Assembly (NCBI RefSeq): GCF_016863015.1 | Contig: NZ_BOOB01000014.1 | Coordinates: forward strand, 1-64,000 | Source of the DNA: Microbispora amethystogenes | Lineage (GTDB): Bacteria; Actinomycetota; Actinomycetes; Streptosporangiales; Streptosporangiaceae | Length of the DNA stretch: 64,000 nucleotides | Reading direction: 5' to 3' | Notes under the pieces: model-generated | Told to the model about the DNA's origin: nothing | The model's input: the letters and a program-made list of their open reading frames with translations, nothing else | Databases searched by the model: none | Shown: positions 1 through 64,000 of the stretch, piece after piece | Position numbering within the stretch: the stretch's first letter is position 1 | Layout of the letters: each line of letters opens with the position of its first letter | Position numbers and translations under genes: made by a program

Positions 1-87
1 GACCGCGACGTCGGGCCGGCGCGCCTGGTGCAGCCCGAGCTCGTGGTCAGGGAGAGCACGGCCGCCGCTCGACCGGCCTCGGCGTAG
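1..87 (+). CDS. C-terminal tail of a LacI-family regulator (5' end outside window)
   Basis: The first base starts an open frame of 28 codons ending in TAG at 85-87. The frame reads as a typical LacI-family C-terminus, a basic-hydrophobic run ending in LVVREST and a short alanine-rich tail. The complete LacI regulator downstream ends with the equivalent segment (LVVPPQFVRRGST), which supports the reading. Only the tail is visible, so effector and DNA specificity cannot be judged. It would place two LacI-type regulators in tandem ahead of the arabinose genes. Confidence 0.6.
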   Translation, partial: DRDVGPARLVQPELVVRESTAAARPASA

Positions 88-267
88 CCGGGGACATGCG
101 TCGGCGATCGGGGCGATGATTTCGGGCACGCGTGGGGTGCCGGCCGCTCCGGTGCGCACCACCGCGGCTCTGGACCGCTCCGCCGCCACTCCAAGCGATC
201 ACCGCCGGTGCCGGCGAGGCCGGCGAACAGGCGTTTCCGGACACGCTATGCGCTCCTCGGGCAGTTC

Positions 268-281
268 TGTTAACGATAACA
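268..281. promoter_or_regulatory. LacI-type operator 1
   Basis: The site reads TGTTAACGATAACA. It matches the perfect palindrome found before the binding-protein gene (TGTTAGCGCTAACA) at 12 of 14 positions. It is the most distal of three sites upstream of the LacI-family gene at 469. Confidence 0.55.
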
Positions 282-298
282 CAGCGTCCCGGCCCATG

Positions 299-312
299 GG
301 TGAGCGTTAACA
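299..312. promoter_or_regulatory. LacI-type operator 2
   Basis: The site reads GGTGAGCGTTAACA and matches the reference palindrome at 11 of 14 positions. It starts 31 bases after operator 1 and 126 bases before operator 3, about three and twelve helical turns. That places all three on roughly the same face of the DNA. Confidence 0.5.
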
Positions 313-424
313 GCCGAGATTAGGTCAACAGTTAAAGCCGATGTGGCACATCCGTCAATATGGTGTTACCAGGATGTTTCGGCGTAACCGGACCGTGACC
401 GGCACCCTCCTTGACGCAGGGTTG

Positions 425-438
425 TGTTAACGCTCACA
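425..438. promoter_or_regulatory. LacI-type operator 3, in the regulator's leader
   Basis: The site reads TGTTAACGCTCACA and matches the reference palindrome at 12 of 14 positions. It ends 30 bases before the chosen GTG start of the LacI-family gene. A repressor bound here would sit over or just downstream of the promoter, consistent with autoregulation. Confidence 0.6.
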
Positions 439-468
439 GTTCTTGCCAAGCAGTTGAGAGGAGCGACC

Positions 469-1491
469 GTGGGACCCAGCGTCGAGCGCCGCCCGCCCGT
501 CATGGCCGACGTGGCCAGGCTGGCCGGAGTGTCGCACCAGACGGTCTCGCGGGTGCTCAATGATCATCCGAACGTCCGCGCAGAGACCCGCACCCGGGTC
601 ATGCGGGCCATCGACCAGCTCGGATACCGCCGCAACCTCGTCGCCCGGGCACTGGTCACCAAGCACTCGCGCACGCTGGGCGTCGTCAGCTTCGACACGA
701 CGCTGTACGGCCCGGCGAGCACGGTATACGGAATCGAGCAGGCCGCAAGGGACGCGGGCTACTTCGTGAGCATCGTGAGCCTGCGGACCATCGACAGGGC
801 CGGCGTGAACGACGCGATCGGCTACCTCGCCGAGCAGGGCGTCGACGGCATCGTCGTCGTCGCTCCGCAGCGATCGGCGGCCCGTGCGCTCGACGACCTG
901 CCGGCGGGCATGCCCGCCGTGGCCGTCGAGGGCTGGCATCAGGGCGACGTCTCCGTGGTGAGCGTCGACCAGGTCGAGGGAGCCAGGCTGGCGACCTCGC
1001 ACCTGCTCGGCCTCGGCCACGAGACCGTCTGGCATGTCAGCGGCCCCGCCGACTGGCTGGAGGCCGAAGGGCGATGCGAGGGCTGGCGCGCGGTGCTGAC
1101 CGAGGCGGGGCGCCGCGTACCCGACCTGCTGACCGGGGACTGGAGTCCTCGATCGGGCTACCAGGCCGGGAAGCACCTCGCCGCGATGGTCGGCGACGTC
1201 ACCGCGGTGTTCGTCGCCAACGACCAGATGGCGCTCGGCCTGCTGCGGGCGTTCACGGAGGAGGGGGTGAAGGTCCCCGAGCAGATCAGCATCGTGGGCT
1301 TCGACGACATCCCTGAGTCGGAGTTCTTCTCCCCACCGCTCACCACCATAAGACAGGACTTCGGGGCCGTCGGCAGGCGCAGCATCGACGTGCTGCTCCG
1401 GCAGATCGAGTCGAGCGAGTCGTTGCCCCATGAACGGCTCGTGGTGCCTCCCCAGTTCGTACGAAGGGGAAGCACGACCGGCGTGCGCTAG
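469..1491 (+). CDS. LacI-family transcriptional regulator, probable arabinose-locus repressor
   Basis: This 340-residue protein has the standard LacI layout. An N-terminal helix-turn-helix covers about residues 12-60 (MADVARLAGVSHQTVSRVL). A periplasmic-binding-protein-like effector domain fills the rest, including the family motif VGFDDIPES. The start is placed at GTG 469 because GAGAGGAG precedes it at good spacing; an upstream in-frame GTG at 424 would put operator 3 inside the gene. The linked transport and araBDA genes and the shared palindromes make L-arabinose or a derivative the likely effector. The effector is inferred from context only. It could be called AraR-like in function, but it is not the GntR/LacI hybrid AraR of Bacillus. 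Confidence 0.85.
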   Translation: MGPSVERRPPVMADVARLAGVSHQTVSRVLNDHPNVRAETRTRVMRAIDQLGYRRNLVARALVTKHSRTLGVVSFDTTLYGPASTVYGIEQAARDAGYFVSIVSLRTIDRAGVNDAIGYLAEQGVDGIVVVAPQRSAARALDDLPAGMPAVAVEGWHQGDVSVVSVDQVEGARLATSHLLGLGHETVWHVSGPADWLEAEGRCEGWRAVLTEAGRRVPDLLTGDWSPRSGYQAGKHLAAMVGDVTAVFVANDQMALGLLRAFTEEGVKVPEQISIVGFDDIPESEFFSPPLTTIRQDFGAVGRRSIDVLLRQIESSESLPHERLVVPPQFVRRGSTTGVR

Positions 1492-1536
1492 CCGTACGGA
1501 AATCAACCAAATGATCAGCGCTGACCACCTGACCTG

Positions 1537-1550
1537 TGTTAGCGCTAACA
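1537..1550. promoter_or_regulatory. LacI-type operator 4, perfect 14-bp palindrome
   Basis: TGTTAGCGCTAACA is an exact palindrome ending 20 bases before the GTG start of the sugar-binding protein. It is the best copy of the motif and serves as the reference for the others. A second AGCGCT-centred palindrome (TCAGCGCTGA, 1515-1524) lies 24 bases upstream and may be a weaker auxiliary site. Confidence 0.75.
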
Positions 1551-1570
1551 GCGATGAAAGGATCCCCCCA

Positions 1571-2569
1571 GTGTTGAAGAGGATCTCGGCACTGATCCTG
1601 GCGGGCGTCACCGCCCTGACGATGGCCGGATGCAGCGGTGGCGGCGACGGCGACTCGTCGGCCAGCGGCGGCTCGGCCGGCGGTGGCGACGACAAGATCG
1701 TAATGGGCTTTTCCCAGGTCGGCGCGGAGAGTGGCTGGCGTACCGCCAACACCAAGTCCGTGCAGGAGTCGGCCAAGGAGGCCGGCATCGACCTGAAGTT
1801 CTCCGACGCCCAGCAGAAGCAGGAGAACCAGATCAAGGCCATCCGCTCCTACATCCAGCAGAAGGTCGACGTGATCGCCTTCTCGCCGGTCGTGGAGTCC
1901 GGCTGGGACACCGTGCTCAAGGAAGCCCAGAACGCGAAGATTCCGGTCATCCTGACCGACCGGGCCGTGGATTCCAAGGACACCAGCCTGTACAAGACCT
2001 TCCTCGGCTCCGACTTCGTCGAGGAGGGCAAGAAGGCCGGCCAGTGGCTGGTCGACGAGTACAAGGACAGCAAGGACACGGTGAACATCGTCGAGCTGCA
2101 GGGCACCACCGGCTCGGCGCCCGCGAACGACCGCAAGGCGGGCTTCTCGGAGATCATCTCGGCCGACCCGAAGTTCAAGGTCATCGCTTCGCAGAGCGGC
2201 GACTTCACCCGGGCCAAGGGCAAGGAGGTCATGGAGGCCTTCCTCAAGTCCAACCCCAAGATCGACGTGCTCTACGCGCACAACGACGACATGGGCCTCG
2301 GCGCCATCGAGGCGATCGAGGGCGCGGGCAAGGTCCCGGGCAAGGACATCAAGATCATCACCGTTGACGCGGTGCACGACGGCATGCAGGCCCTCGCCGA
2401 CGGAAAGATCAACTACATCGTCGAGTGCTCCCCGCTGCTTGGCCCCCAGCTGATGGACCTCGCGAAGAAGGTCGTCAAGGGCGAGCAGGTTCCGCCGCGC
2501 GTGGTGACCGAGGAGACCACCTTCACCCAGGAGCAGGCCAAGGAGGCCCTGCCCAACCGCAAGTACTGA
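1571..2569 (+). CDS. Sugar ABC transporter substrate-binding lipoprotein, YtfQ-like
   Basis: This 332-residue protein captures a pentose or related sugar outside the membrane for the ABC importer encoded downstream. The N-terminus is a lipoprotein signal: a basic start, a hydrophobic core and lipobox LTMAGC with the lipidated cysteine at residue 21, followed by a Gly/Ser linker. The mature part begins with GFSQVGAESGWR, typical of the YtfQ (galactofuranose-binding) branch of the periplasmic binding protein type I family. Other family motifs include SPVVESGWD and YAHNDDMGLGAIEAI. The GTG start at 1571 has AAAGGA nine bases upstream. YtfQ relatives bind furanose sugars. Linkage to araBDA suggests L-arabinose here, but that is inference. 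Confidence 0.88.
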   Translation: MLKRISALILAGVTALTMAGCSGGGDGDSSASGGSAGGGDDKIVMGFSQVGAESGWRTANTKSVQESAKEAGIDLKFSDAQQKQENQIKAIRSYIQQKVDVIAFSPVVESGWDTVLKEAQNAKIPVILTDRAVDSKDTSLYKTFLGSDFVEEGKKAGQWLVDEYKDSKDTVNIVELQGTTGSAPANDRKAGFSEIISADPKFKVIASQSGDFTRAKGKEVMEAFLKSNPKIDVLYAHNDDMGLGAIEAIEGAGKVPGKDIKIITVDAVHDGMQALADGKINYIVECSPLLGPQLMDLAKKVVKGEQVPPRVVTEETTFTQEQAKEALPNRKY

Positions 2570-2588
2570 TCGTAAGCACTGGTTTCCT

Positions 2589-2621
2589 CACCGGGCCGCC
2601 TCTTCCCGGGGCGGCCCGGTG
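2589..2621 (+). terminator. Intercistronic hairpin after the binding-protein gene
   Basis: CACCGGGCCGCC (2589-2600) pairs perfectly with GGCGGCCCGGTG (2610-2621) around a 9-base loop. It lies 19 bases after the binding-protein stop and before the ATPase gene, with no T-tract. Hairpins in this position commonly stabilise the upstream message or cause partial termination, so the binding protein is made in excess over the membrane components. Confidence 0.65.
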
Positions 2622-2657
2622 CCGCGACAGTGATGAGGACGAGAGAGGGGCTCCGCT

Positions 2658-4169
2658 ATGGCCGCGCCCGCGCCGATCCTGCGGATGAGCGGGATCGGCA
2701 AGCAGTTCCCCGGCGTCAAGGCGCTGGACGACGTCGACTTCCGGCTGTTGCCGGGAGAGGTGCACGCCCTGATGGGCGAGAACGGCGCCGGCAAGTCGAC
2801 GCTCATCAAGGTGCTGACCGGCGTCTACGACATCGACGCCGGCGAGATCGAGCTGGAGGGAAGGCGGGTCGCCTTCTCCAGCCCGCTGGCCGCCCAGCAG
2901 GCGGGCATCAGCACCGTCTACCAGGAGGTCAACCTCTGCGCCAACCTCTCGGTGGCGGAGAACATCTTCATCGGCCGTGAGCCGCGCCGGCTCGGCCGGA
3001 TCCAGTGGAAGAAGATGCGCCGCCGGGCGGAGGAGATCCTCTCCCGTCTCGACCTCGACCTCGACGTGTCGGCGCCGCTGTCGTCGTACTCGCTCGCCAT
3101 CCAGCAGATGGTCGCGATCGCGCGGGCGGTGGACATCGACGCGAAGGTGCTCATCCTCGACGAGCCCACCTCCAGCCTGGACGCGGGGGAGGTCGCCCAG
3201 CTCTTCCGGGTGATGCGCCGGCTCAAGGAGCAGGGCATCGCGATCCTGTTCGTCTCGCACTTCCTCGACCAGATCTACGAGATCTCCGACCGCATGACGA
3301 TCCTGCGCAACGGCACGCTCGTGGGGGAGTACCTCACCTCCGAGCTGAGCCAGGTCGAGCTGGTCGGCAAGATGATCGGCCGCGAGCTGGCCGACCTGGA
3401 GAAGCTCGAAGACCGCCCGCCCGCCCGTGAGGGCGCGCCGCTGGTCGAGACCGAGCTGCTGGGCCGGACCGGGGCGATCGAGCCGTTCACGCTCACCATC
3501 CACGAGGGGGAGGTCGTCGGCCTGGCCGGGCTGCTCGGCTCGGGCCGTACGGAGATCGCCCGGCTGCTGTTCGGCGCCGACCACGCGGGCACCGGCGCAC
3601 TGAAGATCGACGGCCAGGCGGTCAGCCTGCGCACGCCCCGGTCGGCGGTCGCCCGCAAGATCGCCTTCTGCTCGGAGAACCGGCGGGCCGAGGGGCTCAT
3701 CCCCGACCTCACGGTCCGGGAGAACATCATCCTGGCGCTGCAGGCGGCGCGGGGCTGGACCAGGCCGATCCCGCGGCGCAGGCAGGACGAGCTGGTCGAG
3801 AAGTACATCTCCGCGCTGAACATCCGCCCGGCCAATCCCGAGCAGCTCGTCAGGAACCTCAGCGGCGGCAACCAGCAGAAGGTGCTGCTGGCCCGCTGGC
3901 TGATCCTGGAGCCCCGCCTGCTCATCCTCGACGAGCCCACCCGGGGCATCGACGTCGGCGCCAAGGCGGAGATCCAGCGCCTGGTCGCCGAGTTGTCGGA
4001 CGGCGGGATGGCCGTGCTGTTCATCTCCGCCGAGCTGGAGGAGGTGCTGCGGCTCAGCCACAAGGTCGGCGTGCTGCGCGACCGCCGGCTGGTCGCCGAG
4101 CTGGACAACGACGAGGGCCTCACCACCGACAGGCTCACGGAGACGATCGCGAGCGGAGCCATCTCATGA
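2658..4169 (+). CDS. Sugar ABC transporter ATP-binding protein (two ABC domains)
   Basis: This 503-residue protein is the duplicated ATPase of a ribose/arabinose/galactofuranose-type importer. The first domain has a Walker A motif GENGAGKST (residues 40-48) and Walker B LILDEPTSSLD. The second has a degenerate Walker A (LLGSGRTE), a full signature LSGGNQQKV and Walker B LLILDEPTRGID. Degeneration of one site is normal in this family (AraG, RbsA, MglA, YtfR). The stop overlaps the next start by four bases (ATGA), showing translational coupling to the permeases. Confidence 0.92.
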   Translation: MAAPAPILRMSGIGKQFPGVKALDDVDFRLLPGEVHALMGENGAGKSTLIKVLTGVYDIDAGEIELEGRRVAFSSPLAAQQAGISTVYQEVNLCANLSVAENIFIGREPRRLGRIQWKKMRRRAEEILSRLDLDLDVSAPLSSYSLAIQQMVAIARAVDIDAKVLILDEPTSSLDAGEVAQLFRVMRRLKEQGIAILFVSHFLDQIYEISDRMTILRNGTLVGEYLTSELSQVELVGKMIGRELADLEKLEDRPPAREGAPLVETELLGRTGAIEPFTLTIHEGEVVGLAGLLGSGRTEIARLLFGADHAGTGALKIDGQAVSLRTPRSAVARKIAFCSENRRAEGLIPDLTVRENIILALQAARGWTRPIPRRRQDELVEKYISALNIRPANPEQLVRNLSGGNQQKVLLARWLILEPRLLILDEPTRGIDVGAKAEIQRLVAELSDGGMAVLFISAELEEVLRLSHKVGVLRDRRLVAELDNDEGLTTDRLTETIASGAIS

Positions 4170-5212
4170 CGCGGTTCCTCAGACACCGGCTGTTCTGGCC
4201 CGTTGCCATCCTGGTCGCCCTGCTGGCGCTCAACCTCGTCTTCACCGACAACTTCTTCCGGGTGCAGATGAAGGACGGCCACCTCTACGGCAGCCTCATC
4301 GACATCGTCCGCTTCGGCGCTCCGCTGATCCTCGTCTCGCTCGGCATGACGCTCGTCATCGCCACCAGCGGCATCGACCTGTCGGTCGGCTCGGTCGTCG
4401 CCATCGCCGGCGCGCTGGCCTGTCTGCGGATCAGCGACCTGGACGACCAGAACTCGATCGGCGGGGTCCTCGCGGCGGTCGGGATCGCGCTGGCGCTCTC
4501 GGTGGCGCTCGGCGTGTGGAACGGCCTCCTGGTCGCGGGCATCGGCATCCAGCCCATCATCGCCACGCTGATCCTGATGGTCGCCGGGCGCGGGCTGGCC
4601 CAGCTCATCACCGACGGCCAGATCACCACGGTCAACAGCTCGCCGTACAAGCTGATCGGCGGCGGCTACTGGCTCACGCTGCCGTTCTCGATCATCATCG
4701 TGGCGGTCGTGCTCGCGCTCACCGCCTTCCTCACCCGGCGCCTCGCGCTGGGCCTGCTCATCGAGTCGGTCGGCGGCAACGCCGAGGCGAGCCGCCTGTC
4801 GGGCATCAGCGCCCGCGGCGTGCTCATCACGGTGTACACGTTCTGCGCGCTGTGCGCGGGCATCGCCGGGCTGATGATCAGCTCGAACGTCTCCAGCGCC
4901 GACGGCAACAACGCCGGCCTGTGGATCGAGCTCGACGCCATCCTCGCCGTCGTGATCGGCGGCACCTCCCTGGCGGGCGGCCGCTTCTCGCTCGGCGGCA
5001 CGGTGCTCGGCGCGCTCATCATCCAGACGCTGACCACCACCATCTACTCGATCGGCGTCCCGCCGGAGACCACGCTGCTGTTCAAGGCGCTCGTGGTGAC
5101 GATCGTCTGCCTGCTGCAGTCCCCGGCCTTCCGCGAGAAGGTGTTCCACCGCCGCAGGCGCCCGCAGTCGCCGAGCCCGGTGACCGAAGAGAAGGTGAGG
5201 GTCTCGGCATGA
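4166..5212 (+). CDS. Sugar ABC transporter permease 1 (YtfT/AraH/RbsC family)
   Basis: This 348-residue multi-pass membrane protein has hydrophobic segments throughout and the family signature TSGIDLSVGSVVAIAG, followed by VGGNAEASRLSGI. It forms the translocation channel with the second permease. Its start overlaps the ATPase stop and its own stop overlaps the next start, each by four bases. Two permease genes rather than one match the YtfT-YjfF arrangement of furanose transporters more than the single-permease AraFGH type. Confidence 0.9.
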   Translation: MTRFLRHRLFWPVAILVALLALNLVFTDNFFRVQMKDGHLYGSLIDIVRFGAPLILVSLGMTLVIATSGIDLSVGSVVAIAGALACLRISDLDDQNSIGGVLAAVGIALALSVALGVWNGLLVAGIGIQPIIATLILMVAGRGLAQLITDGQITTVNSSPYKLIGGGYWLTLPFSIIIVAVVLALTAFLTRRLALGLLIESVGGNAEASRLSGISARGVLITVYTFCALCAGIAGLMISSNVSSADGNNAGLWIELDAILAVVIGGTSLAGGRFSLGGTVLGALIIQTLTTTIYSIGVPPETTLLFKALVVTIVCLLQSPAFREKVFHRRRRPQSPSPVTEEKVRVSA

Positions 5213-6195
5213 CGAGCGTGACCGGTCTGCTGGACCTCCGCCGCACGGTCCCGCAGAAGTACATCCCCGTCATGGTGACGGCGGGCCTGTTCGTCGCGAT
5301 GTTCGTCGCGGGCGGCATCCGCTACGAGGGCTTCGCCACCGGGCAGATCGTCCTCAACGTCTTCATCGACAACGCCTTCCTGCTGGTGGTCGCGGTCGGG
5401 ATGACGTTCGTGATCCTCACCGGGGGCATCGACCTGTCCGTCGGATCGGTGGTCGGGCTCTCCACGATGGTCAGCGCCAGCCTGCTGAAGGACGGCTGGC
5501 CGGCGTTCGGGGTCATGGCCCTGGTGCTGGTGATCGGCGCGGTGCTCGGCCTGGGCATGGGCGCGATCATCCACTACTTCGAGATCCAGCCGTTCATCGT
5601 GACGCTCGCCGGGATGTTCCTCGCCCGGGGCCTGTGCTACACGATCAGCACCGACTCGATCCCGATCGAGAACGCGACGTTCACGGCGATCGCCCAGACG
5701 CGGGTCGACCTCGGCGGCGACATGTGGGTCTCGCCGAGCGTGCTGATCGCGCTCGTGGTCGTGCTGGCCGCGGCGTACGTGCTGCACTACACCCGGCTGG
5801 GGCGCAACGTGTACGCCACGGGAGGCAGCGAGCAGTCGGCCCTGCTGATGGGCCTCCCGGTGGCCCGGACGAAGATCGCCGTCTACACCGTCAGCGGGTT
5901 CTGCTCGGCGCTCGGCGGCCTGCTGTTCGCCTTCTACTCGCTGTCGGGATACGGGCTGAGCGCCGTCGGGATGGAGCTGGACGCGATCGCCGCGGTCGTC
6001 ATCGGCGGCACGCTGCTCACCGGCGGCAGCGGCTACCTGCTCGGCACCGTGCTCGGTGTGCTCGTGCTCGGCCTGATCCAGACGATCATCAGTTTCGAGG
6101 GCACGCTGAGCTCGTGGTGGACCAAGATCTTCATCGGCCTGCTGCTCTTCGCCTTCATCCTGCTGCAGCGGCTGATCACCGCCAGGCGCAGATAG
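5209..6195 (+). CDS. Sugar ABC transporter permease 2 (YjfF family)
   Basis: This 328-residue multi-pass membrane protein is the partner of permease 1. The signature LTGGIDLSVGSVVGLSTM and the later motif ATGGSEQSALLMGLP are those of the YjfF/RbsC family. The ATG at 5209 overlaps the previous stop. An open frame extends upstream but only as a shadow of permease 1. The 50-base gap to araB carries its own ribosome binding site and the operator over the araB start. Confidence 0.9.
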   Translation: MTSVTGLLDLRRTVPQKYIPVMVTAGLFVAMFVAGGIRYEGFATGQIVLNVFIDNAFLLVVAVGMTFVILTGGIDLSVGSVVGLSTMVSASLLKDGWPAFGVMALVLVIGAVLGLGMGAIIHYFEIQPFIVTLAGMFLARGLCYTISTDSIPIENATFTAIAQTRVDLGGDMWVSPSVLIALVVVLAAAYVLHYTRLGRNVYATGGSEQSALLMGLPVARTKIAVYTVSGFCSALGGLLFAFYSLSGYGLSAVGMELDAIAAVVIGGTLLTGGSGYLLGTVLGVLVLGLIQTIISFEGTLSSWWTKIFIGLLLFAFILLQRLITARRR

Positions 6196-6244
6196 CGCGG
6201 GCGGGTCCGGGTCCCCCTCTCCCTTCTCCCTGGTTTGGAGTGCT

Positions 6245-6258
6245 TGTGAGCGCTAACA
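6245..6258. promoter_or_regulatory. LacI-type operator 5, overlapping the araB start codon
   Basis: TGTGAGCGCTAACA differs from the reference palindrome at one of 14 positions. It contains the GTG start codon of araB at 6246-6248. Binding here could block an internal promoter or act as a roadblock, giving separate control of catabolic genes and transporter. Confidence 0.65.
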
Positions 6259-7895
6259 GCGAGCGTTACGTCATCGGCGTCGACTACGGCACACTGTCCG
6301 GCCGTGCCGTGGTGGTGCGGGTGAGTGACGGCGAGGAAGTGGGCGGCGCCGTCCACGAGTACGCCCATCGGGTGATCGAGGAGGCGCTGCCGGGCTCGGG
6401 GGTCCGCCTCGGGCCCGACTGGGCGCTGCAGTCGCCGGCGGACTGGATCGACGTGCTTCGGCACGCGGTGCCGAAGGCCCTGGCCGCCGCGCAGGTCCCG
6501 GCCGAGCGGGTGGTCGGCATCGGCACCGACTTCACCGCCTGCACGATCCTGCCCGTCACCGCCGACGGCCACCCGCTGTGCGAGCGCTTCCCCGAGCGGC
6601 CGCACGCCTGGCCGAAGCTCTGGAAGCACCACGCGGCCCAGCCCCACGCCGACCGGATCAACGCCCTGGCCGCCGAACGCGGCGAGCCGTGGCTGCCGCG
6701 GTACGGCGGCAAGATCTCCTCGGAGTGGCAGTTCGCCAAGGGCCTGCAACTGCTGGAGGAGGACCCGGAGCTCTACGGCCTGGCCGACCGGTGGATCGAG
6801 GCGGCCGACTGGATCATCTGGCAGCTCGCCGGCGTGGAGACCCGCAACGTCTGCACCGCCGGATACAAGGGGATCTTCCAGGACGGCGCCTACCCGTCGG
6901 AGGACTTCCTGGCCGCGCTCAATCCCGGCTTCGCGGGCTTCGCCGGGAAGCTGGGCGCCGACCTCGCGCCGCTCGGCGGTCTCGCCGGCCGGCTGACCGC
7001 GCGGGCGGCCGAGTGGACGGGGCTGCCCGAGGGGATCGCCGTCGCGGTCGGCAACGTCGACGCCCACGTCACCGCGGCCGCGGCCGACGCCGTGCGCCCC
7101 GGCCAGATGGTCGCCATCATGGGCACGTCCACCTGCCACGTCATGTGCTCCGACCAGCTCGCCGAGGTGCCCGGCATGTGCGGGGTGGTGCGTGACGGCA
7201 TCGTCCCCGGGCTGTGGGGCTACGAGGCGGGCCAGTCCGCCGTCGGCGACATCTTCGCCTGGTTCGTGGACAACTGCGTGCCCGCGTCGTACGCCGAGCG
7301 GGCCGCGGAGGCGGGGCTCGGGCTGCACGAGTACCTGACCTCGCTCGCGGACGGGCAGAAGGTCGGGCAGCACGGGCTGGTCGCGCTCGACTGGCACGGC
7401 GGCAACCGTTCGGTCCTCGTCGACCACACCCTGTCGGGGGTCGTCGTCGGGCAGACGCTCGCCACCCGTCCCGAGGACGTCTACCGCGCGCTCATCGAGG
7501 CCACCGCGTACGGCGCGCGCACGATCGTGGAGACCTTCGAGGCCGCCGGGGTGCCGGTCGAGGAGTTCGTGGTCGCCGGCGGCCTGCTGAAGAACCGGTT
7601 CCTCATGCAGATCTACGCCGACGTGCTGCGCCGCCCGCTGTCGGTGATCGGCTCCGACCAGGGACCGGCGCTGGGATCGGCGATCCACGCCGCCGTCGCC
7701 GCCGGGGACTACCCCGACATCACCGCCGCCGCGGCGGCGATGGGCAAGCGCGAGACCGCGGTGTACGCGCCCGACAAGGAGCGTGCCGACGCCTACGACC
7801 GGCTGTACGCCGAGTACCGGAGGCTGCACGACCACTTCGCGGACGGTGATCTCCTGCACCGGCTCCGCGCGATCAGGAACGAGGCCAGTGCATGA
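6246..7895 (+). CDS. araB: Ribulokinase
   Basis: AraB phosphorylates L-ribulose with ATP to L-ribulose 5-phosphate, the second step of arabinose catabolism in the cytoplasm. The 549-residue length is normal for the family. It is an FGGY-family carbohydrate kinase: the N-terminal ATPase core starts YVIGVDYGTLSGRAVVV, followed by GIGTDFTACT, the conserved MGTSTCHVM motif and the C-terminal motif VVAGGLLKNRFLMQIYADV. The GTG at 6246 is preceded by GGAG at five bases. The stop overlaps araD by four bases. Confidence 0.93.
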   Translation: MSANSERYVIGVDYGTLSGRAVVVRVSDGEEVGGAVHEYAHRVIEEALPGSGVRLGPDWALQSPADWIDVLRHAVPKALAAAQVPAERVVGIGTDFTACTILPVTADGHPLCERFPERPHAWPKLWKHHAAQPHADRINALAAERGEPWLPRYGGKISSEWQFAKGLQLLEEDPELYGLADRWIEAADWIIWQLAGVETRNVCTAGYKGIFQDGAYPSEDFLAALNPGFAGFAGKLGADLAPLGGLAGRLTARAAEWTGLPEGIAVAVGNVDAHVTAAAADAVRPGQMVAIMGTSTCHVMCSDQLAEVPGMCGVVRDGIVPGLWGYEAGQSAVGDIFAWFVDNCVPASYAERAAEAGLGLHEYLTSLADGQKVGQHGLVALDWHGGNRSVLVDHTLSGVVVGQTLATRPEDVYRALIEATAYGARTIVETFEAAGVPVEEFVVAGGLLKNRFLMQIYADVLRRPLSVIGSDQGPALGSAIHAAVAAGDYPDITAAAAAMGKRETAVYAPDKERADAYDRLYAEYRRLHDHFADGDLLHRLRAIRNEASA

Positions 7896-8551
7896 TCGAA
7901 GAACTGCGCAGGACCGTGTGCCGGCTCCACGCCGAGCTGGTGCGGTACGGCCTGGTGGTGTGGACGGCGGGCAACGTCTCGGGGCGGGTGCCCGGGGAGG
8001 ACCTGTTCGTCATCAAGCCGAGCGGCGTGTCGTACGACGACCTGACGCCCGAGTCGATCGTGGTGTGCGACCTGGACGGCAATCTCGTCGAGGGCGACCT
8101 CGCGCCCTCCAGCGACACGGCCGCGCACGCCTACGTCTACCGGCACATGCCGGAGGTGAACGGCGTGGTGCACACGCACTCCACGTACGCCTCGGCCTGG
8201 TCGGCCCGCGGGGAGGCGATCCCGTGCGTGCTCACCGCCATGGCCGACGAGTTCGGCGGCGAGATCCCCGTCGGGCCGTTCGCGCTGATCGGCAACGACG
8301 ACATCGGCAAGGGGATCGTGGAGACCTTGACAGGTCACCGTTCCCGTGCGGTGCTGATGCAGAACCACGGAGTGTTCACCATCGGGGAGTCGCCGAAGGC
8401 GGCGGTCAAGGCCGCCGTCATGTGCGAGGACGTCGCCCGCACCGTCCACCTCTCCCGCCAGCTCGGTGAGCCGCTGCCGATCGCCCCCGGCGACGTCGAC
8501 AGCTTGTACGACCGCTATCAGAACGTCTACGGACAGAGGAGTCACCTGTGA
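7892..8551 (+). CDS. araD: L-ribulose-5-phosphate 4-epimerase
   Basis: AraD converts L-ribulose 5-phosphate into D-xylulose 5-phosphate, linking arabinose to the pentose phosphate pathway. The 219-residue protein belongs to the class II aldolase/epimerase family. Zinc-binding histidines are visible in [10 protein letters not shown] and in the later MQNHGVF segment, and the phosphate-binding part includes the [10 protein letters not shown] motif. It overlaps araB and araA by four bases at each end, so the three enzymes are translationally coupled. Confidence 0.93.
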
Positions 8552-10029
8552 GGTTTTGGTTCCTGACCGGCAGCCAGGGCCTGTACGGCGAGGACACGCT
8601 GCGGCAGGTGGCCGAGCAGTCCCAGCGCATCGCCGAGACCCTCGGCGAGGGGCTGCCGTTCGAGCTCGAGTGGCGGCCCGTGCTCACCGACGCGGCGGCG
8701 ATCCGCCGGGTGTGCCTGGAGGCGAACGCCGACGACGAGTGCATCGGCCTGATCGCGTGGATGCACACGTTCTCCCCGGCCAAGATGTGGATCGCGGGCC
8801 TCGACGCGCTGCGCAAGCCGCTGCTCCACCTGCACACGCAGGCCAACGTGGAGCTGCCGTGGAGCTCCATCGACATGGACTTCATGAACCTCAACCAGGC
8901 GGCTCACGGCGACCGCGAGTTCGGCTACATCCAGTCCCGGCTGGGCGTGCCGCGCAAGACCGTCGCCGGGCACGTCAGCGACCCCGCGGTGGTGGCGCGG
9001 ATCGGCACCTGGGCGCGGGCGGCGGCCGGCCGGGCCGAGGTCGGCTCGCTGCGCCTGGCCCGCTTCGGCGACAACATGCGCGACGTGGCGGTGACCGAGG
9101 GCGACAAGGTCGAGGCGCAGCTGCGGTTCGGGGTGTCGGTGAACACCTACGGCGTCAACGAGCTGGTCGAGGCCGTGGACGCCGCCTCGGACGCCGACGT
9201 CTCCGCCCTGGTCAAGGAGTACGACGACCTCTACCGGATGGCGCCGGAGCTGCGCGTGGGCGGCGACCGGCACGAGTCGCTGCGCTACGCGGCGCGCATC
9301 GAGCTGGGCCTGCGCCACTTCCTGGAGGGCGGCGACTTCAAGGCCTTCACCACCAACTTCGAGGACCTCGGCGGGCTGCGCCAGCTTCCCGGCCTGGCCG
9401 TGCAGCGGCTGATGGCCGACGGCTACGGCTTCGGCGGCGAGGGCGACTGGAAGACGTCGGTGCTGCTCCGCACGCTCAAGGTGATGTCGACGGGCCTGCC
9501 CGGCGGCACCTCCTTCATGGAGGACTACACCTATCACCTCACCCCCGGCGAGGAGGTCATCCTCGGCGCGCACATGCTGGAGGTCTGCCCGACGATCGCG
9601 TCGGACACCCCCTCCTGCGAGATCCACCCGCTCGGCATCGGCGGACGCGAGGACCCGGTCCGGCTCGTGTTCGACGCCGAGCCCGGCTCCGCCGTGGTGG
9701 TCGGCCTGTCCGACATGGGGGACCGGTTCCGGCTGGTGGCCAACGAGATCGACGTGGTCGCCCCGCCCGAGCCGCTGCCGGCCCTGCCGGTCGCGCGGGC
9801 CGTCTGGCGGCCCCGGCCCGACCTGCGCACCTCCGCCGAGTCCTGGATCACCGCGGGCGCCCCGCACCACACCGTCCTGTCGTCGGCCGTCGGGGCGGAG
9901 GAGCTCACCGACTTCGCCGACATGCTCGGCGTCGAACTGCTCGTCATCGACGAGGCGACCACTCCCCGGCAGTTCGCGAAGGAACTGCGGTGGAACCAGG
10001 CCTACTACCGGCTCGCGCAGGGATTCTGA
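8548..10029 (+). CDS. araA: L-arabinose isomerase
   Basis: AraA isomerises L-arabinose to L-ribulose, the first catabolic step. The 493-residue length matches the family. The metal-binding region [10 protein letters not shown] and the following [11 protein letters not shown] segment carry the expected acidic residues, and the C-terminal third starts [15 protein letters not shown]. The GTG start overlaps the araD stop. A strong hairpin follows the stop codon, marking the end of the operon. Confidence 0.94.
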
Positions 10030-10036
10030 CGTCCGC

Positions 10037-10081
10037 ACGGGCCCTTCCCGCTTCCCAGGGGCTTCCCGGGGAGGGGCCCGT
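10037..10081 (+). terminator. Terminator-like hairpin after araA
   Basis: ACGGGCCCTTCCC (10037-10049) pairs with GGGAGGGGCCCGT (10069-10081), with one G-T pair and a 19-base loop. It begins eight bases after the araA stop and ends the arabinose operon before the tRNA gene. Confidence 0.7.
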
Positions 10082-10088
10082 CCGCCGG

Positions 10089-10117
10089 TTACCCGCCTCC
10101 GCGCGGACTCCTATACA
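10089..10117 (+). promoter_or_regulatory. Candidate promoter of tRNA-Ala copy 1
   Basis: TTACCC and TATACA are separated by 17 bases, 15 bases before the tRNA. The string TCCTATACACTGGC recurs at a similar distance before the second tRNA copy, which supports a functional -10 region. Confidence 0.5.
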
Positions 10118-10132
10118 CTGGCTGCGTCGCAC

Positions 10133-10205
10133 GGGGCTATAGCGCAGCTGGTAGCGCACCTCCATGGCATGGAGGGGGTCTGGGGTTCGAGTCCCCATAG
10201 CTCCA
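10133..10205 (+). tRNA. tRNA-Ala (anticodon GGC), copy 1
   Basis: A 73-base cloverleaf can be drawn. The acceptor GGGGCTA pairs with TAGCTCC, the D arm is GCGCAGCTGGTAGCGC, and the anticodon stem CCTCC/GGAGG encloses loop ATGGCAT with anticodon GGC. The T arm contains GGTTCGAGTCC. The discriminator base is A and CCA is not encoded. The sequence is identical to the copy at 12706-12778. Confidence 0.93.
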
Positions 10206-10220
10206 CAGACAGGATCGCCG

Positions 10221-10260
10221 AGGGGCGGTCGGACGCGTTTCACGCGGTCCGGCCGCCCTT
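10221..10260 (+). terminator. Hairpin downstream of tRNA-Ala copy 1
   Basis: AGGGGCGGTCGGACGCG (10221-10237) pairs with the imperfect complement CGCGGTCCGGCCGCCCTT (10243-10260) around a short loop. It starts 15 bases past the tRNA 3' end. Confidence 0.55.
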
Positions 10261-10363
10261 CGTCGTCGTTCCCCCGGGCCGGCGGCCGTGCCGGCCGCAT
10301 AAGGGTTGACAATGATCATTGACTCGGATTCCTGGCGAAAAGCCTAAATAGCTTCGGTATGTC

Positions 10364-10392
10364 TTGACTTGATCGGGCGAAGCCCCCTATCT
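10364..10392 (+). promoter_or_regulatory. Candidate promoter of the methyltransferase gene
   Basis: TTGACT (10364-10369) and CTATCT (10387-10392) are 17 bases apart, in a locally A+T-rich stretch (about 10306-10435) that stands out from the surrounding sequence. The expected transcript would start about 20 bases before the ATG. Confidence 0.45.
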
Positions 10393-10420
10393 AGAAGAAA
10401 GCAAATACAGCTGATCACCA

Positions 10421-11098
10421 ATGGCGGCCATGATGACAATCGAGTCAGGACCGGACAATCCGCGTCGGGAGTACCGAGCCATGCAGGCCGAGGCGTTCAA
10501 TCGCATCGGCGCCCGGTACGACGAGGCGTTCCCACACAAGGAGGGACAGGTCGCCGCCGGTGAATGGTTGATCAAGCAGCTCCAGCCGGGAGCGCGGGTC
10601 CTCGACGTGGGCTGCGGCACCGGCGCTCCCACCGCTCAGCAGTTCGCCGAGGCGGGCTGCGAGGTCACCGGCATCGACATCTCCCCGGTCATGCTCGACC
10701 TGGCCAGGAAGAACGTGCCGGTCGGCACGTTCTTCGAGACCGACGTGCTCGACCTCGACGCCTCGCTCGGCACGTTCGACGCCGTGACGGCCTTCTTCAG
10801 CCTGCTCATGCTGCCCCGGCCCCAGATCGAGCGGGCGCTCGGCCGGATCCACGCCGTGCTCGCGCCCGGCGGCCTGTTCTCGCTGAGCATGGTGGAGATC
10901 GACCTCGACGACGTGCCCTTCCAGTTCCTCGGCGCGCCGGTGCGGGTGACGGGGTATCTGCGCGACGAGTTGCGCGAGATCGTCGAGGCCGCGGGATTCA
11001 CCGTGCTGTCGGAGAACCACATCTCGTACGCGCCGGCGACCACGCAGGCGCCGCCGGAGATCCAGCTCTTCGTCAACTGCCGGCGTGACCATCGCTGA
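10421..11098 (+). CDS. Class I SAM-dependent methyltransferase
   Basis: This 225-residue protein has the Rossmann-fold methyltransferase core. Motif I is VLDVGCGTGAPT, followed by the acidic strand end VTGIDIS and a post-I segment ending in the FFSLLMLPRP strand. The substrate is not recognisable; the fold fits small-molecule methylation. The ATG at 10421 lacks a clear ribosome binding site, and ATG codons at 10430 and 10433 are possible alternatives. It ends 12 bases before the PP2C gene, so the two are probably co-transcribed. Confidence 0.8.
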   Translation: MAAMMTIESGPDNPRREYRAMQAEAFNRIGARYDEAFPHKEGQVAAGEWLIKQLQPGARVLDVGCGTGAPTAQQFAEAGCEVTGIDISPVMLDLARKNVPVGTFFETDVLDLDASLGTFDAVTAFFSLLMLPRPQIERALGRIHAVLAPGGLFSLSMVEIDLDDVPFQFLGAPVRVTGYLRDELREIVEAAGFTVLSENHISYAPATTQAPPEIQLFVNCRRDHR

Positions 11099-11110
11099 AC
11101 GGCCGAATCC

Positions 11111-12607
11111 GTGTGGGGAGACGGTGAGCCGTCGACCATGCTGCACGACGTCAGCGCGATCGCCCGGGCCGTGGGCGACAGCTCCGGCCCGGAGGAGGCG
11201 ACCAGGGCCCTCTGCGAGGCGGCGGTGCCGGGGCTGGCCGACGCCGCCGCGGTCTACGTGGACGGCGCCGTCTGGCACCGGGTCGATCCCGGCGACCGGC
11301 TCCCGTCGCGATGGGCGGGCCACGAAACCGGTGACGACGCCGGTGAGGAGGCCGGTGAGACCGCCCTGCTCGACGGGCGCCTGCTCGCCGTGCCGCTCCG
11401 GGCGTACGGGACGGTCGTGGGCTGCGCGCTGCTGGCGCGCGACGCCGGGCGGCCGCCCTTCGGCCCCGCGGACCTGTTCGCCGCGGGACAGATCGCCGTT
11501 CCCGCCGCACTCACGATCTTCCACGGCCGGCGGGACCGCCGCCAGGTCGAGATCGTCGAGACGCTGGAGCGTGACATGCGCCCGGGCGCCCCGCCCGACC
11601 TGCCCGGGCTGGAGATCTCCTACCGGTACCGGCCGGCCGCCGAGCGGGTGGGCGGCGACTGGTACGACGTGATCCCCCTGCCGGGCAGCAGGGTGGCCCT
11701 GGTCGTCGGCGACGTGATGGGCCACGGACCGGCCGCCGCGGCCGTGATGGGCCGGCTGCGCACGGTCGTGCAGACCCTGGCCGCGCTCGACCTCCCGGCC
11801 GAGCAGGTGCTCCACTCGCTGGACGAGGTGGCGCAGCGGCTGGCCGAGCAGACCATCACGACCTGCGTCTACTGCGTGTACGACCCGGTGCTGCGCCGGT
11901 GCACGATCGCGAGCGCGGGCCACCTGCCGCCGATCCTCCTGGGCGCGGACGGCCGGGCGGAGGTGCTGTCGCCGCCCCGGTGCCCGCCGATCGGCGGGCT
12001 GGGCCGCACCCCGTTCGAGACGATGGAGATCGCGGCGGAGGACGGCAGCATGCTCGTCCTCTACACCGACGGGCTCGTGGAGGAACGCGGGGAGGACATC
12101 GGCCAGAAGGTGGAGGACCTGCGCCGCCGACTGTCGGACGGGACCTCGATCGAGGACCTGACCGACGCCGTGCTGTCGGCCGCCCGGGCCGACGACGTCA
12201 CCATGCTGGCCATCCGCTTCCGCGGCATTCCGAGCGAGCACGTCGCCCAGTGGATGATGGAGCCCCAGCCGATGACGCCGTCGCGGGTCCGCGGCCTGGT
12301 CCGCCGTACGCTCGACGCGTGGGGTCTCGCGTCGATGACCCCCGTGGCCGAGCTGCTCGTGTCGGAGCTCGTCACCAACGCCGTACGGCAGACGTCGCGG
12401 CCCATCACGATCAGGCTGCTGCGCACCGACCATCTGCTGTGCGAGGTCAGCGACGACAACCACCGTCTGCCGGTGCAGCGGGAGCCCGGGCTGCTCGACG
12501 AGGACGGCAGGGGGCTCTACCTCGTCGGCCAGCTCGCCGGGCACTGGGGGGCGAGCCGGGTCGCGGGAGGCAAGACCGTGTGGTTCTCGATGCCGATCCC
12601 CGGCTGA
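11111..12607 (+). CDS. GAF / PP2C (SpoIIE-type) phosphatase with C-terminal ATPase domain
   Basis: This 498-residue protein combines three domains. A GAF-like sensor covers about residues 10-140. A SpoIIE/RsbU-type PP2C phosphatase covers about 150-365, with metal-binding motifs GGDWYDV and VVGDVMGHGPAAA and the DDVTMLAIR ending. An RsbW-like HATPase domain covers about 375-498 (LLVSELVTNAV, then DGRGLYLV). In actinomycetes such proteins act in partner-switching networks controlling alternative sigma factors, the ATPase part binding or phosphorylating an anti-anti-sigma factor. The partner is not in the window. The first in-frame start is GTG 11111; ATG 11138 is an alternative, and neither has a strong ribosome binding site. 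Confidence 0.85.
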   Translation: MWGDGEPSTMLHDVSAIARAVGDSSGPEEATRALCEAAVPGLADAAAVYVDGAVWHRVDPGDRLPSRWAGHETGDDAGEEAGETALLDGRLLAVPLRAYGTVVGCALLARDAGRPPFGPADLFAAGQIAVPAALTIFHGRRDRRQVEIVETLERDMRPGAPPDLPGLEISYRYRPAAERVGGDWYDVIPLPGSRVALVVGDVMGHGPAAAAVMGRLRTVVQTLAALDLPAEQVLHSLDEVAQRLAEQTITTCVYCVYDPVLRRCTIASAGHLPPILLGADGRAEVLSPPRCPPIGGLGRTPFETMEIAAEDGSMLVLYTDGLVEERGEDIGQKVEDLRRRLSDGTSIEDLTDAVLSAARADDVTMLAIRFRGIPSEHVAQWMMEPQPMTPSRVRGLVRRTLDAWGLASMTPVAELLVSELVTNAVRQTSRPITIRLLRTDHLLCEVSDDNHRLPVQREPGLLDEDGRGLYLVGQLAGHWGASRVAGGKTVWFSMPIPG

Positions 12608-12646
12608 CGGGATCTCCCCGGGGCGGGCCCGCTGACCGGTTTTCGG

Positions 12647-12674
12647 TTAGGCGCTGCCCCGGAAGTCCTATACA
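12647..12674 (+). promoter_or_regulatory. Candidate promoter of tRNA-Ala copy 2
   Basis: TTAGGC and TATACA are 16 bases apart. The segment TCCTATACACTGGC is the same as upstream of copy 1, although the flanking bases differ. Confidence 0.5.
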
Positions 12675-12705
12675 CTGGCGACGCGCCGCCGGGCGGCGTG
12701 GGTAA

Positions 12706-12778
12706 GGGGCTATAGCGCAGCTGGTAGCGCACCTCCATGGCATGGAGGGGGTCTGGGGTTCGAGTCCCCATAGCTCCA
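12706..12778 (+). tRNA. tRNA-Ala (anticodon GGC), copy 2
   Basis: All 73 bases are identical to the copy at 10133-10205, with the same acceptor, loop ATGGCAT and anticodon GGC. The sequences diverge immediately downstream, so the duplication is confined to the tRNA and its -10 region. Confidence 0.93.
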
Positions 12779-12798
12779 CCACTGCTGAATCATCTCAG

Positions 12799-12825
12799 GA
12801 GCCGTCCTCCGTCGGGGGGCGGCTC
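12799..12825 (+). terminator. Hairpin downstream of tRNA-Ala copy 2
   Basis: GAGCCGTCCTCC (12799-12810) pairs with GGGGGGCGGCTC (12814-12825) around a 3-base loop, with minor mismatches. It lies between the tRNA and the convergent HxlR gene and could serve both. Confidence 0.6.
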
Positions 12826-12841
12826 TCGGTGTCCCGGCCGG

Positions 12842-13294
12842 TCAGTGGCCCGTGCGTACGAAGGCGACGGCGTCCAGCGGGACGGCGTGCCCCTCGGGGT
12901 CGGTGAAGGACACGTCCAGCCGCGCCCCGGTCCGCCGATCGCGGCGTTCGACCGTCGGTCCCGCGAGCCGGGGCACGTGACGGTCCCCCCATTGCTGCAG
13001 CGCTCCGAGGATCACGAGCGCGTCGCGGCCCGAATCGGTCAGGTGGTACTCGTACCTGGTTCGGGCTCCGGTGTCGCGGTAGGGCCGCTTCTCGACGACG
13101 CCCGCACCGGCGAGCGTCGCCAGCCGGGTGGTCAGCAGGTTCGTGGCGATCCCCAGGCGCTGCTGGATGTCGGCGAAGCGGACGACTCCCGTGTGCAGCT
13201 CCCGCAGTATCAGCGGCGTCCACCGCTCTCCGAGGAGGGTCACCGCCCGCTCGATGGAGCACGTCATCGAGTCAGGGAGTTCGGTGGTCGTCAT
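12842..13294 (-). CDS. HxlR-family winged-helix regulator
   Basis: This 150-residue protein has the HxlR signature near the N-terminus (GERWTPLILRELHTG). The recognition region follows (RFADIQQRLGIATNLLTTRL), then the wing and the YEYHLTDSGRDAL ending typical of the family. HxlR proteins bind DNA as dimers and usually control a neighbouring oxidoreductase. Here the divergent short-chain dehydrogenase is the obvious target. The inducer is not known. Confidence 0.88.
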   Translation of the reverse strand: MTTTELPDSMTCSIERAVTLLGERWTPLILRELHTGVVRFADIQQRLGIATNLLTTRLATLAGAGVVEKRPYRDTGARTRYEYHLTDSGRDALVILGALQQWGDRHVPRLAGPTVERRDRRTGARLDVSFTDPEGHAVPLDAVAFVRTGH

Positions 13295-13350
13295 CGCACG
13301 CCTCGCTCGCTCGTCGTCGGTGGGGTCCAGGCTAGCCGGGGAATGCTGGC

Positions 13351-13379
13351 TTGCAATTTTAAAGTTAGATCTCTACCGT
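13351..13379 (+). promoter_or_regulatory. Candidate promoter/operator between the HxlR and SDR genes
   Basis: TTGCAA (13351-13356) and TACCGT (13374-13379) are 17 bases apart in the direction of the SDR gene. The spacer is unusually A+T-rich and holds the near-palindrome around TTTTAAAG, a plausible HxlR binding site. Confidence 0.4.
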
Positions 13380-13410
13380 GGACGCCAAGCCGTCGAGGGA
13401 TGGAGACACA

Positions 13411-14115
13411 ATGAGGATCGAAGGATCGGCCGCGCTGGTCACGGGCGCGAACCGCGGGCTGGGACGACGGCTCGCAGCCGCGCTGCTGGACCGTGGTGCC
13501 GCCAAGGTGTACGCGGCGGCGCGCAGGCCGGAGACGGTCGACCTGCCGGGCGTGGTGCCGCTCGCCCTGGACATCACCGACCCCGCGTCCGTCCGGGCCG
13601 CCGCCGAGCGGGCCCGCGATGTGAACCTGCTGATCAACAACGCGGGGATCTCCACGGGCTCGTCGTTCCTCGCCGGTGCGCTCGACGACATCCGCCTGGA
13701 GATGGAGACGCACTACTTCGGCACGCTCGCCATGGCTCGTGAGTTCGCCCCTGTCCTGGGCCGCAACGGGGGCGGCGCGATCCTCAACGTGCTGTCGGTG
13801 CTGTCGTGGTTCACCGCCCCGCAGGTGGCCGGCTACTCCGCGGCCAAGGCCGCCGCGCTGCAGCTCACCAACAGCCTCCGCCTCGAACTGAAAAATCAGG
13901 GCACGCTCGTCACGGCGCTGCACGTCGGATACATGGACACCGACATGGCCGCCCACGTCGACGGACCCAAGATCGACCCGGCGGAGGTCGCCGCCCAGGC
14001 CCTGCAGGGGATCGAGCAGGGGAGCTTCGAGGTGGTCGCCGACGACACGAGCCGCCAGGTGCGGGCCATGCTGTCCGGCGACGTGGCCGGCCTGTATCCG
14101 CAGCTGGCATCCTGA
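13411..14115 (+). CDS. Short-chain dehydrogenase/reductase (SDR family)
   Basis: This 234-residue NAD(P)-dependent oxidoreductase has the cofactor motif VTGANRGLGRRLA at the N-terminus, NNAG in the middle and the catalytic YSAAK with an upstream serine in LSVLS. The start is placed at ATG 13411, which has GGAG eight bases upstream; an in-frame GTG at 13378 lies in the promoter region. Divergent orientation from the HxlR gene suggests regulation by it. The substrate cannot be assigned. Confidence 0.87.
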   Translation: MRIEGSAALVTGANRGLGRRLAAALLDRGAAKVYAAARRPETVDLPGVVPLALDITDPASVRAAAERARDVNLLINNAGISTGSSFLAGALDDIRLEMETHYFGTLAMAREFAPVLGRNGGGAILNVLSVLSWFTAPQVAGYSAAKAAALQLTNSLRLELKNQGTLVTALHVGYMDTDMAAHVDGPKIDPAEVAAQALQGIEQGSFEVVADDTSRQVRAMLSGDVAGLYPQLAS

Positions 14116-14160
14116 AAGGCGGGCACATGATCACACGCGGGCCGGGTAGGGGCGAGTGCC

Positions 14161-14367
14161 ATGAAGAGAATCCTTCAGCTCGTCGTCACCCGCTGGCTGG
14201 CCCGTACGCCGATCGGGATGGTCGTGCTCGGCCTCGGCTGGCTGTTCGCCCGCAAGCGGCGTTCGGACCAGCGGCAGCAGTCGCAGACCCAGGTGCGCCG
14301 CGCGCCGGGCCGCCGGTCGGACGACCGGTACGACCGGCGGAGGCCGGTCGCGGGCGCCCGCCGCTGA
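14161..14367 (+). CDS. Small membrane protein, one hydrophobic helix and a basic tail
   Basis: This 68-residue protein begins MKRILQLVVTRW, has a hydrophobic stretch about residues 19-30 (GMVVLGLGWLFA), and then a very basic, polar tail rich in Arg and Gln. This is the layout of the small uncharacterised DUF6203-type proteins of actinomycetes, though that name is from memory and uncertain. It follows the SDR gene by 45 bases and is probably in the same transcript. Function is unknown. Confidence 0.6.
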   Translation: MKRILQLVVTRWLARTPIGMVVLGLGWLFARKRRSDQRQQSQTQVRRAPGRRSDDRYDRRRPVAGARR

Positions 14368-14374
14368 TCACCCG

Positions 14375-15397
14375 TCAGGAGAGCGCGGCGGGGGTGCGGA
14401 ACGTCTGCCGGTAGGCGAGCGGGGACACCCCGACGGCGGCGTTCAGGTGCTGCCGGAGCGAGACCGCGCTGCCGAACCCCGCCTTCCTGGCGATCGCGTC
14501 GACCGGCAGGTCGGTGGTCTCCAGCAGATGCCGGGCGTGCGCGACGCGCTGCCCGGCGAGCCACCTGGCCGGGCTGAGGCCGGTCTCCTCCCGGAACCGC
14601 CGGGTGAAGGTCCGCACGCTCATGCGGGCGTGCGCGGCGAGGGCGGCCAGGTTGACCGGTTCCTCCAGATGTTCCAGCATCCACGCCCGGGTGGGGGCGG
14701 TGGTCGTCCCCACCGGGTCGGGCAGCGGCCGCTCGATGTACTGGGCCTGACCGCCCTCCCGGAACGGCGGCGTCACGCACCGGCGGGCGGTGCGGTTGGC
14801 CACCTCGGTGCCGTGGTCGCGCCGGATCACGTGCAGGCACAGGTCGATGCCGGCCGCCACCCCGGCCGAGGTCAGCACGTCGCCGTCGTCGATGAACAGC
14901 ACGTCCGGATCGAGCCGTACGCGGGGGAAGAGGGCGCGGAAGGCCGCGGCGTTGCGCCAGTGGGTCGTCGCGGGCCGCCCGTCCAGCAGACCGGCCGCGG
15001 CGAGCACGAAGGCGCCGGTGCAGATCGAGATCAGCCGGGCCCGCCCGGCGACCGCCCGCAGCGCCTCGCGCACCTCCTCGTCGAGCGTGCCGTCCCTCAG
15101 CGCGCGACCGTCGTGCACGCCCGGCACCACCACTGTGTGCGCCGTGGCGAGCACGTCCAGGTCGTGGTCGGGGAGGACGCGGTAGCCCGCCCGGGTCCGC
15201 ACCGGCCGGGCGCCGGGGGAGCAGGTGACGACCTCGTAGAGCGGCCCCCGTTCGGAGTCGCGGCCGGGGTCACGGTCGCGGGCGGCGAGGAACACCTGCC
15301 CGGGGATGCCCAGGTCGAGCGACGCGAAGTGGTCCAGGACCAGGACGGCGACCCGGTGTACGGGTGGGCGCACGGCTGGGTGCGTGACCGGAGGCAT
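14375..15397 (-). CDS. GlxA-type regulator: DJ-1/PfpI domain plus AraC HTH
   Basis: This 340-residue protein has an amidase-like DJ-1/PfpI domain over about residues 12-200, including the nucleophile-elbow region ICTGAFVLAAAGLLDG. An AraC/XylS double helix-turn-helix covers the last 110 residues (MSVRTFTRRFREETGLSPAR and AIARKAGFGSAVSLRQHL). The family activates or represses genes in response to small metabolites. It is divergent from the MFS transporter, a likely target. A second regulator of the same architecture lies at 42727. Confidence 0.88.
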   Translation of the reverse strand: MPPVTHPAVRPPVHRVAVLVLDHFASLDLGIPGQVFLAARDRDPGRDSERGPLYEVVTCSPGARPVRTRAGYRVLPDHDLDVLATAHTVVVPGVHDGRALRDGTLDEEVREALRAVAGRARLISICTGAFVLAAAGLLDGRPATTHWRNAAAFRALFPRVRLDPDVLFIDDGDVLTSAGVAAGIDLCLHVIRRDHGTEVANRTARRCVTPPFREGGQAQYIERPLPDPVGTTTAPTRAWMLEHLEEPVNLAALAAHARMSVRTFTRRFREETGLSPARWLAGQRVAHARHLLETTDLPVDAIARKAGFGSAVSLRQHLNAAVGVSPLAYRQTFRTPAALS

Positions 15398-15468
15398 GGC
15401 CGGATTCTTTCACATGTTGACCTCCCGGCCACTGTCCGCCCGGCGGGCGTGACGGGAGGATGCTCGCC

Positions 15469-16728
15469 ATGAAGTCGTTGCACCGTGCCTGGACAGTGGC
15501 CGCCGTCGCCTTCGTCGCGATCATCGGGGCGGCCGGCTTCCGGGCGACGCCGGGCGTGCTGATCATGCCGCTGCAGGACGAGTTCGGCTGGACGAGGGGC
15601 ACCATCTCACTGGCGGTGTCGGTCAACCTCATGCTCTACGGGCTGTGCGCGCCGTTCGCGGCGGCCCTGATGGACCGCTTCGGCATGCGCCGGGTGGTCG
15701 CCTGCGCCCTGCTGCTGGTGGCCGCCGGCAGCGGCCTCACCGTGTTCATGACCGCGAGCTGGCAGCTCGTCGCGCTCTGGGGGGTCCTGGTCGGGGCGGG
15801 CACCGGCTCGATGGCGCTCGTCTTCGCCGCCACGCTGACCGACCGCTGGTTCGTCCGGCACCGCGGCCTGGTCACGGGCGTGCTCACGGCGGGCGGCGCC
15901 ACCGGGCAGCTGGTCTTCCTCCCGCTGCTCGCCCACCTTGTGGAGGCGCAGGGCTGGCGGCCGGCCTCGCTCACGGTGGCCGGGGCCGCGCTCGCCGTCG
16001 TCCCCCTCGTGTGGTTCCTGCTCAGGGACACTCCCGAGGAGATCGGCCTGACCGCGCTGGGGGCCGATGGGCCGGTCGTCCGTACACCGGGAGGGGGCGC
16101 CGCCGCGCGGGCCGTACGGGTGCTGCGGGACGCGGCGCGCACCCGCTCCTTCTGGTACCTCGCCGGGGGCTTCGCCATCTGCGGCGCGAGCACCAACGGC
16201 CTGGTCGGCACCCACTTCATCCCGGCCGCCCACGACCACGGCATGCCCGAGACCGTCGCGGCCTCGCTGCTGGCCGTCATCGGCGTGTTCGACATCGCCG
16301 GCACGATCTTCTCCGGGTGGCTGAGCGACCGCGTGGACGCGCGGCTCCTGCTCGTCGTCTACTACGCCCTGCGCGGGCTGTCGCTGCTGGTCCTGCCGCA
16401 GCTGTTCGCCGCCACGACCGAGCCGAGCATGCTGGTCTTCATCGTCTTCTACGGCCTCGACTGGGTGGCCACCGTGCCGCCTACCGTCGCCCTGTGCCGC
16501 AGGATCTTCGGCGCGGACGGCGCGGTGGTGTTCGGCTGGGTCTTCGCCTCCCACCAGGTCGGCGCGGCCGTCGTCGCCACCGTGGCCGGCGTCACCCGCG
16601 ACCACCTGGGGAACTACGACCTGGCGTGGTACGGCGCCGGCGCCCTGTGCCTGCTCGCGGCGCTCATGTCGTCCCGCATCGTCACGCGTGTCCGGGACCG
16701 CGGCGAAGCTGCGATCCTTGTCGGGTGA
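15469..16728 (+). CDS. Major facilitator superfamily transporter
   Basis: This protein of 419 residues has about twelve hydrophobic segments and the MFS loop motif after helix 2 (ALMDRFGMRRVVA), with the corresponding loop repeated in the second half (GWLSDRVDARLLL). Cytoplasmic-membrane transport is clear; the substrate is not. The start is placed at ATG 15469 because GGGAGG lies nine bases upstream; the earlier ATG 15460 directly abuts that motif. The stop overlaps the start of the next gene by four bases. Confidence 0.85.
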   Translation: MKSLHRAWTVAAVAFVAIIGAAGFRATPGVLIMPLQDEFGWTRGTISLAVSVNLMLYGLCAPFAAALMDRFGMRRVVACALLLVAAGSGLTVFMTASWQLVALWGVLVGAGTGSMALVFAATLTDRWFVRHRGLVTGVLTAGGATGQLVFLPLLAHLVEAQGWRPASLTVAGAALAVVPLVWFLLRDTPEEIGLTALGADGPVVRTPGGGAAARAVRVLRDAARTRSFWYLAGGFAICGASTNGLVGTHFIPAAHDHGMPETVAASLLAVIGVFDIAGTIFSGWLSDRVDARLLLVVYYALRGLSLLVLPQLFAATTEPSMLVFIVFYGLDWVATVPPTVALCRRIFGADGAVVFGWVFASHQVGAAVVATVAGVTRDHLGNYDLAWYGAGALCLLAALMSSRIVTRVRDRGEAAILVG

Positions 16729-17411
16729 CCGAGCGCGTTCTTCCCCTGGTCGTACGCATCGAGCGGGCGGCGCCGCCGCGCCGCACCGACGCGCTGGAGG
16801 CGGCCGCGACCGCCGTGCCGCGACTGCTCGACCATGCGGAGAACAGCGCGGAGAACGGGGCGGAGCACGGGGACGAGTGGAGCGGGGAGATCGCCGAGTG
16901 GCAGGACGGCCGGATCAGGAAGGTGGTCAGGCGGGCCCGCGGGGCCGAGTGGCGGCGGGCGCTCGCCCTGCCCGGGATCACCGTCACCGTGCGCACGGCC
17001 GAGGTGCGGGTGCATCCGCCGGTGCCGTTGGACGACTGGCCGCGTGACCTCGCCCGGCTCCAGGTGTCGGGCACCGATCTGGAGGACGACGCCGTTCCGC
17101 CGGAGCCCGGCCCCGATGACGTGGTGCTCTGGGTCAACCCCCGGCTGACGATGACGGCGGGCAAGGCGATGGCCCAGGCGGGCCACGGCGCGCAGTTCGC
17201 CTGGTGGGGCGCGGGCGAGGCGGACAGGGCGGCCTGGCGTGGGCGCGGCTTCGCCGTACGCGTCCGGACGGCGGGTGCCGGCCGGTGGGACGCGCTGGCC
17301 GGGAGCGGCCTGCCGGTGGTCCGGGACGCCGGGTTCACAGAGATCGAACCCGGCTCGGCGACGGTCGTCGCGGACGCCCCCTGGCTGCGGGCGGGCGTTC
17401 CCGATCTGTGA
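16725..17411 (+). CDS. Peptidyl-tRNA hydrolase (PTH2-type) domain protein
   Basis: This 228-residue protein ends in a PTH2-like domain with the family motif LTMTAGKAMAQAGHGAQFAW and the later strand AVRVRTAG. PTH2 enzymes release peptides from peptidyl-tRNA. The protein is about 100 residues longer than the archaeal/eukaryotic core because of an N-terminal extension of unknown role, an arrangement seen in actinomycetes. The GTG start overlaps the MFS stop. Whether it is an active hydrolase is not certain. Confidence 0.75.
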   Translation: MTERVLPLVVRIERAAPPRRTDALEAAATAVPRLLDHAENSAENGAEHGDEWSGEIAEWQDGRIRKVVRRARGAEWRRALALPGITVTVRTAEVRVHPPVPLDDWPRDLARLQVSGTDLEDDAVPPEPGPDDVVLWVNPRLTMTAGKAMAQAGHGAQFAWWGAGEADRAAWRGRGFAVRVRTAGAGRWDALAGSGLPVVRDAGFTEIEPGSATVVADAPWLRAGVPDL

Positions 17412-17457
17412 TGGGGAAGGCACCCGAAAAACCGGGATATGCCGTACGCTCCCGATC

Positions 17458-18522
17458 GTGTCACCTGGGGACTATGGGACGAAGGCCGTGCCCTCCTACA
17501 TAGCGGCCGAGGCCGAGACCACGCCACTGCCGAAGATCACGGTCCCGCCGCCGGCACCGGCGACGAATTCCGGCAAGGGCCTCGGGGACCTGCCGATGCG
17601 GGTGGTCTACCGGGCGGTCGCCGTGGCCGCGGGGGTCGGCATCCTGGGCGCGGGCGCCGCCTTCGTGGTGCTCGGCCGGGGCACTCCCGCGCCGGCCGAG
17701 GTACAGAGCCCGGCCGCCCAGGGAGCGACGCAGCAGGTGGTCCTGCCGAGCGGGGTGTCCAGCCCGGCCGCGGTGGCAGGCGGCGCGGGGAACGGCGGGG
17801 GGATCGGCACGGCGACCGAGGCTGTGGCGACGCCCGGCCTGAGCCCGCTGTCCAGTGCCAGCCCGCTCGACGCCAGTCCGCTCACTGCCAGTCCGATCGG
17901 TGCCAGCCCGCAGGCCAGTGTGAGTCCGCCCGGCGCGAGCCCCGAGCCCTCGCCCGACACCGCGATGGCGGCGGCCCTGCACGATCCCCGGGTGCCCACG
18001 CTGCCCGCGAACGAGCGCAAGCTGCGCCGGCTGCACGGGCATCCGGCCCACATCCGCGGCCTGGTCAAGGACCGGCGTTCCGGTGTCGCCCTGCCGCGCT
18101 TCACCAAGTCGTGGACGCTCGCCAAGGCGAGCCCGTTCGCCTCCCGGCAGGTGCTGCCGAAGGTCAAGGGCATGTCGTACCGCGGCCTGCTGGTCTCCTG
18201 CCCGGTGCCGATCCCGCAGCAGGAGACGCTGCGCGACACCGCCTTCCTGGCCGCGCGGTGGACGCTCAACCACCATCCGTCCGGCGCGACGATCACCTGG
18301 ACCGCCTCCCAGCCGATGAAGGCGGGCAAGCGGAAGGGCTGGCTGCTGGGCTACACCGTGCACTACACGGTGAAGGGCAAGAAGCGGACCTCCGCGGCGG
18401 CGCTGGCCCTCGTGGACGTCAAGGACAAGAAGCCCGCCGTCGTGTTCGTCACGATCCCTGACAGCCAGAAGAAGCGCTGGCGCGACATCAACGCCGTGAT
18501 GTCCTCCGTCAAGGCGCTCTGA
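17458..18522 (+). CDS. Membrane-anchored protein with SP-rich linker and extracellular domain (paralogue of 45078-46493)
   Basis: This 354-residue protein starts with a short cytoplasmic segment and has one transmembrane helix at about residues 50-73. A low-complexity Ala-Ser-Pro linker follows (repeats such as ASPLDASPLTASPIGASP), then a basic extracellular domain of about 190 residues. That domain aligns with the C-terminal domain of the protein at 45078: IRGLVKDRRSGVALPRF against VKGVLTDTAGRITLPRL, and similar C-terminal strands and endings (INAVMSSVKAL against VNTVVRSIKPI). No known family is recognised. The start at GTG 17458 is the most upstream plausible one; GTG 17488 is possible. Confidence 0.75.
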   Translation: MSPGDYGTKAVPSYIAAEAETTPLPKITVPPPAPATNSGKGLGDLPMRVVYRAVAVAAGVGILGAGAAFVVLGRGTPAPAEVQSPAAQGATQQVVLPSGVSSPAAVAGGAGNGGGIGTATEAVATPGLSPLSSASPLDASPLTASPIGASPQASVSPPGASPEPSPDTAMAAALHDPRVPTLPANERKLRRLHGHPAHIRGLVKDRRSGVALPRFTKSWTLAKASPFASRQVLPKVKGMSYRGLLVSCPVPIPQQETLRDTAFLAARWTLNHHPSGATITWTASQPMKAGKRKGWLLGYTVHYTVKGKKRTSAAALALVDVKDKKPAVVFVTIPDSQKKRWRDINAVMSSVKAL

Positions 18523-18523
18523 C

Positions 18524-19423
18524 TCAGCGGGAGCGCGGGCGCCGCCACAGGCGGCCGGTCAGGAGCACGGCCACCGCCAGCCCGGCCGTGGTGAGGGCGC
18601 CGCCCTCGCCGACCATCCAGGCCGACCTGTCATGCGTCGAGGTCATCGCCTCGGCCACGAAGTACAGCGACGCGTTCACCGTGGCATGGCACACCAGGAC
18701 GGGCCAGATGCTCCGGGTGCGAAGCCGCAGCCACACGAGCGGGAAGGCCAGCGTGACCGTCTGGAGTGTGAACATCAGCATCGCGTACGGCACCGCCACG
18801 CCCTCTTCCACCGCCCCCGGCACGAAGAGCATCAGCGGGTAGTGGAACGCGGCCCAGGCCAGGCCGAGGATCACCGCCGTCGTGGCCGGGCTCCTGCGCG
18901 CGGCGAGCCTCATGACCAGCAGGGAGCTCCAGCCGAGCTGCTCGCCGAGCGCCAGGACGACGAACGGCACCACACCGGGAACGAGGCCGAGCAGCACGCC
19001 GAGTGCCGGATGCAGCCCGGTGGACCCGGCGGGGTTGCCCGGGTCGAAGCGGGCGGCGCCGGTCAGCCAGGCCGTGCCGTACGCGATGCCGATGCCGAGG
19101 ACGGGAACGGCCCAGGCGGCGGCGAGCGTGCGCCAGGGCACCCGGTGGAAACCCCAGTCCACGGCGCGGACGCCTCCGGCGGCCAGGCACGCGACGAGCG
19201 CGGCGAGCGCGGGCATGAACGCCTGGCTGTACATGGCGATCTGGGTCCCGATGGGAGCGTCGCCGATTCGGTCGAGGTCGGCGCCCTGCGAGACGGCGAG
19301 GGCGACGACGGGCAGCACGAGGGCGGCCAGGGCGACGCCGTAGACCCCGAGCCGCGGCTCGCGGGCGGTGGGAGCGGCGGTCCCGGTGTCGGTGGCGGTG
19401 GCGGTTGACGTGTTCGTTCGCAT
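18524..19423 (-). CDS. CPBP-family intramembrane protease-like protein
   Basis: This 299-residue protein with about eight hydrophobic segments belongs to the CAAX/CPBP (Abi) family of membrane metalloproteases. The three catalytic regions are visible: LALGEQLGWSSLL (motif 1), FHYPLML (motif 2) and CHATVNASLYF (motif 3). Motif 1 normally has two adjacent glutamates (EExxxR/W); here the second is glutamine, so activity may be altered. A much longer open frame upstream is only antisense to the sensor kinase gene. The start ATG is at 19423, and the gene is convergent with the anchored-protein gene. Confidence 0.85.
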   Translation of the reverse strand: MRTNTSTATATDTGTAAPTAREPRLGVYGVALAALVLPVVALAVSQGADLDRIGDAPIGTQIAMYSQAFMPALAALVACLAAGGVRAVDWGFHRVPWRTLAAAWAVPVLGIGIAYGTAWLTGAARFDPGNPAGSTGLHPALGVLLGLVPGVVPFVVLALGEQLGWSSLLVMRLAARRSPATTAVILGLAWAAFHYPLMLFVPGAVEEGVAVPYAMLMFTLQTVTLAFPLVWLRLRTRSIWPVLVCHATVNASLYFVAEAMTSTHDRSAWMVGEGGALTTAGLAVAVLLTGRLWRRPRSR

Positions 19424-19549
19424 GGGCCGATTCCAGCGTCCCGGCGGTCCCGCCCGCCTGAGGGTGAGGTCCCGTTCCGTCCCGTGCGACGGACCTGGGC
19501 GGAGTCCCGGATGGGACGGGACCCGGGTCCCATTCCCCTCCGTGCGCGA

Positions 19550-21541
19550 ATGTCCAATGATGTCCTGATGCGAAGCGGTGCGTGGCCCCGAGGTCTCTGG
19601 GCGATCCCTGTCCTGTGCGGGGCGGCCGTCGTCGCCGGCGTCGCGCTGACCGCGGCCGCGCCCGCCCTGGACACCACCTATCTCGTGCTTGACGCGGTCG
19701 CCGGCCTGACCTGCCCGGCGGTGGGCGTGCTGATCCTCTCGCGATGGCGGCGGCACCTCGTCGGCCTGCTGTTCTGTCTCAGCGGCGCCGGGCTGGCCCT
19801 CCAGGCACTTTCCGGGGGATACGCCGCGTACGCACAGTCGCACGGGCTGCCCGGCGCCCTGGCGGCCGCGTGGGTGACGAACTGGGTGTTCTTCACCGGC
19901 TTCGGGCCGCTCCTGCTCCTGCCCATGCTGCTGCCCGACGGACGGCTGCCGTCGCCGCGCTGGCGGCCGGTCCTGGTCGCGGCCGTCGCCGGGATGATGG
20001 TGCTCCAGGTCATGCTCATGCTTCGGGACCGCATCTGGGTCTGGGGGCGGGAGGTGCCCAGCTCGTTCGGTTTCGTGCCCACCAAGCCCATGGCGGAGCT
20101 CACGTTCGGCGTGGTGGCGATCGGGCTGGCCGCGTCGGGGATGGCGGCGCTGGCCGCACGGGTCACCCGATCCGACGACAGGCGACGTCTCCTGCCGGTG
20201 TTCGCGGCCGTCGTCGCGGTGGGGCTCGCGGTGGCCGCCGACACGCTGCTGCCGCCCGATCCGCCCGTGGGCGTGTGGCTGCTGGCCGTGGCGCTGCCGC
20301 TGTTCCCCGCGGCCACGGCGGTCTCGATCTTCCGCTACCGGTTGTTCGACATCGAGGTGCTGATCCGGCGCACCGTCGTGTACGCGCTGGTCACGGTCAC
20401 GCTGCTGGGGGCCTACCTGGTCACCGTGGCCACGATCGGCACGCTCCTGCGGGCCGGGAGCGGGGTGTTCGAGCCGCTGGCCGCCACCGCCGTCGTCGCG
20501 GTGGCGTTCGCACCCGCGCGCGACGCAGCGCAGCGGGCCGTCGGCCGTCTGCTGTTCGGCAACCGGGGCGACCCCGCGGCCGCGTTGTCCCTGCTCGGCC
20601 AGCGCCTCGAGTCGTCGGCCGACCCGACGCGGCTCCTCGAACGGGCGGCGGAGACCGTGGCGCACACCCTGCGGCTGCCCGCGGTCGCCGTGCTCGCCGC
20701 CGACGGCACGCCGGTCTGCGCGGAGGGCGGTGTCCCCGGCGACGGCGTACGTCTGCCGCTCGTGGTGGGTGGACGCGTGGAGGGGGAGTTGCGCGCGGCT
20801 CCCCGATCGCCGGGCGAGGCCCTGTCGGCGGCGGACCTGGCGGTGCTCGACGACCTCGCCCGCCAGCTCGCGGTCGCCCTCGCGGCCGTACGGCTCGCCA
20901 GGGAGGTGCAGACGTCGCGGGAGCGGCTGGTCATCGCCAGGGAGGAGGAACGGCGCAGGCTCCGCCGTGACATCCACGACGGTCTCGGGCCCGGCCTCGC
21001 CGCCATCGGCGTAAGGCTCGACGTGATAGAGGCCACCGCCGCGGGCGTGTCGCCTGCCGTGCGATCGTCGCTGTCGGAGGTCGGGCAGCTCGTCCGGGGG
21101 CTCGTCGGGGACGTGCGGAGGATCGTTCACGACCTGCGCCCGCCGGCGCTCGACGAGCTCGGGCTGGCCGGAGCCTTGGAGGACCTGGCCCTGGAGACGG
21201 AGGAGACCGCGCAGGGCGGCCCCGCGGTCAGGGTCCGGGTGCCGGAGCCGCTTCCCGAGCTGCGGGCCGCCGTCGAGGTGGCGGCGTACCGCATCGCCCA
21301 GGAGGCGCTGGCGAACGCCCTGCGGCACGCGCAGGCCAGGACCGTTGAGATCGTCGCACGGATCGAGCGGGGCGGGCTGGTCCTGCGGGTCCGCGACGAC
21401 GGCCGGGGGCTGCCCGAACCGCTCGTCGAGGGCGTGGGGTCGGGCAGCATGAGAGAGCGCGCCCTGGAACTCGGCGGCGTGCTGCACAGGACGTCCGCCT
21501 TCGGGACGGGCACGACAGTAGAGGCGGTGCTGCCGCTGTGA
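19550..21541 (+). CDS. Sensor histidine kinase (NarX/DesK-type)
   Basis: This protein of about 663 residues has an N-terminal half with roughly nine transmembrane segments, a GAF-like cytoplasmic region, then HisKA_3 and HATPase domains. The phosphorylated histidine lies in DIHDGLGPGL, the N box in AQEALANALRHA and the G box in VRDDGRGLPEP. The start is uncertain: ATG 19550 is used, ATG 19568 is equally possible, and neither has a clear ribosome binding site. It overlaps the response regulator gene and pairs with it. The signal is not known. Confidence 0.88.
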   Translation: MSNDVLMRSGAWPRGLWAIPVLCGAAVVAGVALTAAAPALDTTYLVLDAVAGLTCPAVGVLILSRWRRHLVGLLFCLSGAGLALQALSGGYAAYAQSHGLPGALAAAWVTNWVFFTGFGPLLLLPMLLPDGRLPSPRWRPVLVAAVAGMMVLQVMLMLRDRIWVWGREVPSSFGFVPTKPMAELTFGVVAIGLAASGMAALAARVTRSDDRRRLLPVFAAVVAVGLAVAADTLLPPDPPVGVWLLAVALPLFPAATAVSIFRYRLFDIEVLIRRTVVYALVTVTLLGAYLVTVATIGTLLRAGSGVFEPLAATAVVAVAFAPARDAAQRAVGRLLFGNRGDPAAALSLLGQRLESSADPTRLLERAAETVAHTLRLPAVAVLAADGTPVCAEGGVPGDGVRLPLVVGGRVEGELRAAPRSPGEALSAADLAVLDDLARQLAVALAAVRLAREVQTSRERLVIAREEERRRLRRDIHDGLGPGLAAIGVRLDVIEATAAGVSPAVRSSLSEVGQLVRGLVGDVRRIVHDLRPPALDELGLAGALEDLALETEETAQGGPAVRVRVPEPLPELRAAVEVAAYRIAQEALANALRHAQARTVEIVARIERGGLVLRVRDDGRGLPEPLVEGVGSGSMRERALELGGVLHRTSAFGTGTTVEAVLPL

Positions 21542-22206
21542 TGAACCCCGAGGCCGATTCGGAGACTGCCGAGCCGATACGCGTCCTGCTGGCGGACGAC
21601 CACCCGCTGCTGCGGCACGGCCTGCGGACGCTGCTGGAACAGGTCGGCGGCGCCGAGGTGGTGGGCGAGGCGGGGGACGGCGAGGAGGCCGTCGCCCTCG
21701 CCCTGTCGCTGCGCCCCGACGTGGTCGTGATGGACCTGGTGATGCCGGGCACCTCGGGGATCGAGGCCACCCGCCGGCTGATCGACCGCGAGCCCGCCCT
21801 CGGCGTGCTCGTGCTGACGATGAGCGAGGACGACGCGTCGGTGTTCGCCGCGCTGCGGGCGGGCGCGCGCGGCTACGTCCTGAAGGGCACGGGCGGGGCG
21901 GAGTTCATCGCCGCCGTTCGGTCCGTCGCCCGGGGGGAGGCCGTGTACGGCCCCGCCGTGGCCCGGCGCATCCGCAGGTTCCTGGCGTCCGGCCCGGACG
22001 TCACGCCCTTCCCCGAGCTGACCGCCAGGGAGCGTGGTGTTCTCGACCTGCTCGCGTCCGGCAAGTCGAACGCGGAGATCGCCCGCGCCCTGTTCCTCAG
22101 CCAGAAGACCGTGAAGAACCACCTGACGTCCGTCTTCGCCAAGCTCCAGGTGGCCGACCGGGCGCAGGCCGTGGTGCGCGCCCGCCGCGCGGGCCTCGGT
22201 GACTGA
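21541..22206 (+). CDS. NarL/FixJ-type response regulator
   Basis: This 221-residue partner of the adjacent kinase has a receiver domain with LLADDHPLLRHGL at the start and the phospho-acceptor aspartate in VVVMDLVMPGTSG. The C-terminal LuxR helix-turn-helix is ELTARERGVLDLLASGKSNA followed by SQKTVKNHLTSVFAKL. ATG 21541 overlaps the kinase stop (TGATG); GTG 21538 is an alternative. Target promoters are not evident. Confidence 0.92.
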   Translation: MNPEADSETAEPIRVLLADDHPLLRHGLRTLLEQVGGAEVVGEAGDGEEAVALALSLRPDVVVMDLVMPGTSGIEATRRLIDREPALGVLVLTMSEDDASVFAALRAGARGYVLKGTGGAEFIAAVRSVARGEAVYGPAVARRIRRFLASGPDVTPFPELTARERGVLDLLASGKSNAEIARALFLSQKTVKNHLTSVFAKLQVADRAQAVVRARRAGLGD

Positions 22207-22225
22207 GCGGTGGGGACGGCCGGGC

Positions 22226-24097
22226 TCAGCATTCGGCGAGGACGATCACGGAGTCGCCGGGCGTGAACGTCACCGCCCGGGACCGGTCCGGGTTGAGCAC
22301 GACGCCGTAGTGGGGCGGCTCCCCGGACCTCGCCGCCACGCGGTAGCCGATCGCGGTCTCGCCACGGCGCAGGGCCGACTCCACGATCGTGCGGAAGGCG
22401 ACGGGCCCGCCGGTCGTCACGTAGTCCTCCACGGGCCGGGGATAGACCTCCGAGCCCGCGGCGTCGAAGAGGTAGCCGAAGACCTCGGCGAGGTGCGGAT
22501 TCTCGGCGAGCTGGGCGAGCAGCAGGCCGATGACGGTGTCGCTGATCACGATGTCGTCGGCCTCGGTGACCTCGGCGAGCGCCCGGTTGTTCTCGTCGTG
22601 CATCTCGCTAACGATCGAGTACTTCTCCCCGAGGGTCGCCTGCATGTCGCGCAGTTGCAGCAGCGTCATCAGCGTCCGGTTGTCGGCGTGGCGGGGATCG
22701 TGCCGGTCGTCGGAGAGCACGATGACGTGCTGGTAGACGCCGACGCCGAGGGACTCCAGGGCGTACCTGTCGGTGCCGTCACACTCCTTGACGTTGACCG
22801 TCAGGTTGCGCAGGTCCGCCAGGCCGGCGCCGGCGCCGGGGTGGACGCCGGCGACGTCGAGCACCGATCCGGGGGTCACGTAGCCGTCCAGGTAGCGGAT
22901 GATCCGCGCGGCCCGGCCGTTCCAGCCGAGCATCAGGGTCCGCTCGGGGGCCGGCGCCGGGGCCGTCGCGGGGACGATGTGCCGTTCGTCCGCGGGGGCC
23001 GTTCCGTTCGCCAGGCGGATGAGCGAGTCGTCCTGGGCGAGCACGACGATCTCGTCGGACGTCCCGATCACCGTGTCCGGCGGCGGGTTGAGCGTCACGC
23101 CGCCGGGTGCGCGCAGGCCGAGGACGGTCGCGGTCGCGTACGCGTCGAGGGCCTGGCCGTACGACCTGCCGGCGAGGGCGGGATCGCGCCGGAGGTAGAT
23201 CTCGCCGCCGTCGAAGTTCAGCAGATCCATGCAGACGACGGACACGCCGGACTGCCAGGACGACTGCACGATCAGCCGCGCGGCGATGTCGTCGCTGTCG
23301 ACCAGGTGGACGCCGGGCCCACCGGCCAGCCGGGCGGCGGCCATGTTGCGCGAGGAGGCGATGGCGGCGACCACCGGCGGATGCTCGCCCGCCCGCTTGG
23401 CCAGCGCGAGCAGGGTCTTGACGACGTGCGCGTCCGGGTCTTCCGTCTCGGGGGACAGCACCACGATCGCTCGCGCGGTGCTCAGGCTCATCAGGTCGAG
23501 GTCGGCCGGCTCGGTGGGCCGGCCGGTGCGGCACACCAGGCGCGTCCTGCCCGTGTCGCCCACGTGGGCCCGGATCGCGTCCTCCATGGCGGGCTTGTCC
23601 CTGTCGGCCAGGATCGCGATGACCGAGCCGTGCTGGCTGGCGTGCGCCCTCGTGAGCTCGGAGACGATCGTGTAGAGCTGCTCGGACCAGCCGAGGATGA
23701 CGGTGTGGCCGCTCTCGATGACGCGGGAGCGGCCCTTGCGCAGCTCCTCGATCTTGGCGCGCAGACCGGTGGAGAGCACGCCCACGAGGATGCTGACGAT
23801 GAAGATGCCGCCGAGGGACGCCCCCAGCATGATCGCGAGGAAGGGCGCGGTGCCGGCGTCTCCGGCAATCTTGCCGGGGCTGAGGGCGTGCATGAGCGAC
23901 AGCCACAGCACCCCGGGCCAGCCGTCGTGCCGGAGCGCCTCGTCGGGGGCGAGCCACATCGTCAGCGCGCTGACCACCACGATGAGCGCCAGCGACACCA
24001 GGGCCAGCCAGCCGATGAGGGCGGTCGTGCCCTTGGCCATGGTGTTGTCGAACCAGTAGCGCGCACGCTCTTTGACCGTGGCTTTTGACACCGGCAT
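22226..24097 (-). CDS. CASTOR/POLLUX-like ion channel protein
   Basis: This 623-residue protein has a short N-terminal membrane part: a helix at about residues 25-50, a pore-like loop with LSLMHALSPGKIAG, and a helix at about 90-110. Two cytoplasmic Rossmann-like nucleotide-binding units resembling RCK/TrkA-N domains follow (HTVILGWSEQLYTIVSEL and RTLMLGWNGRAARIIRYL). This is the layout of bacterial homologues of plant CASTOR/POLLUX channels. Ion selectivity in bacteria is not established. It is convergent with the two-component genes and divergent from maf. Confidence 0.82.
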   Translation of the reverse strand: MPVSKATVKERARYWFDNTMAKGTTALIGWLALVSLALIVVVSALTMWLAPDEALRHDGWPGVLWLSLMHALSPGKIAGDAGTAPFLAIMLGASLGGIFIVSILVGVLSTGLRAKIEELRKGRSRVIESGHTVILGWSEQLYTIVSELTRAHASQHGSVIAILADRDKPAMEDAIRAHVGDTGRTRLVCRTGRPTEPADLDLMSLSTARAIVVLSPETEDPDAHVVKTLLALAKRAGEHPPVVAAIASSRNMAAARLAGGPGVHLVDSDDIAARLIVQSSWQSGVSVVCMDLLNFDGGEIYLRRDPALAGRSYGQALDAYATATVLGLRAPGGVTLNPPPDTVIGTSDEIVVLAQDDSLIRLANGTAPADERHIVPATAPAPAPERTLMLGWNGRAARIIRYLDGYVTPGSVLDVAGVHPGAGAGLADLRNLTVNVKECDGTDRYALESLGVGVYQHVIVLSDDRHDPRHADNRTLMTLLQLRDMQATLGEKYSIVSEMHDENNRALAEVTEADDIVISDTVIGLLLAQLAENPHLAEVFGYLFDAAGSEVYPRPVEDYVTTGGPVAFRTIVESALRRGETAIGYRVAARSGEPPHYGVVLNPDRSRAVTFTPGDSVIVLAEC

Positions 24098-24153
24098 CCC
24101 CCGCGTGTGATCGGTAAACGTCAGACATAGTAGAAGCGACTAGGCTTCGTCGT

Positions 24154-24741
24154 GTGACGGAACTGGTGCTCGCCTCGGCCTCGCCCGCCCGCCTCGGTGT
24201 GCTGAGGGCGGCCGGGCTCGACCCCAAGGTGATCGTCAGCGGGGTCGACGAGGACGCGATCACGGCCGCCACGCCCGAGGAGCTCTGCCTGAAGCTGGCC
24301 GTGGCCAAGGCCGTCGCGGTGTCGCGGACGCTCGGCGACGGCATCGTGATCGGCTGCGACTCGGTGCTCGAACTCGACGGCGTCGCGTACGGCAAGCCGG
24401 GGACGCCCGAGGAGGCGGTGCGCCGCTGGCACATGATGCGCGGCAGGACCGGCCGGCTGCTGACCGGGCACTGCGTCAAGGACGTCGCCGGGGGTGGCAC
24501 GCGGTCCGAGGTCGCCGCGACCGTGGTGCGGTTCGGCACCCCGTCGGACGAGGAGATCGGCACGTACGTCGCGAGCGGCGAGCCGCTGCGGGTGGCGGGG
24601 GCGTTCACCCTCGACGGCCTGGGCGGCTGGTTCGTGGAGGGCATCGAGGGCGACCACGGCAACGTGCTCGGCATCTCGCTGCCGCTGGTCCGCCGCCTGC
24701 TCGCCGATCTCGGCGTGCCGGTGACGCGTCTTTGGCGCTAG
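24154..24741 (+). CDS. Maf-like nucleoside triphosphate pyrophosphatase
   Basis: This 195-residue protein begins [14 protein letters not shown], the Maf signature, followed by the acidic VSGVDED segment and [10 protein letters not shown] in the active-site region. Maf proteins hydrolyse non-canonical or house-cleaning NTPs, including dTTP and UTP, and were first linked to septum inhibition. The length is normal. The GTG at 24154 begins 56 bases from the divergent channel gene. It is followed after 10 bases by the EI24 gene. Confidence 0.9.
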
Positions 24742-24751
24742 CCTGCCCGCC

Positions 24752-25560
24752 ATGAGTGGCATCGAGCGGCCCGCCGGGCGGCGTGGCGTCGGCGGTTTCG
24801 CCGAGGGGATCGGCTTCTGCTTCCGTGGGCTGGGATGGGTCGCCCGGCATCCCGGCTGGTGGTTGTTCGGGCTGATCCCGGCTCTGATCGCGCTCGCGCT
24901 CTACGTCGTGGCGCTGGTGTGGCTGGGCACGCACGCCACCGACGTCGCGGCCTGGGTGACGCCGTTCGCCGACGACTGGGGCTGGCGGGACACGTTCCGC
25001 GCGCTGGTCGGCTTCATGATCTTCGTGGTGGGGCTCGCGCTCTCCGTGCTGACCTTCACCGCCGTCACCCTCGTGATCGGCGACCCGTTCTACGAGAAGC
25101 TCTCGGAGAAGGTCGAGGAGGACCTGGGCGGGCTTCCCAGCGGCGATCTGCCCTTCTGGTCGTCACTGCTCCGGTCGGTCCGCGACAGCCTCGTCACGCT
25201 GTGGTACGTCGTCCTGTTCACGGTGCCGCTGTTCGTTCTCGGGTTCGTGCCGGTCGTGGGCCAGACGGTAGTGCCCGTGGTCGGCGCGTTCGTCTCCGGG
25301 TTCTTCCTCACGGTCGAGCTGACCGCCCTCGCCATGGAGCGGCGGGGCCTGCGGCGCAAGGAGCGCTTCGCCCTGCTCCGCGCGAACCTGCCGGTCACGC
25401 TCGGGTTCGGCGTGCCGCTCTTCCTCGCGTTCATGGTGCCGCTCGTGAGCGTGGTCGCGATGCCGGGCGCCGTGGCCGGAGCCGCGATGCTCGTGCGCCT
25501 CCGGCTCGCGCCGGCGCCCGCACCGGAAGATCAGGCATCAGGAGGCCGGGCGCCGGAAGG

Positions 25561-25588
<28 letters not shown>
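24752..25588 (+). CDS. EI24 domain membrane protein (CysZ-like)
   Basis: This 278-residue membrane protein has about five hydrophobic segments and the EI24/CysZ fold signature: an amphipathic N-terminus (GGFAEGIGFCFRGLGWV) and the DPFYEKLSEKVE loop. CysZ relatives transport sulfate in enterobacteria. No sulfur genes are nearby, so the substrate here is unassigned. Its last 28 bases overlap the 3' end of the convergent ABC-F gene. Confidence 0.82.
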
Positions 25589-27153
<1,565 letters not shown>

Positions 27154-27371
27154 TTGTTGACGCTCCGGAGAAGCTCAAGGACACACGGGTGGCGTGGAAG
27201 CGGGTGTCCGAGCTAGGAGATCCGGGGCAGAGACATGGCGCCGAGCGTAGGCCGGGTGCCCGGCCCGGTGCCACTGGTTTTCCGGCTGCCGGGTTGTCCA
27301 CAGGGGACGGCTGTCCCCAGAACGCGCTTCGGCCGTCTTGGGGGCGCGGCGGTCCGGCGAGGCTGTCCGCC

Positions 27372-28475
27372 ATGACGACTCCGAAGCTCGTGCTCTCGAC
27401 CCCCGCGGACATCCTCTCCGCCGTGCCCTACCTCGTCGGTTTCCACCCGGCCGACAGCCTCGTGGTGACCGGGTCCACCGGTCCCGAGGTGCGGCTGACG
27501 ACGCGGTGGGACCTCCCGGCCGATCCCGGGGAGCTCGACCGGCTGGTCCCGCTGCTCCGCCGTGAGGCGGTGACCTCCGCGTTCCTCGTGGGGTACGGCC
27601 CGGGCGCCCTCGTGACCCCCGTCGTCGACGAGGTGACCCGGCTGCTGCGGGCCGGGAACATCCTCGTGACGGAGAGCCTGCGGGCCGAGGGCGGGCGCTA
27701 CTGGTCCTACTCCTGTGGCAGCGCGACCTGCTGCCCGGCCGAGGGCACGCCGTACGACACCGGCGGCAGCCGGGTCGCGGCCACGGCGGTGATGCACGGG
27801 CTGGTCGCGCTGCCCGACCGGGGCAGCCTGCGCCGCTCCGTCCAGCCGTCCGGCGGGACGCGGATGCGGCAGGCGACACTCCGCGTCGTGGCGGCCCTGC
27901 GCACGCGCCTCGCGGCCCTCGACGCGGCGAGCGAGGCGGCGACAGCGTCGGCGGGTGAGGCGGCGACGGACCTGGATGAGGAGGCCGCGCGGTTCGTCGG
28001 CGAGGCGCTGGGGCGGGTGCGCACGGCGATCGAGCTTTACGACTCGGGGGGCAGGCTCGGCGACGAGGAGGCCGCGCGGCTCGGGCTGGACCTCGCCGTG
28101 ATCCGGGTGCGGGACGAGGCGTGGGCGCTGATCGACGACCGGGACGCGCATCTGGCGTTGTGGCGTGACCTCACCCGGCGGCTGGAGCCGGGCCACGCCG
28201 CTCCCGCCGCCTCGCTGCTGGCGGCCGCGGCGTGGCAGCGGGGGGAGTGCGCCCTCGCCGGCATGGCGCTGGAGCGGGCCCTCGCCGCCGATCCGGGCTA
28301 CTCGATGGCGCTGCTGCTACGGCAGGCGCTGACGCACATGATGTCCCCCGCCATGCTCCGCGACCGCATGCCCACCCCGGCGGAGCTCGACGACGAGATG
28401 GGCGCTCCGAGGGCGGTCTGGCTCGCGCCGCTGCGCGCGCTGCTGACGCCGGCTCAGACCGGGTCGCTGTCCTGA
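27372..28475 (+). CDS. DUF4192 domain-containing protein
   Basis: This 367-residue soluble protein starts with the DUF4192 pattern LSTPADILSAVPYLVGFHP and contains a CGSATCCPAEGTPYD segment around residue 120. The C-terminal third resembles a helical, TPR-like repeat region (AALAAAAWQRGECALAGMAL). The family is common in actinomycetes and uncharacterised. ATG 27372 follows a 218-base gap shared with the divergent ABC-F gene. The last 22 bases overlap the convergent small gene. Confidence 0.82.
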   Translation: MTTPKLVLSTPADILSAVPYLVGFHPADSLVVTGSTGPEVRLTTRWDLPADPGELDRLVPLLRREAVTSAFLVGYGPGALVTPVVDEVTRLLRAGNILVTESLRAEGGRYWSYSCGSATCCPAEGTPYDTGGSRVAATAVMHGLVALPDRGSLRRSVQPSGGTRMRQATLRVVAALRTRLAALDAASEAATASAGEAATDLDEEAARFVGEALGRVRTAIELYDSGGRLGDEEAARLGLDLAVIRVRDEAWALIDDRDAHLALWRDLTRRLEPGHAAPAASLLAAAAWQRGECALAGMALERALAADPGYSMALLLRQALTHMMSPAMLRDRMPTPAELDDEMGAPRAVWLAPLRALLTPAQTGSLS

Positions 28476-28804
28476 GCCTGACGACGGCGCTCGTTGTAGG
28501 CGCGCATCCGCGCGGGATAGCCGGTGAGCTGCACGTCGTAGACCGGCAGGGCGAGATCTCTGGCGACCTTGGCGATGACGGCGGGCGATCCGACGCGGCG
28601 GCGGGTCCACTCCCCGTCGTGGGCCACGGCCACCGCCGTGGTGTCGGTGGCGAAGGTCTCGGGCTCGACGTAGAACTCCACACCACGCCGGGTCTTGGCG
28701 AACTCGATGAGCGCCTCGATGTCGGCGTCGGTCGCCTCGCGGTCGAACTTGGCCACGCGGAGGCCGCGCCGCCGCCGGAGCCCGTAACGATCTCGCCATC
28801 TCAT
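28454..28804 (-). CDS. Conserved small protein of unknown function
   Basis: This 116-residue soluble, charged protein starts with a basic segment (MRWRDRYGLRRRRGL). A mixed alpha/beta core follows with FDREATDADIEALIEFAKT, VEFYVEPETFAT and VYDVQLTGYPARMRAYN. No catalytic motif is recognised. The composition and codon use match the neighbours, supporting a real gene. It overlaps DUF4192 at the 3' ends and is divergent from the next gene. Confidence 0.68.
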   Translation of the reverse strand: MRWRDRYGLRRRRGLRVAKFDREATDADIEALIEFAKTRRGVEFYVEPETFATDTTAVAVAHDGEWTRRRVGSPAVIAKVARDLALPVYDVQLTGYPARMRAYNERRRQAQDSDPV

Positions 28805-28962
28805 AGTGCTTGTATACCGTGCCGCAGATCACGATGGCGTTAAGGGAACGGTCTCGGGGCCATGTCGGGGATGTCCCTGATGCCGGGGGCGCCTCTCCGG
28901 AGCAGGATGGAGGCAGACTTGAGACAAGCCGAGCAGGCCGTCGACGGAAGGCGATGTTTGTG

Positions 28963-29553
28963 ATGCCCGCGACAGCGACACCACCGTGGCAGGGCCGCCC
29001 GGCCCCCATGCCGCACCCTCAGTTGCGCGTGACGAACCAGGACCGTGAGCAGGTGGTCGAGCACGTCAAGGCGGCCTACGCCGAGGGCAGGCTCGACAAG
29101 CACGAGATGGACGAGCGGCTGGACCGGGCGATGACCGCCCGCACCCATGCCGACCTCATGCCGATCATGAACGACCTGTACGGCGCCCGCCCGGCGTACG
29201 TGCCCCGGCCGCCCGCGTCCTTCGCTCCCCATCCCGCCCTGGAGGGAGGCGACCGGGCCGGAGCGGCGGCCGCGCACCTGTTCGCGCTGGCGGGCTTCTT
29301 CGTCGTCGGCCCGCTGCTGATGATGGTGACCGCGGGCCGCACGTCCCCCTACATCAGGCGGCACGCGGTGGAGGCGCTCAACTTCCACCTCACCGTGCTC
29401 GGCGCGACCATCCTGCTGCCCTTCACCGTCGTCGGGGTCGTGCTGGTGCCGGTGGTCTGGGTCCTCGGGCTGGTCCTGTCCGTCGTCGGCGGGGTGTCGG
29501 CGATCGCCGCCACCGAGTTCCGCTATCCCCTGACGGTCCGCCTCGTGAAGTAA
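28963..29553 (+). CDS. DUF1707 plus DUF4870 membrane protein
   Basis: This protein of about 196 residues begins with a DUF1707 domain (LRVTNQDREQVVEHVKAAYA, then EGRLDKHEMDERLDRAM), a short N-terminal domain of actinobacterial membrane proteins. A proline-rich linker and a DUF4870 membrane part with about three helices and the motif YIRRHAVEALNFHLTVL follow. ATG 28963 is 11 bases after GGAAGG; GTG 28960 and ATG 28954 are alternatives. The stop codon lies in the first unit of a 14-bp tandem repeat. Function is unknown. Confidence 0.8.
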   Translation: MPATATPPWQGRPAPMPHPQLRVTNQDREQVVEHVKAAYAEGRLDKHEMDERLDRAMTARTHADLMPIMNDLYGARPAYVPRPPASFAPHPALEGGDRAGAAAAHLFALAGFFVVGPLLMMVTAGRTSPYIRRHAVEALNFHLTVLGATILLPFTVVGVVLVPVVWVLGLVLSVVGGVSAIAATEFRYPLTVRLVK

Positions 29554-29609
29554 GCCCCGTGAAGTAAACCCCGTGAAGTAGGCCCGTGAAATAAGCCTCG
29601 TGAAGTGAC
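29541..29609. repeat. Degenerate 14-bp tandem repeat, five units, across a stop codon
   Basis: Five units related to CCCCGTGAAGTAAG run from 29541 to 29609, of 14, 14, 14, 13 and 14 bases. The first unit encodes the last codons and TAA stop of the DUF4870 protein. The rest fill the gap to the convergent ligase gene. Because the unit is not a multiple of three, its internal GTGAAGTAA places stop codons in several frames. Confidence 0.8.
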
Positions 29610-29619
29610 GCCGGTGACG

Positions 29620-31182
29620 TCAGGGCATGATCGCGCGGACGGCGGCGACGGTGTCGGCCTCCTCCGGCCGCTTGTCCGGGCGGTAGCGCAGCACCCGGGC
29701 GAACCGCAGCGCCATGCCCCCGGGATAGCGGCTGGACCGCTGCACCCCGTCGAAGGCGATCTCCACCACCAGCGTGGGCGTGAGCGTGACGACGTAGCCG
29801 TCCCCAGGGCCGTCCCCGGGGCTGTTCCCAGGGCCCTCGGCAGGGCTCTCCGCGATCCGCAGGAACTGCTCGGTCTGCCAGGTCAGCAGTTCGTCGGTGA
29901 GGCCCTTGAACGTCTTGCCGAGCATCACGAAGCCGCCCGTCTCCGGGTCGTAGGCGCCGAGGTGCAGGTTCGACAGCCAGCCCCGGCGTCGTCCGCTGCC
30001 CCATTCGGCGGCCAGCACGACCAGGTCAAGGGTGTGCCGGGGCTTCACCTTGATCCAGCCCGCCCCCCGCCGGCCCGCGGCGTACGGCGTGCCCAGCGAC
30101 TTCACGACGACGCCCTCGTGCCCCCGGCGCACCGCGTCGCCGAAGAAGGCCTCGGCCTCCTCGGCGTCCCCGGTGACCAGGCGCGGGGTGATCAAATTGG
30201 CCGGGACCGCCGTCTCCAGCGCGGCGTGCCGCTCCTGGTCGGGCAGGTCGAGCAGGTCGGCCCCGCCCACCCGCAGGGCGTCGAAGAAGAAGACGGTCAG
30301 CGGCACGGTCTCCCGCAGCGACGCGACGCCGGTCCTGCTGGCCACCCGCCCCGAGGTGACCTGGAACGGCTCGGGACGGCCGTCGGGGCGGAGCGCGAGG
30401 ACCTCGCCGTCCAGGACCAGATCGGTGCCGGGCAGGCCCAGCACCGCCTCGACCAGCTCCGGCACCTGACCGGTGATGTCGTCGAGCGTCCGGGTGAAGA
30501 CGGCGACGTCGTCGCCCGACCGATGCGCCTGGACCCGTACGCCGTCGAGCTTCCACTCGACCGCGGCGGGAGCGCCGGCCTTCTCCAGCGCGGCGGTCAC
30601 ACTGGCCGCGCTCTGCGCGAGCATCGGCGCGACGGCCCGCCCGACCTCCAGGTGGAACGCCTTGAGCTCCGCCACCCCGCCACGCAGCGCCGCCGCCCCG
30701 ACGGCGGGCAGTGAGCCGCGCAAGGTCAGAGCCCGGCGCACCTCGGCGGAGGGCACGTCCGCCGCCCTGGCGATCGCCTCGATCATCACGCCGTCGAGCG
30801 CGCCCTGGCGCAGCTCGCCCGTCAGCAGCCGGTGCAGGAACGACTGCTCCTGCCGCGTCACGGCGCCGAACAGCTCGCCGAGCAGCTCCCGGCGCGCGGC
30901 CTGGGAACCCGTCCCCGACTGGGCCTTGATGCGTTCGAGCAGCGCGTCGACCTGGCCGAGGGTCGCCGTCGCGATCTGACGCGGCTCGGGAAGGTCGGAG
31001 AGGCTCCGCCAGCCCACGCCGATCTGACGCTGCGGCAGCTCTCCCGACAGGTAGGCGATGGCGATCTCGGCCTCGTCCGGGCCCACCCTGCCGAGCAGCT
31101 CGGCCAGGTGCCTGATCTTGGCCAGCCGCGCCGAGTCCGCCGCCACGGCCGCGGACGTCCGGGCAAGGTCGATCAGCAACAC
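29620..31182 (-). CDS. ATP-dependent DNA ligase (LigB/archaeal-type)
   Basis: This 520-residue ligase has an N-terminal helical DNA-binding domain (about residues 1-190), an adenylation domain with the lysine motif [13 protein letters not shown], and later motifs [20 protein letters not shown] and GWIKVKP. An OB-fold domain follows at the C-terminus. It matches the replicative-type ligases found as accessory enzymes in actinomycetes beside NAD-dependent LigA. GTG 31182 has a usable AGGA upstream; the longer frame upstream lacks family similarity. Confidence 0.88.
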
Positions 31183-31237
31183 AACGTAATCCTGCCTTAC
31201 CGGATGGGCACGTGCCCAGGCAGGGGGGCGAGTCGCC

Positions 31238-32815
31238 TCAACTGTAGTGACGCATGAGCGGCCACAGCTCGCGCCAGGGCCGGTGGGGGTCACGGCAGAC
31301 CGTGATCGGCACGCCCTGCTCCTCACCCGGCATCCCGGTCACCGTGCCCGCGACCGAGCAGGCGGCGAAGACCGTGCGGAGACGGCCGGGCGGGTAGCCG
31401 ACGGAGACCGTCACCCGGGTCCCCTCCGGCGGCGGGCCCCACCACCACAGCTCGTTGTGGCCGCTGTAGACCGCCGGCAGGCCGAAGTCGCCCGCCCAGC
31501 GGCGCAGCGCGCCGGCCTCGCCGTAGTTCCCCGCGAGCAGCACCGCCCCCGCCCGCTCGCCGGCGGGCAGCGTGGCCACCACCCGCCCAGTTTGCGCCGC
31601 CAGGTCACGCATGCCCACCGACTCGCGGGCGACCTCGTTGATCGCCGCGACCGGCGTCCCCGCGAGTGACGCGGCCGGGACGACCGGCAGGGCCATGACC
31701 ACCGCGACCACGGCGTTGAGCGCCAGCGCCACGACGAGGACGGGCCGCCTCCGCCATCCGGCGGCCGTCACGCACCCGGCCGCGAACAGGTAGAGCAGGA
31801 AGGCGCCGGCGTAGTCGGGGCGGCCGCCCGACAGCAGGATCAGCACGCAGGCCACGGGGTAGGCCAGGGCGAGCGAGCGGACCCGCCGGTCGCGCCAGAG
31901 CCGCAGCCAGCCCGCCACGCACACCACCGCCTGCGGGGGACCCAGCAGCAGGATCTGGAGGGGGACGAAGGCGATGCGGTTGTCCGCCCCCTCGTCGACG
32001 CGCAGCGCCTCGGCCATCTGGAGTTGCGGCCAGTCATGGGTGACCTGGTAGACCAGGTTGGGCGAGGCGATCGCCAGGGCCAGGAGGGCCCCGAGCCACA
32101 GTCGCCTGTCCCGCAGGGCCCCGCGCGGGCCGGCGACGACGAGGCCCAGGCCGGCGCAGCCGAGCAGCAGCACGATGAGGTCGCGGTTATAGGACGTGAT
32201 CCCGGCCAGCAGGCCCGTCCAGAGCCAGTAACGGCCGTCGCCGCGCAGCAGCACCCGGAGCAGGCACAGCGTGACCGCGAGCCACAGCACGAGATCGGGG
32301 GTGAGGGTCAGCAGCGAGTGCCCCGCGAGCAGCGGCAGCACCGCGCCCGCCGTGCCGGCCGCGGCGAGGACCTGCGCGGCGCGGCCCGTGCCCGAATCCC
32401 GGGCGCCCAGCTCCCGGGCGACCAGCGCGGCGAGGACGACCAGCGCCCCGGCGCACAGGGCGGGGACGATCCGGAGCGCGACGACCGTGTCCCCGAAGAC
32501 CGCCGTAGACAGCCGGGCGATCATCGGGGTGAGCGGCGGCGTGTCGAAGTATCCGAGCCGGGGGCGTTCGCCCAGCATGCGGAAGTACAGCTCGTCGCGG
32601 TGGTAGCCGTACCAGGGGCTCACCGCGAGCAGCACGGCCACGACCGCGGCGGCGAGCCCGACCACGGCCCGGGGCAGCCGGACGAGGGGTGACTCCACGG
32701 GGGGCGGCTGTGTGGGAGGAACGGTGCTCGCCGGGCCGCCCGCCGCGGCGCTCGGAGGCTCGGCCACACGGGGACCGTCATGAGAGGGGCCGTCATGAGG
32801 AAGATCGCCGTTCAT
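31238..32815 (-). CDS. Glycosyltransferase family 39-like membrane protein
   Basis: This 525-residue protein has about eleven hydrophobic segments and the GT39/ArnT signature in its first extracellular loop ([20 protein letters not shown]). The acidic residues that contact the lipid-linked sugar donor lie there. Proteins of this type transfer a sugar from polyprenyl phosphate to lipid or protein outside the membrane. The N-terminus before the first helix is a 45-residue polar, proline-rich extension. Donor and acceptor cannot be predicted. Confidence 0.8.
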
Positions 32816-33002
32816 GCGGCAATCATCCCCGACGAGCCCGGGACCTCATAGGCTTCGCCGGGCGGCCTCTCACGGCCCCGGGCGGCGTCCCGCGGGGCCC
32901 AAACCCGCAGCGGATGCCCCGATCCCGGACGCTCGATCCCGGCTGCCGGCCCTGGACACCCGGATGTCCCGGGGCGCGCGTGGCCGGGCGGCGGGGGAGT
33001 GG

Positions 33003-33377
33003 TCAGCCGACGCCGAGCAGGTCGACGACGAAGATGAGCGTCTCGCCCGGCTTGATGACGGTGCCCGCGCCGCGGTTGCCGTACCCGAGGTGCGGGGGGA
33101 TCGTCAGCCGCCGGCGGCCGCCGACCTTCATGCCGGCCACGCCGCGGTCCCAGCCGGCGATGACCCGGCCGCCGCCGAGCGGGAACTGGAACGGCTGCCC
33201 GCGGTTCCAGGAGGCGTCGAACTCCTCACCCGTGGAGAACGCCACCCCGACATAGTGGACGGTCACGTTCTGCCCCGGCCTGGCCTCCGGGCCGGTCCCC
33301 TCCACGAGATCGGCGATCTCCAGGTCGGCGGGCGGCTCGCCCTCGGGAAAGTCGATCTCGGGCTTCTCCAGTGCCAC
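33003..33377 (-). CDS. FKBP-type peptidyl-prolyl isomerase
   Basis: This 124-residue protein has a single FKBP domain with the usual landmarks: VTVHYVGVAFSTGEEFDASW, FPLGGGRVIAGWDRGVAGMK, RRLTIPPHLGYGNRGAG and IFVVDLLGV. The aromatic and aspartate residues lining the active site are present. It has no signal peptide and acts in the cytoplasm in protein folding. Length is normal for a stand-alone FKBP. Confidence 0.93.
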   Translation of the reverse strand: MALEKPEIDFPEGEPPADLEIADLVEGTGPEARPGQNVTVHYVGVAFSTGEEFDASWNRGQPFQFPLGGGRVIAGWDRGVAGMKVGGRRRLTIPPHLGYGNRGAGTVIKPGETLIFVVDLLGVG

Positions 33378-33465
33378 GTGGGTCTCCTGTCCTGTCCGTG
33401 CCGGACGTTCCGGCGGCAGACGACTCTACCGCCAGGGCCGTGCGGTGATCCCGCGACGGCGGCCG

Positions 33466-33522
33466 ACACGACGACGCCTTCCCCGCCGTGTCCGGACGCA
33501 GGCGGGGAAGGCGTCGTGGTGT
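33466..33522 (-). terminator. Long near-perfect hairpin downstream of the stress-protein gene
   Basis: A 22-base arm (33466-33487, core ACGACGCCTTCCCCGCC) pairs with 33501-33522 with one mismatch, around a 13-base loop. The innermost 17 base pairs are perfect. It lies 81 bases past the stop of the minus-strand general stress gene and before the FKBP start. There is no T-tract, as is usual for terminators in high-GC actinomycetes. Confidence 0.7.
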
Positions 33523-33602
33523 CCATGGGAAACGGCGCTACGGGAAACGGCACCGTGGGAGGACGTGAGAGAACAGCGCGAGGGAAACAGCGCCGGGGGA
33601 CG

Positions 33603-34331
33603 TCACATCCGGCGGCCCCGCGACAGCCCGGCCTCGTCCCGCGCCTCCTCGTCCCGAATCTCCCTGTCCCGAATCTCCCTGTCGCGGGCGTCCCTGTCGA
33701 GGGAGTCCTCAGCGCGCTCCTCGTCCGTACGGAGGTCCTCCTGCGGGGCGGTGTCGCCGGAGACCGCCGTAGGCGGCGTCACGGGCGCGGTGACGGCCGG
33801 CGTGGCGGGCCCGGCGGACGGCGGCCGCTGGACGACGACCGTGTCGGCCGGCTGCACCCCGCCCTGCAGCAGGGCCTGCGCCTGGTCCAGCATGGGGGCG
33901 GCCACCAGCACGTCGTAGCGCCCGGCGACGATCGAGCTCCGGGAGGAGAAGTCGCGCGTCCCGCCGGTGAAGGCGTGGCCGACGAAGCCGAAGGCGGCGC
34001 CCGCGATGGCCCCCCACAGGATCGACCACAGCACGAGCCCGAAGAACGAGGTCGTGGTCGAGGTGAACAACCCGAGGAACATGCCGACGATGAGCCCGAA
34101 GACCGCGCCGCTGATCAGGCCGGTCAGCGCGGCCCTGCCGTTGGTGAGCCGCCCGGTGACGGTCTCCTCCAGGCGCAGGTCGCTGCCGATGATCGCGCTG
34201 TTCTCCACCGGGAAACCGGCGTCGGACAGGGTGTCGACGGCGCGCTGCGCCGCGGCGTAGTTGTCATAGCTGACCAGCAGCCGTCTGTCGACCGCCGGAC
34301 TGGCCGGCTCTGCGGCCGGTGAGTACTGCAT
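33603..34331 (-). CDS. General stress protein, YflT/GspM-like, with charged C-terminal repeats
   Basis: This 242-residue protein starts with the YflT-like general stress domain (RRLLVSYDNYAAAQRAVDTL, VENSAIIGSDL). A glycine-rich hydrophobic central part (ALTGLISGAVFGLIVGMFLG) and a second beta-rich segment follow. The last 60 residues are charged and repetitive (RDREIRDREIRDEEARDEAG), coded by a 15-bp DNA repeat. Relatives are induced in general stress responses; a biochemical function is not known. Confidence 0.78.
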   Translation of the reverse strand: MQYSPAAEPASPAVDRRLLVSYDNYAAAQRAVDTLSDAGFPVENSAIIGSDLRLEETVTGRLTNGRAALTGLISGAVFGLIVGMFLGLFTSTTTSFFGLVLWSILWGAIAGAAFGFVGHAFTGGTRDFSSRSSIVAGRYDVLVAAPMLDQAQALLQGGVQPADTVVVQRPPSAGPATPAVTAPVTPPTAVSGDTAPQEDLRTDEERAEDSLDRDARDREIRDREIRDEEARDEAGLSRGRRM

Positions 34332-34416
34332 GAGCGCCTCCGCGGGATAGTGCGGCCGGTACGAGGAACCCCACTACCCCGGCGGAGCCCGATATTCCTC
34401 CCGGGAATCGGTGCGG

Positions 34417-36470
<2,054 letters not shown>

Positions 36471-36501
36471 TCATTCGGTTTGATCCGGCTCGTCGTCTGG
36501 A

Positions 36502-37620
36502 TCAGGCCAGGACGCCGGCGGCGCGCAGCGCCTCCGCCTCGTCGCCGGACAGCCCCCACGCGCTCAGGTCGTGCAACCGGGTGGCGGGGGAGAGGTCGCC
36601 GTGCCCGGCGCCGGGCAGCCGGGGGGCGGGCGCGGCCTGCGGGACGCCGCCGACCTCCACGAACGTGCCGCGCGCCACGTTGTGCGGATGCCCGGCGGCC
36701 TCGCGCGGGTCGAGCACCGGGACCACGCAGGCGTCGGAGCCCTCGAAGACCGCTTCCCACTCGGCCCGCGTACGGGACCGGAACGCCTCGGCCAGCCGTT
36801 CGCGGATGACCGGCCAGTTGGCCTGGTCGTCGCGGCCGGGCAGGTCGCCGATGCCCATGCGGTCGAGCATCTCCGCCCAGAACCGCGGTTCCAGCGCGCC
36901 CACCGCGAGGAACCCGCCGTCGGCCGTCTCGTACGTGTCGTACATGGGGGCGCCGGTGTCGAGGAGGTTGGTGCCGCGCGGACCCCACTGCCCGCCGTGC
37001 ACCGCGCCGTGGAACATCGAGAACAAAAGCGCCGCGCCGTCGACCATCGCGGCGTCCACCACCCGGCCGCGGCCGGTCCGCTCCCGCTCGATCAGGGCCA
37101 GCAGCACGCCGTACGCGAGCATGAGCCCGCCGCCGGCGAAGTCGCCGAGGATGTTGATGGGCGGGGTGGGCTTGCCGCCCGCGCGGCCCAGCATCGACAG
37201 CACCCCCGCGATCGCGATGTAGTCGATGTCGTGCCCCGCGGTGTGGGCGAGCGGGCCGTCCTGGCCCCAGCCGGTCATCCGGCCGTACACGAGCCGCTCG
37301 TTGACGGCGTGCAGGTCGCCCGGCCCGATGCCGAGCCGCTCGGCGACGCCCGGGCGGAACACCTCGATCACCACGTCGGCCCGCTCCGCCAGCCGCCGGA
37401 ACGCGGCCACGCCCTCGGGCGACTTCAGGTCGAGGCCGATGGTCCGCTTGCCGCGGTCCATCACCTCCCGCCGGGGCTCGTCGCCCACCGCGGCCACCCG
37501 GTCGACGCGCAGCACCTCGGCGCCGTGGTCGGCGAGCATCATCCCGGCGAACGGCCCCGGCGCGAGCCCGGCCAGCTCAAGCACCCGGATCCCCGCCAGC
37601 GGCCCCCGTGACGCGTCCAT
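36502..37620 (-). CDS. Alpha-methylacyl-CoA racemase-like CaiB/BaiF-family protein
   Basis: This 372-residue family III CoA-transferase-fold protein resembles alpha-methylacyl-CoA racemase. The histidine region AGHDIDYIAIAGVLSM and aspartate region ILGDFAGGGLMLAYG correspond to the His/Asp pair of that enzyme, and KRTIGLDLKSPEG is the usual CoA-binding segment. Racemases of this type epimerise 2-methyl-branched acyl-CoAs before beta-oxidation. The ATG 37620 has GAGGAGG upstream. It is divergent from tmsA, which fits a role in methyl-branched lipid turnover. Confidence 0.82.
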   Translation of the reverse strand: MDASRGPLAGIRVLELAGLAPGPFAGMMLADHGAEVLRVDRVAAVGDEPRREVMDRGKRTIGLDLKSPEGVAAFRRLAERADVVIEVFRPGVAERLGIGPGDLHAVNERLVYGRMTGWGQDGPLAHTAGHDIDYIAIAGVLSMLGRAGGKPTPPINILGDFAGGGLMLAYGVLLALIERERTGRGRVVDAAMVDGAALLFSMFHGAVHGGQWGPRGTNLLDTGAPMYDTYETADGGFLAVGALEPRFWAEMLDRMGIGDLPGRDDQANWPVIRERLAEAFRSRTRAEWEAVFEGSDACVVPVLDPREAAGHPHNVARGTFVEVGGVPQAAPAPRLPGAGHGDLSPATRLHDLSAWGLSGDEAEALRAAGVLA

Positions 37621-37855
37621 GCGTTCCTCCTCACCATCCAGTGGAACACGCCCGTCGGCCCAGGTCCTGACGGTTTCCACAGTTACGGCAGGGGCGCGCG
37701 AGGCGAAGAACACGGGAAGGATACGATCTGTCCCGACGGGGTGTCGCGAGGCTACTCGATAGTTTTCGCGGGCGTAACGTGTCTACTCTGGTCTGCGTCC
37801 CCGTCCGGGGATAGCGTGCCAAGAGGCGATCACTACGATCCATGGGGGTGGTGTC

Positions 37856-39226
37856 ATGCCAGAGCGCACGGCCAGTATGACCGCCCATATCAAGGCAGTC
37901 GAGCAGATCAGGGACTCCTACGCCGCCATCCCCGAAGACGCCGCTCCTCGGCTGGCGAAGGCCACGACGAACCTGTTCCGCTTCCGGGCGCCGGCCAAGA
38001 CGGCGGCGCTGTCCGCCCGGGACCTGGACCAGGTCATCCACGTCGACCCGGTCACCATGACGGCCGAGGTCCAGGGCATGACGACGTACGAGAACCTGGT
38101 GGACGCCACGCTGCCGCACGGGCTCATGCCGTACGTCGTGCCGCAGCTGAAGACGATCACGCTCGGCGGCGCGGTCACCGGCCTCGGCATCGAGTCGAGC
38201 AGCTTCCGGGACGGCCTGCCGCACGAGTCGGTGGAGGAACTGGAGATCCTCACCGGCGACGGGCGGATCCTGGTCGCCCGGGCCGACAACGAGCACGCCG
38301 ACCTGTTCCGGGCCTTCCCCAACTCCTACGGCACGCTCGGCTACGCCCTGCGCATCCGCATCAAGCTGGCCCGGGTCAAGCCGTACGTGAAGCTGACCCA
38401 CATCCGCTTCGGCGACGCGGACAAGTGCATGCTCGCCATGCAGGAGATCTGCGAGAGCCGCGAGCACGACGGCGAGCCGATCGACTTCGTCGACGGCACG
38501 TTCTTCAGCCCTGACGAGCTGTACGTCACCGTCGGGTCGTTCTCCGACCGGGCGCCCTATACCTCCGACTACACCGGCATGCGGATCTACTACCAGTCGA
38601 TCCGCAGCCGCGCCCGCGACTGGCTCACGGTCCGCGACTACCTGTGGCGCTGGGACACCGACTGGTTCTGGTGCTCGCGCGCCTTCGGGGTGCAGCAGCC
38701 GCTGGTCCGCTCGCTCCTGCCGCGCCGGTGGATGCGCTCGGACGTCTACCGCAGGCTCGTCGGCCTCGACCAGAGGTACGGCCTGACGGCCAGGATCGAC
38801 CGCTGGCGGAACAACCCCGTGCACGAGTCGGTGATCCAGGACGTCGAGGTCCCGGTCGAGCGGGGCGCGGAGTTCCTTGAGGTCTTCCACCGCGAGGTCG
38901 GCATGACCCCGGTGTGGATGTGCCCGCTCAGGGCGACCGGCGAGTGGTCGCTCTATCCCCTCGAACCCGGCCGCCTGTACGTGAACTTCGGCTTCTGGGG
39001 GATGGTGCCGCTGCCGCGCGGCCAGTACGACGGGTATCACAACCGGCTGATCGAGCGTGCCGTGCACGCGCTCGACGGCCACAAGTCGCTGTACTCCACC
39101 TCCTTCTACGGTCGTGAGGAGTTCTGGCGGCTCTACAACGGGGACGCCTACTGGCCGGTCAAGAGTGCCTACGACCCGGGCGGCCGGCTGCTGGACCTGT
39201 ACGACAAGTGCGTCAGGGCCAGGTAG
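37856..39226 (+). CDS. tmsA: FAD-binding oxidoreductase, TmsA/BfaA-like (10-methylene fatty acyl reductase)
   Basis: This 456-residue flavoprotein has an N-terminal PCMH-type FAD-binding domain (MTAEVQGMTTYENLVDATLP, then LKTITLGGAVTGLGIES). Its C-terminal half resembles DHCR24-type reductases. It is followed 29 bases later by a cyclopropane-synthase-like methyltransferase, the arrangement of tmsA-tmsB (bfaA-bfaB), which make 10-methylstearic (tuberculostearic) acid. TmsB methylates the oleoyl double bond to a 10-methylene intermediate and TmsA reduces it. Role by family and context, not tested here. Start ATG 37856 has a G-rich site upstream. Confidence 0.8.
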   Translation: MPERTASMTAHIKAVEQIRDSYAAIPEDAAPRLAKATTNLFRFRAPAKTAALSARDLDQVIHVDPVTMTAEVQGMTTYENLVDATLPHGLMPYVVPQLKTITLGGAVTGLGIESSSFRDGLPHESVEELEILTGDGRILVARADNEHADLFRAFPNSYGTLGYALRIRIKLARVKPYVKLTHIRFGDADKCMLAMQEICESREHDGEPIDFVDGTFFSPDELYVTVGSFSDRAPYTSDYTGMRIYYQSIRSRARDWLTVRDYLWRWDTDWFWCSRAFGVQQPLVRSLLPRRWMRSDVYRRLVGLDQRYGLTARIDRWRNNPVHESVIQDVEVPVERGAEFLEVFHREVGMTPVWMCPLRATGEWSLYPLEPGRLYVNFGFWGMVPLPRGQYDGYHNRLIERAVHALDGHKSLYSTSFYGREEFWRLYNGDAYWPVKSAYDPGGRLLDLYDKCVRAR

Positions 39227-39255
39227 GTGGGCGTCAAGACGTCGGGAGAGGTGCA

Positions 39256-40512
39256 ATGACTCTTGCGGAGATCTTCGAGAAGATCGTCGGTCCTGACGCG
39301 GGCGTCGAGTTCGTCGCCTACGACGGCAGCAAGGCGGGATCCCTTGGTGCGGACGTCCGCGTCGAGGTGAAGACGCCGGCGGCGGTGGCCTACCTCGCGC
39401 AGGCGCCGGGAGAGCTGGGGCTCGCCCGCGCCTACATCGCGGGGCACATGGACGTGCACGGTGACATGTACACCCTGCTCGACCGGATGTGGTCGCTGAC
39501 GCTCAACGACCTGCCGCTGGGCGAGAAGATCGCCGCCGTCCGCTCGCTCGGGCTCAAGCCGCTGCTGATGCGCCTCCCGCCGCCGCCGCAGGAGGCGCGG
39601 CAGAGCACGCTGGCGAAGCTCGGCAGCCGGCACGCCAAGCAGCGCGACGCCGAGGTGATCCACCACCACTACGACGTCTCCAACCGGTTCTACGAGTGGG
39701 TGCTCGGCCCCTCCATGGCGTACACCTGCGCGGTCTTCCCCCGGCCGGACGCGACGCTGGAGGAGGCGCAGCACACCAAGTTCGACCTGGTCGCCAAGAA
39801 GCTGGACCTCAAGCCCGGCATGCGGCTGCTCGACGTCGGCTGCGGCTGGGGCGGCATGGTCATGCACGCGGCCAAGGAGTACGGCGTGAAGGGCCTCGGC
39901 GTCACGCTGTCGCGCCAGCAGGCCGAGTACGCGCAGAAGGCCATCGCCGAGGCCGGGCTGTCGGAGCTCGCCGAGGTCCGTTTCATGGATTACCGCGACG
40001 TCGCGGAAACCGGTTTCGACCGGGTCAGCTCGATCGGCCTCACCGAGCACATCGGCAAGGACAACCTGCCGTCCTACTTCTCCTTCCTCTACGGCAAGCT
40101 CAAGCCGGGCGGGCGTCTCCTCAACCACTGCATCACCCGCCCGACCAGCACGGAGAAGACCCTGAACAAGGGCGGCTTCATCAACCGCTACGTCTTCCCC
40201 GACGGCGAGCTCGAGTCGGTCGGCCACCTGATCCGTCAGATGGAGGACATCGGCTACGAGGTCCGCCACGAGGAGAACCTGCGCGAGCACTACGCGCTGA
40301 CCCTGCGCGAGTGGTGCAAGAACCTCGACGAGCACTGGGAGGAGGCCGTGGAGGAGGTCGGCCAGGGCACCGCCCGGGTCTGGCGGCTCTACATGGCCGG
40401 GTGCGTGGTCGGGTTCGAGCGCAACAAGGTACAGCTCCACCAGGTGCTCGGCGTCCGGCTCGACGAGGGACGGTCGCATGTGCCGCTCCGCCCGTCCCTC
40501 GACTGGCCGTGA
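39256..40512 (+). CDS. tmsB: Fatty acid methyltransferase, TmsB/BfaB-like (CFA synthase family)
   Basis: This 418-residue SAM-dependent methyltransferase belongs to the cyclopropane fatty acid synthase family. The SAM site is LLDVGCGWGGMVMHAAKEYG, preceded by IHHHYDVSNRFYEWVLG and followed by GVTLSRQQAEYAQ. An N-terminal SCP2-like segment of about 110 residues precedes the catalytic domain. Its position after tmsA indicates 10-methylene rather than cyclopropane formation. ATG 39256 follows GGGAGAGG; the upstream part of the open frame overlaps tmsA. Confidence 0.83.
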   Translation: MTLAEIFEKIVGPDAGVEFVAYDGSKAGSLGADVRVEVKTPAAVAYLAQAPGELGLARAYIAGHMDVHGDMYTLLDRMWSLTLNDLPLGEKIAAVRSLGLKPLLMRLPPPPQEARQSTLAKLGSRHAKQRDAEVIHHHYDVSNRFYEWVLGPSMAYTCAVFPRPDATLEEAQHTKFDLVAKKLDLKPGMRLLDVGCGWGGMVMHAAKEYGVKGLGVTLSRQQAEYAQKAIAEAGLSELAEVRFMDYRDVAETGFDRVSSIGLTEHIGKDNLPSYFSFLYGKLKPGGRLLNHCITRPTSTEKTLNKGGFINRYVFPDGELESVGHLIRQMEDIGYEVRHEENLREHYALTLREWCKNLDEHWEEAVEEVGQGTARVWRLYMAGCVVGFERNKVQLHQVLGVRLDEGRSHVPLRPSLDWP

Positions 40513-40518
40513 CGGCGC

Positions 40519-42054
40519 CTACCGCAGCTCGCGCTTGAGGATCTTGCCGGTGGCGGTCATCGGCAGGGACTCGCGGAACTCCACGATCCGCGGGTACTTG
40601 TAGGCCGCCATCGTCTCCCTGCTCCACGCCACCAGTTCCTCCTCGGTGGTCGTGTCGCCGGGCGTCCGGATGACGTACGCCTTGACCTCCTCGCCGTGCG
40701 ACTCGTGGGGCACCCCGACGACCGCGGCGAGCGAGACCGCCGGGTGGGTCATCAGGACCTCCTCGATCTCCCGGGGATAGACGTTGAACCCACCCCTGAT
40801 GATCATGTCCTTGGCCCGGTCGACGATGAAGTAGTAACCGTCCTCGTCGCGCCGGGCCATGTCGCCGGTGCGGAACCAGCCGTCCCGCATGACCTCCGCG
40901 GTCGCCTCGGGCCGGTTGTGGTAGCCCTTCATGATGTTGTGGCCGCGGACGGCGATCTCGCCGATGCCGTCCGGGTCGCCGACGGTGTTCCACTCGGGGT
41001 CCACCAGTTTCATCTCGACGCCCCAGACCGGGGTGCCGATCGAGCCGGCCTTGGCGGGGCGGCCCGGCTGGTTGAACGAGGCCACCGGCGAGGTCTCCGA
41101 CAGGCCGTAGCCCTCCAGGATGTCCACCCCGAACGTCGCGCTGAAGTCCTTGAGCACCTCGACCGGCAGCGCGGACCCGCCGGAGGCCGCGGTGACCAGC
41201 GACGACGGCGCCGCGGCGGCCCCTGTGCGCACCGCGGTGAGCATCGCCCAGTACATCGTCGGCACCCCGGCGAACAGGGTGACCTCCTCCTGCTCCATCA
41301 GGGCGAGGGCCCCGGCCGGCTCGAAGCGCGGCATCAGCACGAGCGTGGCGCGGCGCCGGAACCCCGCGTTCATCAGCACGGTCTGCCCGAAGGAGTGGAA
41401 CAACGGCAGCGCCACGAGGTAGGCGTTCCGGTCCTGGCGCCGGAACATCTCGTCGCTGATGACGGCGTTCATCACCATGTTCTGATGGGACAGTTCCGCG
41501 CCCTTGGGCTGCCCGGTGGTGCCGCTCGTGTAGAGGATGACCGCCGTGTCCTCCGGGGAGGTCTGCACGGTCTCGAACTCGCCCGGCATCCCGTCGAGCG
41601 CCGCCCACAGCGTCTCGCCGTACGCGGACTCGGTGGCGAACGGCGTGGCCGGCAGCACGACGAAGTGCTCGGCCCGGCCGGCCTCGGCGAACCCGGCCCG
41701 GCCGCGCTCGCCCAGCGGCAGTTCCGGCGTGCCCTCGAAGCAGAAGAACGCCTTGGCGTCGGAGTCGTCCAGGTGGTAGGCGATCTCCCTGGCCTGCAGC
41801 AGCACGTTCAGCGGGACCACGGTCGCGCCTGCCTTGAGGATCCCGTAGTACACGAACGGGAAGTACGGCAGGTTCGGGCAGGCGAGGGCGACCTTGTCGC
41901 CCCTGCCCACACCGCGGGCGGCGAGCAGGTTGGCGACCTGGTTGGCGATGGTGTTCACGAGTGAGTACGGCAGGCGGAGGTCTCCGAAGACGACCGCGGT
42001 GGCGTCGGGCGTGTCACGTGCGCTGTCCTCCAGCACGACGGCCAGGTTGAGCAT
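40519..42054 (-). CDS. Long-chain acyl-CoA ligase (FadD-like)
   Basis: This 511-residue ANL-superfamily enzyme activates carboxylic acids to acyl-AMP and then acyl-CoA. The core motifs are present: YTSGTTGQPKGAE, YGLSETSP, a hinge region YFIVDRAKDMIIRGGFNVYP, and the catalytic lysine near the end in TATGKILKREL. It is convergent with tmsB, with six bases between the stops. A fatty acid substrate is likely from context, with chain length unknown. Confidence 0.9.
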   Translation of the reverse strand: MLNLAVVLEDSARDTPDATAVVFGDLRLPYSLVNTIANQVANLLAARGVGRGDKVALACPNLPYFPFVYYGILKAGATVVPLNVLLQAREIAYHLDDSDAKAFFCFEGTPELPLGERGRAGFAEAGRAEHFVVLPATPFATESAYGETLWAALDGMPGEFETVQTSPEDTAVILYTSGTTGQPKGAELSHQNMVMNAVISDEMFRRQDRNAYLVALPLFHSFGQTVLMNAGFRRRATLVLMPRFEPAGALALMEQEEVTLFAGVPTMYWAMLTAVRTGAAAAPSSLVTAASGGSALPVEVLKDFSATFGVDILEGYGLSETSPVASFNQPGRPAKAGSIGTPVWGVEMKLVDPEWNTVGDPDGIGEIAVRGHNIMKGYHNRPEATAEVMRDGWFRTGDMARRDEDGYYFIVDRAKDMIIRGGFNVYPREIEEVLMTHPAVSLAAVVGVPHESHGEEVKAYVIRTPGDTTTEEELVAWSRETMAAYKYPRIVEFRESLPMTATGKILKRELR

Positions 42055-42157
42055 CTGCCGCTCCTCTTTCTGTCGGACGCGTGGTCCATACCAACCGGTA
42101 GGTACCTCAGCGTAACGGCTGATTCGCCCGATTTTGAGTGCCCGGTCAACAGTGTGG

Positions 42158-42628
42158 TCAGCAGTGGGTGTACTCGTCGCGCCGGTGGAGCATGGCCGCC
42201 AGCATCAGCGGGAACATCGCGACGTGCGCGAGGACCATCACGGTCATCCCGTCGATCGCGCCCACCCACAGCAGTGGGAACAACGGCACGACCGGGACGA
42301 ACATGGCGCCGCACATCTCCAGAGTCGCGGCCCAGGCGTGGCCGCGCACGCGCATCCACACGGCCATGCCCACCGACATGTCGAACGCCATCAGCAGGTA
42401 GGCGAGCTCGGGGTCGCGGGTGTGGGAGAGCTCGATCCCCAGAGCGGACCCCAGAACGGACCACAGCAGGCCGAGCGCGAACATCCCGGCGAACATCGCC
42501 ACGACCATTTCGAGGTAGTGCAGGGCGAATCGTCTCCATCGCCGCGGGCCGGCCGGGTGGCTGGACGAGTGGCTGGACGAGTGGCTGGATGGGGGGCCGG
42601 TGTGCCGGGCGGGCGTCGTCTGTGTCAT
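42158..42628 (-). CDS. Small integral membrane protein with His/Ser-repeat N-terminus
   Basis: This 156-residue protein has a polar N-terminus with SSHSSSHSSSH repeats and four hydrophobic segments (LEMVVAMFAGMFALGLL, AYLLMAFDMSVGMAVW, ATLEMCGAMFVPVVPL and MTVMVLAHVAMFPLML). The family is common in actinomycetes and has no known function; relatives are sometimes mislabelled as flagellar proteins. The methionine-rich helices and histidine-rich start could bind metal ions, which is speculation. Confidence 0.72.
   Translation of the reverse strand: MTQTTPARHTGPPSSHSSSHSSSHPAGPRRWRRFALHYLEMVVAMFAGMFALGLLWSVLGSALGIELSHTRDPELAYLLMAFDMSVGMAVWMRVRGHAWAATLEMCGAMFVPVVPLFPLLWVGAIDGMTVMVLAHVAMFPLMLAAMLHRRDEYTHC
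42557..42592. repeat. 12-bp tandem repeat, three units, coding for SSSH repeats
   Basis: GTGGCTGGACGA occurs at 42557-42568 and 42569-42580, and as GTGGCTGGATGG at 42581-42592. On the minus strand it encodes the Ser-Ser-His repeats of the membrane protein. The unit is four codons, so copy-number change would keep the frame. Confidence 0.85.
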
Positions 42629-42726
42629 GGCTCGACTGTCCCGGCGGCCAGGGACTCCGCGAAGGGCCCGGCCGCCGAGAGGTCCGGAAACTTGGGATAC
42701 CGGTCCCTGTGACGTACAGTCCGGGT

Positions 42727-43710
42727 GTGATCTCGCGGCGGGTGGTCGTGGTCGGGTACCACGCGGCGGAACTGCTGGACATCGCGTGCGTGACGTCGAG
42801 CCTCATCATGGCGAACGTCCAGGGCGCCACGCCTCCGTACGAGGTGTGCCTGGTCACCCCCTCCGGGCTGCCCATCACCTGTGGCAGCGGGCTGACGCTG
42901 CAGGCCCAGCAGGCCCTCGAACGCGTCACCGGGCCGCTGGACACGCTTGTGCTGTCCGGGGGGATCGGGCACGAGCTGGCCGCCGCCAACCGGGTGATCG
43001 TCGGGCACGTCCGCCGTCTGGCCCGGGAGAGCCGCCGCGTCGCCTCGGTGTGCACGGGCGCGGCGGTGCTGGCCGCCGCCGGGCTGCTCGACGGCCGGCG
43101 CGTCACCACGCACTGGGGGTACGCCTCCACGCTCGCCTCGCGCCACCCCGAGATCACCGTGGACGCCGCCCCGATCTTCATCCGGGACGGCAACGTCACC
43201 ACGGCGGCGGGCGTCACCAGCGCACTGGACCTGACCCTCGCCTTCATCGAGGAGGACAACGGCTCGGCCCTGGCCCGGGAGGTGGCCCGCCATCTGGTGA
43301 CCTATCTGCAGCGTCCCGGCAACCAGGCGCAGATGAGCATGTTCACCGAGGGCCCGCCCCCCGGCGACGACCTGGTCAGGCGGGTCGTCGACCACGTCAC
43401 CGGCCACCTCGGCGCCGATCTGGGCACCGCCGCCCTGGCGGCCGCGGCGGGGGTGAGCGAGCGGCACCTGACCCGGCTGTTCCTCCGGCACCTCGGCCAG
43501 ACGCCGGGCCGGTTCGTCCGCCGGGCACGGGCCGAGGCCGCCGCCCATCTTCTGGCCACCACCTCGTTGCCGGTGGCCGCCGTCGCGGCCCGGTGCGGCT
43601 TCGGCACGGCCGAGACCCTCCGCCAGGCCTTCGTCGACCTGTACGGCATCCCGCCCTCGCGCTACCGGCAGGCGCAGGCCTCCGCCCTGCCGCAATCCTT
43701 CCGCTCCTGA
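42727..43710 (+). CDS. GlxA-type regulator: DJ-1/PfpI domain plus AraC HTH
   Basis: This 327-residue protein has a DJ-1/PfpI-like domain (VVVVGYHAAELLDIACV at the start, SVCTGAAVLAAAGLLDG at the elbow) and a C-terminal AraC helix-turn-helix pair (VSERHLTRLFLRHLGQTPGR and AVAARCGFGTAETLRQAF). It resembles the regulator at 14375 but is a separate lineage. GTG 42727 matches the family N-terminus; GTG 42709 is also in frame. The P450 gene begins 62 bases downstream and is a likely target. Confidence 0.86.
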   Translation: MISRRVVVVGYHAAELLDIACVTSSLIMANVQGATPPYEVCLVTPSGLPITCGSGLTLQAQQALERVTGPLDTLVLSGGIGHELAAANRVIVGHVRRLARESRRVASVCTGAAVLAAAGLLDGRRVTTHWGYASTLASRHPEITVDAAPIFIRDGNVTTAAGVTSALDLTLAFIEEDNGSALAREVARHLVTYLQRPGNQAQMSMFTEGPPPGDDLVRRVVDHVTGHLGADLGTAALAAAAGVSERHLTRLFLRHLGQTPGRFVRRARAEAAAHLLATTSLPVAAVAARCGFGTAETLRQAFVDLYGIPPSRYRQAQASALPQSFRS

Positions 43711-43772
43711 TCCCGGCGCTGTGGCAGACTGACCACCGAATGTCGTTCTGGTCTACGTCGAAGGGCGGGTCC

Positions 43773-45047
43773 ATGACCACGCGGCCCACGGGGCGGGCGC
43801 CCATCACCTCCGTGCCGGACATCGACCTGTCGAGCTGGGACTTCTGGGCCCGGCCGGACGAGGAGCGGGAGCACGCCTTCCGGCTGCTGCGCGACCTGGA
43901 CACCCCGGCCTTCTTCGCGGAGCCCGAGATCAACTTCGCCGGGACGCGCGGCCCCGGCTACCACGCGCTCGTACGGCACGCCGACATCCTGGAGGCCAGC
44001 CGCACTCCCGAGATCTTCTGCTCCGGCGACGGCGGGGCGACCAACATCCCCGACCTGCCCGCGGAGTTCACCGAGTATTTCGGCTCGATGATCAACATGG
44101 ACGACCCGCGGCACGCCCGCCTGCGGCGCATCGTCTCCCGGGCGTTCACCCCACGCATGATCAGGCAGTTCGAGGCCGACGTCGAGGCGGCGGCGTCCCG
44201 CATCGTGGACGACCTGCTGGAGACCGGGCCGGGCTGCGACTTCGTGACCGAGGTGGCCGCGAAGCTGCCACTGAAGATCATCTGTGACATGGCGGGCATC
44301 CCGGAGAAGGACTACGGCTTCGTCTTCGACCGCTCGAACGTCATCCTCGGCGCCACCGACCCCGAGTATGTCGGCGACCCGCAGGGCATCGCGCACGCGC
44401 TGCTCACCGCCGCGATGGAGCTGCAGCAACTGGTGGAGGACCTCGCCGCGCACCGGACCGAGCGGCCCACCGGCGACCTCATCTCGTCGCTGGTCAACGC
44501 CAACATCGACGGGGAACGGCTGACCGCCCAGGAACTCGCCTCGTTCTTCATCCTGCTCGTCGTGGCGGGCAACGAGACGACCCGCAACGCCATCTCCTCC
44601 GGCATGCGCCTGCTCACCGTCAACCCCGATCAGCGGCGGCTCTGGCTGGAGGACTTCGAGGGCCGCGCGCCGCGCGCCGTCGAGGAGATCGTCCGGCTGG
44701 CGGCGCCGGTCAACTACATGCGCCGCAAGGTCACCCGGGACCACGAGATGAACGGCACGCGCTACCGCGCGGGCGAGAAGGTGCTGCTGTTCTACTGGGC
44801 GGCCAACCGGGACGAGCGGGTGTTCGCCGACCCGCTGCGGTTCGACATCCTGCGCGACCCCAACCCGCACGTCGGGTTCGGCGGCCCCGGCCCCCACTTC
44901 TGCCTTGGCGCCCACCTGGCCCGCCGCGAGATCACCGTGATGTTCCGCGAACTGCTGCGCCGGGTCCCCCGCATCGAGGCGGGCGAGCCCGAGCGCCTGC
45001 TGTCCAGCTTCATCAACGGCGTCAAGCACATGCCCTGCACGTTCTGA
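43773..45047 (+). CDS. Cytochrome P450, CYP124/125/142-like
   Basis: This 424-residue soluble P450 has the I-helix motif VVAGNETTRNAIS, the ExxR motif as EEIVR, and the haem-binding loop FGGPGPHFCLGAHLARRE with the cysteine ligand. The substrate-recognition and meander segments (RKVTRDHEMNG, FDILRDPNPHVGFG) resemble the mycobacterial group that hydroxylates sterol side chains and methyl-branched lipids. Substrate by family inference only. No ferredoxin gene is adjacent. ATG 43773 follows AAGGGCGGGT; an earlier ATG at 43740 is possible. Confidence 0.88.
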   Translation: MTTRPTGRAPITSVPDIDLSSWDFWARPDEEREHAFRLLRDLDTPAFFAEPEINFAGTRGPGYHALVRHADILEASRTPEIFCSGDGGATNIPDLPAEFTEYFGSMINMDDPRHARLRRIVSRAFTPRMIRQFEADVEAAASRIVDDLLETGPGCDFVTEVAAKLPLKIICDMAGIPEKDYGFVFDRSNVILGATDPEYVGDPQGIAHALLTAAMELQQLVEDLAAHRTERPTGDLISSLVNANIDGERLTAQELASFFILLVVAGNETTRNAISSGMRLLTVNPDQRRLWLEDFEGRAPRAVEEIVRLAAPVNYMRRKVTRDHEMNGTRYRAGEKVLLFYWAANRDERVFADPLRFDILRDPNPHVGFGGPGPHFCLGAHLARREITVMFRELLRRVPRIEAGEPERLLSSFINGVKHMPCTF

Positions 45048-45077
45048 CGGCGCGTGTTCTGACGGCGGGGCGGGTCC

Positions 45078-46493
45078 TCAGCGGATCGGCTTGATCGAGC
45101 GGACCACCGTGTTGACGTCGGGCAGCAGGTCGTTCTTCAGCTCCGGCACCGCCATGTAGACGATCGTGGGAAGGTCGGCGCCGGTGTCGACGGCGGCGAT
45201 CACGACCGTGGTGGAGCCGCCGTCGGCGGTCACCTTGTAGGAGGCCAGCAGACCGGTCATGCCGCCCCGCGACAGGCGCTGCTGCGCGGTCTTGGTGACC
45301 TTGTTGTCCTTGGGGAACTGCGTCTGCCGCGCGCGGTACATGACCGCGCTGAGCACGGAGCCCATCTTGTCGGGCGTGGTGTACTTCACCGCGAGCGACT
45401 GCGCCAGCGGCCCCGACATCACCACGGCGAACTCCCGCTTGCCCTTGGTGGTCATGCCGGCGGGCACGTACTGCCGGGTGGTGAAGCCGTACGTCGCCTT
45501 GGTCTGGGCGGGGTCGGTGTCCGCCTGCCAGGGGCCGCCGAGCCTCGGCAGCGTGATCCGGCCGGCGGTGTCGGTGAGCACGCCCTTCACCGGGGAGGCG
45601 GTGCCCTCGTAGACGGGCAGCGGCGGCACCTGTGCCTGTGGCTTGGCACTGGCGCGGGGCGCGGTGGCCGAGGGCTTCGGCGGGGTCGCCGCCTCGGCCG
45701 ACCTGCCCGAGCTGAGCGGCCCGGCGCCGAACGCCCAGACCAGCACCGCCACGAGCACGGCCACGACCGAGGCCACCAGCGCGTACAGCCAGACGGGACG
45801 GCCGGGCCCGTCGTCCTCGTACTCGTCGATCGCCCGGTAGTTCTCGCCGAAGACCGTGTTCCACAGCTCCTGCTGCCGGTGCGCCGGAGGCGTCTTGGGC
45901 CCGCTGATCTGTCCCGCCGTCACGAACGGCCGGTACGGGTCGTCCGGCTGGGGCGGGGGCGGCGGAGCCGTCGACACGGGCGGCTGGGCGTGCGGGGAGC
46001 CGGGCCGGGACGGCGGCGAGACGGGCTGGGAGGTCTCGGCGTACGACCGGACCGAGGGGGTGAACGGGGCGGCCGGGGTGGCGGGGCCGGCCGGGCCCGC
46101 GGGGGACCGCGGCGGCGGGCCGGGCTCGCCGAAGGCGGGGGTGGGCATGCGCGGGGGCGCGCCGGGCGGGGGGCCCGCCATGGTCGCCGCGTCCGTGTCG
46201 CGCGGCGCCCCCTCGACGAAGGAGCGCACCGTGGGCGTGAAGGAGGCCGGCGGAGGGATCTCGGGCCAGGCCGGGGGGACCTCCGGCCAGGCCGGCGCCC
46301 GCTGGGGCTCGCTGCGGTCCGAGGGCACGCTACCTCCCGAGATCATGCCCGAATTGGGGGTGCCTGGCATGATCTCATGGGAGCCGGGGGCTGCCGCAGC
46401 GAAACCGGAGAATGCCCCGCGGAACTGCTCACCGGTGGGGTCGGTGGGCGGGTCCTGCATCGGCAAGTCCGGAGGCGGGAAAGAGTTGGCCAC
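45078..46493 (-). CDS. Membrane-anchored protein with long Pro-rich cytoplasmic part and extracellular domain (paralogue of 17458-18522)
   Basis: This 471-residue protein has a Pro/Ala/Gly-rich cytoplasmic N-terminus of about 230 residues and one transmembrane helix (LYALVASVVAVLVAVLVWAF). An Ala/Pro/Ser-rich spacer is followed by an extracellular domain of about 190 residues. That domain matches the anchored protein at 17458 in order and motif (VKGVLTDTAGRITLPRL, YGFTTRQYVPAG, VNTVVRSIKPI). The N-terminus resembles unstructured scaffolding segments. Function is unknown. It is divergent from leuS. Confidence 0.78.
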   Translation of the reverse strand: MANSFPPPDLPMQDPPTDPTGEQFRGAFSGFAAAAPGSHEIMPGTPNSGMISGGSVPSDRSEPQRAPAWPEVPPAWPEIPPPASFTPTVRSFVEGAPRDTDAATMAGPPPGAPPRMPTPAFGEPGPPPRSPAGPAGPATPAAPFTPSVRSYAETSQPVSPPSRPGSPHAQPPVSTAPPPPPQPDDPYRPFVTAGQISGPKTPPAHRQQELWNTVFGENYRAIDEYEDDGPGRPVWLYALVASVVAVLVAVLVWAFGAGPLSSGRSAEAATPPKPSATAPRASAKPQAQVPPLPVYEGTASPVKGVLTDTAGRITLPRLGGPWQADTDPAQTKATYGFTTRQYVPAGMTTKGKREFAVVMSGPLAQSLAVKYTTPDKMGSVLSAVMYRARQTQFPKDNKVTKTAQQRLSRGGMTGLLASYKVTADGGSTTVVIAAVDTGADLPTIVYMAVPELKNDLLPDVNTVVRSIKPIR

Positions 46494-46783
46494 GCAAGCA
46501 CAGTAAGCGAGCGGACATAAGAGGTCACAACGGAACTATCACCATCGGGTATCGCACTTTGACACGCAAGGTCAGCCCCGGATGATCGAAACCGCGGCCA
46601 CATGGGCGACTGCGCTACGCTTGACACGCGTGCCGCCACCCTGCACTGCGCCACCCCACACGGGGTCATCTGTCTCACAGCTCGGCGCGTGAGAGCGCAG
46701 GCGCGGGCCGCCCCGATCGTATGGCAGGGGTTGCCCGGGCGGGCGTCATCAACCCTGATTCTGCCGCCGGGCGAGGAGTGGAA

Positions 46784-49246
46784 GTGGACGAGCCGGTGTA
46801 CGACCCGCAGGCGCTGCAGGCCAAGTGGCTGCCGCGGTGGGAGGAGTCGAACCCCTTCGCGGCGGTCGAGGACGCCGCGGACACCAGGCCGCGCAAGTAC
46901 ATGCTCGACATGTTCCCCTACCCCTCCGGCGACCTCCACATGGGCCACGGCGAGGTCTTCGCGATCGGCGACGTCGTCGCGCGCTACTGGTTCCAGAAGG
47001 GCTACAACGTCCTGCACCCCATCGGGTGGGACTCCTTCGGCCTGCCCGCCGAGAACGCCGCGATCAAGCGCAACGCCCACCCGGCCGAGTGGACATACGC
47101 GAACATCGAGACGCAGGCGAACTCGTTCAAGCGGTACGCGATCTCCTTCGACTGGTCGCGCCGCCTGCACACCAGCGACCCGGAGTACTACCACTGGAAC
47201 CAGTGGCTGTTCACCCGCTTCTACGAGCGGGGCCTGGCCTACCGCAAGGGCGGCCTGGTCAACTGGTGCCCCCAGGACCAGACCGTGCTGGCGAACGAGC
47301 AGGTCGTGGCGGGCAAGTGCGAGCGCTGCGGCGCCGACGTCGTCCGCCGCGAGCTGACCCAGTGGTATTTCAAGATCACTGACTACGCCGACCGCCTGCT
47401 GGACGACATGGCGCGGATCCAGGACGGCTGGCCCGAGCGCATCCTGACGATGCAGCGCAACTGGATCGGCCGCTCCACCGGCGCCGACGTCCGGTTCGAG
47501 ATCGAGGGCCGCGACGAGCCGGTCACCGTCTACACCACCCGCCCCGACACGCTGTACGGCGCGACGTTCTTCGTCGTCGCGGCGGACGCCCCGCTGGCGG
47601 AGGAGATCGTCGCCCCCGAGCAGGCCGAGGCGCTGGCCGCCTACCGCGCCGAGGTCGCCAAGCTCTCCGACATCGAGCGGCTGTCCACCGAGAAGGAGAA
47701 GACCGGCGTCTTCCTGGGCATCCACGCGGTCAACCCGGTCAGCGGGGAGCGCATCCCCGTCTGGGCCGCCGACTACGTGCTGTCCGACTACGGCCACGGC
47801 GCGATCATGGCGGTGCCCGCCCACGACCAGCGCGACCTCGACTTCGCGCGGAAGTTCGGCCTGCCGGTGAAGGTCGTCGTGCACACCGGCCTGGCCGACC
47901 CGGGCGAGACCGGCGTCGCCACCCCCGGTGAGGGCACGCTGGTCAACTCCGGCCCGCTCGACGGGCTGACGAAGGCCGAGGCGATCGGCAAGATCATCGA
48001 GGTCCTGGAGGAGCGCGGCACCGGCAGGGCCGCGGTCAACTACCGCCTGCGCGACTGGCTGCTGTCCCGGCAGCGGTTCTGGGGCACGCCGATCCCGATC
48101 ATCCACTGCGTGGACTGCGGCGAGGTCCCGGTGCCGGACGACCAGCTGCCGGTCACGCTGCCCGACCTGCGCGGCGCGGACCTCAAGCCGAAGGGCGTCT
48201 CGCCGCTGGCCGCCGCCACGGACTGGGTCAACGTCTCCTGCCCCAAGTGCGGCGGCCCCGCCCAGCGGGACACCGACACGATGGACACCTTCGTCGACTC
48301 GTCGTGGTACTTCCTGCGCTACTGCGACCCGGACTACACCGACGGCCCCTTCGACGTGGAGAAGGTCCGGAAGTGGGGCCCGATCGACCAGTACGTCGGC
48401 GGCGTCGAGCACGCCGTGCTCCACCTGCTGTACGCGCGGTTCTTCACCAAGGTCCTGCATGACATGGGCATGGTGGACTTCGTCGAGCCCTTCGAGCGCC
48501 TGCTGAACCAGGGCCAGGTCATCAACCACGGCAAGGCGATGTCGAAGACGCTGGGCAACGGGGTGGACCTCGGCCAGCAGATCGACAACTACGGCGTGGA
48601 CGCCGTCCGGCTGACGATGATCTTCGCCGGGCCGCCGGAGGACGACATCGACTGGGCCGACGTCTCGCCGGCCGCGTCGCAGAAGTTCCTGGCCCGCGCG
48701 TTCCGCGTGATGACGGAGGCCGGAGCGGCGTCCGCCCCGGGGACGGGCTTCTCCGGCGGCGACGTCGAGCTGCGCAAGGTCACCCACCGGACGATCGACG
48801 AGGTCACCCGGCTCGTCGACGGCCACCGCTTCAACGTCGCGGTGGCCCGCATGATGGAGCTGACCTCGGCCGCCCGTAAGGCGATCGACGCCGGCCCCGG
48901 CGCCGCCGACCCCGCCGTCCGCGAGGCCGCCGAGACCCTGGCGGTCATGCTGTCGCTGGTCGCGCCGTACGTCGCGGAGGAGGGCTGGGAGCGGCTCGGC
49001 CACGCGCCGTCGGTCGCGAAGGCGGGCTGGCCGCAGGCCGACCCGGCGCTGCTGGTGCAGGAGTCGGTCACGGCCGTGGTCCAGGTGGCGGGGAAGGTCC
49101 GCGACCGGCTGGAGGTGTCCCCGGACATCTCCGAGGCCGACCTGGAGGCGCTGGCCCTGGAGTCGGAGAAGGTCAGGGCGTATCTGGACGGCGCGCCGCG
49201 CAAGGTCATCGTGCGCGCGCCGAAGCTCGTCAACATCGTCCCGTGA
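46784..49246 (+). CDS. leuS: Leucyl-tRNA synthetase
   Basis: This class I synthetase of about 820 residues charges tRNA-Leu. The HIGH motif appears as GDLHMGH near residue 55, and the KMSKS region as [11 protein letters not shown], shifted from the canonical form. The connective editing insertion includes [12 protein letters not shown]. Two CxxC pairs (ERCGADV region and CPKCGG) suggest zinc sites. GTG 46784 is preceded by AGGAG at five bases; GTG 46778 and ATG 46721 are in-frame alternatives. The 290-base gap from the divergent gene contains TTGACA-like elements at 46559 and 46621 but no recognisable T-box. Confidence 0.94.
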
Positions 49247-49340
49247 CCGGACGTTGACGATCGGGCAGCTGTCCGGACAAAATTACGCCCGAGCCACAAA
49301 ACCAGTCATACAGATGAGGCGTGCGGTCAGGGCATGCCGC

Positions 49341-49365
49341 GACCACCACCGCTCCGGCGGTGGTC
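49341..49365 (+). other. Hairpin in the leader of the endoglucanase gene
   Basis: GACCACCACCG (49341-49351) pairs with CGGCGGTGGTC (49355-49365) with one mismatch around a 3-base loop, ending 61 bases before the start codon. It is too far from leuS (95 bases) to be its obvious terminator. It may be a leader structure or terminator; the role is open. Confidence 0.45.
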
Positions 49366-49381
49366 TGGGGTGCGCGCCTGA

Positions 49382-51073
<1,692 letters not shown>

Positions 51074-51082
51074 GCGAGCGGA

Positions 51083-52180
51083 TCACTTCAGCGCGGCGGC
51101 GATCCTGGCCAGGATCTCCTCCAGGATCGGCGCCGACGTCGCGAAGTTGAGGCGGGCGAACGTGTCGCCGCCTCCGTAGTTGGGGCCCGGGTTGAGCCTG
51201 ACCCGGGCCTCCCGCTCGATGAAGGAGGCGGCGTCGGGGATGCCGAAGTCGAGCCACGCGAGATAGGTGGCCTCGGGCACGCGGTACCCCACCCCGGCCG
51301 GGAGTCGCTCGGCGATGAGCCGGCGGTTGCGGTCCAGGATCGCCAGCACCTCCTCCAGCCACGTGTGGCCGTGCCGCCACGCGGCCACCGTGGCCTCCAC
51401 GCCGAGGACGCTCGGCGCGCCGTAGATGTGCGCGGGCTGACGGCCGAGCGCGTCCCTGACGTCCCTGGCGCCCAGATGGGCCACCGAGCAGTGCAGCCCG
51501 CCCATGTTGAACGCCTTGCTGGCGGAGGTCAGCGTGACCGTCCGCTCGGGCAGGATCGTGGCGAACGGGACGTGCCGGGCCGGGGCGTACGTCAGGTCGG
51601 CGTGGATCTCGTCCGCGATCACCAGCGTGCCGTGCCGGTCGGCGTACGCGGCGAGCCCCTCCAGCTCCTCCCGGGTGAACGACCGGCCCGACGGGTTCTG
51701 CGGGTTCACCAGGAGGAGCACGCGTACGGGCTCGGCGGGGACCTCGAACCGGCCCTCGGCCGTCAGCGGCATCGGCACCAGGCGGCGGCCCATCCCGGTG
51801 AGGGTGACGAGGAAGGGGTCGTAGGCCGGGACGTGCAGCGCCACGGCGTCGCCGGGCTCGGTCATGAGGTGCAGCAGCACCTGGAGAGCCTGGTTGATGT
51901 CGGTGTAGGACCGCACGTGCGCGGGATCGGCCCGCCAGCCGTACCTCGCCTCCATCCGCTCGGCGAAGGCCTCCGCCAGCGGCCCGGCGGTCGGCTGGTC
52001 CAGCCACGCGGGGTAACCGAGATCCATGGCCGCACGTCGCGCGACGGCCTCACGGACCGCCTCGGGCACGGGAAAGTCCATGTCGGCGACCCAGGCGGGG
52101 ATGACACCGGGCGCGGCCAGGGCCCACTTGATCCCGTCACGGGCGCGGGCGGCCTCCAGGGAGAGCGAGTCGAGTTTCAC
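51083..52180 (-). CDS. MalY/PatB-family PLP enzyme (C-S lyase or aminotransferase)
   Basis: This 365-residue fold-type I PLP protein has the lysine that binds the cofactor in TSASKAFNMGGLHCS, the NPSGRSF segment and the ADEIHADL aspartate motif. The family includes cystathionine beta-lyases and aminotransferases, and the start motif KWALAAPGVIPAWVADMDFP is typical of MalY/PatB. GTG 52180 is placed nine bases after AGG; GTG 52187-52189 abuts it. It is convergent with the endoglucanase gene. Confidence 0.86.
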   Translation of the reverse strand: MKLDSLSLEAARARDGIKWALAAPGVIPAWVADMDFPVPEAVREAVARRAAMDLGYPAWLDQPTAGPLAEAFAERMEARYGWRADPAHVRSYTDINQALQVLLHLMTEPGDAVALHVPAYDPFLVTLTGMGRRLVPMPLTAEGRFEVPAEPVRVLLLVNPQNPSGRSFTREELEGLAAYADRHGTLVIADEIHADLTYAPARHVPFATILPERTVTLTSASKAFNMGGLHCSVAHLGARDVRDALGRQPAHIYGAPSVLGVEATVAAWRHGHTWLEEVLAILDRNRRLIAERLPAGVGYRVPEATYLAWLDFGIPDAASFIEREARVRLNPGPNYGGGDTFARLNFATSAPILEEILARIAAALK

Positions 52181-52279
52181 GGGACTCACCCTAATCGCCA
52201 GATATCGGTCATCCCGAGAGTAACCATGCCGGCGTCCCGCGGCGGGACGCCGGCACAGGGTCTACAGCTTGCACAGGGC

Positions 52280-52990
52280 CTACAGCTTGCGCAGGACGGC
52301 CGTGACCTTGCCGAGCACGGTGGCCTCGTCGCCGGGGATCGGCTCGTAGTTCGGGTTGTGCGGCACCAGCCACACGTGCCCGTCCTTGCGCTTGAACGTC
52401 TTCACGGTGGCCTCGCCGTCGATCATCGCCGCGACGATGTCGCCGTTGTCGGCGACCGGCTGCTGCCGCACCACGACCCAGTCGCCGTCGGCGATGGCGG
52501 CTTCGATCATCGAGTCGCCGGAGACCTGGAGCAGGAACAGCGTGCCCTCGCCGACAAGCTGCTTGGGCAGCGCGAACACGTCCTCGATGCTCTGCTCGGC
52601 GAGAATGGGGCCACCGGCGGCGATGCGGCCGACCAGCGGCACGTACGCCGCGGTGGGCCGGTTGAAGCCGCTCTCCTCCTCGGCGGCGTCCGGGTCGACC
52701 CACAGGACCGGCTCGCCGGGGAGCCTGACCTCCAGCGCCCGGGGGCGGTGCGGGTCCCGGCGGAGGTAGCCCTTACGCTGGAGCGCCGTGAGCTGGTGCG
52801 ACACGCTGGAGGTGCTGGTCAGCTGGACGGCCTCCCCGATCTCCCGCATGGACGGCGGATAGCCGCGCTGCTGGACCGAGTCGCGGATCACCTCGAGGAT
52901 CTTCCGCTGCCTGGGGGTGAGGCCAAGCGAGTCGCGCCGACGAACCGCGAGGTCGCCGACGCCATTCGCCTGCTCACTTCGGTCACTCAC
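52280..52990 (-). CDS. lexA: LexA repressor
   Basis: This 236-residue SOS repressor has an N-terminal winged helix ([31 protein letters not shown]) and a C-terminal self-cleaving protease. The cleavage site is in RIAAGGP, the serine in VSGDSMIEA and the lysine in EATVKTFKR. It blocks DNA-damage genes until RecA promotes its cleavage. GTG 52990 has GAGGTGG upstream. A candidate SOS box lies 69 bases upstream, implying autoregulation. The gene is divergent from nrdR-nrdJ. Confidence 0.95.
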
Positions 52991-53058
52991 GATGCCACCT
53001 CTCAATCCGTGTTCCTCATGTCGCACAGAGCGACCGTACCGCGATTCAAGATCACCGT

Positions 53059-53072
53059 CAAACAATTGTTCG
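53059..53072. promoter_or_regulatory. Candidate SOS box (LexA site)
   Basis: CAAACAATTGTTCG differs from the actinobacterial/Bacillus SOS consensus CGAACRNRYGTTYG mainly in the second base. With one flanking base on each side it forms a 16-base palindrome with a single mismatch (TCAAACAATTGTTCGA). Its position before lexA supports autoregulation. Confidence 0.65.
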
Positions 53073-53346
53073 ATATCCAGCGAAATCGCCGATCTCGCCG
53101 TTCTCCTCATCGTACGGGAGTTCGATCGATCCCGTGTTCGATTTACCCGATCTTCCTGGTGGGTCGTACGCCCAGTTCAGAAGCAATGGAGAAATCCGGG
53201 CGCGACAATGCCGTACGGCCTATTCCCCCGCGCCCGGGGCAGGGGATGCGCCTGGGGCGCGTGGGGCGACACGCGCGGCGAACAGGAACTTCCCCCGCCA
53301 CGGCCGGTTCGACTTGCGTTCAAGGACGGGCACTTCTACCGTTGGA

Positions 53347-53362
53347 CCCCAACATCTAGTAG
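53347..53362. promoter_or_regulatory. Candidate NrdR box 1
   Basis: CCCCAACATCTAGTAG shares the core CWACATCTAGT with NrdR boxes of other actinomycetes. It starts 32 bases before box 2, the usual three-turn spacing of NrdR box pairs. Individually it is the weaker copy. Confidence 0.5.
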
Positions 53363-53378
53363 TCACAGCGGTGTAAGT

Positions 53379-53394
53379 TCACTACACCTTGTGT
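53379..53394. promoter_or_regulatory. Candidate NrdR box 2
   Basis: TCACTACACCTTGTGT resembles the NrdR consensus ACACWATATATWGTGT. It lies 30 bases before the nrdR start. Paired with box 1 it implies dATP/ATP-dependent autoregulation of the nrdR-nrdJ operon. Confidence 0.6.
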
Positions 53395-53423
53395 TCGGGA
53401 TGTGCGTTCAGGGAGGCGATGAA

Positions 53424-53882
53424 GTGCACTGTCCGTTCTGTCGCCACCCGGACACACGGGTCGTGGACAGCCGCGCAGCCGAAGACGGGGCGGCCATCCG
53501 CCGCCGCCGCACCTGCCCCGAATGCGGGCGCAGGTTCACCACTCAGGAGACCGTGCTGCTCATGGTGAGCAAACGCAGCGGGGTCACCGAGCCGTTCTCC
53601 CGGGAGAAGGTCGTCGCGGGCGTACGGCGGGCCTGTCAGGGGCGCCCGGTCGGCGAGGACTCCCTCGCCCAGCTCGGGCAGCGCGTGGAGGAGACCATCC
53701 GGGCCACCGGCGCCGCGGAGATCGCCTCGCACGAGGTGGGGCTGGCCATCCTGGGCCCGCTCCGCGACCTGGACGAGGTGGCGTACCTGCGGTTCGCGTC
53801 GGTCTACCGGAGCTTCGAGACGCTGGCGGACTTCGAAGCCGAGATCGAGCGGCTCAGGGCGGCCCACGGCGGCGGGGAGTAG
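53424..53882 (+). CDS. nrdR: Transcriptional repressor NrdR
   Basis: This 152-residue repressor of ribonucleotide reductase genes has an N-terminal zinc ribbon (CPFCRHPD and CPECGRRF). An ATP-cone domain follows ([20 protein letters not shown], ending in [13 protein letters not shown]), through which it senses ATP and dATP. GTG 53424 has GGGAGG seven bases upstream, and the longer open frame upstream is unrelated. It directly precedes nrdJ, its expected target. Confidence 0.95.
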
Positions 53883-53991
53883 CCGCCGGGCCGGCGGGCG
53901 GGGCGAGGAGCGAGCCGTGCGGCGCGACGATGAGGGTGTAACGAGCGTGGTCGGAAAGAGGGGCTCCATCGGGCCCCGGGAGGGGGAAGTC

Positions 53992-56859
53992 ATGACGGAG
54001 ACCGTGAGCGGCACAGAGGCGGGTGTGGGAGGCCGGGGCGCGAGGCGTCCGCGCAAGGGCCTGAAGATGAAGCGCATCTTCACCACCCCGGGCGTCCACC
54101 CGTACGACGAGGTCCGCTGGGAGCGGCGCGACGTCGTGATGACCAACTGGCGCGACGGCTCGGTCAACTTCGAGCAGCACGGCGTGGAGTTCCCCGCCTT
54201 CTGGTCGGTCAACGCGGCCAACATCGTGACCACCAAGTACTTCCGGGGCGCGGTGGGCACCCCCCAGCGCGAGTCGAGCCTACGGCAGCTCGTCGACCGG
54301 GTGGTGGGCGTCTACACCAGGACCGGCGTCGAGAACGGCTACTTCGCCTCCGAGGAGGACGCGGAGATCTTCGACCACGAGCTCAAGCACGCGCTGATCC
54401 ACCAGACCTTCAGCTTCAACTCCCCGGTCTGGTTCAACGTCGGCACCCGCTCCCCCCAGCAGGTCAGCGCGTGTTTCATCCTCGCCGTGGACGACACGAT
54501 GGAGTCGATCCTCGACTGGTACAAGGAAGAGGGTGTGATCTTCAAGGGCGGCTCGGGCTCGGGGGTCAACCTCTCCCGGATCCGCTCGTCCAAGGAGCTG
54601 CTGTCCAGCGGCGGCACGGCGAGCGGCCCGGTCTCGTTCATGCGCGGCGCCGACGCCTCCGCCGGGACCATCAAGTCGGGCGGCGCCACCCGCAGGGCGG
54701 CGAAGATGGTCGTCCTCGACGTGGACCACCCCGACATCGAGGAGTTCATCGAGACCAAGGCGCGCGAGGAGGACAAGGTCCGCGCGCTGCGCGACGCCGG
54801 GTTCGACATGGACCTCGGCGGCAAGGACATCGTGTCCGTCCAGTACCAGAACGCCAACAACTCGGTCCGTGTCTCGGACGAGTTCATGCGCGCCGTGGAG
54901 GCCGGATCGAACTTCGGCCTGCGGGCCCGCCTGACGGGCGAGGTCATCGAGGAGGTGGAGTCCCGGTCGCTGTTCCGCAAGATGGCGCAGGCCGCCTGGG
55001 AGTGTGCCGACCCCGGCGTGCAGTACGACGACACCATCAACGACTGGCACACCTGCCCGGAGACCGGGCGCATCACGGCGAGCAACCCCTGCTCGGAGTA
55101 CGTCCACCTGGACAACTCCTCCTGCAACCTCGCCTCGATCAACCTGCTGAAGTTCCTGCGCGACGACGACAGCTTCGACGTCGCGACCTTCGTGAAGATC
55201 ACCGAGCTGATCATCACGGCGATGGACATCTCCATCACCTTCGCCGACTTCCCGACGCAGAAGATCGCCGAGACCACCCGGGCGTACCGGCAGCTCGGCA
55301 TCGGCTACGCCAACCTGGGCGCGCTGCTGATGGCGACCGGCCACGCGTACGACTCCGACGGCGGCCGGGCGATCGCCGCGGGCATCACCTCGCTGATGAC
55401 CGCCGTGTCCTACCGCCGCTCGGCCGAGCTCGCCGGAATCGTCGGCCCGTACGACGGCTACCAGCGCAACGCTGAGCCGCACAAGCGGGTCATGCGCAAG
55501 CACGCCGCGGCCAACGACGACCTGCGCACGCTCGACGACATGGACAAGGCCCTGCACGCCGAGGCCACCCGGCAGTGGCAGGAGTGCCTCCGCACCGGGG
55601 AGAAGAACGGCTACCGGAACGCGCAGGCCTCGCTGCTGGCGCCCACGGGAACCATCGGGCTGATGATGGACTGCGACACCACCGGCATCGAGCCCGACCT
55701 GGCGCTGGTGAAGTTCAAGAAGCTCGTCGGCGGCGGCTCGATGCAGATCGTCAACCAGACGATCCCGCGGGCGCTGCGCCAGCTTGGCTACCTGGAGGAG
55801 CAGGTCGAGGCGATCGTCGAATACATCGCCGAGCACGGTCACGTTGTGGACGCCCCCGGCCTGCGGCCGGAGCACTACGAGGTGTTCGACTGCGCGATGG
55901 GGGAGCGGGCCATCGCCCCGATGGGCCACGTCCGGATGATGGCGGCGGTCCAGCCGTTCCTGTCCGGCGCGATCTCCAAGACCGTGAACCTGCCCGAGTC
56001 GGCCACGGTGGACGACATCGAGCAGGTCTACCTGGAGGGCTGGCGGCTCGGTCTCAAGGCGCTGGCCGTCTACCGCGACAACTGCAAGGTCGGCCAGCCG
56101 CTGTCGATCGCGAAGAAGACCTCCGAGGAGGCGCCCGCCGCGGAGACCGCCGAGAAGGAGCCGGTCGTCCAGGTCGTGGAGGTCGCGCGCCCGACCCGGC
56201 GGCGGATGCCGAACCAGCGGCCCAGCACCACCACCCGCTTCACGGTGGGCGGGGCCAAGGGCTACATGACCGCCTCGTCCTACCCCGACGACGGCGTGGG
56301 CGAGGTTTTCCTCAAGATGTCCAAGCAGGGCAGCACGCTCGCGGGCGTGATGGACGCCTTCTCGGTGGCGATCTCGATCGGCCTCCAGTACGGCGTGCCG
56401 CTGGACACGTACGTGCAGAAGTTCGTCAACATGCGGTTCGAGCCCGCCGGGATGACCGACGACCCGGACGTCCGGATGGCGCAGTCCGTGATGGACTACA
56501 TCTTCCGGCGGCTCGCGCTCGACTACCTGCCGTACGAGGACAGGGCGGCCCTCGGCATCTTCTCCGCCTCGGAGCGGGCCGCGCAGCAACGTGGCGAGGA
56601 CCCGGGCGCGATCCAGGACGTCGACACCGCCGCGCTGGCGCAGTCGGCGCCCATCGAGGCCAAGCGCGCCGACGCGCCGGTCGAGGGGGTGGCGCAGCCG
56701 GTGGCGGCGCCCGAGCCGCGCCGGTCCGGGGCCTCGCTGGAGAGCCACCAGGGCCGTACGGCGGACGCGCCGCTGTGCCTGACCTGCGGCACGAAGATGC
56801 GCCCGGCCGGAAGCTGCTACGTCTGCGAGGGCTGCGGCAGCACCAGCGGCTGCAGCTGA
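53992..56859 (+). CDS. nrdJ: Vitamin B12-dependent (class II) ribonucleotide reductase
   Basis: This 955-residue NrdJ reduces ribonucleotides to deoxyribonucleotides with adenosylcobalamin. The catalytic barrel includes NPCSEYVHLDNSSCNLASIN with active-site cysteine and asparagine, CDTTGIEPDLALVKFKKLV, and ACFILAVDDTMESILDW. The C-terminus carries a CxxC pair and a Gly/Cys-rich tail ending CGSTSGCS for re-reduction by thioredoxin. ATG 53992 has GGGAGGGGG upstream. A terminator hairpin follows the stop. No cobalamin riboswitch was recognised upstream. Confidence 0.95.
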   Translation: MTETVSGTEAGVGGRGARRPRKGLKMKRIFTTPGVHPYDEVRWERRDVVMTNWRDGSVNFEQHGVEFPAFWSVNAANIVTTKYFRGAVGTPQRESSLRQLVDRVVGVYTRTGVENGYFASEEDAEIFDHELKHALIHQTFSFNSPVWFNVGTRSPQQVSACFILAVDDTMESILDWYKEEGVIFKGGSGSGVNLSRIRSSKELLSSGGTASGPVSFMRGADASAGTIKSGGATRRAAKMVVLDVDHPDIEEFIETKAREEDKVRALRDAGFDMDLGGKDIVSVQYQNANNSVRVSDEFMRAVEAGSNFGLRARLTGEVIEEVESRSLFRKMAQAAWECADPGVQYDDTINDWHTCPETGRITASNPCSEYVHLDNSSCNLASINLLKFLRDDDSFDVATFVKITELIITAMDISITFADFPTQKIAETTRAYRQLGIGYANLGALLMATGHAYDSDGGRAIAAGITSLMTAVSYRRSAELAGIVGPYDGYQRNAEPHKRVMRKHAAANDDLRTLDDMDKALHAEATRQWQECLRTGEKNGYRNAQASLLAPTGTIGLMMDCDTTGIEPDLALVKFKKLVGGGSMQIVNQTIPRALRQLGYLEEQVEAIVEYIAEHGHVVDAPGLRPEHYEVFDCAMGERAIAPMGHVRMMAAVQPFLSGAISKTVNLPESATVDDIEQVYLEGWRLGLKALAVYRDNCKVGQPLSIAKKTSEEAPAAETAEKEPVVQVVEVARPTRRRMPNQRPSTTTRFTVGGAKGYMTASSYPDDGVGEVFLKMSKQGSTLAGVMDAFSVAISIGLQYGVPLDTYVQKFVNMRFEPAGMTDDPDVRMAQSVMDYIFRRLALDYLPYEDRAALGIFSASERAAQQRGEDPGAIQDVDTAALAQSAPIEAKRADAPVEGVAQPVAAPEPRRSGASLESHQGRTADAPLCLTCGTKMRPAGSCYVCEGCGSTSGCS

Positions 56860-56881
56860 CCTCGGGTCACACCCCGTGAGC

Positions 56882-56915
56882 GAAGGGGGCCGGCGGGCTC
56901 GCCGCGGTCCCCTTC
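56882..56915 (+). terminator. Terminator hairpin after nrdJ
   Basis: GAAGGGGGCCG (56882-56892) pairs with CGGTCCCCTTC (56905-56915), one G-T mismatch, around a 12-base loop. It begins 22 bases after the nrdJ stop. Confidence 0.7.
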
Positions 56916-56946
56916 CTCGCGTGAGATGACCGCAAGGGCTGGTGCT

Positions 56947-56957
56947 CGAAAGTTTCG
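56947..56957. promoter_or_regulatory. CGAAA box 1 (CGAAAGTTTCG)
   Basis: CGAAAGTTTCG is a perfect inverted repeat about one base, extended to 13 bases with the flanking T and A. The same motif is known upstream of Streptomyces xylanase genes, where a LacI-type regulator and xylan induction are implicated. It is 377 bases before the GH30 start. Confidence 0.6.
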
Positions 56958-57138
56958 ATCACGATGCGATAATTTCCGCTCCGGGCTGTGAACGGATCAT
57001 CGGTGCCCGTCGAGTGTCGTGCGTGCGTCGTTCAGTACCGTACGGCCGGGAGGAGCGCCCCCCACAGCCCCGCCCATATGGCGTTGAACAGGGGAGACGG
57101 GCCCGAATCGCGGGTGCTCCTCTCCTGGCGCGATGAAC

Positions 57139-57149
57139 CGAAATTTTCG
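57139..57149. promoter_or_regulatory. CGAAA box 2 (CGAAATTTTCG)
   Basis: This second CGAAANTTTCG copy ends 17 bases before the candidate -35 element of the GH30 gene. That is well placed for a regulator that controls the promoter. With flanking C and G the symmetry extends to 13 bases. Confidence 0.65.
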
Positions 57150-57166
57150 GGAAATCTCCTGACATA

Positions 57167-57195
57167 TTGAGTCAAATCTTTCGGCGTGTTATCTC
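57167..57195 (+). promoter_or_regulatory. Candidate promoter of the GH30 gene
   Basis: TTGAGT (57167-57172) and TATCTC (57190-57195) are 17 bases apart. The predicted start site would give a leader of about 130 bases. Confidence 0.5.
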
Positions 57196-57333
57196 TGTAG
57201 GTGTTCCGATCCGGTGTCGCCCTCGGCCTGAGCCTCCCACCGACTGCTCCACGCCGCGCCGCGGCCACGCGACGCCGGCCCTGTCCCGAGGTGCCTTCGC
57301 GGGCGCGCAAACCCCCTCGACACCGGAGTAGCC

Positions 57334-58683
57334 ATGCGTAAACACGCCCTCGCGGCCGCACTGCTCGTCGCTCCACTGATCGGGCAGGCACAGCCGGCGG
57401 CCGCGTCGACGGTCACCATCGACATCGACAACAGCGTGAAATACCAGAAGATCGACGGGTTCGGCGTCTCCACCGCGTTCCGGCGGAACGAGCTGATCAA
57501 GGCCCTGCCGGAGGACAAGCAGCAGGAGATCCTCGATCTGTGGTTCAGCCGTGAGAAGGGCGCCGGGCTCAGCATTCTCCGGCTCGGCATCGGAGCGAGG
57601 CCGGCGGGCAGCCCGTACGACCAGATGGTCTCGATCCAGCCGGACGACCCGGGCGGCCCGACGGCGCCACCCAGGTACGTCTGGGACGGCGACGACAACA
57701 GCCAGGTCTGGATGGCCAGGGCCGCCCAGAGGTACGGGGTGAACCGCTTCTTCGCCGACGCGTGGAGCGCGCCCGGCTACATGAAGGACAACGGCGACGC
57801 GAGGAACGGCGGCACGCTGCTGCCGGAGTGGCAGCGGGCGTACGCGAACTATCTCGTGCAGTACACGAAGTTCTACGCGCGGGAAGGCATCAGGATCACC
57901 GACCTGGGCTTCACGAACGAGCCCGACTGGACGGCCGGCTACGAGTCCATGCGTTTCACCCCCGAGGAGGCCGCCCGGTTCGTGAAGGTGCTCGGCCCGG
58001 TCGCCAGGGCCGCGGGCGTGAACATGGTGTGCTGCGACTCGTTCGGCTGGGACCAGGCCAAGACGTACACGCAGGCGATCGAGGCCGACCCCGAGGCCGC
58101 CCGCTGGGTGAGGGTGCACAGCGGCCACTCCTACGCCAGCTCCCCGACCTCCCCACTGCCGACGGACCGCAACACGTGGATGTCGGAGTGGGGCCCCGGC
58201 GGCAGCACGTGGGACGAGAAGTGGGACGACGGCAGTGGCCAGGACGGCATGACGGTCGCGCAGGCCGTCAACGACGCGCTGACGCTCGGCGACGTCTCCG
58301 GTTACATCTACTGGCTGGGGGCTTCGAGCGGGGCCACCAGGGCGTTCATCCGCATCGACACCACGACGAAGACCTACCAGGTGTCGAAGCGGCTGTGGGC
58401 GATGGCCGCCTACAGCAGGTTCATCAGGCCCGGCGCGGTGCGGCTCGGGGCGACGGCCTCCGACCCCGGCCTGAAGGTCTCCGCGTTCCGCAACGCCGAC
58501 GGTTCCCGCGTCGTCGAGATCCTCAACACGGGTACGGAGCCCGTCACCTGGGACAAGATCAAGGGCCACGGCCGGGCCAGGGCCTATCTGACCGACGAGA
58601 ACAACGCGGTGGCCCCCATCCCCCTGCGGGACAAGGGCGTGACGATCGCGCCGCGCGCCCTGACGACGATCGTCCTCGGCTGA
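57334..58683 (+). CDS. Secreted glycoside hydrolase family 30, probable xylanase
   Basis: This 449-residue protein has a signal peptide of about 24 residues ending QPAAA, a GH30 barrel and a C-terminal beta-sandwich. The acid/base glutamate is in LGFTNEPDW and the nucleophile in WMSEWGPGG. The segment YVWDGDDNSQVW and FFADAWSAPGYMKDNGD recalls fungal-type GH30_7 xylanases more than the bacterial GH30_8 type; this is from memory. The upstream CGAAA boxes also point to xylan. A beta-1,6-galactanase or glucosylceramidase activity is not excluded. ATG 57334 has GGAG upstream. Confidence 0.86.
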   Translation: MRKHALAAALLVAPLIGQAQPAAASTVTIDIDNSVKYQKIDGFGVSTAFRRNELIKALPEDKQQEILDLWFSREKGAGLSILRLGIGARPAGSPYDQMVSIQPDDPGGPTAPPRYVWDGDDNSQVWMARAAQRYGVNRFFADAWSAPGYMKDNGDARNGGTLLPEWQRAYANYLVQYTKFYAREGIRITDLGFTNEPDWTAGYESMRFTPEEAARFVKVLGPVARAAGVNMVCCDSFGWDQAKTYTQAIEADPEAARWVRVHSGHSYASSPTSPLPTDRNTWMSEWGPGGSTWDEKWDDGSGQDGMTVAQAVNDALTLGDVSGYIYWLGASSGATRAFIRIDTTTKTYQVSKRLWAMAAYSRFIRPGAVRLGATASDPGLKVSAFRNADGSRVVEILNTGTEPVTWDKIKGHGRARAYLTDENNAVAPIPLRDKGVTIAPRALTTIVLG

Positions 58684-58755
58684 GCCGCCCCGTGTCGGTG
58701 CGGCTCGCCTCCGCCAGCCGGGAATGACATCGGTGGTTCCCGTGTTGCCGCAGCC

Positions 58756-59382
58756 ATGGTCATCGGATTCATCGGCAGCGGCAAGATCGGCGGCACCCTG
58801 GCGAAGCTGGCGGTCGACGCCGGCCACTCAGTGGTGCTGAGCAACTCCCGCGGGCCCCAGACGCTCTCCGAACTCGTGGCCCGGCTGGGCCCGGCCGCGC
58901 GTGCCGCCACCCCGGCCGAGGCCGCGGAGGCGGGCGACATCGTCGTCGTCACGATTCCCTTCGGGCGCTACCGGGAGGTCCCGGCCGAGCCGCTGCAGGG
59001 CAAGACGGTGATCGACACGAACAACTACTACTTCGAGCGGGACGGCCGATTCCCCGAGATCGACGCGGACGAGACCAGCGACAGCGAGGTGCTCGCCGCG
59101 CACCTGCCGGAGGCCCGCGTCGTGAAGGCCTTCAACTCCATCAGCCACGTCCACCTGGCCGAGCAGGGCCTGCCCGCGGGCGCGGAGAACCGGCGGGCGC
59201 TGCCCATCGCGGGCGACGACGCCGAGGCGAAGAAGCAGGTCGCCGAGCTGATCGACTCCTTCGGTTTCGACGTGGTCGACGCCGGCCCGCTCGCGGAGGG
59301 ACGCCGCTTCCAGCGGGACAGGCCCGCGTACGGCCCGCGTCTCACCGTCGCGGAGCTGCGCGCCGCGCTCGCCGAGGCCTGA
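58756..59382 (+). CDS. NADPH:F420 reductase-like NAD(P)-binding protein
   Basis: This 208-residue Rossmann-fold protein starts IGFIGSGKIGGTLAKLA and has the SNSRGPQTL second strand, typical of the F420-dependent NADP oxidoreductase (Fno) group. The conserved VVKAFNSISHVHL and PIAGDD segments follow. Such proteins transfer hydride between NADPH and F420, or are related reductases. Whether F420 is used is not shown by the sequence. It stands alone between the GH30 and YbjN genes. Confidence 0.78.
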   Translation: MVIGFIGSGKIGGTLAKLAVDAGHSVVLSNSRGPQTLSELVARLGPAARAATPAEAAEAGDIVVVTIPFGRYREVPAEPLQGKTVIDTNNYYFERDGRFPEIDADETSDSEVLAAHLPEARVVKAFNSISHVHLAEQGLPAGAENRRALPIAGDDAEAKKQVAELIDSFGFDVVDAGPLAEGRRFQRDRPAYGPRLTVAELRAALAEA

Positions 59383-59397
59383 GCGCCGGTCAGCCGG

Positions 59398-59832
59398 TCA
59401 GCCGGTTTCGAAGGCGATCCGGCCGGTGAGCCAGCGGTAGAACTTGATCGAGAACCTGACCCAGTGGGCGATCACCGTGCTCAGGTGCTCCCTGGTCACC
59501 CCGGCGCCGATGTAGAGCTGGGAGTCTCCGACCAGCCGGAGGGCGCCGTTGTCCTGGGTGAAGGTGTAGACCTTCGGCCACATGGTGTCGGCGTTCCACT
59601 CGTTGAGCGCCGTGAGCAGCATCGGCTTGTCGTCCACCGAGTACGGCCTGTCGTAGAAGGTGCGGACCGTGAACAGGTCTCCCTCCTTGCCGAACAGGAA
59701 GAAGATGGTGAGGTGGGCGGTGGAGATCGCCAGGTCGCCCTCTGTGTCTATCGTGTGCTCGATGTCCAGCTCGTCCAGGATCTCTTCGACGAGTTCCCGG
59801 TCCGGCTGGACGACCGCTGGGGAAGGCGTCAC
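59398..59832 (-). CDS. YbjN domain-containing protein
   Basis: This protein of about 144 residues has the YbjN/type III secretion chaperone-like fold: an N-terminal helix (ELVEEILDELDIEH), strands LTIFFLFGKEGDLFTVRTF, and helix LLTALNEWNADTMWPKVYTF, ending in IAHWVRFSIKFYRWLTG. The family has been linked to stress tolerance and regulation, with no defined activity. GTG 59832 is used as start because of the preceding AGGATGGGA; ATG 59841 and 59865 are alternatives. It is convergent with the F420 reductase-like gene. Confidence 0.78.
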   Translation of the reverse strand: MTPSPAVVQPDRELVEEILDELDIEHTIDTEGDLAISTAHLTIFFLFGKEGDLFTVRTFYDRPYSVDDKPMLLTALNEWNADTMWPKVYTFTQDNGALRLVGDSQLYIGAGVTREHLSTVIAHWVRFSIKFYRWLTGRIAFETG

Positions 59833-59986
59833 GGATCCCATCCTGCCGCATCGGGCGTACGGCACGGGGGCGGTCGTGACAGGCGAGCCGGCAGTGGAGT
59901 GAGGGGGCCACCGATCCGGGGTGTGTGGTAGGCGCGCTTACCGAAAGGTGATTGAACGGCCACGAAGCGTCACTTGCGCTCACGCC

Positions 59987-61051
59987 ATGAGCATCCCCAC
60001 CGAACCCATCGGCAGCATCCCCCGCCCGGCGTCCCTGCTGGCCGCTCTGGCCGGTCACGCCGAGGGGCGGGTGAAGGACGGCGAACTCGCCGCGCTGCAG
60101 GAGAAGGCCGTCGCCGACACCATCGGCAGGCTGGAGCGGATCGGCTGCCCGGTCGTGGTCGACGGCGAGCAGGCCAAGCCGAGCTTCGCCACCTACCCCG
60201 TCGCGGGACTGGAGACCCTCGATCCGGACGGCGCGGTCATCCCGTTCGCCGACGGCCACACCAGGCAACTGCCCCGGCTCGCCGAGGGGCCGTTCCGCTA
60301 CGCCACCCGCGCCGACACGTACCTGCTGGCCGCCCGGCGGCACACGGATCTGCCGGTCAAGCAGGCCGTGATCGCGCCCTCCGCGCTGAGCCTGCTGTAT
60401 CCGGCCGAGGGCCTCGACGGCTACTCCCGAGAGGAGTTCCTCGACGACCTGGTCGCCGAGGCCGAAACGGACATCCGCGCCTGCCTCGACGCGGGCGCCC
60501 ACGTGGTGCAACTGGACTTCACCGAGGGCCGCCTGTCGCTCAAGCTCGACCCCTCCGGCGGCCTGCTGGACGATTTCGTCGCGCTCAACAACCGGGTGCT
60601 GGAGCGCTTCACGGCGGCCGAGCGCGCTCGGATCGGCGTGCACACCTGCCCGGGCGGCGACCAGGACTCCACGCACAGCGCCGACGTGGACTACGCCGAT
60701 CTGCTGCCGAGGCTGTTCCGGCTGCGGGCGGGCAACTTCTACGTCCAGCTCGCCAGCGAGCCCGACCGGGAGCGGGTGCTCGCTGTCATCGCGGACGTCC
60801 TCCCGGCCGACGCCAGGATCTTCGTCGGCGTCGTCGATCCGATCGATCCCGTGGTCGAGACGAGCGAGCAGGTGCGCGACCGCGTCCTGGAGGCCGCCCG
60901 GCACATCCCGCCCGAGCGGCTCGGCACCTGCGACGACTGCGGGTTCGCGCCGTTCGCCGACGACACCTCGACGTCGCGGGAGACGGCGTTCGCCAAGATC
61001 AACGCTCGGCTGGAGGGCACCAGGCTCGCCGAGCAGGCGCTGGGGCTGTGA
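59987..61051 (+). CDS. MetE-core (cobalamin-independent methionine synthase C-terminal) family protein
   Basis: This 354-residue protein corresponds to the C-terminal catalytic half of MetE. Zinc ligands appear in GVHTCPGGDQ (His and Cys) and GTCDDCGFAPF (Cys). The start motif EPIGSIPRP and the VQLDFTEGR segment match stand-alone relatives, which use methyl or alkyl donors other than folylpolyglutamate, or remain uncharacterised. The N-terminal MetE half is absent, so it is unlikely to be classic methionine synthase. ATG 59987 has no clear ribosome binding site. Confidence 0.8.
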   Translation: MSIPTEPIGSIPRPASLLAALAGHAEGRVKDGELAALQEKAVADTIGRLERIGCPVVVDGEQAKPSFATYPVAGLETLDPDGAVIPFADGHTRQLPRLAEGPFRYATRADTYLLAARRHTDLPVKQAVIAPSALSLLYPAEGLDGYSREEFLDDLVAEAETDIRACLDAGAHVVQLDFTEGRLSLKLDPSGGLLDDFVALNNRVLERFTAAERARIGVHTCPGGDQDSTHSADVDYADLLPRLFRLRAGNFYVQLASEPDRERVLAVIADVLPADARIFVGVVDPIDPVVETSEQVRDRVLEAARHIPPERLGTCDDCGFAPFADDTSTSRETAFAKINARLEGTRLAEQALGL

Positions 61052-61055
61052 CCCG

Positions 61056-61622
61056 TCAGGGGCGTGCTGCGGCCTCCACCTTGGGCGGCTCGGCCACATA
61101 GCCCTCCGAGACGATCCACTGGGCGACGGCGGCGTACCCGTCGGGGTCGTCGGGCGCGACCGTGGCGAGGCCGTCGACGTAGCGGTTGAACATGCAGAAA
61201 GCCGCGGCGATGAGCACGGTGTCGTGGATCTCCAGGTCGGTCGCGCCCTCGGCCAGCGCCGCGGCCACCTCCTGCTCGCCGACCTCGCGCCCGCCGCGCT
61301 GGACGGCCGCGGCGATGCCCAGCAGGGCCCGCAGCTTGGCCGGGATCGGGGCCGTCGCCGGGTCCCGCCGCACCTGCTCGACGAGCGTCATCCCCTGCGG
61401 CAGCTGGGCGGCGGCGAAGGCGGCGTGGGAGGAGTAGCAGAAGCGGCACTCGTTCAACGCCGACACGTACGCCGCGATCAGCTCCCGCTCGCCCCGCGAC
61501 AGGGTGCTGTCGCCACGAAGCAGCGTCTCCACGAGCGCGTTGAGCGGCCGTGCGGTCTCGGGGCGGAACTCGAAGAGGCCGCGGATTCCCGGCGCGTCCG
61601 ACCCCAGGGTGATGTGAGGCAT
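61056..61622 (-). CDS. AhpD-like peroxidase-related protein
   Basis: This 188-residue helical protein has the AhpD redox motif in ALNECRFCYSSHAAF, with CxxC and a downstream histidine, and the carboxymuconolactone-decarboxylase-like helices around it. Relatives act in peroxide or alkyl peroxide reduction with low-potential thiols. It is convergent with the MetE-like gene, four bases apart. GGAGA precedes the ATG at 61622. Confidence 0.83.
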   Translation of the reverse strand: MPHITLGSDAPGIRGLFEFRPETARPLNALVETLLRGDSTLSRGERELIAAYVSALNECRFCYSSHAAFAAAQLPQGMTLVEQVRRDPATAPIPAKLRALLGIAAAVQRGGREVGEQEVAAALAEGATDLEIHDTVLIAAAFCMFNRYVDGLATVAPDDPDGYAAVAQWIVSEGYVAEPPKVEAAARP

Positions 61623-61820
61623 AACCGCTCTCCTTTGCCGGCGGATGAGGAACAGGCGTTCTTCCAGCAGCGTCGGACGGCGCGGCGCCCCGCGACAACT
61701 CCCCCCGTGCTCACCCGACCCCCCACCGCGCTCACGATGCCCTCACCACCCACTCGACGCGGGGACACACGTCGAGTACTATCAGTGACGACGCCGCCGC
61801 TTCTCGGAGCGGTTGGAAGT

Positions 61821-61861
61821 GAGCCCGGGAAGATCCCTCCGGACGGTGGGGTCCCGGGCTC
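61821..61861 (-). terminator. Hairpin downstream of the DUF3800 gene
   Basis: GAGCCCGGGA (61821-61830) pairs perfectly with TCCCGGGCTC (61852-61861) around a 21-base loop. It starts seven bases past the end of the minus-strand DUF3800 gene. No T-tract follows. A smaller inverted repeat (ACTCGACG/CGTCGAGT) lies near 61751-61778. Confidence 0.55.
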
Positions 61862-61868
61862 GCGGCTT

Positions 61869-62477
61869 TCACGGGCCGATGTAGTGGATCTCGATGCGGC
61901 CGTCCAGTCGCTTGATGTAGCCGGGATCTCCAATGCGACTCGCCACCACCGCTCCCGCCAGGCAGTCCGCCACCCAGAGCAACGGCTCCAGCGCACCGGC
62001 CATGTGCCGGACGCGAGCCCGCTCGGGCACCCGGCGTCGCGCGAGCAGCGCGTCCATGAGAGCCCGATCCTTTTTGTTCTGCGATGCCTCACGGGATTCA
62101 AGGACGATCTCTGCGACTCCTGACCTCGACAACTCCCAAAGCAATCGGTCCAGGCACTTTCGACGCCGTCGTTCCATGCTCGAGTTCGGGTCGCCCTCGT
62201 GCACCACGACGCCGAAGAGCACGTCGAGGTCTTCCAGAACGGCCATGATCTCCATGCGTCGGCATGCGGACTCCTTGGCCCAGTGAAGCTTGCGTTGCCC
62301 GTCCAAGCGGAGGTCGGCCATGCGTCGGCGGATCACCGGAAGTGCGGCACAGTGAACGGTGACTGCGGCAAGGAGATAGACATGGGGGTCGAGCCGCTGG
62401 TTGGACTCTGACTCGTCGATGAAGGCAACCCAGGAGTCGGCATCGATTGCGGTGAAGCTGTGGTGGGAGGACAGCAC
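61869..62477 (-). CDS. DUF3800 domain-containing protein
   Basis: This 202-residue protein has the DUF3800 pattern: an early aspartate in WVAFIDESES, a glutamine/lysine segment KLHWAKESACRR, IVLESREASQNKKD, and a final LLWVADCLAGAVVA motif with aspartate. DUF3800 is related to RNase H-like nucleases and is often found in phages, plasmids and defence islands. GC content and codon use are lower than in the rest of the window, suggesting acquisition. No ribosome binding site or partner is obvious. Function is unknown. Confidence 0.78.
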   Translation of the reverse strand: MLSSHHSFTAIDADSWVAFIDESESNQRLDPHVYLLAAVTVHCAALPVIRRRMADLRLDGQRKLHWAKESACRRMEIMAVLEDLDVLFGVVVHEGDPNSSMERRRRKCLDRLLWELSRSGVAEIVLESREASQNKKDRALMDALLARRRVPERARVRHMAGALEPLLWVADCLAGAVVASRIGDPGYIKRLDGRIEIHYIGP

Positions 62478-62571
62478 GTCGCATACTCTACGCAGTCGAT
62501 CGAATACTCAATGTGCCATTCGATCGCGAGCGGAAGCCGCATCGAACTTTCGCAGCTGGAGGCTCGGCCGT

Positions 62572-63276
62572 TCAGGGGCCGGGGCGGGTGAGGATGTGCG
62601 GGGGGATGGGGTGGTGGGCTGCCCGGGGATCGGTTACGGGGGGTTGCCACGATGTTGTGAGCGGCAGGATTCCGGCCCAGACGTCGTGCGGGTCGCCGGC
62701 GTCGTCGGGGTGGCCTTCACGTACCTTCACCGACGCCTCGTCGAGCGGGATCGCCAGGATTGTGGTCGCGGCGAGTTCCCTGCGGTTCGGCTGGCGGGCG
62801 TGGTCCCACTGGCCGGGGGCGACGTGCTCGGTCAGGAGGCGCAGGGCGGTGAGCTTCTCGTCGCCCTCCAGCACGCGCGGCACGCCGTAGATCATCGCGC
62901 TGCGGTAGTTGACCCCGTGCTCGAAGACCGAGCGGGCCAGCACGAGGCCGTCCACGTGGGTGACCGTCACGCAGACCGTCGTGCTCCGGGTGAGGCTCTG
63001 GCTGGCCACCGAGCCGTGTACGTAGAGATGGTCGGCGTCGAAGCCGTAGACGGTGGGCACGACCATGGGATCGCCGTCCACCACCACACCCAGATGGCAG
63101 ACGAACCCGGCCTGAAGCACCTCGAACAGCGCCTCCCGGCCGGTGCGGCCCTGCTCGCGCAGACGGCGATGCCGGGTCCGCTCCGTGGCCGACAAAGGGG
63201 CCGACAAAGGGTCGGGCAAAGGAGCCGACGAAGGAGCCCACAAAGGGGTGGACGAAGGGGTGGACGAATCGCTCAT
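62572..63276 (-). CDS. PPOX-fold (pyridoxamine phosphate oxidase family) protein with repeat N-terminus
   Basis: This 234-residue protein has a flavin-binding split-barrel domain of the FMN-binding PPOX/NimA type (VCHLGVVVDGDPMVVPTVYG, YVHGSVASQSL, VNYRSAMIYGVPR). The first 30 residues are a Ser/Pro/Leu repeat coded by a 12-bp tandem DNA repeat and are not conserved in the family. Relatives bind FMN, F420 or haem, and some confer nitroimidazole resistance. ATG 63276 lacks a clear ribosome binding site, so the true start may be inside the repeat. Confidence 0.8.
   Translation of the reverse strand: MSDSSTPSSTPLWAPSSAPLPDPLSAPLSATERTRHRRLREQGRTGREALFEVLQAGFVCHLGVVVDGDPMVVPTVYGFDADHLYVHGSVASQSLTRSTTVCVTVTHVDGLVLARSVFEHGVNYRSAMIYGVPRVLEGDEKLTALRLLTEHVAPGQWDHARQPNRRELAATTILAIPLDEASVKVREGHPDDAGDPHDVWAGILPLTTSWQPPVTDPRAAHHPIPPHILTRPGP
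63188..63271. repeat. 12-bp tandem repeat, seven units, in the PPOX gene N-terminus
   Basis: Seven units related to GCCGACAAAGGG run from 63188 to 63271 without gaps. They encode a four-residue period (S-x-P-x) at the protein N-terminus. Purines dominate the plus strand. Units differ by up to six bases, so the array is not recent throughout, though the first two units are identical. Confidence 0.88.
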
Positions 63277-63356
63277 CGGGGGACATTCAATCAGTGAAGC
63301 GCCCGGCCCGCCCGGCGGGCGCGCCGGGCGGGCCGATCAGCGCGAATCGAGCAGGG

Positions 63357-63518
63357 TCAGGCCGCCGAGGTGGGACCCGCCGTCCGGGGAAAACGGATGA
63401 CGTTCCCGCCCGTGTAGGCCCTGAGGTCGACAATCTTCCTGTCCTGCTGCTTGGGTCTGCGGCGCAGCGCGGGCCTGATGTCCCTGACCTTCGCGAGCGA
63501 CGGCACCACCGTGACCAT
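63357..63518 (-). CDS. Small basic protein (53 aa) with DLRAYTG motif
   Basis: This 53-residue protein starts at ATG 63518 with a run of six G plus A (GGGGGGATGCAAC) just upstream, a usable ribosome binding site. It begins MVTVVPSLAKVRDIRPAL, continues with an Arg/Lys/Gln cluster, and has KIVDLRAYTGGNVIRFPR before a short Ala-rich end. It shares DLRxx[ST]G with the 31-residue protein upstream. No known family is recognised. It is not a shadow of another gene, since nothing else is supported in this interval. Confidence 0.55.
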   Translation of the reverse strand: MVTVVPSLAKVRDIRPALRRRPKQQDRKIVDLRAYTGGNVIRFPRTAGPTSAA

Positions 63519-63565
63519 GTTGCATCCCCCCGACCGTGATGGTTCCGTTACCTTTCCGAATAAAT

Positions 63566-63770
63566 ACAGGAGGACGGGTAAAGCGGGCGTAAAGCTTCAG
63601 CCGTCACAGGAGTCTCAGTAGGGCAGGCGCCGTCCGGAGGGCGTGCGCAGGTCGAGATCGGCGGCGGGCCGGCGGATACGGCGAGGCCTCTGGATCCTGG
63701 TACGTCTCATGACCCTTGTCCTTCCGTGACACACGCAGACTATTCGCCCCGCCCGCCACCGTCCTCCTGT
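63566..63770. repeat. 12-bp inverted repeats flanking the 31-aa gene
   Basis: ACAGGAGGACGG at 63566-63577 is matched exactly by its reverse complement CCGTCCTCCTGT at 63759-63770. Allowing one mismatch, the arms extend to 16 bases with A-rich outer ends. The interval contains the complete 31-residue gene. No target-site duplication is visible, and the meaning is open. Confidence 0.6.
63615..63710 (-). CDS. Tiny arginine-rich protein (31 aa) with DLRTPSG motif
   Basis: The frame starts at ATG 63710, six bases after GGAAGGACAAGG-like sequence, and ends at TGA 63615-63617. It encodes 31 residues beginning MRRTRIQRPRRIRRP and ending DLRTPSGRRLPY. A third of the residues are arginine. The DLRxx[ST]G motif recurs in the 53-residue protein downstream, and the two are in the same orientation, 96 bases apart. 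A nucleic-acid-binding peptide or a peptide precursor are both conceivable; neither is shown. Confidence 0.5.
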   Translation of the reverse strand: MRRTRIQRPRRIRRPAADLDLRTPSGRRLPY

Positions 63771-63807
63771 TTTTGCGCGAGCGCCCCGTTTTCCCGGTTC
63801 CGCCAGG

Positions 63808-64000
63808 TCAGACCCCCGAGCCGGGGACCGTACGGCTGATGACGCAGATCCGGTTCCAGGCGTTGATCTGCGCGACGGCCACGGTCAGAGCTGCCAGCTC
63901 CTCCGGGGAGTAGTGCCGCGCCGCCTCCGCCCAGACCTCGTCCGGCACCGGGTCGGGCCGGTCGGCGAGCCGGGTCCCGGCCTCGGCCAGCGCCAGCGCG
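63808..64000 (-). CDS. AhpD/carboxymuconolactone decarboxylase family protein, C-terminal part (5' end outside window)
   Basis: The last 193 bases read on the minus strand as an open frame ending in TGA at 63808-63810. The visible 64 residues include RLADRPDPVPDEVWAEAARHY, SPEELAALTVAVAQINAWNR and a short end (ISRTVPGSGV). This is the C-terminal pattern of the carboxymuconolactone decarboxylase-like group in actinomycetes. The active-site CxxC lies outside the window. It is a second AhpD-fold gene near the one at 61056. Confidence 0.72.
   Translation of the reverse strand, partial: ALALAEAGTRLADRPDPVPDEVWAEAARHYSPEELAALTVAVAQINAWNRICVISRTVPGSGV

Follow-up and report, generated by a model that had tools for sequence, protein, structure and literature searches.

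A pair of tRNA-Ala(GGC) genes brackets a methyltransferase gene and a phosphatase gene in Microbispora amethystogenes, and this arrangement raises the question of whether the bracketed segment is a recent, mobile or deletable insert or an old feature of the genus. The window analysed here is the whole stretch of 64,000 nucleotides from contig NZ_BOOB01000014.1 of assembly GCF_016863015.1 (positions 1 to 64,000, forward strand); the features of the locus are collected in Table 1.

The tRNA copies and their surroundings

An earlier note on this DNA described two identical tRNA-Ala(GGC) genes in one orientation, a description borne out by ARAGORN (anticodon ggc) and Rfam, which agree on both genes and place them on the forward strand. 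The repeat comprises 74 identical nt (the tRNA copies themselves having been given as 73 nt) at a spacing of 2573 nt, a match far beyond chance. A cloverleaf and the GGC anticodon are present by ARAGORN and Rfam, and the G3-U70 pair, the alanine identity element, can be read from the sequence; together these are the features of a functional tRNA-Ala(GGC). The third copy of the window genome (copy 0) lies on a separate contig, C69, and all three copies have the same sequence form; the CCA end is encoded by copy 2 only, being missing from copy 1 and from the C69 copy (10206-10209 and 12779-12781 compared). The presence of an encoded CCA is variable among relatives as well. ARAGORN also calls a tRNA-Ser(cga) at 21214-21308 (-) within a histidine-kinase-like gene; the call was dropped because Rfam does not list it, and it is probably false.

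The 14-nt piece TCCTATACACTGGC precedes both copies and had been taken to extend the repeat upstream; its presence at both stands, however the unequal offsets of 24 and 40 nt mean that it does not lengthen the tRNA repeat. Each copy has an upstream region of its own that is conserved genus-wide, so the 14-nt piece is better considered a shared promoter element than the edge of a longer repeat; it looks like the -10-like region of each copy's own promoter. The strong hairpins 3' of copies 1 and 2 are predicted to be the probable ends of the tRNA transcripts; strict scans of the region for sigma-70 consensus promoters and for terminators returned neither, and the copy 1 hairpin was likewise unlisted. 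The tRNA copies are predicted to be separately transcribed. Hairpins also occur in the 5' leaders of copy 2 (12680-12705) and copy 0; that of copy 0 is kept in the genus, and leaders in other genera have hairpins too. When the 55 tRNA leaders of genome G001 are ordered by fold z-score, the three GGC copies come 13th, 25th and 46th, and in view of these unremarkable ranks no claim is made for their leader hairpins as a special feature.

Table 1. Positions of the features of the tRNA-Ala(GGC) locus in the window, with the evidence for each
Feature	Position	Strand	Evidence
Upstream neighbours, xylB/araD/araA-like (xylB and araD names presumed), genus-conserved	6240..10029	+	araA by Pfam
Predicted -10-like promoter region of copy 1, TCCTATACACTGGC	10109..10122	+	conserved at the locus in the genus; starts 24 nt before the tRNA
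tRNA-Ala(GGC) copy 1, CCA not encoded	10133..10206	+	ARAGORN; Rfam RF00005, 62.5 bits
Strong hairpin after copy 1	10217..10262	+	RNA fold of 10207-10275, -43.3 kcal/mol, z -4.2
A+T-rich conserved promoter and 5' leader of the methyltransferase operon	10310..10432	+	G+C 0.48-0.53; alignment
Class I SAM-dependent methyltransferase, 221 aa	10433..11098	+	Pfam; alignment; AlphaFold2 pLDDT 91; Foldseek
RsbU/SpoIIE-type phosphatase with C-terminal RsbW-like kinase domain, 489 aa	11138..12607	+	Pfam; alignment; 3ke6 fold match
Predicted -10-like promoter region of copy 2, TCCTATACACTGGC	12666..12679	+	conserved at the locus; starts 40 nt before the tRNA
tRNA-Ala(GGC) copy 2, CCA encoded	12706..12781	+	ARAGORN; Rfam tRNA, 62.5 bits
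Strong hairpin after copy 2	12797..12827	+	RNA fold of 12782-12840, -32.8 kcal/mol, z -3.7
Downstream neighbours: HxlR-type regulator, short-chain dehydrogenase, AraC-type regulator, MFS transporter (AraC-type and MFS names presumed)	12842..16728		Pfam; genome comparison

The locus across Microbispora

The earlier note had proposed a comparison of relatives, in which both tRNA copies and the same two genes in every relative would point to an old, stable arrangement; the comparison came close to that outcome. Three tRNA-Ala(GGC) copies are present in all 15 Microbispora genomes, the window genome included (ARAGORN read 44 of these 45 copies; the remaining one, the third of G010, was seen by similarity only), and the methyltransferase-phosphatase pair occupies the gap between copies 1 and 2 in 14 of them. 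The common order starts with gpm and copy 0, followed by 20-33 kb that include the xylB/araD/araA-like genes, and continues with copy 1, the gap, copy 2, and the presumed AraC-type and MFS genes; copy 0 is on a different contig in G000, G010 and G014, and a GGC copy is found 3' of gpm in 14/14 fetched copy-0 regions of the genus. The flanking genes that were traced appear metabolic or regulatory. The one genome lacking the pair, G005, keeps both tRNAs around an arabinofuranosidase, a TetR-type regulator and a histidine kinase; since both tRNAs are still there and the gap is filled by different genes, this genome does not represent the single-tRNA product of recombination between the copies. 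That product, expected if recombination deletes the segment as had been suggested, was seen in none of the 15 genomes. In G012 the pair is present with a broken phosphatase gene.

The gap between copies 1 and 2 ranges from 2543 to 25511 bp and is the most fluid of the three intervals, other genes having been gained and lost there. It holds 30 gene clusters, of which two are core (the pair) and 18 occur once (15 genomes); 16 of 36 clusters are core between copies 0 and 1 (12 genomes), and beyond copy 2 the core makes up 4 of 14 clusters (13 genomes). The genes were called by a simple codon-bias script, so small genes may be missed in these counts. In several Microbispora an aminoglycoside-2''-adenylyltransferase-family gene lies just after copy 2 (L107:2941-3378; a cluster of eight, Pfam for one member); the window genome has none at that place.

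Integrative elements of actinomycetes usually sit at the 3' ends of tRNA genes with an integrase adjacent (PMC3218068), and the segment could be read as the remnant of an element whose integration into the 3' end of tRNA-Ala(GGC) gave rise to the second tRNA copy. Such elements and the Microbispora segment have in common a position beside a tRNA and tRNA sequence on the flanks, and integrase-family genes do adjoin four other tRNAs of G001, namely Ala(CGC), Ala(TGC), Thr(TGT) and Pro(TGG). This origin is nevertheless very improbable. Both copies are full genes with locus-specific upstream regions, where an attachment repeat is normally the 3' part only, and no partial tRNA match of at least 14 nt was found in the fetched regions of the 15 genomes; the proteins of the four integrase sites match each other, and none has a match in the GGC regions of those genomes. 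Among the matches listed, about half of 298 genus-wide integrase matches, none falls in a tRNA-Ala(GGC) region. The pair, being in 14 of the 15 genomes, is not strain-specific. None of the usual marks of a tRNA island (an adjacent integrase, a direct repeat of 3' tRNA sequence at the opposite boundary, an empty site in close strains) was found in the 15 Microbispora genomes, and Pfam identified no recombinase among 20 genes in or next to the gap, a selection from the gap and gap-adjacent genes of G002, G004, G005, G008 and G036, which comprises enzymes, transporters and regulators. Set against those elements (PMC3218068), the Microbispora segment differs in having neither an integrase nor a partial tRNA repeat and in being old and nearly fixed in the genus. 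A literature search on tRNA genomic islands in Microbispora returned nothing relevant. Judged by these sequence comparisons, the locus is an old arrangement, and a recent, mobile or deletable insert is not supported.

Array spacing and the likeness of the copies

In a pattern search of 22 family genomes from other genera, 8 had three GGC copies, 6 had two, 7 had one, and a single genome had none. Directly downstream of gpm there is a GGC copy in 15 of 20 fetched other-genus family genomes, in one case beyond a small ORF, and in three of eight fetched genomes from outside the family (G057, G041 and G053). The copies are compactly spaced in G021, G032, G024, G030 and G035 (spacings of 170, 202, 698, 1260, and 682 plus 267 bp among the five), zero to two ORFs being called between copies in these arrays of 170-1260 bp spacing; in G042, from another family, they are 261 bp apart. 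Wide spacing, with 2-37 kb between neighbouring copies, is found in G018, G019, G020, G022, G023, G026, G029 and Microbispora. A tree of nadD-rsfS-gpm proteins, built on 535 columns and printed without support values, places most wide-spaced genomes in one group and G020 and G022 outside it; from so short a tree lacking support values, a direction from compact to spread can only be suggested, and a wide arrangement that was later compacted is the alternative.

In the compact-to-spread direction, an ancestral tandem array of tRNA-Ala(GGC) genes would have lain beside nadD-rsfS-gpm, at the site of copy 0; in the Microbispora lineage, the interval from copy 0 to copy 1 would have gained 20-33 kb of DNA, including the arabinose genes, and the interval from copy 1 to copy 2 would have gained the methyltransferase-phosphatase pair. 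The earlier suggestion that the segment arrived by insertion next to a tRNA survives in this deep-time form only, for which compact relatives and gap turnover speak; no mark of an integrase-driven event was found in the regions of the 15 genomes. A literature search on tandem tRNA gene arrays found no relevant paper.

The 44 Microbispora copies fall into only three haplotypes, without intermediates, which are told apart by one anticodon-stem pair, changed from C-G to U-A, and by a single base of the T loop. The genus tree requires a minimum of 2, 3 and 3 haplotype switches for the three loci (at least 8 switches in total), those of copy 0 including three bases changed at once, and variants are shared within a genome across loci with distinct flanks, as is characteristic of concerted evolution. 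A mosaic of three haplotypes without intermediates is better explained by gene conversion between loci than by repeated triple mutation, and we infer gene conversion as the process; part of the switches could be older polymorphism or recombination between strains. The near-identity of the copies would then come from one copy overwriting another instead of from recent duplication. A recent tandem duplication of the tRNA with neighbouring DNA would account for the identical 73-nt copies and the 14-nt promoter piece in common, but is considered extremely unlikely: both copies stand at the same places, with different flanks, in all relatives, none of the 15 genomes is single-copy there, and the promoter piece sits at differing offsets, its presence at both copies being more readily explained by an ancient duplication of the gene together with its promoter.

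Bacterial rRNA operons are an example of multi-copy RNA genes kept alike by gene conversion (PMC8022953); they share with the present case several full copies, a mosaic of variants over loci and locus-specific flanks, and the Microbispora case differs from them in concerning a tRNA whose copies are distributed over 25-50 kb with protein genes between. No literature was found on concerted evolution or gene conversion of tandem tRNA genes in Streptomyces.

Recombination between the identical tRNAs might also exchange whole cassettes of the gap and so cause the turnover of its content. The fluidity of the copy 1-2 gap, the movement of tRNA haplotypes between loci and the three-gene set of G005 between the same tRNAs agree with such exchange, which is nonetheless judged unlikely; changes take place beside a kept pair, for example AzlD/AzlC/regulator genes on one side only, and therefore need break points other than the tRNAs, and no exchange with exact tRNA boundaries was shown. 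A bolder form, in which the gap is a natural cassette site where tRNAs kept identical by conversion let incoming DNA recombine, so that genes are traded within the genus and the pair (itself a stress switch) is almost always kept, is regarded as quite improbable. The favoured reading, held to be probable with good confidence, is that an old tandem array was spread by inserted genes, that its copies have been kept alike by gene conversion, and that the pair is an old two-gene unit with a likely signalling role.

The methyltransferase-phosphatase pair

Pfam identifies both proteins as the earlier note had described them, a methyltransferase (Methyltransf_25, 3.1e-22) and a stress-type phosphatase, and the unusually A+T-rich DNA noted ahead of the first gene is likewise confirmed, G+C dropping to 0.48 at 10340-10459 from a surrounding level of about 0.70. 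Across 12 Microbispora sequences this stretch aligns and is conserved upstream of the methyltransferase, with or without an adjacent tRNA, and its core is recognisable in Planotetraspora, Sphaerimonospora, Acrocarpospora and Herbidospora; being conserved with the methyltransferase regardless of the tRNA, it is taken as the leader of that gene and not as an insertion scar. Translation of the methyltransferase probably starts at 10433 and not at 10421, since the position equivalent to 10421 is ACG in 7 of the 12 aligned Microbispora sequences and Planotetraspora has an in-frame stop ahead of the conserved ATG. The predicted structure gives many Foldseek matches to class I methyltransferases, mostly of the small-molecule type, at 13-26% identity among the 50 listed; the closest named relatives of the protein are from Microbispora, reaching 98% in M. 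triticiradicis.

The phosphatase joins a SpoIIE domain (Pfam, 4e-49) and a C-terminal HATPase domain (2.2e-06) in a single chain; its model has a pLDDT of 83, and its best fold match is to the RsbU-RsbW domains of Rv1364c (3ke6) from Mycobacterium tuberculosis. Residues D174, D192, D311 and D353 are invariant in an alignment of 24 phosphatase sequences and are presumably the acidic metal-binding ligands, with the role they have in PP2C enzymes. Residues 1-146 form one domain in the model, without family assignment. Rv1364c has the same succession of phosphatase domain and RsbW-like kinase domain in one chain, in a layout that also includes a PAS sensor and an RsbV-like domain; the window phosphatase differs in having no Pfam match to a PAS or RsbV-like domain and in being paired with a methyltransferase gene.

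Of 64 named loci, 52 have the phosphatase gene no more than 1.6 kb downstream of the methyltransferase gene; in ten of the other 12, the identity of the methyltransferase is about 53% or less. The pair stands between both tRNAs in 2/2 Sphaerimonospora loci and in three of five Acrocarpospora loci, the remaining two having the downstream copy only (one covered just 2.1 kb upstream). Six Planotetraspora loci include one with the downstream copy and one with the upstream copy, and no GGC copy was found within the available flanks of the pair in any of the seven Herbidospora loci; given Herbidospora and the single-copy Planotetraspora genome G036, the tRNA bracket is not a constant feature of the pair. 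Streptomyces and Kitasatospora have the pair as well, and their available flanks contain no tRNA-Ala(GGC). On this distribution the pair is an old unit. Individual loci vary further: Planotetraspora kaengkrachanensis (L148) has no phosphatase beside the methyltransferase, the pair of Rhizohabitans (L179:9284-12246) lies 0.6 kb after a tRNA-Arg(CCT) gene instead, and Planotetraspora silvatica (G036, contig C45) has only copy 1 of tRNA-Ala(GGC), its rsfS and gpm being present without copy 0.

The pair is read as an old two-gene unit with its own promoter, and its putative role is likely to be in stress or development signalling. The RsbU/SpoIIE-type domain is predicted to dephosphorylate an anti-anti-sigma factor, and the RsbW-type domain to bind that factor or a sigma factor; the methyltransferase is predicted to modify a probably small substrate tied to the same response. 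In the RsbK-RsbM-RsbY system of Bacillus cereus the methyltransferase RsbM methylates the histidine kinase RsbK (PMC4574943), which is a precedent for a methyltransferase in partner switching; the likeness to the present pair lies in a methyltransferase and a PP2C phosphatase which in B. cereus belong to one stress pathway. The window methyltransferase differs from RsbM in resembling small-molecule-type class I enzymes. A literature search on SpoIIE-type proteins with methyltransferases in Streptosporangiaceae found none.

An identical tRNA pair can resemble the edges of an island and yet be an old array entered by ordinary genes. With three loci of distinct flanks and three haplotypes, the Microbispora array offers a clean case for measuring tRNA gene conversion between copies tens of kilobases apart; the conserved methyltransferase-RsbU/RsbW pair is a candidate regulatory unit of filamentous actinobacteria.

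Follow-up and report, generated by a model that had tools for sequence, protein, structure and literature searches.

Near one end of a 64,000-nucleotide stretch of the Microbispora amethystogenes genome, analysed here as a whole and called the window, two very small open reading frames (ORFs) lie in tandem on the minus strand: a 31-aa ORF, MRRTRIQRPRRIRRPAADLDLRTPSGRRLPY, at 63615–63710, and a 53-aa ORF, MVTVVPSLAKVRDIRPALRRRPKQQDRKIVDLRAYTGGNVIRFPRTAGPTSAA, at 63357–63518. They raise the question of whether such short ORFs are genes at all, whether they are related to each other, and what proteins of this size might do. Directly upstream of the 31-aa gene is the 3′ part of a gene for an AhpD-like carboxymuconolactone decarboxylase (CMD, PF02627; 63808–64000, minus), which runs past the window end and has an ECF sigma factor with a weak SnoaL-like extension alongside. 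Downstream of the pair is a gene for a pyridoxamine 5′-phosphate oxidase-like protein (PPOX, PF12900; 62572–63276, minus), for which synteny extends to L008 and L017–L019; the order along the direction of transcription is CMD, 31-aa, 53-aa and PPOX. A further minus-strand ORF (61869–62477) gave a weak DUF3800-like match under the Pfam cut-off. An ECF41/COE (CMD) association has been described (PMC3426412), and the window pair likewise adjoins a CMD gene and an ECF sigma factor; however, the small genes lie outside the described locus, and the promoter of the 31-aa gene is not of the ECF41 type (TGTCACA...CGTC).

The two ORFs are real genes under purifying selection. As the original prediction held, they share one orientation, and each has a usable ribosome binding site, which is Shine-Dalgarno-like and reads GGAAGGAcaagggtcATG ahead of the 31-aa ORF and GGGGGGatgcaacATG ahead of the 53-aa one. 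The same-genus comparison set comprised 14 Microbispora genomes. The pooled dN/dS was 0.34 for the 31-aa ORF (14 aligned orthologs) and 0.16 for the 53-aa ORF (14 aligned sequences), compared with 1.3 to 3.7 for the shifted frames of both. The alignments of both ORFs also contained the predicted bias of variation to third codon positions, and the frame is kept in relatives.

Homologues of both peptides were found in other genomes, and those of the 31-aa protein retain the DLRxx[ST]G motif that had first drawn attention to it. They define a family of proteins of about 30 aa that combine a basic N-terminus with a C-terminal DLR[TS]P[SA]GRxLP[YF] placed directly before the stop codon, a signature that the window ORF fits at every position. 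The family is dispersed and multi-copy, with about 35 groups seen at more than 100 loci; relatives carry syntenic orthologs as well as paralogs elsewhere in the same genomes, and the genome of the window itself has at least two further paralogs, MKKVQIVQRPRPPRTPAPVDLRTPSGRVLPF (G000:C9) and MTRKQLKKSRPSGRPAARDEAPDLRTPSGRPLKF (G000:C62). Profile A3 detected the family in 81 of 150 genomes of Streptosporangiaceae, to which the window belongs, in 86 of 199 genomes of the genus Streptomyces (g42), and in just 6 of 296 phylum-wide genomes, one of the six lying outside the class. The best 80 matches of a search over 84,980 species genomes were all actinobacterial, and a search of plasmids for relatives of P0002 gave no match.

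The start codon, Shine-Dalgarno sequence and C-terminus recur across loci. When one representative of each of the 35 groups was compared, the tail residues D, R, P, S and G were invariant while their codons varied freely, and the stop codons were TGA in 27 groups, TAG in 6 and TAA in 2. Because the tail is invariant while codons and stops vary, it is the protein, up to its free C-terminus, and not the RNA that is conserved. The N-terminal half is basic, proline-rich and variable (median length 32, charge +6); RPRPPR or RPKP stretches are present in members of the family, and some, such as MKQVQVKRPTKTREVETDLRTPSGQPLPF, have no proline-rich stretch. The family gave no significant profile match in Pfam, NCBIfam or PHROGs, its profile matched none of the solved structures in the PDB, and the AlphaFold model of the 31-mer was a low-confidence one without a fold (pLDDT 69, pTM 0.14). 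Conserved, unannotated bacterial small proteins are already known as a kind. The prediction of an undescribed small-protein family was nevertheless borne out for the 31-aa protein, whose dozens of groups across Actinomycetota are unnamed in the libraries; neither these nor the literature searched gave a description of the family, its invariant tail or its repeated placement at stress loci. The 31-aa gene and its promoter are cleanly absent between the CMD and 53-aa genes of one complete Microbispora genome (G001, L008), which looks like a loss, and the copies in L250 and L254 appear decayed; the gene is therefore dispensable.

The 53-aa protein represents a separate family, nearly always with one copy per genome, found in 62 of 150 Streptosporangiaceae genomes. 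From the DLRxx[ST]G motif, which is indeed common to the two proteins, they had been taken for diverged members of one family, but the shared motif is insufficient for this: hhalign of the 53-aa against the 31-aa profile returned a probability of 2% (E 0.025, 14 columns). The two also differ in copy number, in range and in C-terminus, the 53-aa protein ending in FPRTAGPTSAA, unlike the 31-aa tail. Judged by sequence, they are neighbours whose homology is not demonstrable. The 53-aa profile gave only chance-level matches among solved structures, and the AlphaFold model of this peptide was likewise of low confidence. In most cases the 53-aa gene comes just after a 31-aa gene, with similar spacing (a strict pattern recovers 28 of 39 loci, and 5 more were recognised by eye); it is also retained without the 31-aa gene (L008, L259–L261) or beside a decayed copy (L250, L254). 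The 53-aa gene is best seen as a lineage-specific second companion to the 31-aa gene.

The 31-aa gene had further been described as flanked by inverted repeats, and a small mobile unit had been suggested. The repeats exist, as a 16-nt inverted repeat that is 94% complementary with its arms 181 nt apart, but they do not delimit a unit. The upstream arm (63759–63774) falls on the AT-rich element and the −35 region of the 31-aa promoter, and the other arm (63562–63577) lies inside the 53-aa upstream region. In an alignment of 20 loci, the promoter arm was conserved in other Microbispora while the other arm had diverged, so that complementarity was gone, with no compensating changes. A WblC/WhiB7-type promoter in one arm largely explains the repeat. 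We also considered a terminator or a transposon end and rejected both, since the repeat lacks conservation and a promoter occupies one of its arms.

No DNA copy of the repeat-bounded segment occurs elsewhere in the genome, the sole strong second match covering the neighbouring CMD gene, and the window has neither the conserved terminal inverted repeats nor the multiple DNA copies of a transposable or MITE-like unit. Relatives share protein sequence only, with different flanks, and the locus is syntenic across genera. That the ORFs are a small mobile unit, or chance ORFs without function, is hardly credible: the repeat in the window and the clean absence in G001 could be read in this way, but purifying selection and the invariant tail at more than 100 loci contradict it.

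The promoter of the 31-aa gene (63737–63774, minus) reads AAAAAC AGG AGGACG N17 TAGTCT. It matches the consensus of WblC-activated promoters, GAAAWY-N3-TKGMNN-N16-19-TANNNT, as given in PMC7157823, which also covers the role of WblC in translation stress; there are 2 mismatches in 13 specified positions, including the first base of the −35 element, and the consensus itself is degenerate. The block conserved across aligned loci is GAAAACGGGAGGACG-N17-TAGTCT. Other Microbispora orthologs usually have 1 to 2 mismatches to the consensus, one (L020) being without a match, and several orthologs outside Microbispora (e.g., L023, L026 and L249) have no match within 2 mismatches. When the window was scanned on both strands (128 kb) with 2 mismatches allowed and the −10 element exact, the motif occurred three times: before the 31-aa gene, as a perfect match at 27282, and at 53070 (minus, 2 mismatches). 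The perfect match (27282–27244, GAAAACCAGTGGCACCGGGCCGGGCACCCGGCCTACGCT) precedes a minus-strand gene (25561–27153) that we take, from the sequence itself and not from a profile search, to encode an ABC-F-like ATPase; ABC-F genes are classical WhiB7 targets. Among the 35 groups of the 31-aa family, a WblC-type promoter was present upstream of every member in 5, against about 0.2 expected from shuffles. Four of these 5 groups are at CMD/PPOX-type loci and possibly not independent; they may be one ortholog group split by clustering.

The genome encodes seven WhiB proteins, of which the WhiB7-like one (L244, G000:C30) ends in RKRPRGRPRKTPVAA and has a C-terminal AT-hook-like RGRPRK stretch of the kind typical of WhiB7. 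On these sequence grounds, WhiB7 is predicted to drive the 31-aa gene. The layout of its promoter is shared with the WhiB7/WblC regulon of ABC-F genes and translation-associated factors, as described for Streptomyces coelicolor WblC, and no member of the 31-aa family was found to be named in the portion of PMC7157823 available. The family differs from that regulon in that most of its paralogs have promoters other than the WblC type, which indicates that translation stress is not its general signal.

The surroundings of the paralogs are diverse. None of the neighbouring genes is shared by every group; within groups, DUF5999, PEP synthase and CMD/PPOX are found repeatedly. DUF5999 (PF19462), a family of small Cys-containing proteins, shares an operon with one large 31-aa group at 24 of 139 loci, and this two-gene unit recurs in L114, L152, L163, L159, L108, L082, L083 and L194; in two Nonomuraea loci (L102 and L109) the order is reversed, the DUF5999 gene following the 31-aa gene with a 4-bp overlap. 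DUF5999 is not homologous to the 31-aa protein and is absent from the window locus, and literature searches for DUF5999 and for the 31-aa motif found nothing. Some paralogs, in Streptomyces and elsewhere, lie 8–35 bp upstream of a PEP synthase, MetK or LuxR-like gene. In one Streptomyces group (L101, L117, L120, L137, L139, L153 and L168), the distance to a PEP synthase/PPDK-like gene is 15–35 bp; this group has universal-stress-like neighbours and, in some members, OsdR-like boxes. In one upstream region, GGGCCGATCGGCCC corresponds to the OsdR consensus core; in S. coelicolor, the comparable dikinase gene, SCO0208, has been reported as a target of OsdR (PMC5069765). In the OsdR-box scan at 3 mismatches, the shuffle expectation was nearly as high as the number observed. 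One Streptosporangiaceae group has sigma-B-like GTTT-N14-GGGTAA promoters, and promoters of the more general form GTTT-N13-16-GGGTA recur mainly within the MK[RK]VQIVQRPRPPR group. Another Streptomyces group has as neighbour what we take, by eye, to be a CsbD-like gene.

Two of the surroundings bear on an originally suggested role as a peptide precursor, which we consider unlikely. One paralog (L055, G002:C18) has a PALP enzyme gene on one side and an ATP-grasp L-amino acid ligase gene on the other, and the three may make up a small biosynthetic cluster; in Nonomuraea spiralis, another (L104) precedes metK by 10 bp. Both placements would suit a protein that is processed into a modified peptide (RiPP) or acted on by a tailoring enzyme. 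In this specific form the idea appears highly improbable: no modification enzyme recurs across groups, the neighbours are mostly unrelated with an ATP-grasp enzyme beside L055 only, and there is no variable core, the C-terminus being the most conserved part (A3).

As a working model, we tentatively propose, at somewhat below an even chance for the statement as a whole, that the 31-aa protein is a stress-induced small protein that acts in trans through its invariant tail on a conserved partner, most likely the ribosome. A mini-protein acting in trans is suggested because the protein is short, without a confident predicted fold, cationic at its N-terminus and invariant in its tail, and because its genes have varied stress promoters and often no downstream cistron. 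The gene in the window would be induced from its WhiB7/WblC-type promoter when translation is inhibited, for example by antibiotics. Its product, probably without a stable fold of its own, would likely gain affinity for RNA or the ribosome from the basic, proline-rich N-terminal half, and the tail, LDLRTPSGRxLP[YF]-COOH, would dock on a single conserved partner, which is most likely part of the ribosome or close to it. Paralogs beside other stress-linked genes would deploy the same tail under several stresses. Our first guess is the ribosome, given a promoter of WhiB7 type and the basic, proline-rich N-terminus, a composition that is in itself weak evidence for this target. Nucleic-acid binding, another of the roles first suggested, is possible.

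The same composition recalls proline-rich antimicrobial peptides (PrAMPs) of the apidaecin, oncocin and Bac7 type, to which the likeness is one of composition alone: short, cationic proteins with RPRPP-like stretches. Type II PrAMPs also carry their functional weight at the C-terminus, as the 31-aa protein may do, and PMC11549390, PMC11347161 and PMC13233979 describe them as binding in nascent-chain orientation and trapping release factors. It is quite unlikely, in our estimate, that the family consists of self-encoded PrAMP-like mini-proteins, specific to actinobacteria and wired into WhiB7, OsdR and sigma-B-type regulons, that modulate the ribosome by docking of DLRTPSGRxLP[YF]-COOH. Very unlikely is a closer equivalent of the insect Type II peptides, a self-encoded, proline-rich modulator that, once released, would rebind to the exit tunnel or stay in it and slow termination or initiation under stress. 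Such a modulator would account for the RPRPPR or RPKP stretches, the net charge of about +6 and the conserved C-terminal residues, but not all members have the proline-rich stretch, the LPY/LPF tail is unlike that of apidaecin, and composition by itself is weak evidence. Unlike the PrAMPs, the 31-aa family is bacterial and chromosomally dispersed, and its invariant tail is not theirs.

The model of a trans-acting protein matters for what it would imply. More than half of the genomes sampled from one actinobacterial family carry a member, as do about 43% of the Streptomyces sampled, and a genome often has several copies. That paralogs keep a 12-residue tail near-invariant despite drifting codons implies that they share one partner. 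Should that partner be the ribosome and the window copy belong to the WhiB7 response, the protein would contribute to intrinsic antibiotic tolerance in a way so far unrecognised.

A regulator acting in cis is the remaining alternative. The 31-aa ORF could encode a leader (arrest) peptide: under stress, its C-terminal motif would hold the ribosome at termination, and this stall would control the translation or transcription of the 53-aa gene. Its conservation up to the last residue before the stop codon would suit this reading, as would its fairly constant distance upstream of the 53-aa gene, with conserved sequence between, and the paralogs that closely precede PEP synthase, MetK or LuxR-like genes. 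We nonetheless regard it as unlikely. For many paralogs the next gene is on the opposite strand, which leaves no downstream cistron to regulate; in L110, L121 and L132, the two genes overlap tail-to-tail by 24 nt. The 31-aa codons and stop codon vary freely. The 53-aa gene, for its part, has its own conserved upstream motif and is still present at loci where the 31-aa gene is missing or has decayed. This upstream region (63560–63597, minus), conserved in the alignment of 20 loci, lies in the 53-aa leader (63519–63600, minus) and carries a pair of TTTAC direct repeats spaced by roughly one helical turn, with TATNTAT after them; it is a putative promoter or operator. The 53-aa leader of L018 and L041 also includes an almost perfect palindrome, TATCTATC-N4-G[AG]TAGATA-like, resembling an operator.
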